Assembly (NCBI GenBank): GCA_020438355.1
Contig: JAGQUT010000018.1
Location: 1-39,407, forward strand
DNA from: Solirubrobacterales bacterium
Lineage (GTDB): Bacteria; Actinomycetota; Thermoleophilia; Solirubrobacterales; 70-9
Reading direction: 5' to 3'
Length of the DNA stretch: 39,407 bases
The notes under the pieces are model-generated. The model did no database searches and had not been told where the DNA came from. It saw only the letters and a list, made by a program, of their open reading frames with translations. Shown piece after piece: positions 1 to 39,407 of the stretch. The position numbers and the translations under genes were made by a program. Within the stretch, counting starts at the first letter, position 1. Each line of letters opens with the position of its first letter.

Positions 1-63
1 GGCGGTGCGGCCCTGGATCCCGACGACTTCGGCGCGATCATCGCAGCTGCGCCCTCAGAGTAG
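1..63 (+). CDS. C-terminal end of an unidentified protein (partial)
   Basis: The first frame is open from the window edge to a TAG at 61-63 and gives about 20 residues (ending FGAIIAAAPSE). It lies 14 bases before gpmI on the same strand, so it is probably the last part of an upstream gene in the same transcription unit. Too little is present to name a family. Confidence 0.5.
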   Translation, partial: GGAALDPDDFGAIIAAAPSE

Positions 64-77
64 GAAAGAAGATCCCG

Positions 78-1601
78 ATGGCCTCCTTGCCCGTCTCATC
101 AGCCGCCCTGATCATTCTCGACGGTTGGGGGATTGCTCCGGCCGGTCCGGGGAACGCGATATCCCTGGCCAATACGCCGAACTTCGACCGGCTCTGGGAG
201 CAGTACCCGACGACCCAGCTGAGCGCGCAGGGACCGGACGTAGGCCTTCCCGAAGGCCAGATGGGCAACTCCGAGGTCGGGCACCTCAACCTGGGGGCTG
301 GCTCGATCGTCAAGCAGGACCTCGCCCGAATCGACACCGCCGTGGCCGACGGCTCGTTCTTTGATAACGAGGCCCTCGTCGAGGCCTGCAGAAAGGCGGT
401 CGACGGCAACGGAAGGCTTCACCTGATCGGACTGGTCTCTGACGGCGGGGTCCACTCCGGCTGGGAACACCTCGAGGCCTGCGTCGAGCTCGCCTCCCAG
501 GAAGGCGTCCCGGATGTGATCTTTCACGCGATTACAGATGGTCGGGACACCCTTCCCCACGGGGGTGCCAAATATGTCGAGGAACTAGAACGCTGGCTGC
601 GCCTGGCGGGACGGATCGGCACGGTCAGCGGGCGCTACTACGCGATGGACCGCGACACCCGCTGGGACCGCGTCAAGCTCGCGTATGACGCGATCGTTCA
701 CGGGGCCGGGCCGGTCGCAGACTCGGCGGGTGAAGCGATCGCAGACTCCTATGAAGCCGAGCTGACCGACGAATTCATCAAGCCGACCGTGATCGCCGGC
801 TACGACGGCGCCCATGAAGGCGACACCGCGATCTTCATCAACTTTCGTCCCGACCGGGCCCGCGAACTGACCCGGGCGCTGGCCGACCCGGACTTCAGCG
901 AGTTCGTGCGATCCGGGGGTCCACTGCTTGACCTGACGACCATGACCTCCTACCGCGAAGGTTGGCCCTACCCGGTGGCATTCCCCGAGGAGAGGCCCAA
1001 AGTGACCATGGCCCAGGTGATCGCCGACGCCGGCGGCCGCCAGCTCCATGTGGCGGAAACCGAGAAGTACCCGCATGTCACGTACTTCTTCAACGGCGGC
1101 CGCGAGCAGGAATGGGATGGCGAAGACCGGCGTCTGGTCGAGTCACCGAGAGACGTCCCGACCTATGACTTCAAGCCCGAAATGAGCGCAAACCAGGCGG
1201 CTGACGCATTCATCGCCGGCTGGAAAGAGGACGAGCCCAGGTTCGGAATCATCAACTTCGCCAACCCCGACATGGTCGGCCATACCGGCGTCATTCCGGC
1301 CGCTGTCAAGGCGATCGAGGCAGTTGATGCCTGCCTCGCCAGGGTCGTGGAGACGGTCCTCGAATCGGGTGGGGCCTGCCTGATCACTGCTGACCACGGA
1401 AACGCGGACAACATGCTCGAGCCGGATGGTTCGCCCAACACTGCACACTCGCTGAACCCGGTTCCGGTGATCGTCACAGCCGACGGGTTCGATCTGGCTG
1501 ACGGCGGCATCCTGGCCGACGTGGCTCCCACCATCCTCGAGATGCTGGGTATCCCTCAGCCCGCGGAGATGACAGGCCGGAGCCTGATCGAGCAGCAGTG
1601 A
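78..1601 (+). CDS. gpmI: 2,3-bisphosphoglycerate-independent phosphoglycerate mutase
   Basis: Interconverts 3- and 2-phosphoglycerate in cytosolic glycolysis and gluconeogenesis through a phosphoserine intermediate, using two Mn2+ ions. The 507 residues match the usual length of about 510. Visible signatures are the N-terminal metal motif LIILDGWG (Asp15), the catalytic serine motif GNSEVGHLNLGAG (Ser65), the substrate motif TDGRDTLP near residue 154, and the second metal motif ADHGNAD (Asp439, His440). The ATG at 78 follows a GGAAAGAAG ribosome binding site at about 64-72. The stop overlaps the GTG of tgt (GTGA), suggesting translational coupling. Confidence 0.97.
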   Translation: MASLPVSSAALIILDGWGIAPAGPGNAISLANTPNFDRLWEQYPTTQLSAQGPDVGLPEGQMGNSEVGHLNLGAGSIVKQDLARIDTAVADGSFFDNEALVEACRKAVDGNGRLHLIGLVSDGGVHSGWEHLEACVELASQEGVPDVIFHAITDGRDTLPHGGAKYVEELERWLRLAGRIGTVSGRYYAMDRDTRWDRVKLAYDAIVHGAGPVADSAGEAIADSYEAELTDEFIKPTVIAGYDGAHEGDTAIFINFRPDRARELTRALADPDFSEFVRSGGPLLDLTTMTSYREGWPYPVAFPEERPKVTMAQVIADAGGRQLHVAETEKYPHVTYFFNGGREQEWDGEDRRLVESPRDVPTYDFKPEMSANQAADAFIAGWKEDEPRFGIINFANPDMVGHTGVIPAAVKAIEAVDACLARVVETVLESGGACLITADHGNADNMLEPDGSPNTAHSLNPVPVIVTADGFDLADGGILADVAPTILEMLGIPQPAEMTGRSLIEQQ

Positions 1602-2803
1602 GGCACGACCCGGCCCGGCTCAGATTCGAAATCCACGACCGCGACGGGGACGCCCGCCGGGGAACCATTCACACGCCTCACGGGCCGGTCGAGACGCCCG
1701 CCTTCATCCCGCTCGCCACCAAGGGCTCGGTAAGGGGAATGTCATCCCGGGAGATCTCGGGAATGGGCTACGAGATGGTGCTCGGCAACACCTACCACCT
1801 GCTTGTCGCGCCCAGCCCCGAACGGATCGCCGAGGCCGGCGGGCTCCACTCGTTCATGGGCTGGGACAAGGCCATCATCACCGACTCGGGCGGCTTCCAG
1901 GTTTTCTCCCTCGCGCACGGCGGCGTCTCCCAGGAGATCAAGGGTTCGGGCCGCAAGATGTACGGATTGGCCAAGACTCTGGGGATCGAAGAGGAGGGAG
2001 TCCGGTTCCGTTCCTACAAGGACGGTTCCGAGTTGATGCTCTCTCCGGAGGAGTCAATGAGGGTCCAGGCTGCCCTTGGCTCGGACATCGCGCTGGTCTT
2101 CGACGAATGCACGCCGTTTCACGCAGACCGCGAGTACACGGCCCGCTCGACAGAGCGCACGCATCGCTGGCTGCAGCGCTGTCTCGACTGGCATGGTGAG
2201 AACGGACCTTCGGACCAGGCCGTCTTCGGAATCATTCAGGGGGGCACCCACGCCGACCTTCGAAAGGAGTCCTGCGAGGCCGTGTCAGCGTCGGGGGTGG
2301 ACGGAATCTCGATCGGCGGAACCCTCGGCAGGGACAAGGAAGAGATGGCCGAGGTGCTGGGCTTCACTGTCCCGAATCTTCCTGTCGAAGCCCCCAAGCA
2401 CCTGCTCGGCATCGGCGAAGTGGACGATCTGATGCGTGGAGTGGCGATGGGCCTCGACGTCTTCGACTGTGCAGTCCCGACCCGTCTGGCCAGGCACGGA
2501 ATGGCTTTGGCCCCCCTGCCTGACAAACGATTCAGGATCGACGTCCGAAAGCCCAGAGAAGTCGGCAACCGCGAACCGCTGGTCCCGGGATGCCCCTGCA
2601 CGGCCTGTACGGACTACGACCGGGATTACCTGAACTACATCTCCAGGTCCGAAGAACTGACCGCGGTCAGGCTCCTCGTCGACCATAACCTGACCTACAT
2701 GGAACGTCTCATGCGTGGCGCCAGGGAGGCCATCTCTGAGGGCGAGTACAAGGCCTACAGCGAAAGCATTCTCGCGGGCAACGCCCCCTGGGCCGTTCTG
2801 TAG
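1598..2803 (+). CDS. tgt: Queuine tRNA-ribosyltransferase (tRNA-guanine transglycosylase)
   Basis: Exchanges the wobble guanine (G34) of GUN anticodon tRNAs for preQ1 in queuosine synthesis. The 401-residue protein shows the catalytic motif DSGGFQVFSL (Asp96), an IQGG motif, the nucleophile region GLDVFDCAVPTR (Asp290), and the zinc site CPCTAC (Cys332, Cys334, Cys337) plus His363. It is slightly longer than the typical 370-380 residues. The start is GTG at 1598, overlapping the gpmI stop by four bases; this gives a normal N-terminus (RFEIHDRDGDARRGTI). No other queuosine genes are in the window. Confidence 0.97.
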   Translation: MRHDPARLRFEIHDRDGDARRGTIHTPHGPVETPAFIPLATKGSVRGMSSREISGMGYEMVLGNTYHLLVAPSPERIAEAGGLHSFMGWDKAIITDSGGFQVFSLAHGGVSQEIKGSGRKMYGLAKTLGIEEEGVRFRSYKDGSELMLSPEESMRVQAALGSDIALVFDECTPFHADREYTARSTERTHRWLQRCLDWHGENGPSDQAVFGIIQGGTHADLRKESCEAVSASGVDGISIGGTLGRDKEEMAEVLGFTVPNLPVEAPKHLLGIGEVDDLMRGVAMGLDVFDCAVPTRLARHGMALAPLPDKRFRIDVRKPREVGNREPLVPGCPCTACTDYDRDYLNYISRSEELTAVRLLVDHNLTYMERLMRGAREAISEGEYKAYSESILAGNAPWAVL

Positions 2804-2814
2804 TGTGAACCGGA

Positions 2815-3750
2815 ATGAGTGACCCCCTGATCCGGCTGGAGGCCGTGACCAAACGCTTCGGTTCCACCGTCGCACTTGATGATCTGTCGCTCGAGGTGCC
2901 GGAAGGGACTGTCTGCGGGTTGCTCGGGCCAAACGGGTCGGGCAAGACGACCGCGATACGCGTTCTGCTGGGGCTCACCCCGATTAATTCGGGGAGCGCT
3001 TCGCTGCTCGGGTCTTCCCCCGGGACCACCGGATTCATCGAAGCGACCCGGAACACCGGATCTCTGATCGAGGGGCCAGCGCTATACGGGCGAGCCACGG
3101 CCAGGGAGAACATGGAAATCCAGGCCGCCACTCTCGGCCTCCGGGACGCAGCTTCGGAGATCGACAGCCTGTTGCAGCTTGTGGGTCTGATCGACCGCGC
3201 CGACACCGATGCCAGGGGCTTCTCGCTCGGGATGAAACAGCGGCTGGGCCTGGCAATCGCCCTGCTCGGTAATCCCAGGTTGGTGATTCTCGACGAGCCG
3301 ACTAACGGCTTGGACCCCTCTGGCATTGTCGAGATTCGAGATTTGATCAGGACTCTCCCCGAAAGGGGAGTGACGGTTCTAGTCTCATCGCACCTTCTTT
3401 CGGAGGTTCAGCTGATGTGCGACCGTGCCACGATCATCAACAAGGGGCGGTTGGTTGCTGACGGCACCATGGAAGAGATCCTCGGGTCCACCGGAGTGGG
3501 CGAGGGGTACCGGGTCTACGTTCGGATCTCTCAGTCTGAAGCGGCGGCAAGCGCCCTTCGCGAGGCTGGGCTCGAAGTGGAGGACCGGGGAGAAGGCAGC
3601 CTCGTGGCCCGCGGTGAGATCGAAGACGATTCCGAGATCACGAGGATCCTCGCCGAATCCGGAATCTGGATTCGCGGACTGATGCGGGAGCGTCCGGACC
3701 TGGAACGGGTCTTCCTGTCACTTACCGACGGTGAGGAAGATGCGAGCTGA
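2815..3750 (+). CDS. ABC transporter ATP-binding protein (ABC-2 exporter type)
   Basis: Nucleotide-binding subunit of a small exporter of the drug/bacitracin-resistance type (BcrA/DrrA-like). Of 311 residues, the first 220 or so form the ATPase: Walker A GPNGSGKTT (38-46), signature FSLGMKQR near 135, and Walker B LVILDEP near 155, followed by a His-switch region (VLVSSHLLSEVQ). About 80 residues at the C-terminus form the accessory region usual in this group. It overlaps the downstream permease gene by up to 20 bases, so the two form one unit. The substrate cannot be read from the sequence. Confidence 0.93.
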   Translation: MSDPLIRLEAVTKRFGSTVALDDLSLEVPEGTVCGLLGPNGSGKTTAIRVLLGLTPINSGSASLLGSSPGTTGFIEATRNTGSLIEGPALYGRATARENMEIQAATLGLRDAASEIDSLLQLVGLIDRADTDARGFSLGMKQRLGLAIALLGNPRLVILDEPTNGLDPSGIVEIRDLIRTLPERGVTVLVSSHLLSEVQLMCDRATIINKGRLVADGTMEEILGSTGVGEGYRVYVRISQSEAAASALREAGLEVEDRGEGSLVARGEIEDDSEITRILAESGIWIRGLMRERPDLERVFLSLTDGEEDAS

Positions 3751-4465
3751 ATTCTTGAAGATCCGCTCGATGCCGACCCCATTCTGGACCGGGGTAGCCA
3801 TGCTGGTGTGTTTCCTTGGCGGAATCGCGGCCACCTTCACCTGGGGCATAGGCGCGGACAATGCGGTACTCGACATAGCGATCGGCGTTCCGACCATGAT
3901 CGGATCCCTGATCCTCGGTTCGTGGATAGCCGGGGTCGAGTTCGGCCAGAACACCCTGCGCCGCGTACTTTCCACGGACCCGCGTCGGACCAGACTCGTT
4001 CTGGTCAAACTCGCCACCGTTCTGATCATCGTGGTGCTGGTGACAACGGTTCTGATGGTCGCGGGCTTCGTCGTCTATTCGTTGACAGGTTCAGGTCACG
4101 CCGCCGAGATGGACAGCGGCTTCGCGGTACGGATCCTCTGCGCGAGCCTGATCACCAACGTCACCTACGCCGTGACTGCCCTTGCGCTCACCCTGCTGAC
4201 CAGGTCCATGGCGGGAGGCATGACGATTACCTTCGTCTTCTTTTTCGTACTCGACGGGCTGCTTTCCCTGATCCCCAAAGTGGGCGATTACACGATCGGC
4301 GTTGCCCAGACCGACATAGACCTCGCGATTCGCCAGCAGCCCGAGGGGATCTTCGAGACCACCGCTACCAATGAGACTTCGATTGCGGTCGTGGTGCTCG
4401 TCGGCTGGCTCATCGCATTCACGGTGGCGGGAATAGTCCGCACCGTCCGCACCGAAGTGAAATAG
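3731..4465 (+). CDS. ABC-2 type transporter permease
   Basis: Membrane partner of the preceding ATPase. The protein has about six hydrophobic segments (for example VAMLVCFLGGIAATFTWGIG, ATVLIIVVLVTTVLMVAGFV and the C-terminal VVVLVGWLIAFTVAGIV), and 244 residues fit a half-size ABC-2 permease (YxlG/BcrB/NatB-like layout). The start may be GTG at 3731 or the in-frame ATG at 3740 (MRAEFLKIRS); the second gives the more typical N-terminus. Either start overlaps the ATPase gene, implying coupled translation. The gene ends 26 bases from the convergent kinase gene. Confidence 0.88.
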   Translation: MRKMRAEFLKIRSMPTPFWTGVAMLVCFLGGIAATFTWGIGADNAVLDIAIGVPTMIGSLILGSWIAGVEFGQNTLRRVLSTDPRRTRLVLVKLATVLIIVVLVTTVLMVAGFVVYSLTGSGHAAEMDSGFAVRILCASLITNVTYAVTALALTLLTRSMAGGMTITFVFFFVLDGLLSLIPKVGDYTIGVAQTDIDLAIRQQPEGIFETTATNETSIAVVVLVGWLIAFTVAGIVRTVRTEVK

Positions 4466-4491
4466 GAGAACCGGTCCCTCAGGTCGGGCGG

Positions 4492-5691
4492 CTACTGGGT
4501 GTTCTCGCGGACCTGCTGCTTCAGCTCGTCGGAGAGGCGCTCTACCGAGTTGCCGGCCCAGTCCTTGATCTTCACCGAGGCGGCGCGGTCGGTCAGCAGG
4601 ATGACCGATCCGGCGACGACCGCGGCGATCAGGACCAGCGCCATCATTCCCAGGACGAAGCGGAAGAAGGAGCGCATGAACGAGCGCTTCGGCTTGGCTC
4701 TGGGCGCAGTCTGCGGAAGGGTGTAGCGGGGAGGGGGCGGCGCCGGTCGGTGGGCTGTCCTCGCCGTCCTTTCGAGCGGACGGGTTGCTGTCTCGGCCTG
4801 CGGGAACTCGGGCGGCGTCACGGGTTCCTCGTCCATCTGAACGGTCACGTCCTCGCCCCGGAGGCCGCGCTGCAGGCCGTCCGAGAGGGCGGCGGCGGTA
4901 TTGAAGCGGTAGTTCTTGTCACCCTCGAGAGCCCTCATCACGGCGGCGCTGACCGTCTCAGGGACATCGGCGTTGTAAGTCCTGGGCGGCAGCGGCTTCT
5001 CGTTCTGCTGCCGTACGGCGAGCTCGGCCAGCGAGGAGCCTTCATACGGGAGGCGGCCCGTCAGGAACTGGTAGAGCACCACACCCAGTGCGTAAACATC
5101 GGTGGACGGAGTTGCTTCCTCACCACGGACCTGCTCCGGCGCGAGGTATGCGGCAGTACCGACGACCGAGCCGACCTGGGTGATTCTCGTCTGCTCTGCG
5201 GCCCGGGCGATACCGAAGTCCGTGAGTTTGCAGGTCATTTCGCCGCCGCCGACCGGACCACCGACCACCATCAGGTTGCCGGGTTTGACGTCGCGGTGAA
5301 TGATCCCGTGGCGGTGGGCGTACTCGAGGCCGGCGCAGGCCTGGACACCGATTTCGACCGTCACCTCGGGGTCGACGAGCCCTTCCGTCTTCAGGATCTG
5401 GGCGCCGGACTTTCCTTCGACGCACTCCATGACGATGAAGTGGCGGCCATGGTCAACGCCCGTGTCGTAGACCTGGACGATGTTCGGGTGGATCAGCTTT
5501 GCCACGGCCAGGGCTTCCCGCCTGAACCGGGCCACAAATCGGTCGTCATCCGAAAGGTGCTCGGCCAGAACCTTGACGGCGACGGTCCGCTCAAGGATCC
5601 GGTCGGTCGCGCGATACACATTCGACATGCCGCCCGAGCCGAGCTTGTCGCGAAGCTCGTAGCGATCTGCAAGAACTGTCGGTTCACTCAT
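4492..5691 (-). CDS. Membrane-anchored Hanks-type Ser/Thr protein kinase
   Basis: Transmembrane eukaryotic-like protein kinase of the PknB family. The catalytic domain fills residues 10-270: glycine loop GSGGMSNV (18-25), ATP-binding Lys40, catalytic HRDVKPGN with Asp134, DFG near 160, and APEQ. A basic, proline-rich juxtamembrane stretch (about 290-340) precedes one membrane helix (FVLGMMALVLIAAVVAGSVILL). Only about 30 residues follow it, so there are no PASTA repeats, unlike the kinases that sense muropeptides. The gene starts 6 bases after the lipoprotein stop and is probably co-transcribed with it, which makes that protein a candidate extracellular partner (inference). Confidence 0.95.
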   Translation of the reverse strand: MSEPTVLADRYELRDKLGSGGMSNVYRATDRILERTVAVKVLAEHLSDDDRFVARFRREALAVAKLIHPNIVQVYDTGVDHGRHFIVMECVEGKSGAQILKTEGLVDPEVTVEIGVQACAGLEYAHRHGIIHRDVKPGNLMVVGGPVGGGEMTCKLTDFGIARAAEQTRITQVGSVVGTAAYLAPEQVRGEEATPSTDVYALGVVLYQFLTGRLPYEGSSLAELAVRQQNEKPLPPRTYNADVPETVSAAVMRALEGDKNYRFNTAAALSDGLQRGLRGEDVTVQMDEEPVTPPEFPQAETATRPLERTARTAHRPAPPPPRYTLPQTAPRAKPKRSFMRSFFRFVLGMMALVLIAAVVAGSVILLTDRAASVKIKDWAGNSVERLSDELKQQVRENTQ

Positions 5692-5697
5692 CGGTGA

Positions 5698-6357
5698 TCA
5701 CCCGGGGCCCAGTCCGCCAGAGCCAGGTCCGGTCGGGGGTGTGGTGGGCGTAGTCGGCTCGGTTGGTGTGGTTGGCGGCTCCGGTTCAGGGGCAGGAGTC
5801 GTCCCGGGATCTTCCGTCCCGTTGTCCTGTGGCTGTTCTGGAGTCTGGTTCTCATCAGTGGTGCCCTGGTCACCGGTTGTCGTCGGTTCGACTTCCGTGA
5901 CCCCGGTATCTCCGGTCGGGCCATCTGTAGTCGGATCGGTTTCTTCGGTGTCGGTGGGTTCTTCGGTGACGTTCGCGCTCGATTCCGTGCACTTTTCCGG
6001 GTCATTGACCAGAAGCGTCAATTCAGTGACACCGTCGAGCAGTGAACGTTTCAGTTCGCTGTCGACATCCGGCCCCAGCGTCTCGATCTCCTGCTGCGTC
6101 TCGAGAGCCACTTTTGCCGCTTCGAAACACTCGCCGGAGTCAGCCAGAGACTGGATGCGGTCGAGATTCGAGATCAACGATTCCGACTTGTCCTTGGGTA
6201 TCAGGTTACTCCGGTCTTCGCCACAGCCGGAAACCGCCAGACCCAGCAGCAGGCAGGAAACCAGGGCAGGCAGAAGGCCCCGGCGTAGGCTTTGTCGGGT
6301 GAAATACCGCACTCCTCCCGAGTCTAGATGTTCGCCGCGGTTGCCTTTGTGACGCAT
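5698..6357 (-). CDS. Putative lipoprotein with a Thr/Pro/Glu-rich tail
   Basis: No family recognised. The N-terminus has an Arg-containing region, a hydrophobic stretch (LLPALVSCLLLGLAVSGCG) and a lipobox-like LAVSGC, so it is predicted to be exported and lipid-anchored. A helical segment of about 90 residues follows (LISNLDRIQSLADSGECFEAAKVALETQQEIE and beyond, with two further Cys). About 90 low-complexity residues rich in Thr, Pro, Glu and Asp come next, ending in Gly-Pro repeats, like a wall-spanning linker. The ATG at 6357 leaves a long n-region; GTG at 6312 is a shorter alternative, directly after GGAGGA. It lies between the phosphoesterase and kinase genes with gaps under 10 bases, suggesting one operon. 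Confidence 0.8.
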   Translation of the reverse strand: MRHKGNRGEHLDSGGVRYFTRQSLRRGLLPALVSCLLLGLAVSGCGEDRSNLIPKDKSESLISNLDRIQSLADSGECFEAAKVALETQQEIETLGPDVDSELKRSLLDGVTELTLLVNDPEKCTESSANVTEEPTDTEETDPTTDGPTGDTGVTEVEPTTTGDQGTTDENQTPEQPQDNGTEDPGTTPAPEPEPPTTPTEPTTPTTPPTGPGSGGLGPG

Positions 6358-6366
6358 TTCCGGCCT

Positions 6367-7104
6367 TTACTGACCCTTGAAAAGGCGCTCGCCGAGATGC
6401 TGTGGAAGGCCGGCTTCAGTGATCGCGGTGGCAGCATCCTCGATCGGATAGGAGAGCCGGTGAAAGCGGATCAGGAGGGACTCGGTGTCTAGTTCTGCCC
6501 AGGCTGCCCGGGGGTCACCATCGCGGGGCTGGCCGACGCTTCCCGGGTTCACCAGCCACTTGCCCCGGTTCATCTTCAGCTCGGTTCCTTCGGGCGCGAG
6601 GACGGAGGAAACACGGGACATCTCGTCCACCCGGGTGAAATAGAGGGAGATGTGCGAGTGCCCGATCAGGGCCACATCCTCCTCCTGGAAGTCGAGGTTG
6701 TCTTCTGCCATGTCGCTGTCGACCACGTACTCCCAGATCGGGTCGCGAGGTGACGCGTGAAAAAGACCGATCTCCTCCCGTCGGGACGAGGTGCCTTCGA
6801 GACCGCGAAGGATCTCGAACGCCTCCTCGGCCATGTTCTCCCTGGTCCAGCGGGCGGATGCGGCAGCGGAAGGACTGAACGATCCGATGTCGATTTCCCG
6901 GAGGGCCGCAAGGTCATGGTTTCCCAGGAGGAAGACCGAGCAGCGTTCATTCAGCTTCGTCACGCACTCGCCGGGAAAGGCGCCGTATCCGACCGCGTCC
7001 CCGAGACACCAGATCTCGTCGACTCCGCGCCCGTCAATGTCTTCCAGCACCGCATCGAGGGCGTGGAGGTTGGCGTGGATGTCCGAGATGACGGCGACTT
7101 TCAT
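6367..7104 (-). CDS. Calcineurin-like metallophosphoesterase (YfcE-like)
   Basis: Metal-dependent phosphodiesterase or phosphatase, probably cytosolic. Motifs appear in the canonical order: DIHANLHAL (D-x-H), GDAVGYG, GNHD and the C-terminal GHSH. The chosen start, MKVAVISDIH, places the first metal motif at the N-terminus as in relatives and gives about 245 residues. The frame stays open to an ATG at 7140, but that would overlap the divergent protease gene, and a TACGAT -10-like hexamer lies between the two ATGs. The substrate is unknown. It heads a probable operon with the lipoprotein and kinase genes. Confidence 0.9.
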   Translation of the reverse strand: MKVAVISDIHANLHALDAVLEDIDGRGVDEIWCLGDAVGYGAFPGECVTKLNERCSVFLLGNHDLAALREIDIGSFSPSAAASARWTRENMAEEAFEILRGLEGTSSRREEIGLFHASPRDPIWEYVVDSDMAEDNLDFQEEDVALIGHSHISLYFTRVDEMSRVSSVLAPEGTELKMNRGKWLVNPGSVGQPRDGDPRAAWAELDTESLLIRFHRLSYPIEDAATAITEAGLPQHLGERLFKGQ

Positions 7105-7168
7105 TGACGGGTGGGCCTGCCGAATATCGTATTGAGCCATGAATCCCGGTCCGGCCGATGGTCGTGGA

Positions 7169-8401
7169 ATGAACGTCTACGCCCTGGCCGCGACCGGAAT
7201 CGGCGCCGTTCTGGTGGCTGGGGTGGCAGCAGCGCTCCTCGCCCCTTCGCAGGGGCTGCCGGTTCCGGACCCGGTCGCAGCCGCCCGGGTGATCGCCGAC
7301 CGGTTCACGCCAGCCGAGCTTCAGGAGGCCGATGATTATCGATCGCAGGCCAGGCTGATCGCCGTAGCCTTCCTGATCGTCCAGTTCGCCTTTCTGGCCT
7401 TCCTCGCTTTCTGGAGGGGAGAGAGGGCCCGGAAGTTGCTCACCAGGATCGGCCGCCGCCCGCTCCTTGGTGCCCTCGCAGCCGGGGCTGCCATTTCTCT
7501 GTCCCTCTCGCTCCTTGGCTTGCCCCTCGACATCGCGGCCTGGAAGCTCGGATCCGATTATGGGCTGATCAGCCAGGAACTCGGGCCGAGACTGTTCGAC
7601 TGGCTGCTCGCTTCACTGATCGCGATTATCCCGTCTGCCATCGGGGCCCTGATCGCGGTGGCTCTCTGGCGGTGGCTGGTCTCGAAGTTCTGGATTGCCG
7701 CAACCCTCCTTGTGGCGTTCTGGGCCATCGTCACTACCTGGCTCTGGCCAGTCGTGGTCTCTCCCGTTTTCAATGACTTCGATCCGTTGCCTGAAGGCCG
7801 TGAACGACAGGAAGTCATGCGACTGGCCGACCGGGCCGGGGTGGACGTAGGCGAGGTGTACGTGGTCGACGCGAGCCGGCGCTCATCGACGCTCAACGCG
7901 TACGTGAACGGCATCGGCAGCTCGAAACGGGTCGTCATATATGACAACTCGATCCGGGAGCTGAGCCAGGCCGAGTTCTCCGCCCTCGTTGCCCATGAGC
8001 TCGGCCACGTGGCAGCGCATGACCTGCGCCGGGGCCTGGCCTTCGCCATGCTCGTAATTCCCCTAGGGGTGCTCTTCGTCCAGCTGGGGACGGCGGCGAT
8101 CATGAGGCGAAACGGGGATGACCCTCGAGGTCTGGCGCTCGTACCCGTTCTCGCTCTGATGGTTACCGTGACTGTCTTCGTGCTCCAGGTGCCTGGAAAC
8201 TCCCTCTCCCGCAGCGTTGAGTCGAAGGCCGACCGATACGCCCTCGAGCTGACCGGAGAGTCCCGGGGACTGACGGACCTCCAGGTGAGGCTCGCCAGGT
8301 CGAACCTTTCAGACGTCGATCCACCAGGGCTGTGGCAGTTCCTTTTCGGAACCCATCCGTCCACCTCTGACCGGATCGCAATATCGGAGGGAGGGAGATG
8401 A
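7169..8401 (+). CDS. M48 family (Ste24-like) membrane zinc metalloprotease
   Basis: Integral-membrane peptidase related to CAAX prenyl protease Ste24/HtpX. Several hydrophobic helices precede a catalytic domain containing VYVVDASRRSSTLNAYVNG (typical of Ste24-like enzymes), the zinc motif HELGH (His276, Glu277, His280) and the third ligand region SVESKADRYAL (Glu351). About 410 residues from the ATG at 7169 (MNVYALAATG). The frame extends to an ATG at 7139, which would overlap the divergent phosphoesterase gene. It likely acts in membrane protein quality control; prenylated substrates are not expected in bacteria. Its stop overlaps the rlmH start (ATGA). Confidence 0.93.
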   Translation: MNVYALAATGIGAVLVAGVAAALLAPSQGLPVPDPVAAARVIADRFTPAELQEADDYRSQARLIAVAFLIVQFAFLAFLAFWRGERARKLLTRIGRRPLLGALAAGAAISLSLSLLGLPLDIAAWKLGSDYGLISQELGPRLFDWLLASLIAIIPSAIGALIAVALWRWLVSKFWIAATLLVAFWAIVTTWLWPVVVSPVFNDFDPLPEGRERQEVMRLADRAGVDVGEVYVVDASRRSSTLNAYVNGIGSSKRVVIYDNSIRELSQAEFSALVAHELGHVAAHDLRRGLAFAMLVIPLGVLFVQLGTAAIMRRNGDDPRGLALVPVLALMVTVTVFVLQVPGNSLSRSVESKADRYALELTGESRGLTDLQVRLARSNLSDVDPPGLWQFLFGTHPSTSDRIAISEGGR

Positions 8402-8844
8402 AGGTCGAATTGATCACGGTCGGGAAGGCCCGATCTCCTTTCGTGGAAGCAGGGACTCACTACCTGAAGATGCTGAAGCCCCTGACTCCGGTCGAGGTGA
8501 CCGAGGTCAGGGATGATGCTGCGCTGATCCGAACGGTTCAGACGGCAAGGGCCTCCGGAGGTAACCGGCCGGATGCCGGGACTCTGGTCACTCTGGAAGC
8601 CGGCGGGAGGGAGATGACTTCCGAGCGCTGGGCCGAATGGCTCGGCCAGCGGCGCCAGGAGGGCAAGCGACTTACTTTCCTGATCGGCGGCCCGGAAGGC
8701 CTGCCGGGCGAAGTGACGATCCTGGCCGACCAGAGGCTGTCGCTCGGCCCTCAGACCATGGCCCATCAGCTCGCGAGGATCGTGCTGCTCGAGCAACTGT
8801 TCCGGGCGAGCAAGATCCTGGCCGGCCAGAAGTACCACCTCTGA
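8398..8844 (+). CDS. rlmH: 23S rRNA (pseudouridine1915-N3)-methyltransferase RlmH
   Basis: SPOUT-fold enzyme that methylates pseudouridine 1915 in helix 69 of 23S rRNA, using SAM. The 148 residues fit the family (about 155). The SAM-binding knot is visible as FLIGGPEGLP, followed by the conserved C-terminus LSLGPQTMAHQLARIVLLEQ and a terminal KYHL. The ATG overlaps the stop of the M48 protease gene by four bases, so the two are probably co-translated. argS follows 36 bases later. Confidence 0.95.
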   Translation: MKVELITVGKARSPFVEAGTHYLKMLKPLTPVEVTEVRDDAALIRTVQTARASGGNRPDAGTLVTLEAGGREMTSERWAEWLGQRRQEGKRLTFLIGGPEGLPGEVTILADQRLSLGPQTMAHQLARIVLLEQLFRASKILAGQKYHL

Positions 8845-8868
8845 AAATCCGCCCGGCGGGTGGGCAAA

Positions 8869-8874
8869 TAGGAT
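8869..8874 (+). promoter_or_regulatory. Putative -10 element for a leaderless argS transcript
   Basis: TAGGAT lies 6 nt before the GTG of argS, the spacing expected when transcription begins at the start codon. The AGGA could instead serve as a ribosome binding site. GCGGG at 8856-8860 and CCCGC at 8876-8880 could pair around it. Confidence 0.4.
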
Positions 8875-8880
8875 GCCCGC

Positions 8881-10503
8881 GTGAGTGAATCTCTCCGCGA
8901 TCCAGTTGAACGCCTCTCCTCGGCCGTCGCAACCGTGGCCCGGCGGATGGCTGGCAACGACGAGCTGAGCCCCGCGCTCGATCCGTCGCCCCGGCCGGAA
9001 ATGGGCGACTACTCGACAAATGCGGCGATGATGCTGGCCGGACCCCTCGGGCGGCCGCCGCGAGAGATAGCGGCCGAACTCGCTGCGTCGATCGAGGCAG
9101 AGCTGGGTGCCGCGCTCGAGAAGACCGAGATCGCGGGACCCGGCTTCATCAACCTGTTTCTCGGAAATGCCTGGTACCGGCAGGCAACGGCCGACATGGC
9201 CGGAACCGGCGGAGCGACAGTGCCTCCGGTGGGTGACCCCGAGCGGATAATCGTCGAGTTCGTTTCTGCCAACCCGACCGGACCTCTGACCGCAGCGTCG
9301 GGCCGCCACGCTGCCTACGGTGACGCGCTCTCCCGGTTGCTCGCAGAGTCCGGTCATCAGGTGACCACCGAGTACTACGTCAACGACGGGGGAACGCAGG
9401 TCGAGAACTTTGCCGCATCGATCGCAGCGAGGATGAATGGCGAGGAGCCCCCAGAAGACGGTTACCAGGGCACGTATGTCAACGAACTCGCCGAAAGGGC
9501 CCGCGCCGAGGGTCACGAAGCCGACGACCTCGAACGGCTCGCGGTAACCGGAGTCGAGTGGATGGTCGAGGGTATTCGCGGTTCGCTCGAGAACTTCGGT
9601 GTCCGGATGGACGACTTCTTTTCCGAGCGTTCCCTTTATGAGGACAACCTCGTCGACCGGGGCATCGCCAGGCTGCGGGCTGCCGGTCACGTGTTCGAAG
9701 AAGACGGTGCCGTCTGGCTCCGCACCACGGACTTCGGCGATGACAAGGACCGGGTGCTGATCCGCTCCACCGGCGAGGTCACTTATTTCGGTGCCGATGT
9801 CGCCTACCACGTGGACAAGATCGAGCGTGGCAATGACCGCCTTATCGACGTGCTCGGTGCCGACCATCACGGCTACGTCGCCCGAATGGCCGCCGCGATC
9901 CAGTCGCTGGAAGGCGACAAGGCCGAGTTCGAGGCACAGATCATGCAGCTGATCCACCTTGTCGAGGGCGGTCAGCGGACCAAGATGTCCAAGCGCGCCG
10001 GTGACATCGTCACCCTCGACGAACTGACCGCGGACATCGGGGTGGACGCCGCGCGGTGGTTCCTGCTCCAGCGCAGCCACGACCGCACGATCGACCTTGA
10101 TCTCGACCTGGCCCGAAGCCAGTCATCCGACAATCCCGTCTACTACGTCCAGTACGCCCACGCCCGGATCCGGAGCATTCTCCGAAAGGCGGCCGACGAG
10201 GGTTCCGGCGGGGGAGATCCGCTTGCCGCGCCGGTCGACCCTTCCGAGAAACTGCTGGTGGCCAAGTTGCTCGCCTTCCCGGCAGAAGTTCACGAGGCGG
10301 CGGCCAAGCGCGCACCTCACCGGATCTGCGCTTATGCGACTGACGTCGCGGCCGCATTCCACGCGTTCTACCGGGACTGCCAGGTCGTGGGAGCCGAAGG
10401 CGACGGCGTCGAAGCCGCCCGGGTTCAGCTCTGCGACGTCACCGGGGCTACCATCCGGCGCTCCCTCGGTCTGCTCGGGATCTCCGCTCCGGACTCGATG
10501 TAA
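8881..10503 (+). CDS. argS: Arginyl-tRNA synthetase with a divergent HIGH motif
   Basis: Charges tRNA-Arg; class I aminoacyl-tRNA synthetase. The 540 residues include the N-terminal Add-1-like domain, the catalytic Rossmann fold beginning EFVSANPTGPL, the KMSK loop TKMSKRAG (Lys368-Lys371), a DALR anticodon-binding domain, and the usual C-terminus LGLLGISAPDSM. The segment that normally reads HVGH or HIGH is TAAS (137-140), so both catalytic histidines are missing; the sequence on either side is intact. The start is GTG at 8881, because the frame has no better upstream codon. It is the only arginyl-tRNA synthetase gene in the window. Confidence 0.95.
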   Translation: MSESLRDPVERLSSAVATVARRMAGNDELSPALDPSPRPEMGDYSTNAAMMLAGPLGRPPREIAAELAASIEAELGAALEKTEIAGPGFINLFLGNAWYRQATADMAGTGGATVPPVGDPERIIVEFVSANPTGPLTAASGRHAAYGDALSRLLAESGHQVTTEYYVNDGGTQVENFAASIAARMNGEEPPEDGYQGTYVNELAERARAEGHEADDLERLAVTGVEWMVEGIRGSLENFGVRMDDFFSERSLYEDNLVDRGIARLRAAGHVFEEDGAVWLRTTDFGDDKDRVLIRSTGEVTYFGADVAYHVDKIERGNDRLIDVLGADHHGYVARMAAAIQSLEGDKAEFEAQIMQLIHLVEGGQRTKMSKRAGDIVTLDELTADIGVDAARWFLLQRSHDRTIDLDLDLARSQSSDNPVYYVQYAHARIRSILRKAADEGSGGGDPLAAPVDPSEKLLVAKLLAFPAEVHEAAAKRAPHRICAYATDVAAAFHAFYRDCQVVGAEGDGVEAARVQLCDVTGATIRRSLGLLGISAPDSM

Positions 10504-10515
10504 CCGGACACCCGG

Positions 10516-10977
10516 TCAGAGATCGAAGCGGGCCATATCCTGGTCGAGCCGTTCGTCTTCCTCGCGGCTCGGACCGGATTCCGTCTGTTCCTCATCAGGA
10601 CCGGGTCGACGTCGACGCCAGGCGACGATCGCCCAGATGACACCGATCGCCGCCAGGCCGAAGCCGATAACCGGTACCGCGTAGGCCCAGACATCGATCC
10701 CGCGATTCTCGGGCATGGCAAGTACCTGACCTCCGTACTCGGCCACAAGGGCGTCCTTGATCTCTTCCTTGTCCTTGCCCTGGTCGATCAGCTTCCGGAT
10801 GAAGACCCGCTGACGCTCGGCGGCAGGAGAGTGGGAGAGACCGAGCAGGGTGCCGCAGACCGGGCACATGACCTCGTCCTCGATCTCGGGAAGACTTGCC
10901 TGTGGCTCGGCGGCAATCGCCATCGTGGGGCCGGCGAAGGCGAGCAGGAGGGTGATCAGGATCGCCAGGCGTTTCAT
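10516..10977 (-). CDS. ccmH: Cytochrome c maturation protein CcmH
   Basis: Thiol-redox protein of System I cytochrome c biogenesis that reduces or presents the apocytochrome CXXCH cysteines for haem attachment. N-terminal signal sequence (MKRLAILITLLLAFAGPTMAIA), then the diagnostic CPVC motif (Cys38, Cys41) followed by GTLLGLSHSPAAERQR, a membrane helix (VIGFGLAAIGVIWAIVAW) and a charged tail. The 153 residues are typical of the short CcmH. Its ATG overlaps the ccmG stop by one base (TGATG). It is convergent with argS, 12 bases apart. Confidence 0.93.
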   Translation of the reverse strand: MKRLAILITLLLAFAGPTMAIAAEPQASLPEIEDEVMCPVCGTLLGLSHSPAAERQRVFIRKLIDQGKDKEEIKDALVAEYGGQVLAMPENRGIDVWAYAVPVIGFGLAAIGVIWAIVAWRRRRPGPDEEQTESGPSREEDERLDQDMARFDL

Positions 10978-11528
10978 CAGGAGCTGCCTTCCGTTTCACC
11001 CGGGCTGGCAGCGTCATCCAGGGCCGGGCTGGCGAAGGCCTCGATCGCCGCCTCGTCCTTGAACGGGCCGGGGTAGTGGGCGACCAGGTTTCCCTCCGGA
11101 TCGATCAGGAAAGACTCGGGCACACCGGTCGTCTTCAGCTCCCCGTCCGTGTAGTCACCGCTGGCATCCCGGAACTGGGGGTACTCGATGTTGAACTCCC
11201 GCAGGAAGGCAAGCGCGTCGCCGTTGAGGTCTTTGGTGTCGATCCCGACAACGGCAATCTGGTCCCGGTTGGCCTCCTCGAAACGGTCAAGCGCCGGCGA
11301 CTCCTCCTTGCAGGGTCCACACCACGAAGCCCAGACGTTGAGAAGCACCCACTGGCCCCGGAAATCCTCGATGGAGCCCTCACCGCCTTCGGGCAGGGTG
11401 GGCAGCGTGGCGACCGGAACGGGTTCGCCAATGGCCAGGCTCGAATCGCCCTTCTTGACAAGTCCCCACACGAGGAAGCCCAGCAGGGCTGCGATGCAGA
11501 GGACAACGATGCCGGTTCGCCAGTTCAC
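10977..11528 (-). CDS. ccmG: Thioredoxin-like cytochrome c maturation protein CcmG/TlpA
   Basis: Membrane-anchored thiol-disulfide oxidoreductase that supplies electrons to CcmH and the apocytochrome outside the membrane. One N-terminal helix (TGIVVLCIAALLGFLVWGLV) is followed by a thioredoxin fold with the active site WASWCGPC (Cys70, Cys73), the conserved GVPESFLIDPEG cis-proline segment, and an acidic tail. The 183 residues fit DsbE/CcmG. Start at GTG 11528. It is translationally coupled to ccmH and is divergent from the tRNA-Gly gene. Confidence 0.92.
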   Translation of the reverse strand: MNWRTGIVVLCIAALLGFLVWGLVKKGDSSLAIGEPVPVATLPTLPEGGEGSIEDFRGQWVLLNVWASWCGPCKEESPALDRFEEANRDQIAVVGIDTKDLNGDALAFLREFNIEYPQFRDASGDYTDGELKTTGVPESFLIDPEGNLVAHYPGPFKDEAAIEAFASPALDDAASPGETEGSS

Positions 11529-11642
11529 TTCAACATCGATTATGGAGAACGGGACCTTTCGGCTGCGCTCCGACCGGCTTTGCGGCCTCGTTCAGCCGGC
11601 GAACCGGGTGCGTCGCGACGGGGTAAGGTTCCAAGCCGCTTC

Positions 11643-11715
11643 GCGGACGTAGCTCAGTTGGTAGAGCGCGAGCTTCCCAAGCTCGAGGTCGCGGGTTCGA
11701 GACCCGTCGTCCGCT
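11643..11715 (+). tRNA. tRNA-Gly (anticodon CCC)
   Basis: A full cloverleaf can be drawn: acceptor GCGGACG/CGTCCGC, D arm GCTC...GAGC, anticodon stem CGAGC/GCTCG with loop TTCCCAA (anticodon CCC, reading GGG), T arm GCGGG-TTCGAGA-CCCGT, and discriminator T73 as usual for bacterial tRNA-Gly. CCA is not encoded. The gene is followed after one base by the start codon of the glycosyltransferase. Confidence 0.97.
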
Positions 11716-11716
11716 T

Positions 11717-12757
11717 TTGACCGAATCCCGTCAACCGACTCTTTCGGTCGTGATCGTGGCCTACAACTCGGGCTCCGAACTGACCAGAACCCTGCCCGCG
11801 CTGGCCGGGGAGGTCCAGCCGGGTGACGAGGTCATCGTTGTCGACAACGGTTCGTCGGGTTCTCCCCGTGAACTGGTCGCCGGCCTGCTGCCCGAGGCAC
11901 GGGTGATCGAGATGGGAACCAACGCCGGCTTCACTGCTGCCACAAATCTGGGAGCCAGCGAAACGGCTGGTGACATCGTTCTGATGCTGAATCCCGACGC
12001 CATGCCGGAACCCGGCTTCGGGGATGCCATCAGGGAGCCGCATGCGACCCGGCCCGACTGGGGCGCATGGATGGCACTGGTCGCCTGCCACATCGACGGC
12101 CGGAAGGTAGTCAACTCCTGGGCGAACCCGGTTCACTTCACCGGCATCGCCTGGGCCGGCGGACATGGACGGCCCCTTTCCGAGGTCGGCGGTGAAGGCG
12201 ACATCCCGATCGCATCGGGAGCGGCCCTTGCGGTGCGGCGTGAGGTCTGGGAAGAGGTTGGCGGACTGCCGGAGGAGTTCTTTCTCTACCACGAGGACAT
12301 CGACATTTCGGTCCGGATCCAGGCGGCCGGCCGGCGGATCGGCCTTCAGCCCGCCGCGGTCGTCGATCACGACTATGACTTTCACTCCAACGACCGGAAG
12401 TGGTTCTGGCTGGAGCGAAACCGGATCGCGATGGTGATCCGGAATTACCCCGGGCCCCTGCTGGCCCTGGTCAGCCCTGCCCTTCTCGCGACCGAGCTTG
12501 TGCTCCTGCTCGTGAGCGCGAAACAGGGGTGGGTCGGCGCGAAACTGAAGTCCTACCGGGACCTGATCGGTTGGCTTCCGCGCCTGCGCGGGGAGCGTCA
12601 CGAGATCCAGGCCGCCCGCCGCATCACGGCAAGCGAGTTTGCCGACCTGCTGACTCCGGACCTTGATTCACAGCTGATCCCGGCCTTCGCAAGGAAAGGA
12701 CTGGTCCGGGGTCTCCTGAGGGCCTACTGGAAGGCTGTCAGGGCAATTCTCCGTTAG
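11717..12757 (+). CDS. Family 2 glycosyltransferase (rhamnosyltransferase-like)
   Basis: Transfers a nucleotide-sugar residue, probably in cell-wall or surface polysaccharide synthesis. GT-A fold: LSVVIVAYNSG at the N-terminus, VVDNGSSG, an NPDA motif in place of DxD, ASGAALAVRREVWEEVGG, and EDIDISVRIQAAGRR, all typical of the GT2 rhamnosyltransferase group. The C-terminal third holds a hydrophobic segment (LLALVSPALLATELVLLLVSAKQ) that may touch the membrane. The start must be TTG at 11717, because the next in-frame GTG lies inside the first beta strand. That codon is one base past tRNA-Gly, leaving no room for an ordinary leader. Confidence 0.88.
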   Translation: MTESRQPTLSVVIVAYNSGSELTRTLPALAGEVQPGDEVIVVDNGSSGSPRELVAGLLPEARVIEMGTNAGFTAATNLGASETAGDIVLMLNPDAMPEPGFGDAIREPHATRPDWGAWMALVACHIDGRKVVNSWANPVHFTGIAWAGGHGRPLSEVGGEGDIPIASGAALAVRREVWEEVGGLPEEFFLYHEDIDISVRIQAAGRRIGLQPAAVVDHDYDFHSNDRKWFWLERNRIAMVIRNYPGPLLALVSPALLATELVLLLVSAKQGWVGAKLKSYRDLIGWLPRLRGERHEIQAARRITASEFADLLTPDLDSQLIPAFARKGLVRGLLRAYWKAVRAILR

Positions 12758-12774
12758 AGCCCCGGTCGGGTCGG

Positions 12775-13479
12775 CTACAGCGACTGGGTGATCGGGCGGA
12801 CCAGGATCTCGTTGATGTCGACTCCGGGCGGCTGGTCGAGGGCAAACTCGATCGTGCGGGCGATGTCCTCGTCGGACAGGGCGGAATCACCCGGCCGGTT
12901 CTCGAAGAAGTCCGTGTCGACCATTCCCGGTTCGATCAGGGTGACCTTGATCTTCCTGCCGTCTTCGCTGTTTCGCAGCTCCTGGCGGAGTGCCTCGCCG
13001 ATCGCCGTGGCGGCGAACTTGGAGGCCGAGTAGAGCGAGCCGGGCAGAACCCGGCGGCCGGCGATCGAGCTGGTCACGATGAAGTGGCCTTCGCCCCGCT
13101 CGAGTAGGTGAGGGAGGGTGGAACGGATGGTCAGGGCCGGACCGAGAACGTTGGTCAGCACCATGGATTTCCAGTGTTCGGGGGACTCCTCAAGGAAACC
13201 GCGTGTGGCGCCGAAGCCCGCGTTGGCGAAAACCTCGTCGATCCGGCCGAAAGCTTCAAGCGAAGCGGCAGTCATGGTCTCGACCTGATCCCACTCGCCA
13301 ACGTCGCAGCCGACCACGAGGGCCCGCTCCGGACCGCCGAGCTCGGCAGAAAGTTCCTCCAGCGGCTCGACCCTCCGGCCGGCCAGAACCAGCTTTCTCC
13401 GGCCTGCCATCAGCCGGGCAGTGGCCCTGCCGATGCCGCTGCTTGCGCCCGTGATCAGGAGTACTTTTTCGTCGCTCAT
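12775..13479 (-). CDS. Short-chain dehydrogenase/reductase
   Basis: NAD(P)-dependent oxidoreductase of the classical SDR family, 234 residues. The cofactor motif TGASSGIG is near residue 10; an NAG motif follows in VFANAGFG; the catalytic Ser lies in VTSSIAGR and the Tyr-Lys pair in YSASK. The Arg after the cofactor motif and in AGRR suggests NADP(H) preference. The substrate is unknown. The gene is divergent from ccmE, with 60 bases between the starts, and it separates the two halves of the ccm cluster. Confidence 0.92.
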   Translation of the reverse strand: MSDEKVLLITGASSGIGRATARLMAGRRKLVLAGRRVEPLEELSAELGGPERALVVGCDVGEWDQVETMTAASLEAFGRIDEVFANAGFGATRGFLEESPEHWKSMVLTNVLGPALTIRSTLPHLLERGEGHFIVTSSIAGRRVLPGSLYSASKFAATAIGEALRQELRNSEDGRKIKVTLIEPGMVDTDFFENRPGDSALSDEDIARTIEFALDQPPGVDINEILVRPITQSL

Positions 13480-13539
13480 GCTCCGATTGTGGCAGGGGGA
13501 TGCCGCCGACGGTCAAGGCCTGCAATAATCCCTCTCGAT

Positions 13540-13933
13540 ATGGACGTACAGCGCAAGCGGCAGGTGCGCCTGTTTGTGGCCCTGGGGGCGGCCCTTCTAC
13601 TGGCCACCGGACTCATCTACACCTCTTTCAACGCCTCCTCTGAGGCGAGGCTGCCGAGTGAGCTGACCGATGCAGTGCCTGGGAAGAGCTACCAGATGGT
13701 CGGCCGCGTAATGCACAACTCGGTGAAGGAAACCGAGGGTGGCATCAACTTCAGGATGCGCGACCCTGACGGCTCTGGCGAGCCGATCAAGGTCATCTAC
13801 ACCGGCCAGGTTCCGGACCCCTTCCGTGAAGGCAGGGACGTCATGGTTACCGGCGAGGTGAAGAACGGGGTTTTCGTGGGGGACGAAGACACACTGACGA
13901 CCAAGTGCCCCTCGAAATTCTCGGAGAAGCGGG

Positions 13934-13941
<8 letters not shown>
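13540..13941 (+). CDS. ccmE: Cytochrome c maturation haem chaperone CcmE (Cys-type, CXXXF)
   Basis: Binds haem covalently and carries it to CcmF. The 133 residues start at the ATG at 13540 (MDVQRKRQVRLFVALG); the open frame extends further upstream, but there it is the antisense of the SDR gene. One N-terminal membrane helix precedes an OB-fold beta-barrel (YQMVGRVMHNSV, INFRMRDPDG, IKVIYTGQVPDPFREGRDVMVTGEV). Proteobacterial CcmE uses His in HXXXY; here the matching position is Cys123 in CPSKF, the Cys-type variant, but with Phe127 instead of Tyr. The stop codon lies inside the proposed start of ccmF. Confidence 0.92.
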
Positions 13942-16107
<2,166 letters not shown>

Positions 16108-16111
<4 letters not shown>

Positions 16112-16386
16112 CCGTGGTCTGGTTCCTGATCCTCGCGATTCTTGTAGGCACCTTCGTCTCGATGCCTTTCTGGCGGAACCGCGGTGCCTCGACGACCGAG
16201 GACCCCGAGATTGCGGCCCTCGAGGCGGCGAGAGAAGCCAAGTACCGCGAGATCCGCGATGCCGAGATGGACCGTGAGTCGGGCAAGCTTTCCGAGGAGG
16301 ATTTTGCCGAGCTGGACGCGGAACTGAGGAAGGAGGCGGTCGCGATCCTTGACCGTCTCGAGGCGCTCAAGGGCAAAGAAAGCTAG
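16108..16386 (+). CDS. ccmI: Short CcmI-like cytochrome c biogenesis protein
   Basis: Small membrane protein of 92 residues: one N-terminal helix (TVVWFLILAILVGTFVSMPFW), then a charged helical segment EAAREAKYREIRDAEMDRESGKLSEEDFAELDAELRKEA. This matches the N-terminal module of CcmI/CycH; the TPR part that binds apocytochrome in Proteobacteria is missing. The ATG at 16108 overlaps the ccmF stop (ATGA), which is preferred over an upstream codon at 16072 inside ccmF. It closes the ccmE-ccmF-ccmI unit. Confidence 0.8.
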
Positions 16387-16398
16387 AATCGGACTCCG

Positions 16399-16623
16399 AT
16401 GTACACGATCATGGCCATCATTCAGGTCCTCCTTTCGGTCCTCCTCATTCTTCTGGTGCTCCTGCACTCGGGGAAGGACGCGGGACTTTCCGGTGCTTTC
16501 GGCATCGGCGGTGGCGGCAGCTCGATCGGTGGCGGTTCAATGGTCGAGCAGAACCTGACCCGCGCCACGGTCGTGACCGGCATCCTGTTCGCGCTGAACA
16601 CGATCCTCCTGATCAAGCTCTAG
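16399..16623 (+). CDS. secG: Preprotein translocase subunit SecG
   Basis: Accessory subunit of the SecYEG protein-export channel. The 74 residues have the standard two-helix layout: MYTIMAIIQVLLSVLLILLVLLHSGK, then the conserved loop GLSGAFGIGGGGSSIGGGSMVEQNLTRAT, and a second helix (VVTGILFALNTILLIKL). The ATG at 16399 is preceded by TAGAAT nine bases away, which may be a -10 element. A small hairpin with T-rich sequence follows the gene. Confidence 0.95.
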   Translation: MYTIMAIIQVLLSVLLILLVLLHSGKDAGLSGAFGIGGGGSSIGGGSMVEQNLTRATVVTGILFALNTILLIKL

Positions 16624-16655
16624 TTCACCGACCGGACAGCCGGGCGCTGGACAGT

Positions 16656-16680
16656 CGCCGCTTCAGCGGTTTAGTTTTTC
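16656..16680 (+). terminator. Weak hairpin with T-rich tail after secG
   Basis: CCGC-TTCA-GCGG at 16658-16669 is followed by TTTAGTTTTT. The stem is only four pairs, but the T tract and the position 35 bases after the secG stop fit an intrinsic terminator. The T tract runs almost to the ATG of the next gene. Confidence 0.5.
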
Positions 16681-16683
16681 TTC

Positions 16684-18846
16684 ATGGGAGCAGGGAGAGG
16701 GAACCCTTTTCTGGCGGGCGTTATCACCTGCTTTTCGTGCTGTCTGGTGCTGGCCTCTCCGGCCGCGGCGAACCCGGTCCTCAAAGCCGGGCCGGCCGGA
16801 GAAACCAGCGGAGGCTTCTGTGCGCCATCCCTGATCACACCCTCATATTCCCAACAGAGCGCCGGCGTCGAGCCCAAGGTGAACGACATCTTCTATCTCT
16901 CTTTGAGGATCGACCTGTCACTGGTCACCTTCGATTGCGCGAACGAGTTCTACTCGGTGCTGGCTGACCTTCCACCGAATGTGCAGACGGCGATCGGTGG
17001 CTCTGCGACCACCATTTGCCGGAGGTGGGGCATCAACGCGAACGGGCAACAGGTCAATGACCAGCGAGCCCAGGCCAATTGCCAAGCCAATCCGGCAGTC
17101 AATGGCAACGGTGAGTTTTCGATGCGGCCGGTCGCGAGTCCGGTGCTCCCGGACGTTGGCGGAGGGGCGGGCAGCTTCTGGTTTGCAGGCATCCGGTCAC
17201 CACAGGAGAGCCAGGTCTACGACCACGTTCAGCTGCTGGTTCCGATCAAGGCAACCGCAACCATGAGCAACCAGCCGATCAGCTTCGTCGTCTGTGCCAC
17301 CGGATCCAGTTGCGTCAACGTTTCGGTGCCCCTGACCGTCACTGCAGGTCCGGCCCAGGCGGATCCCCCGCTGATTTCACTTCCTGCGGCGGCTCAGACC
17401 ACCGCAGTCGGGGCGCGCGTCCCGTTCACGATCAACGATGTTGTGACGGGTTCCTCGTACTACATCAAGCTCGACACCAGCACGAACCCTGCCTTTCCGG
17501 CAAATACCACAGCCGGGAGGCCTTGCGGTCTCAGTAACGCCGTGGCCTACGGCACTAATACGAACTTGCCTTTCTCCGGATCAAGCACATTCGAGGCTCA
17601 GTACGGAGATCTCCAGACCGAGAACACCATCTGTTACCTGACCCCGGACACCACCTACAACTTCAAGGTATGCACCTCCAACCCGGCAACCATCTTTCCG
17701 TTCACGGATTTTCCCGGCTGCCAGACAACGACCTTCTCGACCGGAGCTGTCCAGGTCAGCCTTGAACTTCCAGCCGAGCCGCCCTTCCCGGCGGTACCGA
17801 CCGCGGCGGTCCGGGTCCTGGCGGGACACCCCGCCGGCACGGTCAAGGTTCAGGCGAAAACCTGGGCCGCGGCCGTGGGCGCCTTCTCAGATGTCACTAC
17901 ACCTGCCGCCGTATCGCAATCGACATCGAGTTCACCAGTTTCCAACCAGTCGGTATCCGGTCTCAACCAATGGCGGACTTACAACCTTCGGGGTTGCTTC
18001 ATCTCCGGTGCCCACCAGCCCTGTTCGACCGCTCTCGAGTACACGACGGGACATGCCACAACCGGCGACGCGACCGAAGTGACGCATCAGTCGGCGACCC
18101 TGTCAGGAACTGCGTCCTCCCCGAATCCGGCCCTCAACATGGCCATTCTCCTCTCCACTAACGACCCAGGCACCGCAGATCCGCGTCAGGTCATGAATTC
18201 GGCCGGTTCCGGTTCGACTGATGCCAACGGCACTGCGAACCCCAACACCCCGGCGTCGGCGACCCTTACCGGACTCCAGCCGGAAACCACCTACTTCTGG
18301 ACCGCCTGTTTCAACAATCCGGCCGCGCAACCCACACTCGAGAGCTGCGGGGCGGTCAAGACCTTCACCACATCGCAGGCGCCGACCTTCTGTGAGTTGA
18401 ACCCTTCGGATCCGACCTGTACGCCGGACCCCTGCGATGACAATCCGAACCTGCCTCAGTGCACCCCCGACCCCTGCGATGACACGCCGGCGCCGGAGTC
18501 CTGCAACTCGCCGCCTGCCAAGGCATCTCTCTCGATCGGCAATGTCACGCCGATCAAGGTCAAGCGCGGAACTCGAGGGAAACTCAGGGTTCCCGTGCGA
18601 AACAACTCGGACACCGACGCGCAACGGGTGAAACTGTGCCTGCGGCTGCCCGCGAGTTTCAAGGGTCGACTCAAACTGCCCGCCTGCCGGACCTTCGCCG
18701 TTCTGGCAGCCGGCAAATCATCCAGTCCGGCCATGGTTGTCAAAGCGCCCTCAAGGGCGAAGCCGGGGGTGGTCAAGCTGAAGGTCTCATTGAGCTGGAG
18801 TGAAGGTTCCAGGACCGGGCCGGCCCGAGTCACGGTTCGCAAATAG
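16684..18846 (+). CDS. Large secreted multidomain beta-sandwich protein with Cys-rich linker
   Basis: Predicted extracellular protein of 720 residues, no named family. Signal peptide MGAGRGNPFLAGVITCFSCCLVLASPAAAN. The middle contains at least two fibronectin type III-like segments (YGTNTNLPFSG to CYLTPDTTYNFKVCTSNP, and ATEVTHQSATLSGTASSPNPALN to LTGLQPETTYFWTACFNNP) with paired cysteines. A short linker at about 575-605 repeats PDPCDD twice. The C-terminal 110 residues (VTPIKVKRGTRGKLRVPVRN onward) resemble a CARDB-like adhesion domain. No sorting motif is seen, but the end is basic. No Shine-Dalgarno precedes the ATG. Confidence 0.82.
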   Translation: MGAGRGNPFLAGVITCFSCCLVLASPAAANPVLKAGPAGETSGGFCAPSLITPSYSQQSAGVEPKVNDIFYLSLRIDLSLVTFDCANEFYSVLADLPPNVQTAIGGSATTICRRWGINANGQQVNDQRAQANCQANPAVNGNGEFSMRPVASPVLPDVGGGAGSFWFAGIRSPQESQVYDHVQLLVPIKATATMSNQPISFVVCATGSSCVNVSVPLTVTAGPAQADPPLISLPAAAQTTAVGARVPFTINDVVTGSSYYIKLDTSTNPAFPANTTAGRPCGLSNAVAYGTNTNLPFSGSSTFEAQYGDLQTENTICYLTPDTTYNFKVCTSNPATIFPFTDFPGCQTTTFSTGAVQVSLELPAEPPFPAVPTAAVRVLAGHPAGTVKVQAKTWAAAVGAFSDVTTPAAVSQSTSSSPVSNQSVSGLNQWRTYNLRGCFISGAHQPCSTALEYTTGHATTGDATEVTHQSATLSGTASSPNPALNMAILLSTNDPGTADPRQVMNSAGSGSTDANGTANPNTPASATLTGLQPETTYFWTACFNNPAAQPTLESCGAVKTFTTSQAPTFCELNPSDPTCTPDPCDDNPNLPQCTPDPCDDTPAPESCNSPPAKASLSIGNVTPIKVKRGTRGKLRVPVRNNSDTDAQRVKLCLRLPASFKGRLKLPACRTFAVLAAGKSSSPAMVVKAPSRAKPGVVKLKVSLSWSEGSRTGPARVTVRK

Positions 18847-18869
18847 CGACGGGGTCGGGCCGCTTCCTC

Positions 18870-18875
18870 TAGGGT
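18870..18875 (+). promoter_or_regulatory. Putative -10 element, leaderless spacing
   Basis: TAGGGT lies 7 nt before the ATG at 18883 of the coiled-coil gene, and no clear ribosome binding site is present. Confidence 0.4.
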
Positions 18876-18882
18876 GCGCGCC

Positions 18883-19380
18883 ATGAGCGGCAATACGAAA
18901 GCGACTCTGGCCATCGTCTTCGGTGTTGTGGGCATCCTTCTCGGGATACTCGGGACCATCACCGCCTACAACGCGAAGGACGCGGTTGACAGCGACACCA
19001 GCCAGACGAGCGAAGTCCAGGCCCTGGTCGAGCAGAAGTTCCAGGACGCGCAGGCCAAGCAGGACCAGCTCGAGGCCAGCCAGCGCTCCGAGGCCGAGAA
19101 GTTTGTCGCCCAGCTGTCTGCAGGCAACAAGAACCTGCTCCAGAAGATCAACGGCAACCATCGCAAGATCAAGAAGCTGAGCCGCCAGATGAGGAACATG
19201 CGGAACCAGCTCAACACGCTCAAGAATCGCGACAACGAACTGAGCAGCGAAATCACGCAGGTAGAGAACGACCAGAATTCCGAGTTCCGGCAACTGAACC
19301 AGCGGATCAACCGTCAGAACAACCAAATCCAGAACCTCCAGCGTCAGGTCGCCAACCTGCGCGGACTGGTTGGTGGCTGA
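18883..19380 (+). CDS. Membrane-anchored coiled-coil protein
   Basis: Unrecognised family. About 165 residues: a short N-terminus (MSGNTKA), one membrane helix (TLAIVFGVVGILLGILGTITAYNAKDA), then an almost continuous heptad-type coiled coil rich in Gln, Asn and Lys (SRQMRNMRNQLNTLKNRDNE, QLNQRINRQNNQIQNLQRQV) to the C-terminus. No Cys. ATG at 18883 is preferred over the GTG at 18874. The architecture matches the protein at 27331-27768 in the same window, suggesting a paralogous surface-anchored rod. The phosphatase gene follows after six bases. Confidence 0.8.
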   Translation: MSGNTKATLAIVFGVVGILLGILGTITAYNAKDAVDSDTSQTSEVQALVEQKFQDAQAKQDQLEASQRSEAEKFVAQLSAGNKNLLQKINGNHRKIKKLSRQMRNMRNQLNTLKNRDNELSSEITQVENDQNSEFRQLNQRINRQNNQIQNLQRQVANLRGLVGG

Positions 19381-19386
19381 GCCGCC

Positions 19387-19836
19387 TTGCGGGTCCTCTT
19401 CGTCTGTCTGGGCAACATCTGCCGCTCTCCTTCGGCCGAGGCCGTCATGCGCGGCCTGGTTGAAAGCAGGGGGGTGGATGGGATCGAGATCGACTCCGCG
19501 GGCACCGGTGACTGGCACATCGGGCACCCCGCCGACCCTCGCGCCATCGCGGCTGCAAACGAGCGGGGTGTGGAAATCGGAGGGCTGGCCCGTCAGGTCA
19601 GGTCTTCGGACTTCGAGGATTTCGACCTTATCCTGGCCATGGACCAGTCAAACCACGCCACTCTCCTGGCCATGGACGGCGCGGACGCCTCGAAGGTGAG
19701 GCTCTTTCGCGAGATGGCCGGTGAGGGTGAGATCGATGTGCCCGACCCTTATTTCGGGGGAGAAGACGGCTTCGACCTCGTCCTCGACATTCTCGAGCGC
19801 GGCTGCGCGGTGGTGCTGGAAGAGATCTCGTCGTGA
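19387..19836 (+). CDS. Low-molecular-weight protein tyrosine phosphatase
   Basis: Cytosolic phosphatase of the LMW-PTP/arsenate-reductase-like fold, 149 residues. The P-loop CLGNICRS (Cys7, Arg13) is at the N-terminus and the general-acid loop DPYFGG is near residue 120, as in active enzymes. STAG appears as DSAGTGDWHIG. The start is TTG at 19387; no ATG or GTG is available before the P-loop. Its stop overlaps the GTG of the acetolactate decarboxylase gene by four bases. The substrate may be a phosphotyrosine protein or a small phosphoester. Confidence 0.94.
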   Translation: MRVLFVCLGNICRSPSAEAVMRGLVESRGVDGIEIDSAGTGDWHIGHPADPRAIAAANERGVEIGGLARQVRSSDFEDFDLILAMDQSNHATLLAMDGADASKVRLFREMAGEGEIDVPDPYFGGEDGFDLVLDILERGCAVVLEEISS

Positions 19837-20609
19837 TCGAGGAGTCGACCATCCGGTCGCTCCATGTCGAGGCGATGCGCCGGGGCGACCTTCACGAGGG
19901 ACATGATGACCACGCCCTCTTCCAGGCATCAACGGTTTCGGCGCTGCTGGACGGTGCCTACGAGGGGGACCTGACCTTCGCTGAACTCGCTGCCGAAGGG
20001 GACACCGGTATTGGCACCCTGAATGCACTCGACGGGGAAATGATCGCTCTTGACGGACACTTCTATCGCGCCGACTCTCACGGACACATCAGCGAGATAG
20101 ATCCGCTGGAACGGACTCCGTTCGCGGTCGTCACCCGCTTCGACGCGGACCGCCAGATCGAGTTGGATGGTCCCCTCGACCTTGCGGGCCTCGAAGAGAT
20201 CCTGACCGGGGACAAGAACGAGGCCCCGGTGGCCGTTTACCGGGTCGAAGGTCATTTCTCCTCGGTCAAGTGCCGGTCTGTGCCGCGGCAGGAGCCGCCC
20301 TACAGGCCACTCGTCGAGGTTGTCGAGACACAGAATGTGTTCGAGTTCAGATCTGTGGAAGGTCACCTGATCGGATTCCGCTTTCCCGTCTGGGCAGAAG
20401 GCGTCGAGATCGGCGGCTACCACTTCCATTTCATCGACCGTGACCTGAACCGCGGCGGGCACGTGCTTGACGTAAGCCTCGACTCAGGTTCGGCTGCGAT
20501 TCAGCATGCTGACGATCTTCATGTCGAACTGCCGCCGGGCCTGGAGCTGGGTTCCCCGGATCTCGCCGCAGAGACCCACGAAGCGATCAGCCGCGCCGAA
20601 CACGGTTAA
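19833..20609 (+). CDS. budA: Alpha-acetolactate decarboxylase
   Basis: Converts 2-acetolactate to (R)-acetoin, a zinc enzyme of the butanediol pathway that also diverts valine/leucine precursors. The 258 residues match the family (about 240-260). Signatures: ALLDGAYEGDLTFAELAAEGDTGIGTLNALDGEMI at the N-terminus, and the C-terminal GGYHFHFIDRDLNRGGHVLD with zinc ligands His197, His199 and His210. The GTG start at 19833 overlaps the phosphatase stop. No acetolactate synthase or butanediol dehydrogenase is adjacent. Confidence 0.94.
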   Translation: MIEESTIRSLHVEAMRRGDLHEGHDDHALFQASTVSALLDGAYEGDLTFAELAAEGDTGIGTLNALDGEMIALDGHFYRADSHGHISEIDPLERTPFAVVTRFDADRQIELDGPLDLAGLEEILTGDKNEAPVAVYRVEGHFSSVKCRSVPRQEPPYRPLVEVVETQNVFEFRSVEGHLIGFRFPVWAEGVEIGGYHFHFIDRDLNRGGHVLDVSLDSGSAAIQHADDLHVELPPGLELGSPDLAAETHEAISRAEHG

Positions 20610-20612
20610 GCA

Positions 20613-20647
20613 GATCGGCCGCCGCTGAAACCCAGCGGCGGCCGATC
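20613..20647. terminator. Bidirectional hairpin terminator
   Basis: A perfect 15-bp stem, GATCGGCCGCCGCTG and its complement, with a 5-base loop (AAACC) sits between the convergent budA and MMPL genes. There is no T run on either side, so termination may depend on the very stable stem. Confidence 0.65.
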
Positions 20648-20660
20648 GGGGAGGGAACGG

Positions 20661-22763
20661 TCAGTGTCCGAAGCTGACCTTGGGGAGGTGGCGGTCCAGC
20701 CATCCGGGGATCCACCACAGTCGGGTGCCGGCCAGTCTCATCAGCACCGGCAACAGCAGCAGGCGTACCAGGGCTGCATCAAGCAGTACTGCGACACCCA
20801 GGATGATCCCCATCTCCCGCGGGGGGAGCGGGCCCGAGAGGGCGAAGGTGAAGAACACCGCCACCATCACTCCCGCGGCAGCGAACACGACCCGGCCCGA
20901 GTGGGCGAGCCCGCCGATCACCGCTTCCTTGGCGTCACCGGATTTCTCCCAGTGCTCCCTGGCCGAACTGAGCAGGAACACCGAGTAGTCCATCGATATC
21001 GCGAAGACCATCGCAAAGAAGAAGACCGGTGCCCATGCGTCAAGGAATCCCTGAGACTCGAATCCGAGCACGCTGGTCAGGTGCCCCTCCTGGAAGATCA
21101 GTTGGGCCACACCGAATGCGGCTCCCACAGCCAGGAGGTTGGTCAGCACCGCGATTGCGGCCAGGATTGGCGCCCGCAGGGCCACCAGCAGCAGCAGGAA
21201 GCCAAGTGCCATGACGATCGCGATCGCCGGGGCGGTGGTGTCGCCCAGGGCCACCTCGAGGTCATGGTTCTCCGCTGCGGCGCCGCCGACCAGAACTCCG
21301 GCAGGGACCTCGTCCCGAACCCGGTCGATCGTCTCGCCGAGTGCCGGGTCGGAGGGATCCATCTTCGGCGTAGCGGCGATCATCACGTTGCCTTCGCGGC
21401 TTTCGCCGACCACCATCACCTGCGCAATACCGGGGTCGCTTCCGAGCTCGCGGACGGTTACGTCTGCTTCGCCCTGGGGGGAAACCACCTGCAGCGTGCC
21501 GGGAGCACCCGGCCCGAATGCGTCGGCAACCTGTTCGTAGCCGACCCGGGCACCATCGCCTTCCGGTACCACCTTGATCGACGGCATTCCGGTATCGAGC
21601 GAAAAGACCGGTACACATAGGGCAAGCAGGATCAATAGTGCCGGCAGGCCGTAGGCCACCGGACGCTTCCAGATCCGCTCACCCCACGCGGCGAACTTCG
21701 GCGAGCGATGCTCTCCGGTGTGGACCCATGGCAGGCTGAGCTTGTTGACGCGATGCCCAAGTTTGCCGAGAACCGCGGGCAGCAGGGTCATGGATGCTGC
21801 CAGGACGAATGCGACTGCCAGCATGACGCCGATCGCCATCGACCTGAAGGCGGGACTCGGTACCAGCAGCACGGCGCTGAGCGAGATCAGGACGGTCACT
21901 CCCGAGAAGAGCACCGCCTTGCCAGCCGTGTCCATCGTCTCGGCGATCGCGTCGCTGGTGTTGTCATTCGATGTCAACGCCCCGCGGAAGCGGTAGACGA
22001 TGAACAGCGCGTAGTCGATGCCCAGCGCGAGTGCGAACATCATCGCGAAGTTCATCGCCCAGATCGAGATGTCGAAGAACTGGGTTCCCAGGTAAAGGGA
22101 GCCGGCAGCGGCCATCAGTCCGATGATGGTCAGCATCAGCGGCAGGCCGGCCGCTACCAGTGAGCCGAATGCCAGGACCAGGATCAGCAGCGTGACCGGC
22201 CAGGAGATCAGCTCCGACTTCATCATCGCTTCCTTGTTGGCCTGGTTGAAGTCAGACCACATTCCGGAGGCGCCGGTCAGCGAGACGGTGGTGCCTTCGC
22301 TGTCGATGGCGGCGAGCTCTTCCTTCAGGTCATCGGCGGCGCGAACCATCTGGTTCGAATCCGAAGCTGCGCCAGCCTGGATTACCGCGGTGTGTCCGTC
22401 ACGGGAGACCCAGCTCTTCCTGGACGGAAGGACGACGTTGCTGACGTCCTCCGAGCCTTCAAGAACTGCGGCGGCCTCATCGACGGTCGCATCGAACCCC
22501 GGGGAGCCGAAGGTCGAGTCCTCGCTGTGGACGACGACCATCAGGGACGACGATGACATGCCCCCGAACTGTTCGTCGATCAGCTGGCGGGTTTCGAGTG
22601 ATTCCGAGCCCGTGGCTTCCCAGCCGGCACCGGAGAGAGCGTGCTCGGCCTTGGGAGCGAAAAATCCGAGGCCAACAGCGATCACCAGCCAGATGATCGC
22701 GACAACTTTGAAGTTGTCGCTCGTCCAGCGGCCGAGTCGGCCGATCGGTCCGACCTTGTTCAT
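20661..22763 (-). CDS. MMPL/RND family membrane transporter
   Basis: Proton-driven exporter of the MmpL (RND) superfamily, often handling lipids or hydrophobic compounds. About 700 residues with the two-fold repeat of the family: helix 1, a large external loop (KAEHALSGAGWEATGS onward), five helices including ALGIDYALFIVYRFRG, then a second set with FAISMDYSVFLLSSAREHW; the Asp-Tyr pairs are the proton-relay residues. Start ATG at 22763 with GGGAG upstream; this overlaps the DUF2892 stop (ATGA), so upstream in-frame codons to 22850 are rejected. It is the last gene of a probable arsR-DUF2892-MMPL operon. Confidence 0.93.
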   Translation of the reverse strand: MNKVGPIGRLGRWTSDNFKVVAIIWLVIAVGLGFFAPKAEHALSGAGWEATGSESLETRQLIDEQFGGMSSSSLMVVVHSEDSTFGSPGFDATVDEAAAVLEGSEDVSNVVLPSRKSWVSRDGHTAVIQAGAASDSNQMVRAADDLKEELAAIDSEGTTVSLTGASGMWSDFNQANKEAMMKSELISWPVTLLILVLAFGSLVAAGLPLMLTIIGLMAAAGSLYLGTQFFDISIWAMNFAMMFALALGIDYALFIVYRFRGALTSNDNTSDAIAETMDTAGKAVLFSGVTVLISLSAVLLVPSPAFRSMAIGVMLAVAFVLAASMTLLPAVLGKLGHRVNKLSLPWVHTGEHRSPKFAAWGERIWKRPVAYGLPALLILLALCVPVFSLDTGMPSIKVVPEGDGARVGYEQVADAFGPGAPGTLQVVSPQGEADVTVRELGSDPGIAQVMVVGESREGNVMIAATPKMDPSDPALGETIDRVRDEVPAGVLVGGAAAENHDLEVALGDTTAPAIAIVMALGFLLLLVALRAPILAAIAVLTNLLAVGAAFGVAQLIFQEGHLTSVLGFESQGFLDAWAPVFFFAMVFAISMDYSVFLLSSAREHWEKSGDAKEAVIGGLAHSGRVVFAAAGVMVAVFFTFALSGPLPPREMGIILGVAVLLDAALVRLLLLPVLMRLAGTRLWWIPGWLDRHLPKVSFGH

Positions 22764-23008
22764 CGGTCGCTCCCGGTCGCGGGCCTCAGCGAGGTGACCC
22801 GGGTAAGGACCACGGAAGCAGGGCAGGCTCCAACCGCTACGTACAGCCACTGGTTGATGCCCGCCAGGACGGGCAGCAGGGCAAACCAGGGGGAAACCAG
22901 GAGGGCAAGCAGCCCGCCGACGAGGCTGACGCTACCGGCCATGGCAAAAAGGACCCTTTCAAGGGGCCAACCCCTGTTCGTCTCGCATTGTCCGCTCTTC
23001 TGAGACAT
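22760..23008 (-). CDS. Small DUF2892 (YgaP-type) membrane protein
   Basis: About 82 residues with two hydrophobic helices (RVLFAMAGSVSLVGGLLALLVSPWFALLPVLAGIN and WLYVAVGACPASVVL) around a conserved central region; matches the DUF2892 membrane module that in E. coli YgaP is fused to a rhodanese domain. Here it stands alone. Start ATG at 23008 with GGTGGAG at 23012-23018; a GTG at 23017 is in frame but overlaps that site. The stop is coupled to the MMPL start. A palindrome 25-38 bases upstream probably controls it. Confidence 0.8.
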   Translation of the reverse strand: MSQKSGQCETNRGWPLERVLFAMAGSVSLVGGLLALLVSPWFALLPVLAGINQWLYVAVGACPASVVLTRVTSLRPATGSDR

Positions 23009-23032
23009 CAACTCCACCTTTCTACAAGTTCA

Positions 23033-23046
23033 CAACTAAGTAGTTG
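23033..23046. promoter_or_regulatory. Palindromic operator, probably for the ArsR regulator
   Basis: CAACTA-AG-TAGTTG is a perfect inverted repeat, and a third CAACTA half-site lies at 23060-23065. It sits in the control region of the DUF2892-MMPL genes, just after the ArsR gene. A related ACAACTC/GAGTTGT pair lies in front of the ArsR gene. The regulator assignment is inferred from position. Confidence 0.65.
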
Positions 23047-23132
23047 AATACTGTAGCAGCAACTACTTCGGCAGGCAAGTCAGGCCTGTGGAGCAGTGCC
23101 GATCGGCCCGTAGAGGGCCGGATGCGGGTCGA

Positions 23133-23468
23133 TCAGACGCGAGTGACGATCTGGCTGAGCTCGGAAATGCGCTGCTCGACGCCCTCGCAGACTGCCTCGC
23201 ACATAGCCATGAGGCTTTCGTCTGCGATCCCGTAGTAGACGGTGTTTCCATCCTTGCGCCGACTCACCGCGCCGCCACCGTAAAGGGCCTGGAGGTGCTT
23301 CGAGACGTTCTGCTGGCTCGTATCGAGAACCTCGGCAAGGCCGCCGACGCTCTGCTCGCCTTCGCGCAACTGATCGAGGATGCGGACCCGCATCGGTTCT
23401 GAAAGCAGCTTGAACCGGGCAGTGATCAGTTCGACGAGTTCGGGAGGGAGAGGGGTAGGCAGGGCCAT
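23133..23468 (-). CDS. ArsR/SmtB family transcriptional repressor
   Basis: Winged-helix DNA-binding protein of 111 residues. The core is ARFKLLSEPMRVRILDQLREGEQSVGGLAEVL, recognition helix TSQQNVSKHLQALYGGGAVSRRKDGNTVYY, then a C-terminal helix with MCEAVCEG. The classical ELCVCD arsenic/metal site is absent; the only cysteines are the Cys-X3-Cys pair, so it may sense a thiol, sulfur or redox signal, as BigR/YgaV relatives do (inference). ATG at 23468 is chosen over a TTG at 23474; TAAGCT lies 6 nt upstream and overlaps CAACT-type sites, fitting autorepression. Confidence 0.92.
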   Translation of the reverse strand: MALPTPLPPELVELITARFKLLSEPMRVRILDQLREGEQSVGGLAEVLDTSQQNVSKHLQALYGGGAVSRRKDGNTVYYGIADESLMAMCEAVCEGVEQRISELSQIVTRV

Positions 23469-23474
23469 GAACAA

Positions 23475-23480
23475 AGCTTA
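23475..23480 (-). promoter_or_regulatory. Putative -10 element of the ArsR gene, leaderless spacing
   Basis: Read on the minus strand, TAAGCT ends 6 nt before the ATG at 23468. It abuts the ACAACTC half of an inverted repeat (23480-23486 with GAGTTGT at 23505-23511), so a bound repressor would cover the promoter. Confidence 0.45.
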
Positions 23481-23511
23481 CAACTCGACAACCATGTGCC
23501 CGGTGAGTTGT
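23480..23511. promoter_or_regulatory. Second CAACT-type inverted repeat, upstream of ArsR gene
   Basis: ACAACTC at 23480-23486 and GAGTTGT at 23505-23511 are perfect complements with an 18-base spacer; the spacing centre to centre is 25 bases. The core resembles the CAACTA/TAGTTG operator at 23033-23046, suggesting the same regulator binds both regions. Confidence 0.5.
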
Positions 23512-23536
23512 GCGTGGGCGGCAGTCGGTAAGGGTT

Positions 23537-24250
23537 TCAGGCGAGGCCGTAGGGAAGGTGCGGCAGGCCCTGGACGGCGCTCGCGATCACGTCGTCATCC
23601 TCGTCGCAGACAGTGAAGAGTTCCATGTCCGTGAGTGAGATCCGGCCTTCGCCGGCGAGTCTCGATGCGATCCAGTCGATCAGGTCCTGCCAGAAGTCGG
23701 TCCCGACGAGAACCACGGGGTGCGGTCTGGCCTTGTTCGTCTGGATCAGGGTCAGCACCTCGAACATCTCGTCGAGAGTGCCAAAGCCGCCAGGAAAAAT
23801 CACGAACGACCACGAGTAGCGCACGAACATCAGCTTGCGGGCGAAGAAATAGTGGAACTCCTTGCCGATGTCCAGATAAGGGTTCGCGAACTGCTCATGT
23901 GGCAACTCGATGTTGAGTCCGACCGAGAAGCCCTCCTCGTCCTTGGCCCCGCGGTTGGCCGCTTCCATGGAACCCGGCCCGCCCCCGGTGATCACCGCGT
24001 AACCCTGACGGGCGATGCCGGCACCGACCCGGCGGGCCTGCTCGTATTCGGGATGCCCCGGTCGGGTGCGCGCAGAGCCGAACACACAGACCGCGGGCCC
24101 GACCGGCTCCATGATCCGGAAGCCTTCCTCGAATTCCTCGCGGATCTTTTCGAGGCGTTCCGGATCGGACATCTCCTCCTGGATCTCGGGCTCGCCGCAG
24201 CGAATGATCTCCTGGTCGAAGGTGCTCGGGTGTCTGGGGACGACGCTCAC
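23537..24250 (-). CDS. LOG-family (TIGR00730) nucleotide phosphoribohydrolase
   Basis: Rossmann-like protein of 237 residues, once annotated as lysine decarboxylase. Both signature motifs are present: GGGPGSMEAANRGA in the middle and PGGFGTLDE about 65 residues later. Characterised members cleave cytokinin riboside or other nucleoside 5'-monophosphates to base plus ribose 5-phosphate; the substrate here is not known. A 60-residue N-terminal extension rich in acidic residues precedes VCVFGSARTRPGHPEY. Start GTG at 24250 with TAGGGT six bases upstream. The photolyase gene ends nine bases upstream on the same strand. Confidence 0.9.
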   Translation of the reverse strand: MSVVPRHPSTFDQEIIRCGEPEIQEEMSDPERLEKIREEFEEGFRIMEPVGPAVCVFGSARTRPGHPEYEQARRVGAGIARQGYAVITGGGPGSMEAANRGAKDEEGFSVGLNIELPHEQFANPYLDIGKEFHYFFARKLMFVRYSWSFVIFPGGFGTLDEMFEVLTLIQTNKARPHPVVLVGTDFWQDLIDWIASRLAGEGRISLTDMELFTVCDEDDDVIASAVQGLPHLPYGLA

Positions 24251-24256
24251 GGCACG

Positions 24257-24262
24257 ACCCTA
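24257..24262 (-). promoter_or_regulatory. Putative -10 element for a leaderless LOG-gene transcript
   Basis: On the minus strand TAGGGT lies 6 nt before the GTG at 24250. It overlaps the end of the photolyase coding region. Confidence 0.4.
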
Positions 24263-25708
24263 TCCCTGCTCGTCCTGGTCGGCTGCCGCCCTGTACCTCT
24301 CGACCGCGAAGCGGCGCTCTTCGGCGTGGTCAATCACCGGAGCCGGGTAATCGTCCCCGATCCGGCAGCCTGAGGCACTCTGCTCCTCTTCGGTCATCTC
24401 CCAGGGGCGGACCAGCCGCTCGTCCGGAACCTTCGCCAGCTCCGGAACCCAGCGGCGCACGTACTCGCCATCGGGGTCGAACTTCTCCTGCTGGGTCATC
24501 GGGTTGAACATCCTCTGGAAGTAAGGGGCCGGATCAGTACCGGTCGAGGCGACCCACTGCCAGCCCCCGTTGTTCGAAGCAAGGTCGCCGTCGAGCAGCT
24601 CGTTCATGAAGTGGCGTTCACCCTCACGCCAGTCGAGGTGGAGGTCCTTGGTGAGGAAAGAGGCGACGACCATCCTCAGTCTGTTGTGCATCCAGCCCTC
24701 CCCCTTCAACTGGCGCATCCCGGCATCGACGAGGGGGTAGCCGGTCTGCCCTGTCTTCCACGCCTCGAGAAGCCCCGGGTCATCCTGCCAGTCCAGGGTT
24801 CCGCGGTACCGCTTCTGGAACTCCAGGCGGGTTACCTCGGGGAAGTTCGCGAGAACCGAGGCATAGAACTCACGCCAGGCCAACTCGTCCCGGAATCTTC
24901 GCGGACCCTCTCCCTTGCGCAGACCGAGCTTGAGTTCGAGTTCGAGGGGTGAGAGGCAACCCCAGCGGATCCAGGGGGAGAGCCTGGAAGAGCCGCCTGA
25001 GGGCCGGTTGCGGGTTTCGTGGTATTCGCTCAGGCCCCGGTTGAGGAACTCCTTTGTAGCCTCGCGCGCTGCCGCTTCGCCGGGCTCGAAGGCTTCGTCC
25101 CACCCCTCGGGTGCGGGATCGAGCCCTAGTTCGGCCGGGCCCGGGATGTCTCCGGGTTCCGGTGACCCGGCCAGTTCCAGGGCCTCGGGACGATCCTCGA
25201 AAGGCCGGCGGGGAACCTCCTGCCAGGCCCGGTTGAACGGGCTGAACACTGTGTATGGCCGACCCTGACCGCTGAAGACAGCCTCGGGTTCGTCGACGAT
25301 GTAGGACCCTGGATGCTCGTGGGCCGTTACACCTGCTGCCGCCAGCGCAGCCGACACCCGCTCGTCCCGGGCCCTCGCGAAGGGAGAGAGGTCTTTGGTC
25401 CAGTGGACAGCCTCCGCCCCTGCCTCGCTGGCCAGCCGGGGGAGCTCCTCTTCGGGCCTGCCATGCCGGAGAACCAGGTCGGCCCCCAGTTCCCTCAGGT
25501 CCCTCCGAAGGGATTCAAGGCAACCAAGCATGAACGCCGTGCGTCGAGGGGAGACGAACCTGCCCCGGCTCAACAGCCGGTCGTCGAAGATGAAACAGGG
25601 AAGTATCCGGCCTGCGCGCGCGGCCTCGGCGAGGGCGGGAAGGTCATGGGTTCGCAGGTCCCGCCGGAACCACATCACCGAGGCGGTGTCGTTTTCCCCC
25701 TCGCTCAA
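24260..25708 (-). CDS. phr: Deoxyribodipyrimidine photolyase (class I CPD type)
   Basis: Light-driven, FAD-dependent repair of UV-induced cyclobutane pyrimidine dimers. The 482 residues show the N-terminal antenna-binding domain (VMWFRRDLRTHDLPALAEAA) and the C-terminal FAD-binding domain with LAWREFYASVLANFPEV, the motif NNGGWQWVASTGTDPAPYFQ, and FNPMTQQEKFDPDGEYVRRWVPEL. The antenna is either MTHF or 8-HDF and cannot be decided here. The probable start is TTG at 25708, overlapping the stop of the GH5 gene (TTGA), so translation may be coupled. Confidence 0.94.
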   Translation of the reverse strand: MSEGENDTASVMWFRRDLRTHDLPALAEAARAGRILPCFIFDDRLLSRGRFVSPRRTAFMLGCLESLRRDLRELGADLVLRHGRPEEELPRLASEAGAEAVHWTKDLSPFARARDERVSAALAAAGVTAHEHPGSYIVDEPEAVFSGQGRPYTVFSPFNRAWQEVPRRPFEDRPEALELAGSPEPGDIPGPAELGLDPAPEGWDEAFEPGEAAAREATKEFLNRGLSEYHETRNRPSGGSSRLSPWIRWGCLSPLELELKLGLRKGEGPRRFRDELAWREFYASVLANFPEVTRLEFQKRYRGTLDWQDDPGLLEAWKTGQTGYPLVDAGMRQLKGEGWMHNRLRMVVASFLTKDLHLDWREGERHFMNELLDGDLASNNGGWQWVASTGTDPAPYFQRMFNPMTQQEKFDPDGEYVRRWVPELAKVPDERLVRPWEMTEEEQSASGCRIGDDYPAPVIDHAEERRFAVERYRAAADQDEQG

Positions 25709-27228
25709 TCGCTCTTCGCCACGAATGCCCAGTCGGGCTTCTTCGGGGTCAGCCAGACGATGGTTCCCGGGCCGACCCGCTTCGACCTGGGTCGATCAAG
25801 ACCCTTGAGCTTCAGCTTCCGGATCTCGCCCGGCAGGTAGATCTCCATCGGCCCGGCCTTTCCGCGGCCAGACGCCATGAGGGTGGACGTAGCGGGGTCG
25901 AAGCTCATTGAATCCAGAGCCCCCGCAGCGCGCCTGACATAGCCGCGACGGAGGTCCTTCACCAGCTTCCCGAATGTCCCGAGTACCCGGTTTGAGGCTC
26001 CGGAACAGTCCATTCTGTAGACGCTCCAAGGGGGCAGGGGAGGGGCCACCTCAGGGTCGTTGGTCGCAGCATGAGGGTCTCCGCAGGACTGCTTCCAGGT
26101 CCAGAGGGCGGCTCCGAATCCGAACTCGTCCTGCAGGTCCTGATGGTTGGCGAAGTAGCCGGTGCCGATGCCGGTGGCCCGCATCGGGTCACCGCCCCAT
26201 TCGCCGGTCAGGACCGGGGCCCCACCGAACAGGGAGGCCTCGTCTCTGGCATTCAGGAATGAATCGCGGCTTGGCGGCCCGGTGCTGCCGATGCTCCCTC
26301 CGTAGAGGTGAGGGGAGTAGACGACGCCCTTGTCGAAATCGAACGGGGCCGGGGCGCCGCTGCCGGTGAGGGACCAGAGCACGCTTGGTTCGAACAGGAC
26401 AAGGTGGGTGAATCCCTTGCCCTTCTTCTCTCCCTGCCTGATCTTCTTCAGCGCCCGACCGTAGAAGTCACTCATCGACTGGTTCTCGATCGGGCCGAAG
26501 GCATTCGGCTCGTTCATGATGTCGATTCCGGCCACCGCCGTGTCCCGGGCGAACATCCTCGCGACACTTCCCAGCATCCGGACATAGTGGGTCTGGATCC
26601 CGGTGCCGTCGGAAGCGGGCTTGTCCACGAAGAAGTTCCGCCAGGCCGCCCTCACAGCCGGGTTCACCTCCCGGTTGCTGGTGAAGCAGCGCGGTAGTCC
26701 GTCATCGAAGGTGGCCCATCCGGGGGCGCCGTCCCACCCGAAGGCCGGCTGTGCGGGAGCCACGCAGGGCTCGCCGGGTCGAGCCGCCAGCGTCGGCCCC
26801 CAGGCATCCTGGTGGAAATCGATGATCGTGTATACGCCCTGCGCCTCGAAGCGATCCACCCAGGTCCTGACCCGCTTCAGATACCGGTAGTTGATCGTTC
26901 CCGGTTCTGGCTGGACGCGCGACCAGGACACGATCAGCCGGACCAGGTTCCAGCCCATGCGGGCGATCCTCGCCGGATCCTTCCTTTCCAGTGGAAGCAC
27001 GGGCGGCTTTGAAGTGCCCTGCCAGTAGTGACCGAGAGAGTTGACGTTGACTCCTCGAAGGATCACTTCCCGTCCCTTCGAGTCGACGATCCGGCCGCCA
27101 GCCACGGGATCGGGCACTGCCCTGAGTTTCGGCAACTGTCCGTTTGCGACGGTCGTCGTTCCGAGAAGCACAATTAGAGCCACGCCAGCGAGAATTGCGA
27201 GTCTGCTCCTGAAAGTCCCCTTGCCCAT
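25705..27228 (-). CDS. Secreted glycoside hydrolase family 5 (endoglycoceramidase-like)
   Basis: Extracellular (beta/alpha)8 retaining glycosidase. Signal peptide MGKGTFRSRLAILAGVALIVLLGTTTVANG. The barrel includes LRGVNVNSLGHYW, NLVRLIVSWSRVQP, VYTIIDFHQDAWGP (close to the endoglycoceramidase group), the acid/base motif IDIMNEPNA (Glu240) and the nucleophile motif LTGEWGGD (Glu343). A C-terminal domain of about 110 residues follows (YVRRAAGALDSMSFDPATST onward). ATG at 27228 gives a clean signal peptide; upstream in-frame codons to 27276 are rejected. TACACT lies six bases upstream. The substrate could be a glycolipid or beta-glucan. Confidence 0.9.
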   Translation of the reverse strand: MGKGTFRSRLAILAGVALIVLLGTTTVANGQLPKLRAVPDPVAGGRIVDSKGREVILRGVNVNSLGHYWQGTSKPPVLPLERKDPARIARMGWNLVRLIVSWSRVQPEPGTINYRYLKRVRTWVDRFEAQGVYTIIDFHQDAWGPTLAARPGEPCVAPAQPAFGWDGAPGWATFDDGLPRCFTSNREVNPAVRAAWRNFFVDKPASDGTGIQTHYVRMLGSVARMFARDTAVAGIDIMNEPNAFGPIENQSMSDFYGRALKKIRQGEKKGKGFTHLVLFEPSVLWSLTGSGAPAPFDFDKGVVYSPHLYGGSIGSTGPPSRDSFLNARDEASLFGGAPVLTGEWGGDPMRATGIGTGYFANHQDLQDEFGFGAALWTWKQSCGDPHAATNDPEVAPPLPPWSVYRMDCSGASNRVLGTFGKLVKDLRRGYVRRAAGALDSMSFDPATSTLMASGRGKAGPMEIYLPGEIRKLKLKGLDRPRSKRVGPGTIVWLTPKKPDWAFVAKSD

Positions 27229-27234
27229 CGGCGC

Positions 27235-27240
27235 AGTGTA
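27235..27240 (-). promoter_or_regulatory. Putative -10 element for a leaderless GH5 transcript
   Basis: On the minus strand TACACT lies 6 nt before the ATG at 27228, and no Shine-Dalgarno sequence is present. Confidence 0.45.
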
Positions 27241-27330
27241 GCCCGGTCGTCCGCGCGGGCTGCCACAGTCCGGCAATCAGTCCGCAAAACAGTCCCTGCC
27301 GGTCAGCCCGGCCAGAGGGGGAGGAACGCA

Positions 27331-27768
27331 ATGGATCGCAAAGTTGCAGCAGCTCTCGCCGTCGCCATCATCGGCGTCGTCGTCGGCGTGATCGGCATCG
27401 TCATGGCGAACGACGCCAAGGATGCAAACGAGCAGACCCAGGCTCAACTCGAGCAGCAGATCAAGCAGAATGACCGCAGCTCCGCGGCGAAGGTTGCGGC
27501 CGCAGCTGCCGCCGCCAAGGCCGTCGAGAACAAGGTGAAGAAGGGCGCTGCCGCCGCCGAGCAGCAGGACGAGGCCTCGCTGAAGAACGCCGAACAGAAG
27601 GATTCGGCCCAGGCCAACCAGAACGCCGCTTCGATCTCCAGCATCGAGAGCAAGCTCAACGATCTCGAGGCCCAGATCAATGACGTGGAGGGCAAGCAGC
27701 GCAGCAACACCGCAAAGGTGAACGCCCGCATCGATCAGCTGGCCGCGAGGGTCAACTCCGGAGGATGA
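27331..27768 (+). CDS. Membrane-anchored Ala-rich coiled-coil protein
   Basis: Unrecognised family, 145 residues. N-terminal helix (KVAAALAVAIIGVVVGVIGIVMANDAKDA), then a long Ala/Gln/Lys/Glu-rich helix predicted as coiled coil (KVAAAAAAAKAVENKVKKGAAAAE, ISSIESKLNDLEAQINDVEGK). It has the same layout as the protein at 18883-19380, including an NDAKDA/NAKDA element right after the membrane helix. A GGGGGAGGAA ribosome binding site precedes the ATG. It stands alone between divergent and convergent neighbours and has its own terminator, so it is probably a separately expressed, abundant envelope protein (inference). Confidence 0.8.
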   Translation: MDRKVAAALAVAIIGVVVGVIGIVMANDAKDANEQTQAQLEQQIKQNDRSSAAKVAAAAAAAKAVENKVKKGAAAAEQQDEASLKNAEQKDSAQANQNAASISSIESKLNDLEAQINDVEGKQRSNTAKVNARIDQLAARVNSGG

Positions 27769-27773
27769 CCTTT

Positions 27774-27817
27774 ACGCGGGTCGTGGCGCGAATGCGCTGC
27801 GGCCCGCGTGGTTTTCG
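27774..27817 (+). terminator. Intrinsic terminator after the coiled-coil gene
   Basis: ACGCGGG at 27774-27780 pairs with CCCGCGT at 27803-27809, with further pairing inside, followed by GGTTTTCGTT. It is 6 bases after the stop and also lies just before the end of the convergent lysozyme gene. Confidence 0.7.
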
Positions 27818-27821
27818 TTCT

Positions 27822-28442
27822 TCAGCCCACTCCCAGGCCGCCGCCGGATTCATCCCGACAGGGCCCGTTACAGGCCTTCAGTTCCCGAATTCCCCGAGCC
27901 ATCATCTGGTACTCCTTGCGCCGCCTGATCTGTAGCCCCTCCAGCTCGTAGCGCTTGCCTCCGACGATCACACCGTCGAAGTAGAGCATCTGGCGGGCCG
28001 CCCGCCAGTACTTTCCGGTTTTGACTGCGCGCCCGACGTTGGTCGCCGGGCGGCTGCCGCGCCGCGGCACGAAGTCGAGGTATCCGGCCCCCAGGTTGAA
28101 AGCGAAGGAAGTCAGGGCCGTGATCATCGGCGCGGTCACCTTGGCTCCCTCGATACGGGCGAACACCTCCTGCTCGGTTTCCCGGAGGTCACGCTTCAGG
28201 AGATTCAGCGCGCGGGCCTTGCTGATGCATCCCCACTTCCGGCGGTCGGCCCGGGTCGGAGGCCCGTAGTGGAGCAGGTGTCCGTAGCCGATCGTGGCGT
28301 GGCCGGCCGGATCCGCATAGGGGCAGGACACGAATCCCTCGAAGTCGGCGACGAACTTCGTCGTGGTCATGCTCACGGCATGCGACTGGGAGGGCAGAAG
28401 CAGCAGAAAGGCCAATATCAGGAGGGGAGCGAGGCGGCGCAT
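27822..28442 (-). CDS. GH24 (T4/phage-type) lysozyme, secreted
   Basis: Cuts the N-acetylmuramic acid-N-acetylglucosamine bond of peptidoglycan. From the ATG at 28442 the protein has 206 residues with a signal peptide (MRRLAPLLILAFLLLLPSQSHA). The catalytic array has canonical spacing: Glu35 in FEGF, Asp44 in YADPAG, Thr50 in ATIGYGH (E-8-D-5-T), followed by ALTSFAFNLGAGYL. The frame continues upstream to 28610, but that region overlaps tRNA-Leu and its terminator. No holin or phage genes lie nearby, so it may be a domesticated endolysin used in wall remodelling or competition (inference). Confidence 0.85.
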   Translation of the reverse strand: MRRLAPLLILAFLLLLPSQSHAVSMTTTKFVADFEGFVSCPYADPAGHATIGYGHLLHYGPPTRADRRKWGCISKARALNLLKRDLRETEQEVFARIEGAKVTAPMITALTSFAFNLGAGYLDFVPRRGSRPATNVGRAVKTGKYWRAARQMLYFDGVIVGGKRYELEGLQIRRRKEYQMMARGIRELKACNGPCRDESGGGLGVG

Positions 28443-28525
28443 CAACCGAATGAATAGCAGGGGAGGAGCGCCCGGCGTGGACCGTGACGTCCCCTGGTAG
28501 CCCATTCCCGGCGCCCGGGAAAGAG

Positions 28526-28554
28526 GAAACCCCCGGCCGGGGGCAGGGGGTTTC
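28526..28554 (-). terminator. Intrinsic terminator after tRNA-Leu
   Basis: On the minus strand GAAACCCCC and GGGGGTTTC form a 9-bp stem around a GC-rich loop, followed by CTCTTTCC. It lies 15 bases beyond the tRNA 3' end. Confidence 0.75.
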
Positions 28555-28569
28555 GGGTGCTTCTTATGG

Positions 28570-28653
28570 TGCGGCTGAGAGGAGTCGAACCTCCACGTCC
28601 TTGCGGACACAAGCCCCTCAAGCTTGCGCGTCTACCAATTCCGCCACAGCCGC
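28570..28653 (-). tRNA. tRNA-Leu (anticodon GAG)
   Basis: Type II tRNA with a long variable arm (TGTCCGCAAGGACG). On the minus strand: acceptor GCGGCTG/CAGCCGC with discriminator A, anticodon stem CAAGC/GCTTG with loop TTGAGGG (anticodon GAG, reading CUC/CUU), and T arm GGAGG-TTCGACT-CCTC. CCA is not encoded. Confidence 0.97.
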
Positions 28654-28745
28654 CTGAGGTTCGCGGATTCTAGGGGAACGGGGTCAAGCGGCGCAGAGAG
28701 GTAGGTGCCCGATCTGGCAGGGATCTTGCGAATCAGGGCCAAGTA

Positions 28746-28759
28746 CGAACATACGTCCG
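28746..28759. promoter_or_regulatory. LexA box 1 (imperfect)
   Basis: CGAACATACGTCCG matches the actinobacterial/Bacillus-type SOS box CGAAC-N4-GTTCG with one mismatch (GTCCG). It lies 87 bases before the lexA start. Confidence 0.75.
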
Positions 28760-28776
28760 CACGAGGGTCTAGATTA

Positions 28777-28790
28777 CGAACACAGGTTCG
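28777..28790. promoter_or_regulatory. LexA box 2 (perfect)
   Basis: CGAACACAGGTTCG is a perfect CGAAC-N4-GTTCG palindrome 56 bases before the lexA GTG. With box 1, centre spacing is 31 bases, about three helical turns, so two dimers could bind the same DNA face. This indicates autoregulation of lexA. Confidence 0.88.
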
Positions 28791-28845
28791 CCACCACGGG
28801 ACGGACCGCTTTCCGACACAAGGCCTGGAGCCGTAAAGGAGCGAC

Positions 28846-29511
28846 GTGGTTGATCTGACCAAGAGACAGCGCGAGATCTTCGACTACATAGGCAAGTACA
28901 CCGACAAAATGGGTTATCCGCCCACCGTGCGGGAGATCGGCCAGGCGGTCGGTCTGACTTCATCCTCGACCGTCCACGTTCATCTGGCGAATCTCGAAAA
29001 GGCCGGCGTCCTGCGGAGGGATCCGAGCAAGCCCAGGGCTCTCGAGGTGCTGGTGGACAAGGCGAAGAGTGCCGGTGGCAGCGTCAGGGACAGTGCACGG
29101 GACATGGTCGATAGCGTCGCCAGCGTCGCATCCGGTCCCTCGGGCCTGCCCCTTCTCGGCCGTGTTTCAGCCGGCCCCGGCATCCTGGCCGAAGAGAACA
29201 TCGAAGACTACGTCGACGTGCCCGACATGATCGGGGGCTCCGACGGGGATTACGTGCTCGAGGTCCGTGGCGAAAGCATGAAGAACGCCGGCATCATGGA
29301 CGGCGATTACGTGATCGTCCACCCGTCACCGGAGGCCCGCGACGGGGAGATCGTCGTCGCCCTGCTAGAGGATGAGGACGCGACCGTCAAGCGCTTCTAC
29401 AAGGAATCCGATCACTTCCGGCTCGAGCCCGAAAACGAGACCATGGATCCGATCATCACGACGGACGCCCAGGTGATGGGCAAGGTGATCGGAGTCTTCC
29501 GCAAGGTCTGA
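28846..29511 (+). CDS. lexA: SOS-response repressor LexA
   Basis: Represses DNA-damage genes and self-cleaves when RecA is activated. The 221 residues comprise a winged helix-turn-helix domain (LTKRQREIFDYIGKYTDKMGYPPTVREIGQAVGLTS, recognition HVHLANLEKAGVLRR), a long linker (about 68-100) and an S24 peptidase domain. The cleavage site is Ala109-Gly110 in VSAGPG; Ser144 in GESMKNAG and Lys182 in ATVKRFY form the catalytic dyad. The start is GTG at 28846 after AAAGGAG. Two LexA boxes precede it. Confidence 0.97.
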   Translation: MVDLTKRQREIFDYIGKYTDKMGYPPTVREIGQAVGLTSSSTVHVHLANLEKAGVLRRDPSKPRALEVLVDKAKSAGGSVRDSARDMVDSVASVASGPSGLPLLGRVSAGPGILAEENIEDYVDVPDMIGGSDGDYVLEVRGESMKNAGIMDGDYVIVHPSPEARDGEIVVALLEDEDATVKRFYKESDHFRLEPENETMDPIITTDAQVMGKVIGVFRKV

Positions 29512-29545
29512 GTCTCGCTGGCCGGTATCGGCCTGTTGCGTCGAA

Positions 29546-29567
29546 AGGGCGGCCGACGGGCCGCCCT
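29546..29567 (+). terminator. Hairpin after lexA
   Basis: AGGGCGGCC and GGCCGCCCT form a 9-bp stem with loop GACG, followed by CTCGTGC. It has no T run; it is probably the first of two terminators between lexA and rnpB. Confidence 0.55.
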
Positions 29568-29609
29568 CTCGTGCTCAGTACAGCCGAGTAGGAGCATCCT
29601 GCTGCAATG

Positions 29610-29636
29610 GGAAAGGCCCTTTCGGGCCTTTCCTTT
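29610..29636. terminator. Intrinsic terminator between lexA and rnpB
   Basis: GGAAAGGCCC-TTTC-GGGCCTTTCC is a perfect 10-bp stem, followed on the plus strand by TTTA. It ends one base before the rnpB 3' end, so it may stop both lexA (plus) and rnpB (minus) transcription. Confidence 0.75.
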
Positions 29637-29637
29637 A

Positions 29638-30021
29638 GTGGGTCTGTAAGCCGGATCCTGTCTTGAACGACCATCTATCTCACCGGTTGATCTGACCGGA
29701 GGGCCCGCCTGACCGCCAAAGCGGCCCGGTCTTCTGGCCTGCGACCTACCTGGATCTCGCCGGGCCGGGTCGACGATCCTGTTTGGTCTTGCACCGGACG
29801 GGGTTTACCTGGCCGCCGTGTCACCACGACGCCGGTGCGCTCTTACCGCACCTTTTCACCTTTGCCTGATCGCGACTCACGTGTGGTCGCGCCATCGGCC
29901 GTGTATTTCTGTGGCACTTTCCCGCGGGTTTCCCCGGGTGGGCGTTACCCACCGTCCTTGCCCTTCGGTGTCCGGACTTTCCTCGAGGAGTTTTCTCTCT
30001 CCCCGCAGCCGTCCGACCCAC
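29638..30021 (-). ncRNA. rnpB: RNase P RNA, bacterial type A
   Basis: Catalytic RNA that trims tRNA 5' leaders. On the minus strand the conserved 5' core GAGGAAAGTCCGGAC (P3/P4 region), the middle GGTAAACCCC, and the 3' core AGACAGGATCCGGCTTACAG are all present in order. GTGGGTC at the 5' end pairs with GACCCAC at the 3' end, giving helix P1 and defining about 384 nt. A TACAAT -10 element sits 6 nt upstream. Open frames here are artefacts. Confidence 0.95.
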
Positions 30022-30027
30022 AACTCG

Positions 30028-30033
30028 ATTGTA
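30028..30033 (-). promoter_or_regulatory. -10 element of the rnpB promoter
   Basis: TACAAT on the minus strand ends 6 nt before the predicted 5' end of RNase P RNA. No convincing -35 hexamer is visible at 17 bases. Confidence 0.6.
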
Positions 30034-30127
30034 CGGACTGCCGTCGAATCCAGGGCGATTCGGGCCAGCCCCGGGTTTCAGGAAACGGACGTACATCACA
30101 CAAATGAAATGCACACACTTCATGTGC

Positions 30128-30279
30128 GTTTGCTAATCTTCCCGAACCTTCTGCTGAATCTCCGCCTCAAGATCGCGGAGAACGGGGGACCCAACGGACA
30201 CCGGTCCAGGGGCGAATCACTGGCATCTGCCAGGTAGCGCTGCTCTTTCAGCGCGAGCCCGACAGCTAACCCCGCAAGC
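30128..30279 (+). ncRNA. ydaO-yuaA (cyclic di-AMP) riboswitch
   Basis: Leader RNA matching the c-di-AMP-sensing class: TGCTAATC near the 5' end, GGGGGACCCAA, GGGGCGAATC, CTCTT, and the diagnostic GAGCCCGACAGCTAACC then CGCAAGC. GTTTGC at 30128-30133 pairs with GCAAGC at 30274-30279 as helix P1. It ends about 20 bases before the ATG of the PG-binding/RlpA-like gene. Known members usually turn expression off when c-di-AMP is bound, and in Actinobacteria they often precede wall-remodelling genes. No obvious separate terminator hairpin lies between P1 and the start codon, so the expression platform is unclear. Confidence 0.92.
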
Positions 30280-30299
30280 CACCGAAAGAGAGACGAAGG

Positions 30300-30992
30300 A
30301 TGATTCGCAGCCTCCGGCTGGGCAAACTGAATATCGCGCTTATCGCCCTTTTCGGACTGGGTCTCCTCGCCAGCGCCGCTCTGGTGGCCGGCCGCGCGGA
30401 CTCGGCGTCTGCGGCATCAGGTGGACTCGGAATTGCCTCGAAGCAGAGTTCGCCTGCCGCTGGCACAACTGCGGTCCGGGGCACCCGTTTCGGCTCCCGC
30501 GTACTCCGCCAGGGAATGACCGGCGCGGACGTGACCGTGCTCAAGAGCATCGTTCGCTCGAAGCGCCTGCTCTCTGGCCGGCTCAACGGAACCTTTGACC
30601 GTCCAACCACAAGCGCTGTTCGCCGCTTCCAGAGCTCGGCTGATATGGCCAGCAGCGGTGTGGTGAATCCCGCCACCGCAAAGGCGATGGTCCGCTCGCT
30701 GGGTACCGGCCACGCTTCGTGGTACGGCCCCGGTCTCTACGGAAACGGCACCGCCTGTGGCAAGGTGACCCTTCGTCCTTCAACCATCGGACTCGCCCAC
30801 AAGACGCTTCCCTGTGGCACTCGGGTCCTGATCGGTTTCCGCGGCAAGTACATCATCGCCCCGGTCATCGACCGTGGTCCGTACATCGCCGGACGGACCT
30901 GGGACCTCACCGCGGCCGCCGCCAAGGCGGTCGGGCTCACCTCGGCTGGCGTCGGCACCGTGCGCCACGCGATCATCAGCCGCGGCAGGTAG
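30300..30992 (+). CDS. Secreted protein with PG-binding and RlpA-like domains
   Basis: Predicted wall-acting protein of 230 residues. An N-terminal signal sequence (LNIALIALFGLGLLASAALVAGRADSASAA) is followed by a peptidoglycan-binding domain 1 (SRVLRQGMTGADVTVLKSIVRSKRL, TFDRPTTSAVRRFQ, GVVNPATAKAM). A double-psi beta-barrel of the RlpA/3D type follows (HASWYGPGLYGNGTACG, IGLAHKTLPCGTRV, PVIDRGPYIAGRTWDLT). RlpA relatives cleave or bind glycan strands. GAAGG precedes the ATG. The ydaO riboswitch upstream ties its expression to cell-wall and osmotic c-di-AMP signalling. Confidence 0.92.
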   Translation: MIRSLRLGKLNIALIALFGLGLLASAALVAGRADSASAASGGLGIASKQSSPAAGTTAVRGTRFGSRVLRQGMTGADVTVLKSIVRSKRLLSGRLNGTFDRPTTSAVRRFQSSADMASSGVVNPATAKAMVRSLGTGHASWYGPGLYGNGTACGKVTLRPSTIGLAHKTLPCGTRVLIGFRGKYIIAPVIDRGPYIAGRTWDLTAAAAKAVGLTSAGVGTVRHAIISRGR

Positions 30993-31039
30993 TCCACCTG
31001 ACGGAAAGGCGCCTGTCGTCCAACCGAAGTCTGCGGCTC

Positions 31040-31063
31040 CGGCCTGCCGACGGCCGTTTCTTT
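31040..31063 (+). terminator. Hairpin plus T-rich tail after the RlpA-like gene
   Basis: CGGCC-TGCCGAC-GGCCG followed by TTTCTTT. The stem is five pairs. A second hairpin, CGCCGC-CTTT-GCGGCG, lies at 31114-31129. Together they probably separate this gene from the next. Confidence 0.5.
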
Positions 31064-31189
31064 GCAGGGGAAAACCGATCCTTCTCGCGTTTTCGTCTGT
31101 TTGTACCGTGACCCGCCGCCTTTGCGGCGTTCCCGCCGCGTTAGGACTGACCAGGCGCGGGGTGATTCAAACAAGGAGCTATTGAACAG

Positions 31190-31987
31190 ATGTCAGCAAA
31201 GACTTCCCCGACGCTGAGCCGTCGCACCCAGGTCGCTGCCGCCGCAGCCGGCCTCATCGCACTGCTCGCGGGACTTGCGTTCCTCACTGGACCGGGCAAC
31301 CGCGCCGACGCCGCCCCGGGCGAGGCCGTCTACCTTGGTCAGGCCAATGCGAAGCGGATTCCTCTCTGCCCCGAGCGCTGCCAGGGTCTCGCCATCGTGA
31401 GCGGTCTCCAGGCGAAGGCGGGCGGGGTTGCCAACGCGTACCGCGTGCCTTTCGTCGGGAACATCACCCGCTGGCGGATCAAACTCGGTTCCCCGGATGC
31501 CAGCCAGCGTCGTTTCTTCGAGAACCGTTTCGGCAAGCAGCCCCAGGCTGCTATCGGAGTCCTGGCCAAGAAGGAGCAGGGCGGCCAGATCGTCTACAAG
31601 CTCCGCCGTCGCAGCCAGATCCAGAACCTCAGCCGCTTCTACGGCAAGACCGCGACTTTCAACCTTCCTCAGCCGATGAAGGTCAACAAGGGCGACTACG
31701 TTGCCCTGATCGTTCCGACCTGGGCCCCCGCGCTTTCAACGCCGCGCGCCTGCGCTCCGTTGAACACGAGCGGGGACGTCGTCAATCCAGCCGTCTGCAA
31801 CCAGTTCAACAAGAACAACAGCTGGGTCGCCAGTCGAACCAGGCAGCAATGCTTCAACCCGAATGGCTCGGCGAAGCCGATCAACATGAAGACATCACAG
31901 GCCCAGATCAAGGTCGACAGCCTGCTTCCGTACGGGTGCCGCTTCAACGGCGCGCTCACCTACGGTGTGAGGGTCGAAAGCCGCTAA
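31190..31987 (+). CDS. Secreted protein of unknown function
   Basis: No family recognised. 265 residues with a signal sequence (VAAAAAGLIALLAGLAFLTGPGNRADAAPG) and a mature part of about 220 residues that looks like a single beta-rich domain: VYLGQANAKRIPLCPERCQG, VPFVGNITRWRIKLGSP, ATFNLPQPMKVNKGDYVALIVPTWAPA. Six cysteines are spread over the mature part, suggesting disulfides. AGGAG lies 11 bases before the ATG, and a strong terminator follows the stop, so it is probably a single-gene unit. A carbohydrate- or surface-binding role is possible but not shown. Confidence 0.75.
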   Translation: MSAKTSPTLSRRTQVAAAAAGLIALLAGLAFLTGPGNRADAAPGEAVYLGQANAKRIPLCPERCQGLAIVSGLQAKAGGVANAYRVPFVGNITRWRIKLGSPDASQRRFFENRFGKQPQAAIGVLAKKEQGGQIVYKLRRRSQIQNLSRFYGKTATFNLPQPMKVNKGDYVALIVPTWAPALSTPRACAPLNTSGDVVNPAVCNQFNKNNSWVASRTRQQCFNPNGSAKPINMKTSQAQIKVDSLLPYGCRFNGALTYGVRVESR

Positions 31988-32010
31988 TAGCACTTCGAGA
32001 GGTACGAAGC

Positions 32011-32045
32011 AAAAAGGACGGCCCCGTGGGGGCCGTCCTTTTTTT
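32011..32045 (+). terminator. Strong intrinsic terminator
   Basis: AAGGACGGCCCC-GTGG-GGGCCGTCCTT is a long near-perfect stem flanked by five A and seven T residues. It ends the unknown secreted-protein gene and, because of the A tract, could also work in reverse for the convergent CMD-fold gene. Confidence 0.92.
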
Positions 32046-32120
32046 GTGGGAGAGGCCTGAGGGGAGGAAGTGGCCTCTTCCTGGGGCCCATGGGAGAGAG
32101 GGGCCCTTGTTTGGGGTTGA

Positions 32121-32687
32121 TCAGGCGGCGTCGGGCAGAACCCTCGGGGTAGCCTGATCTTTCGGGAGGGCCGCAGCTGCGGCCATCACGCTTTGAAACT
32201 CACCCATCGCCACGTGGGCGAGGGCCTCGAGGATCTGCTCGTCATCCCAGCCGGCCTCCCTGGCCTCCTCGTGGAGGTAGATCGGCGGGTCGCCCTCGGC
32301 TTCGAGTGCGGCCTTGAGATAGGTAAGCAGAGCCTGTTCGCGCGGATCCGAGGAGGCGAAGCTCCTGGCCCTCGACACTTCGTCGAGCCCGAGTCCGGCG
32401 TTGCGGGCGGTTTTTGCGTACTGGACGACGCTGTAAGTGTCGCCACGGTGTTCAGCTACGGCCAGGGCGATGCGCTGGCGGGTCGCCTGCGGGAGTTCAC
32501 CCTGCTGCAGCTCTGCCCGCATCCTTGTGTAAGCGCGAAGTACCGCCGGTGAGCCGGCAAGTACGCCGACCAGCTTGTTCACCTGGCGGCCGCCAACCTG
32601 AATGCTCTTCAGGATCGGCGCGCTCTCCTCGGGAGCGGTGAGTTCGTCATGGATATGGAAACGGCTGACTTCAGTTTTTACAGTCAC
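32121..32687 (-). CDS. Carboxymuconolactone decarboxylase-fold protein lacking catalytic cysteines
   Basis: All-helical AhpD/CMD-like protein of about 188 residues. AhpD-type enzymes carry E...C-x2-C-x3-H in the helix beginning LAVAEH; here the segment is EHRGDTYSVVQYAKTARNAG, so the positions read Asp, Ser and Tyr in place of Cys, Cys and His. Peroxidase activity is therefore unlikely. The rest of the fold (VGVLAGSPAVLRAYTRMRAEL, EEAREAGWDDEQILEALAHVAMGEFQSVM) is intact. The proposed start is GTG at 32687 with GGAAAG upstream; a TTG at 32747 is in frame. An AT-rich palindromic region lies upstream. Confidence 0.82.
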   Translation of the reverse strand: MTVKTEVSRFHIHDELTAPEESAPILKSIQVGGRQVNKLVGVLAGSPAVLRAYTRMRAELQQGELPQATRQRIALAVAEHRGDTYSVVQYAKTARNAGLGLDEVSRARSFASSDPREQALLTYLKAALEAEGDPPIYLHEEAREAGWDDEQILEALAHVAMGEFQSVMAAAAALPKDQATPRVLPDAA

Positions 32688-32779
32688 GATGTCACGCTTT
32701 CCGGGTGTTTCCTGGTAGTACGGCTCACGACCCCGCTTTAGTTGCAATTTAATGAGCCATTACTTTACTTTTAGCTAGT

Positions 32780-32798
32780 AACTTACCGCAAGTAAGTT
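32780..32798. promoter_or_regulatory. Palindromic operator-like site between the CMD-fold gene and glnA
   Basis: AACTTAC-CGCAA-GTAAGTT is a perfect 7-bp inverted repeat within an AT-rich stretch (32740-32805), unusual for this GC-rich window. It lies upstream of both divergent genes, 93 bases from the CMD start and 105 bases from the glutamine synthetase start. The regulator is unknown. Confidence 0.6.
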
Positions 32799-32903
32799 AT
32801 ACCCCCTCCGGCGGCGTCCTGCAAGCCCCTTCGCGTATCGTTTCGGTCTGAAGCACCTCGATCCCGGCTTGCAAGCCATTTCTTTCGCCCCTCAAGGAGT
32901 CCG

Positions 32904-34256
32904 ATGGCAGTACAGACCAATACCCCGGAAGACGTCTTCCAAGCAGTTCGGGAAAACGACGTGCGCTTCGTCAGGCTCTGGTTCACCGACGTGCTGGGGA
33001 ACCTGAAGAGCTTTTCGATCAATTCGAGCGAACTCGAGCGGGCCTTCGATCAGGGAATCGGCTTTGACGGTGCCTCGCTCACCGGCTTCAATTCGGTCGA
33101 GGAGTCGGACATGGTTGCCCGCCCGGACGCGAGCACCTTCAGTCTGATCCCCTGGCGGCCCGGCGGAACCGACGCGGTGGCCCGGATGTTCTGCGACATC
33201 GAGATTCCCGGCGGCTTCTCCTACGAGGGTGACCCGCGCTGGGTACTGAAGCGGGCACTCGAGCGGGCGGCCGATCTCGGATTCGAGGATTACGTGGTCG
33301 CGCCCGAGCTGGAGTTCTTCTATTTCAGGTCGGCACGCCCCGAGAGTGGAATCCCGGAGGTGCTCGACGAGGGCGGCTACTTCGACCTGACGACCCTCGA
33401 TGCCGGCTCCGACGTTCGCCGCGAAACGGTTCTCGCCCTGGAACAGATGGGGGTCCACATCGCGTCGACCCATCACGAAGCCGGGCCTTCCCAGCACGAA
33501 CTTGACCTCAAGCCTGCCGGTGCGCTCTCGACAGCCGATGACGTGATGACCGCAAAGATCGTGGTCAAGGAATACGCGGTCCAGCAGGGCTGGCATGCGA
33601 CCTTCATGCCGAAGCCGCTCGGAAACGCCAACGGCTCTGGCATGCACCTGCACCAGTCCCTGATCAAGGACGGAGAGAACGCATTCTTCAACGATGGCAA
33701 GCCCGGGGCGCTATCACCGACCGCCAAGGCGTTCATCGCTGGTCAGCTCCGGCATGCTCGCGAGATCGCTCCGCTCTATGCACAGTGGGTCAACTCCTAC
33801 AAGCGGCTGGTACCCGGCTTCGAAGCTCCCGTCTACCTCTCCTGGTCGAGGCGCAACCGGTCCTCGCTGATCAGGGTGCCGCAGCAGAACGGGAGCGATC
33901 CGGACTCGGCGAACGTCGAGATCCGCTGCCCCGACCCGGCCTGTAACCCGTACCTCTGCCTCGCCGGCATGCTGCAGGCAGGCCTGGAGGGCATCGAGAA
34001 GGGTTACGAACTTCCCGAGCCAATGGAGGAGAACCTCTACCACCTGGGACCGGACGATCTGGCCCAGCTGGGAATCGAGCAGCTACCGGCCACCCTGGGC
34101 GAGAGCATCGAACTTGCCGCCGACTCCGAGCTGGTGCTTCGCACCCTCGGTGAGCACACCTTCAGACGGTTCATCGAGCTGAAGCGGCAGGAGTGGGACG
34201 CCTACCGGGTGCAGGTCACGCCTTTCGAAGTCGAGAGCTTCCTGCCCGTCCTCTAG
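32904..34256 (+). CDS. glnA: Glutamine synthetase, type I
   Basis: Makes glutamine from glutamate, ammonia and ATP as a cytosolic dodecamer. The 450 residues carry the N-terminal beta-grasp (VRFVRLWFTDVLGNLKSFSI), the GFDGASLTGF and VAPELEFFYF metal-site segment, the HHEAGPSQHELDL motif, the ATP-binding NANGSGMHLHQSL, and the C-terminal LGEHTFRRFIELKRQEWDAYRVQVTPFE. The length and the absence of the 25-residue GSI-beta insertion suggest the alpha subtype, usually not controlled by adenylylation (inference). AAGGAG precedes the ATG. The stop shares CTAG with the convergent SnoaL-like gene. Confidence 0.95.
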   Translation: MAVQTNTPEDVFQAVRENDVRFVRLWFTDVLGNLKSFSINSSELERAFDQGIGFDGASLTGFNSVEESDMVARPDASTFSLIPWRPGGTDAVARMFCDIEIPGGFSYEGDPRWVLKRALERAADLGFEDYVVAPELEFFYFRSARPESGIPEVLDEGGYFDLTTLDAGSDVRRETVLALEQMGVHIASTHHEAGPSQHELDLKPAGALSTADDVMTAKIVVKEYAVQQGWHATFMPKPLGNANGSGMHLHQSLIKDGENAFFNDGKPGALSPTAKAFIAGQLRHAREIAPLYAQWVNSYKRLVPGFEAPVYLSWSRRNRSSLIRVPQQNGSDPDSANVEIRCPDPACNPYLCLAGMLQAGLEGIEKGYELPEPMEENLYHLGPDDLAQLGIEQLPATLGESIELAADSELVLRTLGEHTFRRFIELKRQEWDAYRVQVTPFEVESFLPVL

Positions 34257-34750
34257 CTGCGCAGCGTTCGCAGCCGGGCAGCAAGCGCCGTCTTCGAATT
34301 GAAGGCGCCAGCCAGGACCCGGTCGGCGAGTGATCCCTTGGGCGGCACCGCGCCCAGCTGCCGGGCCATGTCGAGGCCGTTGAGGATCGCGGTGATGTGC
34401 ACGATCTTGCCCTCCTCGAGGGTCAGGAGGTCGACGCCCTCGATGTCGACGCTGGCACCGTTCGGCTTGAAGCCCTCGAAGGTGCCGGTGCCGTCGAAGG
34501 TGCCGGTAGCTCGCCAATGGACCGAGGCCCGGTCGCCTTCGGCCACGATCTGCTGGGCCTCGAGCCTGAAGTCAGGAAAACATGAGAAAAGGTTCCCGAA
34601 CCAGTCGCGGTAGTCCTCAGGTGCTCTGAGCTCTTCCATTCCGACGAAGTCTGCCCGGCTGCCGGGTCGCCAGCAATCGATCATCCCGTCGATGTCCTGC
34701 CTGGCTACACAGTCGAAGTAGTGGGTGGCGATCTCAGTTGTGGAGGCCAT
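34253..34750 (-). CDS. SnoaL-like/NTF2-fold protein
   Basis: Cone-shaped alpha+beta barrel protein of 165 residues, related to SnoaL polyketide cyclases and ester-cyclase-like proteins. Seen: [24 protein letters not shown] at the N-terminus, [44 protein letters not shown] in the middle, and [27 protein letters not shown] near the end. Most such stand-alone proteins have no assigned reaction. The gene overlaps the 3' end of the DUF255 gene by 17 bases, suggesting coupled translation, and its stop overlaps that of glnA. Confidence 0.87.
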
Positions 34751-36737
34751 CTAGTTCCCTTTCGAGTTCGGCCGGGTCGGTCACCGGCGCCTTGCAGGTG
34801 AAGTTCTCGCAGACGTAGGCGGCAGGAAGGCCGTCCACCGGGCCCCGATCCAGCATCAGGGGCGGTGTGCCGGTTCCCTCTGGTCCGGCCGCGATTACCA
34901 GATTGGGGCGGTAGCTCCTCCGTGCGCTTTCGATGAGCGGCTGGGCGTCTGCGGCGTTGGCGCCAGACCCCCATGCCACTGCCAGTTCCGGTGCGCCCGA
35001 GTGGTAGAAGGCCAGCGCCTGGAGCAGATGGCCAAACGCGCCAGGCTGCCGCGCGGTGGCCGGGGCGAGAAGCCGGAGCACCTCCTCGGCCTTGCGCCGA
35101 TAGCCGGACTCACCGGTCAGACTCGCAAGTCTAAGAAGGCCCAGGGCGGCAGAAGAGCTGCCCGCGGGAATCGGGTGGTCGCCGACGTCCTTGCGTCTGG
35201 CGATCAGCTCTTCGTGATCATGAGAAGTGGTGAAGAAGCCACCCCGGGCGGGGTCCGCGAACCGGTCGATCATCGTCTCTGCGACGGCCTGTGCCCGGTT
35301 GAACACTGCCGGGTCGAAGTCCGCTTGGTAAAGGTCGATCAGGGCTTCGAGAAGGAACGCGTGGTCTTCCAGATAGGCGTTCAGGCGCGCCTCTCCGTGT
35401 CGCCAGCTGCGAAGCAGGTTGCCCTGGGGGCTTCGCATCCCGTTCCAGATGAAGTCGGCGCAGCGATGGGCGGCCTCGAGGTAGTCCGGTCTGTTCAGCA
35501 CGGCCCCGGCTTCCGCCAGGGCGGAGATCATCAAGGAGTTCCAGGAACTGATCACCTTGTTGTCAAGGTCCGGCCGGACCCTCGAGGACCGCGCGGCCAG
35601 AAGCCTGTCAGCCAGCGCCTCCAGCTCGAGGTCGGTTTCGTCCGGGACCCTCCCGGCCGGAAGGTGAAGCACGCTTCGGCCTTCGAGGTGGCCTTCCGGA
35701 GTCACCCCGAAAGCCTCGATCGCCATGGGCGCAGATTCTCCGAGGGCCGCCTCGATCTCATCCGGGGTCCAGGTGTAAAAGAGGCCCTCGACGCCCTCCG
35801 AATCAGCATCCAGGGAGGCGTAGAAGCCCCCGGAAGGATCGAGCATCTCCGACAGCGCCCAGTCGAGCGTCTTCTGAGCGACCAGCCGGTGCCTTTCGTG
35901 TCCGGTCACCTGCCAGGCCCGGAGGTAGGTCCGGGCCAGCAGTGCGTTGTCGTAAAGCATCTTTTCGAAATGGGGAACCAGCCATCGGTCGTCGACCGAG
36001 TAGCGCGCGAATCCACCGGCGAGCTGATCGTTGATGCCACCGGCCGCCATGCGGTCGAGTGTGAGCTCGGCAGCTTCAACCTGTCCGTTGCCGAGCATGA
36101 AGTCGAGAGCCGAGGCCGGAGGAAACTTCGGCGCCGGACCAAAGCCGCCCAGGTCCATGTCCGTCTGCTCGGCAAGGTTCGCCGCCCGTTTGGCCGGAAG
36201 ATCCGGGTCGAGATCACCGGTCGGGGCACCAATCAGTGAGACAGCGCCGAGCCGGGCCTTCACGTCACCCGCCTGGGCGAGGATCTCGGCCCTTTTCTCG
36301 TCCCAGGCCTGGATCACGGCTTCCATCACCATCATGAAGCTGGGCATGCCCCTCGAAGTGTCAGGCGGAAAGTAGGTGCCCCCGTGGAACGGCACACCAT
36401 CCGGGTCCAGGAAGGCCGTGAGTGGCCAGCCACCGTGGCCGGTGATCGACTGGACCGCCTCCATGTAGATCGCGTCTATGTCCGGCCGCTCTTCGCGGTC
36501 CACCTTGACCGGGACGAAGTGCTCGTTCATGTATGCGGCGGTCACCTCGTCCTCGAACGACTCCCGCTCCATCACGTGGCACCAGTGGCAGGCGGCATAA
36601 CCGACAGAAAGCAGGATCGGAACCTCACGGGACTGCGCCTCGGCGAGGGCTTCCGGAGCCCAGGGCCACCAGTCCACGGGGTTGTCCTTGTGCTGGAGGA
36701 GGTACGGACTGGTTTCGTTGGCGAGTCGGTTGCTCAT
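34734..36737 (-). CDS. DUF255 thioredoxin-fold protein (YyaL/SPATA20-like)
   Basis: Large cytosolic protein of 667 residues. The N-terminal 160 residues are the DUF255 thioredoxin-like domain: [53 protein letters not shown] with Cys50-x2-Cys53, and [13 protein letters not shown]. The remainder is an (alpha/alpha)6 barrel like that of glycan epimerases ([47 protein letters not shown]). Conserved across bacteria and animals; the biochemical role is not settled. ATG at 36737. It shares a short overlap with the SnoaL-like gene. Confidence 0.92.
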
Positions 36738-36792
36738 TTACACATGATGCGGGATCAAGCACGCCGGCGCTCCAAGTGGAAGGATTACGGCA

Positions 36793-37611
36793 ATGGGAGT
36801 CGAGGCATCGATCTTCAGCGAGTTCTGGCGCGACCAGATCGAGAGCAACGGACAGGAGGCAATCTTCCTGGTGCTGGTCGGGTTCCTGCTCTCCTTTGGC
36901 TTTATCCGCATGAGTACCCGGCTGATGAGGAGCCCCAAGGTTCCGTGGTGGCCCGGCAGCATCGTCAGTGAAGGCGGCCTTCACGTTCATCACCACGTCT
37001 TTGGAATCGTCCTGATGATGGCCGCCGGTGCGGTTGGATTCGCGGTCAACGGTGACGGCACGGTGTTCAACCTCTGCGGTCTCGCTTTCGGGGTCGGCAT
37101 CGGTCTCACCATCGACGAGTTCGCGCTCTGGCTCCACCTCGAGGACGTCTACTGGTCAGAGGAAGGAAGACGGTCGATCGATGCGACGGTTCTCACCGCC
37201 ATCGTTCTGGCTCTGCTCATGTTCGGGGTCAGGCCCTTCGAGATCGGTTCCGAGGATCTCGCCACTCTGATCGCCAGCCTCCTTATCGCCTTCACGATCC
37301 TGCTCACGGTCGGGATCTGCTTCCTCAAGGAACGGGTTCTTCACGGCTTCATCGGCTTCTTCTTCTGGCCGCTGGCCATCTACGGAGCCTGCCGCCTCGG
37401 CAAGCCCACCTCGGCCTGGGCGAAGCGTCGCTACGGAACGAAGAACCCGTCCAAGCAGCGCCGGGCCGAGAAGAGGTTCAGGCCCGACCGCAGGACCCAG
37501 CGTTTCAAGGAGCGGGTACGCGACCTGATCGGGGGCGAAATCACCCTCTCCGAGGCAATGTCCCCGGACTCCCAGGATCCTCCCGACTCGGACTCTGACA
37601 AGCCGGCTTAG
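36793..37611 (+). CDS. Integral membrane protein with a His-rich cluster
   Basis: No family named. 272 residues with about six hydrophobic helices. After helix 1 (EAIFLVLVGFLLSFGFIRMSTRLM) comes SEGGLHVHHHVFGIVLMMAAG, with four histidines at a membrane border, then GIGLTIDEFALWLHLEDVYW, with conserved-looking acidic residues. The C-terminal 70 residues are a basic cytosolic tail (KRRYGTKNPSKQRRAEKRFRPDRRTQRFKERVRDL) ending in an acidic patch. The His and Asp/Glu pattern inside membrane helices suggests metal binding or an integral-membrane enzyme, but this is inference. AAGGA precedes the ATG. The stop overlaps the convergent synthetase stop. Confidence 0.75.
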   Translation: MGVEASIFSEFWRDQIESNGQEAIFLVLVGFLLSFGFIRMSTRLMRSPKVPWWPGSIVSEGGLHVHHHVFGIVLMMAAGAVGFAVNGDGTVFNLCGLAFGVGIGLTIDEFALWLHLEDVYWSEEGRRSIDATVLTAIVLALLMFGVRPFEIGSEDLATLIASLLIAFTILLTVGICFLKERVLHGFIGFFFWPLAIYGACRLGKPTSAWAKRRYGTKNPSKQRRAEKRFRPDRRTQRFKERVRDLIGGEITLSEAMSPDSQDPPDSDSDKPA

Positions 37612-39086
37612 GTCTCCCCGGTTTCCTGATCCGTCGCGGCTGCGGAATCCCGGAGTTCGGCACGGCGGATCTTTCCGGAGGCGGTCTTGGGCAGCTCGTC
37701 GGTGAACTCGATAAGGCGGGGGTACTTGTAGGGCGCCGTCTCCCGGCGGCAATGCTCCTGGAGATCTTCCACCAGGGCATCGTCCCCGTTGCCTTCCCTG
37801 AGCACGACGACCGCCTTCACCACAGAGCCCCTTTCTTCGTCGGGTGCGGCCACGGCAGCTGCCTCGGCCACCGCCGGATGGCTGAGCAGCGCGGACTCGA
37901 CCTCGACGGGCCCGATCCGGTAGCCGGCCGAAGAAATCACATCGTCGTTTCTGCCTTCGTGGAACAGGTATCCCTCCTCGTCGGCTCTGACCAGATCACC
38001 GGTCGCCCACCACTCGCCTTCGAACCGGCTGCCGTCGATGTAGCTGCTGAAGAAGGTGGGGGAGGTGGCTGCCTTCACCTGAAGCTCCCCGTCTTCGATT
38101 CGGGTTTCGATCCCCGGCAGGGGACGGCCCATTGAACCCTCCCGGCCGGCCACCTGCTCACCCGGTCGCATCCCGGTCACCGCACCGGTTTCAGTCTGGC
38201 CGTAACCGTCGGCGATCTCTATTCCGGTTGCCTCGCGGAAGGCGCCGATGACCTCAGGGTTGAGGGCCTCGCCGGCAGAAACCATCCTTCTGAGCGACGG
38301 GGCAGGGGAAAGCTCCGTTCGCCTGGCCAGGATCCGGTACTCGGTTGGGGCCTGGCAAAGCACGTTGACCTGCTGCTGCCGGACGATGTCCATTCTGGTC
38401 TCAGGGTCGAAGCGCCCCTCGACCAGCAGTGCCTTCGCGCCCCGCATCCACGGCGCGATGAACGAGTTGCGGGAAGACTTGGACCAGCCCGGGGCGGCGG
38501 TACACCAGCAGAGATCATCAGGCTCCGCCCCGAACCAGTGCTGGGCCTGAAGTGCCTGGCCGAACAGGTAACTCTGGGAGTGGATGACCCCCTTCGGCTC
38601 GGCAGTGGTTCCCGAGGTGAAGACAATCAGGGCCGGATCGTCGGGTGCCAGGTCAGCGACCTTCGCAGGAGTGGCCTGAGCCAGGTCCTCGTCGAAGATC
38701 CGATCGAGGTCATCGAGGTCGAAGGCCGGGACTCCATCGGGGAGGCTGGCCAGGTAATCGGCCTCCCCGATTGCCAGGGATGGATTGGTCACGCTGACCC
38801 GGTAGGCGAGGTCATGCTCGCTGAGTTGAGGGTTGAGGGGTAGAGCCACGGCGCCCATGCGGAAGCAGGCAAGCATCGCCACGACCCACTCGATCCGGCT
38901 ACCCACGAGGATCATCACAACGTCACCGCGGCGGACGCCCCGGTCGAGCATGGCTCCGGAAAGGCCCAGTGAACGGGCGAAGAGGTGGGAAAAGCAGTGA
39001 ACCTCGCGGTTGCCTTCGCCGTCGATCGTGATCACGGCTTCCTGCGAGAAGGGGAACTTCTGGATTACGTCATCGATGAAGTTCAA
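37608..39086 (-). CDS. Acyl-CoA synthetase (AMP-forming, ANL superfamily)
   Basis: Activates a carboxylic acid to acyl-AMP and then acyl-CoA. The 492 residues show the P-loop LIVFTSGTTAEPKGVIHS, the motif DGYGQTETGAVTG, the hinge GDLVRADEEGYLFHEGRNDDVISSAGYRIGPVEVE, and the C-terminal catalytic lysine in LPKTASGKIRRAELR. The closest general type is medium-chain or acetyl-CoA synthetase-like (AcsA/MACS), given TAEPKG and VISSAGYRIGP. The start appears to be TTG at 39086 (LNFIDDVIQKFPFSQ); TAGACT lies nine bases upstream. The substrate cannot be assigned. Confidence 0.92.
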   Translation of the reverse strand: MNFIDDVIQKFPFSQEAVITIDGEGNREVHCFSHLFARSLGLSGAMLDRGVRRGDVVMILVGSRIEWVVAMLACFRMGAVALPLNPQLSEHDLAYRVSVTNPSLAIGEADYLASLPDGVPAFDLDDLDRIFDEDLAQATPAKVADLAPDDPALIVFTSGTTAEPKGVIHSQSYLFGQALQAQHWFGAEPDDLCWCTAAPGWSKSSRNSFIAPWMRGAKALLVEGRFDPETRMDIVRQQQVNVLCQAPTEYRILARRTELSPAPSLRRMVSAGEALNPEVIGAFREATGIEIADGYGQTETGAVTGMRPGEQVAGREGSMGRPLPGIETRIEDGELQVKAATSPTFFSSYIDGSRFEGEWWATGDLVRADEEGYLFHEGRNDDVISSAGYRIGPVEVESALLSHPAVAEAAAVAAPDEERGSVVKAVVVLREGNGDDALVEDLQEHCRRETAPYKYPRLIEFTDELPKTASGKIRRAELRDSAAATDQETGET

Positions 39087-39129
39087 GGCCAGCCGAGTCT
39101 AGCCAGCGATACAACCCGAAAGCGCGGGT

Positions 39130-39196
39130 GGAACCGGTTGGGGCAGTGCCCCGACGACGTTTCGGGCCGAGGAGGGGTGCTGCCCCAACCGGTTCC
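39130..39196. repeat. Long hairpin-forming inverted repeat
   Basis: GGAACCGGTTGGGGCAG at 39130-39146 is perfectly complementary to 39180-39196. Inside it, CCCC at 39149-39152 and GGGG at 39174-39177 add four more pairs after a TG/TG internal loop, leaving about 21 bases in the apical loop. It fills the gap between the ferredoxin-like gene end and the synthetase start. There is no T tract, so it may be a factor-assisted terminator, an mRNA-stability structure or a protein-binding site. Confidence 0.75.
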
Positions 39197-39206
39197 CAAA
39201 CCAGCG

Positions 39207-39407
39207 CTAGTCCTCGTACTTCTTGATGATTCTCAGGCTGCCCTCCGGCGCCGCCTCGGTGCAGAGGTAGCAGAGGACACATTCGTCGAGCTGGCCGGCA
39301 ACGATCTCGGTGCCGTTCTCGGTCGCCTTGAAGATGCCCACTGTGCAGACCTCCTCGAGTTTCTTCGCCAGCTCGGGGTCCGACGCGGCGGGCTCGTCGA
39401 GCTCGAT
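39207..39407 (-). CDS. FixX-like ferredoxin, C-terminal part (runs off the window)
   Basis: The last 66 codons of a minus-strand gene ending at TAG 39207-39209. The peptide contains EEVCTVGIFKATENGTEIV and DECVLCYLCTEAAPEGSLRI, then IIKKYED. The pattern C...C-x2-C-x2-C resembles FixX-type ferredoxin-like proteins that accept electrons from electron-transferring flavoproteins/FixC. Only four cysteines are in the visible part, enough for one Fe-S cluster. The N-terminus is outside the window. The family call is moderate because the fragment is short. Confidence 0.6.
   Translation of the reverse strand: MELDEPAASDPELAKKLEEVCTVGIFKATENGTEIVAGQLDECVLCYLCTEAAPEGSLRIIKKYED

What the first reader, a model, noticed from the sequence alone, without database searches (positions are those of the whole stretch)
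20661..23520. ArsR-DUF2892-MMPL operon with matching palindromes at both promoters
Sequence shows a perfect CAACTA-AG-TAGTTG repeat before DUF2892-MMPL, a third half-site at 23060, and ACAACTC/GAGTTGT flanking the ArsR gene promoter. The regulator lacks the metal site and has only a Cys-X3-Cys pair. DUF2892 is elsewhere fused to rhodanese (YgaP, controlled by the ArsR-type YgaV). Together this suggests a sulfur- or redox-sensing regulator that induces a lipid/drug exporter, a pairing I do not recognise as described.
Basis: partly seen in the sequence, partly recalled or inferred. Interest (0 to 1): 0.68.

Follow-up and report, generated by a model that had tools for sequence, protein, structure and literature searches.

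The report
Sulfide-responsive switch for an MMPL exporter
An actinobacterium carries a small repressor with a conserved two-cysteine motif, probably a sensor of toxic sulfur compounds, whose DNA sign-post sits in front of an unusual membrane exporter and of sulfide-detoxifying enzymes, so the exporter appears to be an unrecognised part of sulfide defence.

Summary
The operon is real and conserved: ArsR (23133-23468), DUF2892/YgaP-like TM protein (22760-23008) and MMPL (20661-22763), all on the minus strand. The palindrome at 23033-23046 is the core of an operator, ACAACTnnnnAGTTGT. It is present at 10/12 or better in 73 of 102 promoters of this ArsR family, 1 of 40 control ArsR promoters and 3 of 2040 shuffles. 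The family has a near-invariant Cys-X3-Cys in helix alpha5 (102/103) and no metal site. Its members sit beside DUF2892-MMPL (MMPL 73/103) or beside persulfide dioxygenase-rhodanese, SQR, rhodanese, TauE, OsmC or DUF302 genes (34/103 vs 2/40 controls), sometimes both. In the window's own genome the operator also precedes a rhodanese and, more weakly, an SQR. Where MMPL lies away from the ArsR, most copies still carry the operator. Best reading: a reactive-sulfur-sensing repressor whose regulon joins a DUF2892-MMPL exporter to sulfide detoxification. The SqrR/BigR cysteine pair (alpha2+alpha5) is absent, so this is a different sensor geometry. Sensing chemistry and exporter cargo are inferred.

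The parts
23133..23468 (-). ArsR/SmtB-family regulator, 111 aa from ATG 23468 (TTG 23474 also possible)
   Evidence: PF01022/PF12840; NF033788 above cut-off; 14 aligned relatives at 42-58% identity and 6 close orthologues at 87-94%; model pLDDT 94, winged helix closest to SmtB/CzrA/SqrR
23187..23201 (-). Cys90-X3-Cys94 on helix alpha5 (residues 84-110), putative sensing dithiol
   Evidence: CX3C in 102 of 103 family members; helix from model
23475..23480 (-). likely -10 element TAAGCT of the arsR promoter, 6 nt before ATG (leaderless transcript)
   Evidence: similar box at the same distance in close relatives; inferred
23480..23511 (-). half-sites ACAACT / GTTGT / AGTTGT in the arsR promoter, non-canonical spacing
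   Evidence: sequence; relatives' promoters
   Evidence: site of 10/12 or better at this place in the 7 close genomes including the window, 9-11/12 in sister loci; 73/102 vs 1/40 controls in arsR promoters
23050..23058 (-). likely extended -10 TGC-TACAGT of the DUF2892-MMPL promoter; operator would start near +1
   Evidence: TGCTAnnnT kept in the close relatives; inferred
22760..23008 (-). DUF2892 / YgaP-like two-TM protein, 82 aa, conserved GxC(P) motif
   Evidence: searches (weak; 10/11 relatives match PF11127), alignments
20661..22763 (-). MMPL-family (RND-type) transporter, 700 aa, overlaps DUF2892 by 4 bp
   Evidence: PF03176 E 2.5e-76; of the matches at E<=1e-150 in 299 class genomes, 74 of 91 lie within 6.5 kb of a CX3C ArsR
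20613..20647 (.). perfect 15-nt inverted repeat between MMPL and the convergent ALDC gene, likely shared terminator
   Evidence: the repeat finder I6

Best explanation
The ArsR is a dimeric repressor of a sulfide/reactive-sulfur regulon. In the resting state it binds ACAACTnnnnAGTTGT operators: between -35 and -10 at a leaderless rhodanese gene, near +1 at DUF2892-MMPL, and probably at SQR and its own promoter. Persulfides or polysulfides formed from H2S modify the invariant Cys90/Cys94 pair on alpha5, lowering DNA affinity. DUF2892-MMPL is then co-induced with sulfide-oxidising and sulfur-transfer enzymes (SQR and rhodanese in this genome; CstB-like persulfide dioxygenase-rhodanese, TauE, OsmC, DUF302 in relatives). 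The DUF2892-MMPL pair would export a sulfur-containing or sulfur-damaged product. Supported by conserved sequence and context: operon, operator, regulon membership, CX3C invariance, loss of the metal site. Inferred: binding, repression, persulfide as inducer, export cargo.
For: ArsR-DUF2892-MMPL order conserved in several families of the class; MMPL near 73/103 family members vs 0/40 control ArsRs, sulfur genes 34/103 vs 2/40, Fisher p 4e-4. Operator 10/12 or better in 73/102 arsR promoters vs 1/40 controls, p 3e-15. Independent tests: in the own genome only 6 sites have 1 mismatch or fewer, three being in MMPL, at DUF2892 and 20 nt before the start codon of a rhodanese; that rhodanese site is kept in the 5 close genomes that have the gene, and an SQR site (10/12) in 3 of 3 close genomes. 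MMPL copies far from the ArsR still carry the operator (12/12, 12/12, 11/12, 11/12, 10/12, 10/12), in four cases in genomes whose ArsR is next to persulfide dioxygenase. 83 of 86 genomes with this MMPL have the CX3C ArsR vs 32 of 213 without. Outgroup CX3C ArsRs sit by persulfide dioxygenase, DUF302 and TauE. Domains confirmed: Lactamase_B + 2 Rhodanese, Rhodanese, Pyr_redox_2 (best NCBIfam hit type III SQR, below cut-off), TauE, OsmC. A DUF2892 transcript rises about 10-fold with H2S oxidation in Azospira (PMC5358917).
Against: No binding or induction data. The window's own arsR promoter lacks the canonical operator. Most family members have only MMPL nearby, no sulfur enzyme. The SQR site has 2 mismatches. 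Marker proteins and operator consensus were taken from target loci, so the enrichment tests are not blind, and rows are related by descent. The known persulfide-sensor cysteine pair is absent.
Confidence: 0.7

Rival explanations
1. A thiophilic metal or metalloid sensor (As/Sb, Cd, Cu): the alpha5 cysteines bind the ion and MMPL exports the toxicant or a conjugate.
For: Some atypical As(III) sensors take all their Cys ligands from alpha5 (PMC10509353); the antimony repressor AntR is among the structural neighbours.
Against: Those sensors use trigonal Cys coordination; 86 of 103 members here have exactly two Cys. No arsenic or metal gene was identified beside the operon in the window, whereas sulfur genes recur in relatives. 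SmtB alpha5 ligands are lost.
Confidence: 0.12
2. A general thiol-oxidation sensor (peroxide, disulfide or electrophile stress) using a Cys90-Cys94 switch; sulfur genes are co-regulated as part of thiol homeostasis.
For: Thioredoxin gene divergent from three members (L214, L221, L224); OsmC near seven; dithiol ArsRs such as RexT sense H2O2 (PMC8960804).
Against: Persulfide dioxygenase, SQR and rhodanese recur in the regulon; RexT uses adjacent alpha3 cysteines, not an alpha5 CX3C. Peroxide-defence genes were not searched for systematically.
Confidence: 0.12
3. An envelope-lipid switch: MMPL is a lipid exporter and the ArsR answers a lipid or membrane cue; sulfur neighbours are incidental.
For: The closest NCBIfam models of the transporter are MmpL3 and actII, far below cut-off; MMPL relatives include lipid exporters (general knowledge).
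Against: Same operator on rhodanese and SQR promoters in the window's own genome and on separated MMPL copies in genomes whose ArsR sits by persulfide dioxygenase.
Confidence: 0.05

Closest known systems
SqrR/BigR/YgaV/SoxR/HlyU persulfide-sensing ArsR group (SSN cluster 4 of PMC10509353)
   Same: ArsR fold (Z about 13 to SqrR and BigR), no metal site, two-cysteine design, neighbours/targets are rhodanese, persulfide dioxygenase, SQR and sulfur transporters
   Different: cysteines are C90 and C94 on one helix (alpha5); the SqrR positions 41/107 fall on non-Cys residues 31-32 and 97-98; main target is DUF2892-MMPL
E. coli ygaVP (ArsR-type YgaV with YgaP, rhodanese + DUF2892-type membrane domain; from general knowledge and PMC12423496)
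   Same: ArsR regulator beside a PF11127-type membrane protein, sulfide-linked
   Different: here the membrane part is a separate small protein coupled to an MMPL transporter, and the rhodanese is elsewhere in the genome under the same operator
cst/BigR-type sulfide detoxification operons (CstB-like persulfide dioxygenase-rhodanese, SQR, TauE exporter; general knowledge)
   Same: relatives of this regulator adjoin a Lactamase_B + 2 rhodanese protein, TauE and SQR-like genes
   Different: an MMPL transporter with DUF2892 is added or takes the exporter place; the regulator is neither CsoR/CstR nor a cluster-4 ArsR
SmtB/CzrA metal sensors
   Same: best sequence and structure match
   Different: alpha5 metal ligands lost; sulfur-linked targets

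Membership tests
ArsR/SmtB superfamily | ArsR winged helix-turn-helix domain | tested here: met
   PF01022, NF033788 above cut-offs; model pLDDT 94 matches SmtB, CzrA, SqrR
SqrR/BigR persulfide sensors | Cys pair in alpha2 and alpha5 (SqrR C41/C107) | tested here: not met
   equal-length sequence and structure alignment ranges put these at residues 31-32 and 97-98, none Cys
SqrR/BigR persulfide sensors | controls sulfide-metabolism genes | tested here: met
   by context and operator only: rhodanese, SQR, persulfide dioxygenase
SqrR/BigR persulfide sensors | reacts with persulfides to form a polysulfide bridge | not testable with these tools
   needs purified protein
SmtB/CzrA alpha5 metal sensors | D-x-H ... 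H-x2-E/H ligand set on alpha5 | tested here: not met
   only D83 kept; S85, G96, Q99 at the other places
CmtR Cd/Pb sensor | NCBIfam equivalog model NF047906 | tested here: not met
   46.7 bits, cut-off 150
atypical alpha5 As(III) sensors | trigonal Cys coordination with all ligands from alpha5 (PMC10509353) | tested here: not met
   two Cys in the window protein and in 86 of 103 members; a ligand from the other subunit cannot be excluded
YgaP-like TM / DUF2892 (PF11127) | Pfam match above gathering score | tested here: inconclusive
   window protein 18.5 bits vs 25.3; 10 of 11 relatives match at E<=0.05, best 1.6e-7
MMPL (PF03176) | Pfam match above gathering score | tested here: met
   257 bits, cut-off 20.5

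The most novel reading that the evidence does not exclude
A separate class of reactive-sulfur sensor in the ArsR family, with both sensing cysteines one turn apart on alpha5, that controls a dedicated DUF2892-MMPL exporter of sulfane-sulfur compounds: an RND-type arm of sulfide detoxification used across one class of actinobacteria.
Probability: 0.35. Interest if true: 0.8.

Novelty: new variant of a known kind. Interest (0 to 1): 0.62.

Why it matters
PMC10509353 places all known persulfide-sensing ArsRs in one group with cysteines in alpha2 and alpha5, and PMC12423496 notes that many sulfur-linked ArsRs lack that pair and may work differently. This family offers a clear alternative: an invariant alpha5 CX3C, a 16-bp operator readable by eye, and a regulon that can be tested at once. 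It also gives a physiological handle on DUF2892 and on a dedicated clade of MMPL transporters, whose role would be sulfide defence and not drug or lipid export by default.

Tried and rejected
Palindrome inside MMPL (22699-22720) as a second operator: exact match to the consensus but not conserved, so probably chance or codon-driven. Chlorobiaceae homologues from the genome scan: about 40% identical, the CX3C pair not kept, beside Hsp20/DnaK; set aside. ACAACCnnnnGGTTGT sites in the genus belong to an unrelated ArsR-SRPBCC gene pair. Own-genome sites at C40:25730 and C78:103847 are in or at other genes and look like chance. A close homologue of the long persulfide dioxygenase was not found in the own genome (best 28% identity). 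Single-sequence structure model was poor and not used. Two far MMPL homologues (G028, G053) lie next to TetR-like genes with no operator: paralogues outside this regulon. Rhodanese/SQR orthologues in more distant members of the genus lack the site (L301-L303, L309).

Full report
What is there. The minus strand carries arsR (23133-23468), a small membrane-protein gene (22760-23008) and an MMPL gene (20661-22763); the last two overlap by 4 bp. The ArsR is a standard winged-helix member above curated cut-offs. The MMPL is clear (PF03176, 257 bits). The small protein matches the YgaP-like TM family (former DUF2892) only weakly alone, but 10 of 11 relatives match, and the family keeps a GxC(P) motif. 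The genome is that of a Solirubrobacterales-like actinobacterium: the nearest named relatives are Solirubrobacterales MAGs.

The palindrome. CAACTA-AG-TAGTTG at 23033-23046 occurs once in the genome. Reading upstream regions of relatives showed a larger common site, ACAACTnnnnAGTTGT. Scored on 12 positions, 73 of 102 arsR promoters of the family have 10 or more matches, against 1 of 40 control ArsR promoters and 3 of 2040 shuffled sequences (Fisher p 3e-15). In the window the site is 23032-23047. In the window's close relatives it lies in the ArsR-DUF2892 gap, where these genomes seem to have an extra promoter (TGCTAnnnT just upstream), while the arsR promoter itself carries half-sites at other spacings ahead of a -10-like box 6 nt before the start codon.

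The regulator. Residues Cys90 and Cys94 are invariant in the 15-row alignment, and CX3C is present in 102 of 103 members. An AlphaFold2 model from 15 relatives (pLDDT 94) puts both on alpha5 (84-110). Alignment to SmtB leaves only one of the four alpha5 metal ligands. Alignment to SqrR and BigR indicates that neither of their two sensing cysteines is present. It therefore works like, but is not a member of, the described persulfide-sensor group (PMC10509353; PMC12423496).

Genome context. The family was traced in 61 relatives, 299 genomes of the class and 346 of the phylum. In 103 loci examined, MMPL is near 73, DUF2892 near 58, a persulfide dioxygenase-like protein near 15, TauE 13, OsmC 7, DUF302 7, rhodanese 6 and SQR 5; 34 loci have at least one sulfur gene against 2 of 40 controls (p 4e-4). 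Partner types are interleaved on the ArsR tree, though that tree is poorly resolved. Three members with no MMPL sit by a classical DUF2892 gene and a divergent thioredoxin. In an outgroup family the CX3C ArsRs are again beside persulfide dioxygenase, DUF302 and TauE, without the same operator. Domain scans support these names at the fold level (Lactamase_B plus two rhodanese domains, rhodanese, Pyr_redox_2 with best NCBIfam hit a type III SQR below cut-off, TauE, OsmC).

Tests that did not depend on neighbourhood. A scan of the whole own genome at 1 mismatch or fewer gives six sites: two in this operon, one 20 nt upstream of the start codon of a rhodanese next to sat-cysC, one at an unrelated ArsR-SRPBCC pair and two that look like chance. 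The rhodanese site is kept in all five close genomes that have the gene (the own genome included), and an SQR site with two mismatches is kept in three of three. The MMPL clade is nearly private to this regulator: 83 of 86 genomes with it have the CX3C ArsR against 32 of 213 without it, and 74 of 91 copies lie within 6.5 kb of it. Where MMPL is elsewhere in the genome, six copies still carry the operator at 10-12 of 12. In four of those genomes (G278, G269, G038, G041) the ArsR itself is beside a persulfide dioxygenase-like gene. This links the exporter and the sulfide enzymes through one regulator.

Mechanism. The site overlaps the expected RNA-polymerase footprint at the promoters looked at: between -35 and -10 of a leaderless gene (rhodanese) or at +1 (DUF2892). 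Repression relieved by modification of Cys90/Cys94 is the simplest model. Persulfide or polysulfide is the most likely inducer because the regulon makes (SQR), moves (rhodanese) and destroys (persulfide dioxygenase) such compounds. The cargo of DUF2892-MMPL is open; export of a sulfane-sulfur compound or of a damaged lipid are both possible. A DUF2892 transcript rises about tenfold during H2S oxidation in Azospira (PMC5358917), which fits but does not define a role.

Limits. Everything is sequence-based. The operator consensus and sulfur markers came from target loci, rows share ancestry, controls are 40 loci from one order, high-GC ORF calling is rough, and the literature search covers open-licence papers only.

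Noticed in passing
window 22699-22720: Perfect 10-2-10 palindrome GCGACAACTT-TG-AAGTTGTCGC inside the MMPL coding start, an exact copy of the operator consensus; not conserved in relatives.
   Followed up: yes
L143 (G000:C89:118187), L147-L151: An ArsR-SRPBCC gene pair in the same genus has its own look-alike operator ACAACCnnnnGGTTGT.
   Followed up: partly
L081-L138: Chlorobiaceae homologues (about 40% identity) without the CX3C pair sit between what look like sigma-factor and Hsp20/DnaK genes, suggesting an ArsR-type protein-stress regulator in green sulfur bacteria.
   Followed up: no
L284-L297 (family f23): Outgroup CX3C ArsRs beside persulfide dioxygenase, DUF302 and TauE with a different promoter motif (around TATTACCGTATG / GTATAATCATCAA).
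   Followed up: partly
L214, L221, L224: CX3C ArsR followed by a classical DUF2892 gene (GFCPLYKL motif) with a divergent thioredoxin gene; thioredoxin may be another target.
   Followed up: no
window 20613-20647: Perfect 15-nt inverted repeat between the MMPL gene and a convergent acetolactate decarboxylase gene, a likely two-way terminator.
   Followed up: no
L145, L146, L152, L167: The regulated rhodanese sits beside sat and cysC (cysH also seen in some of the loci), hinting that sulfide defence and sulfate assimilation are linked here.
   Followed up: partly
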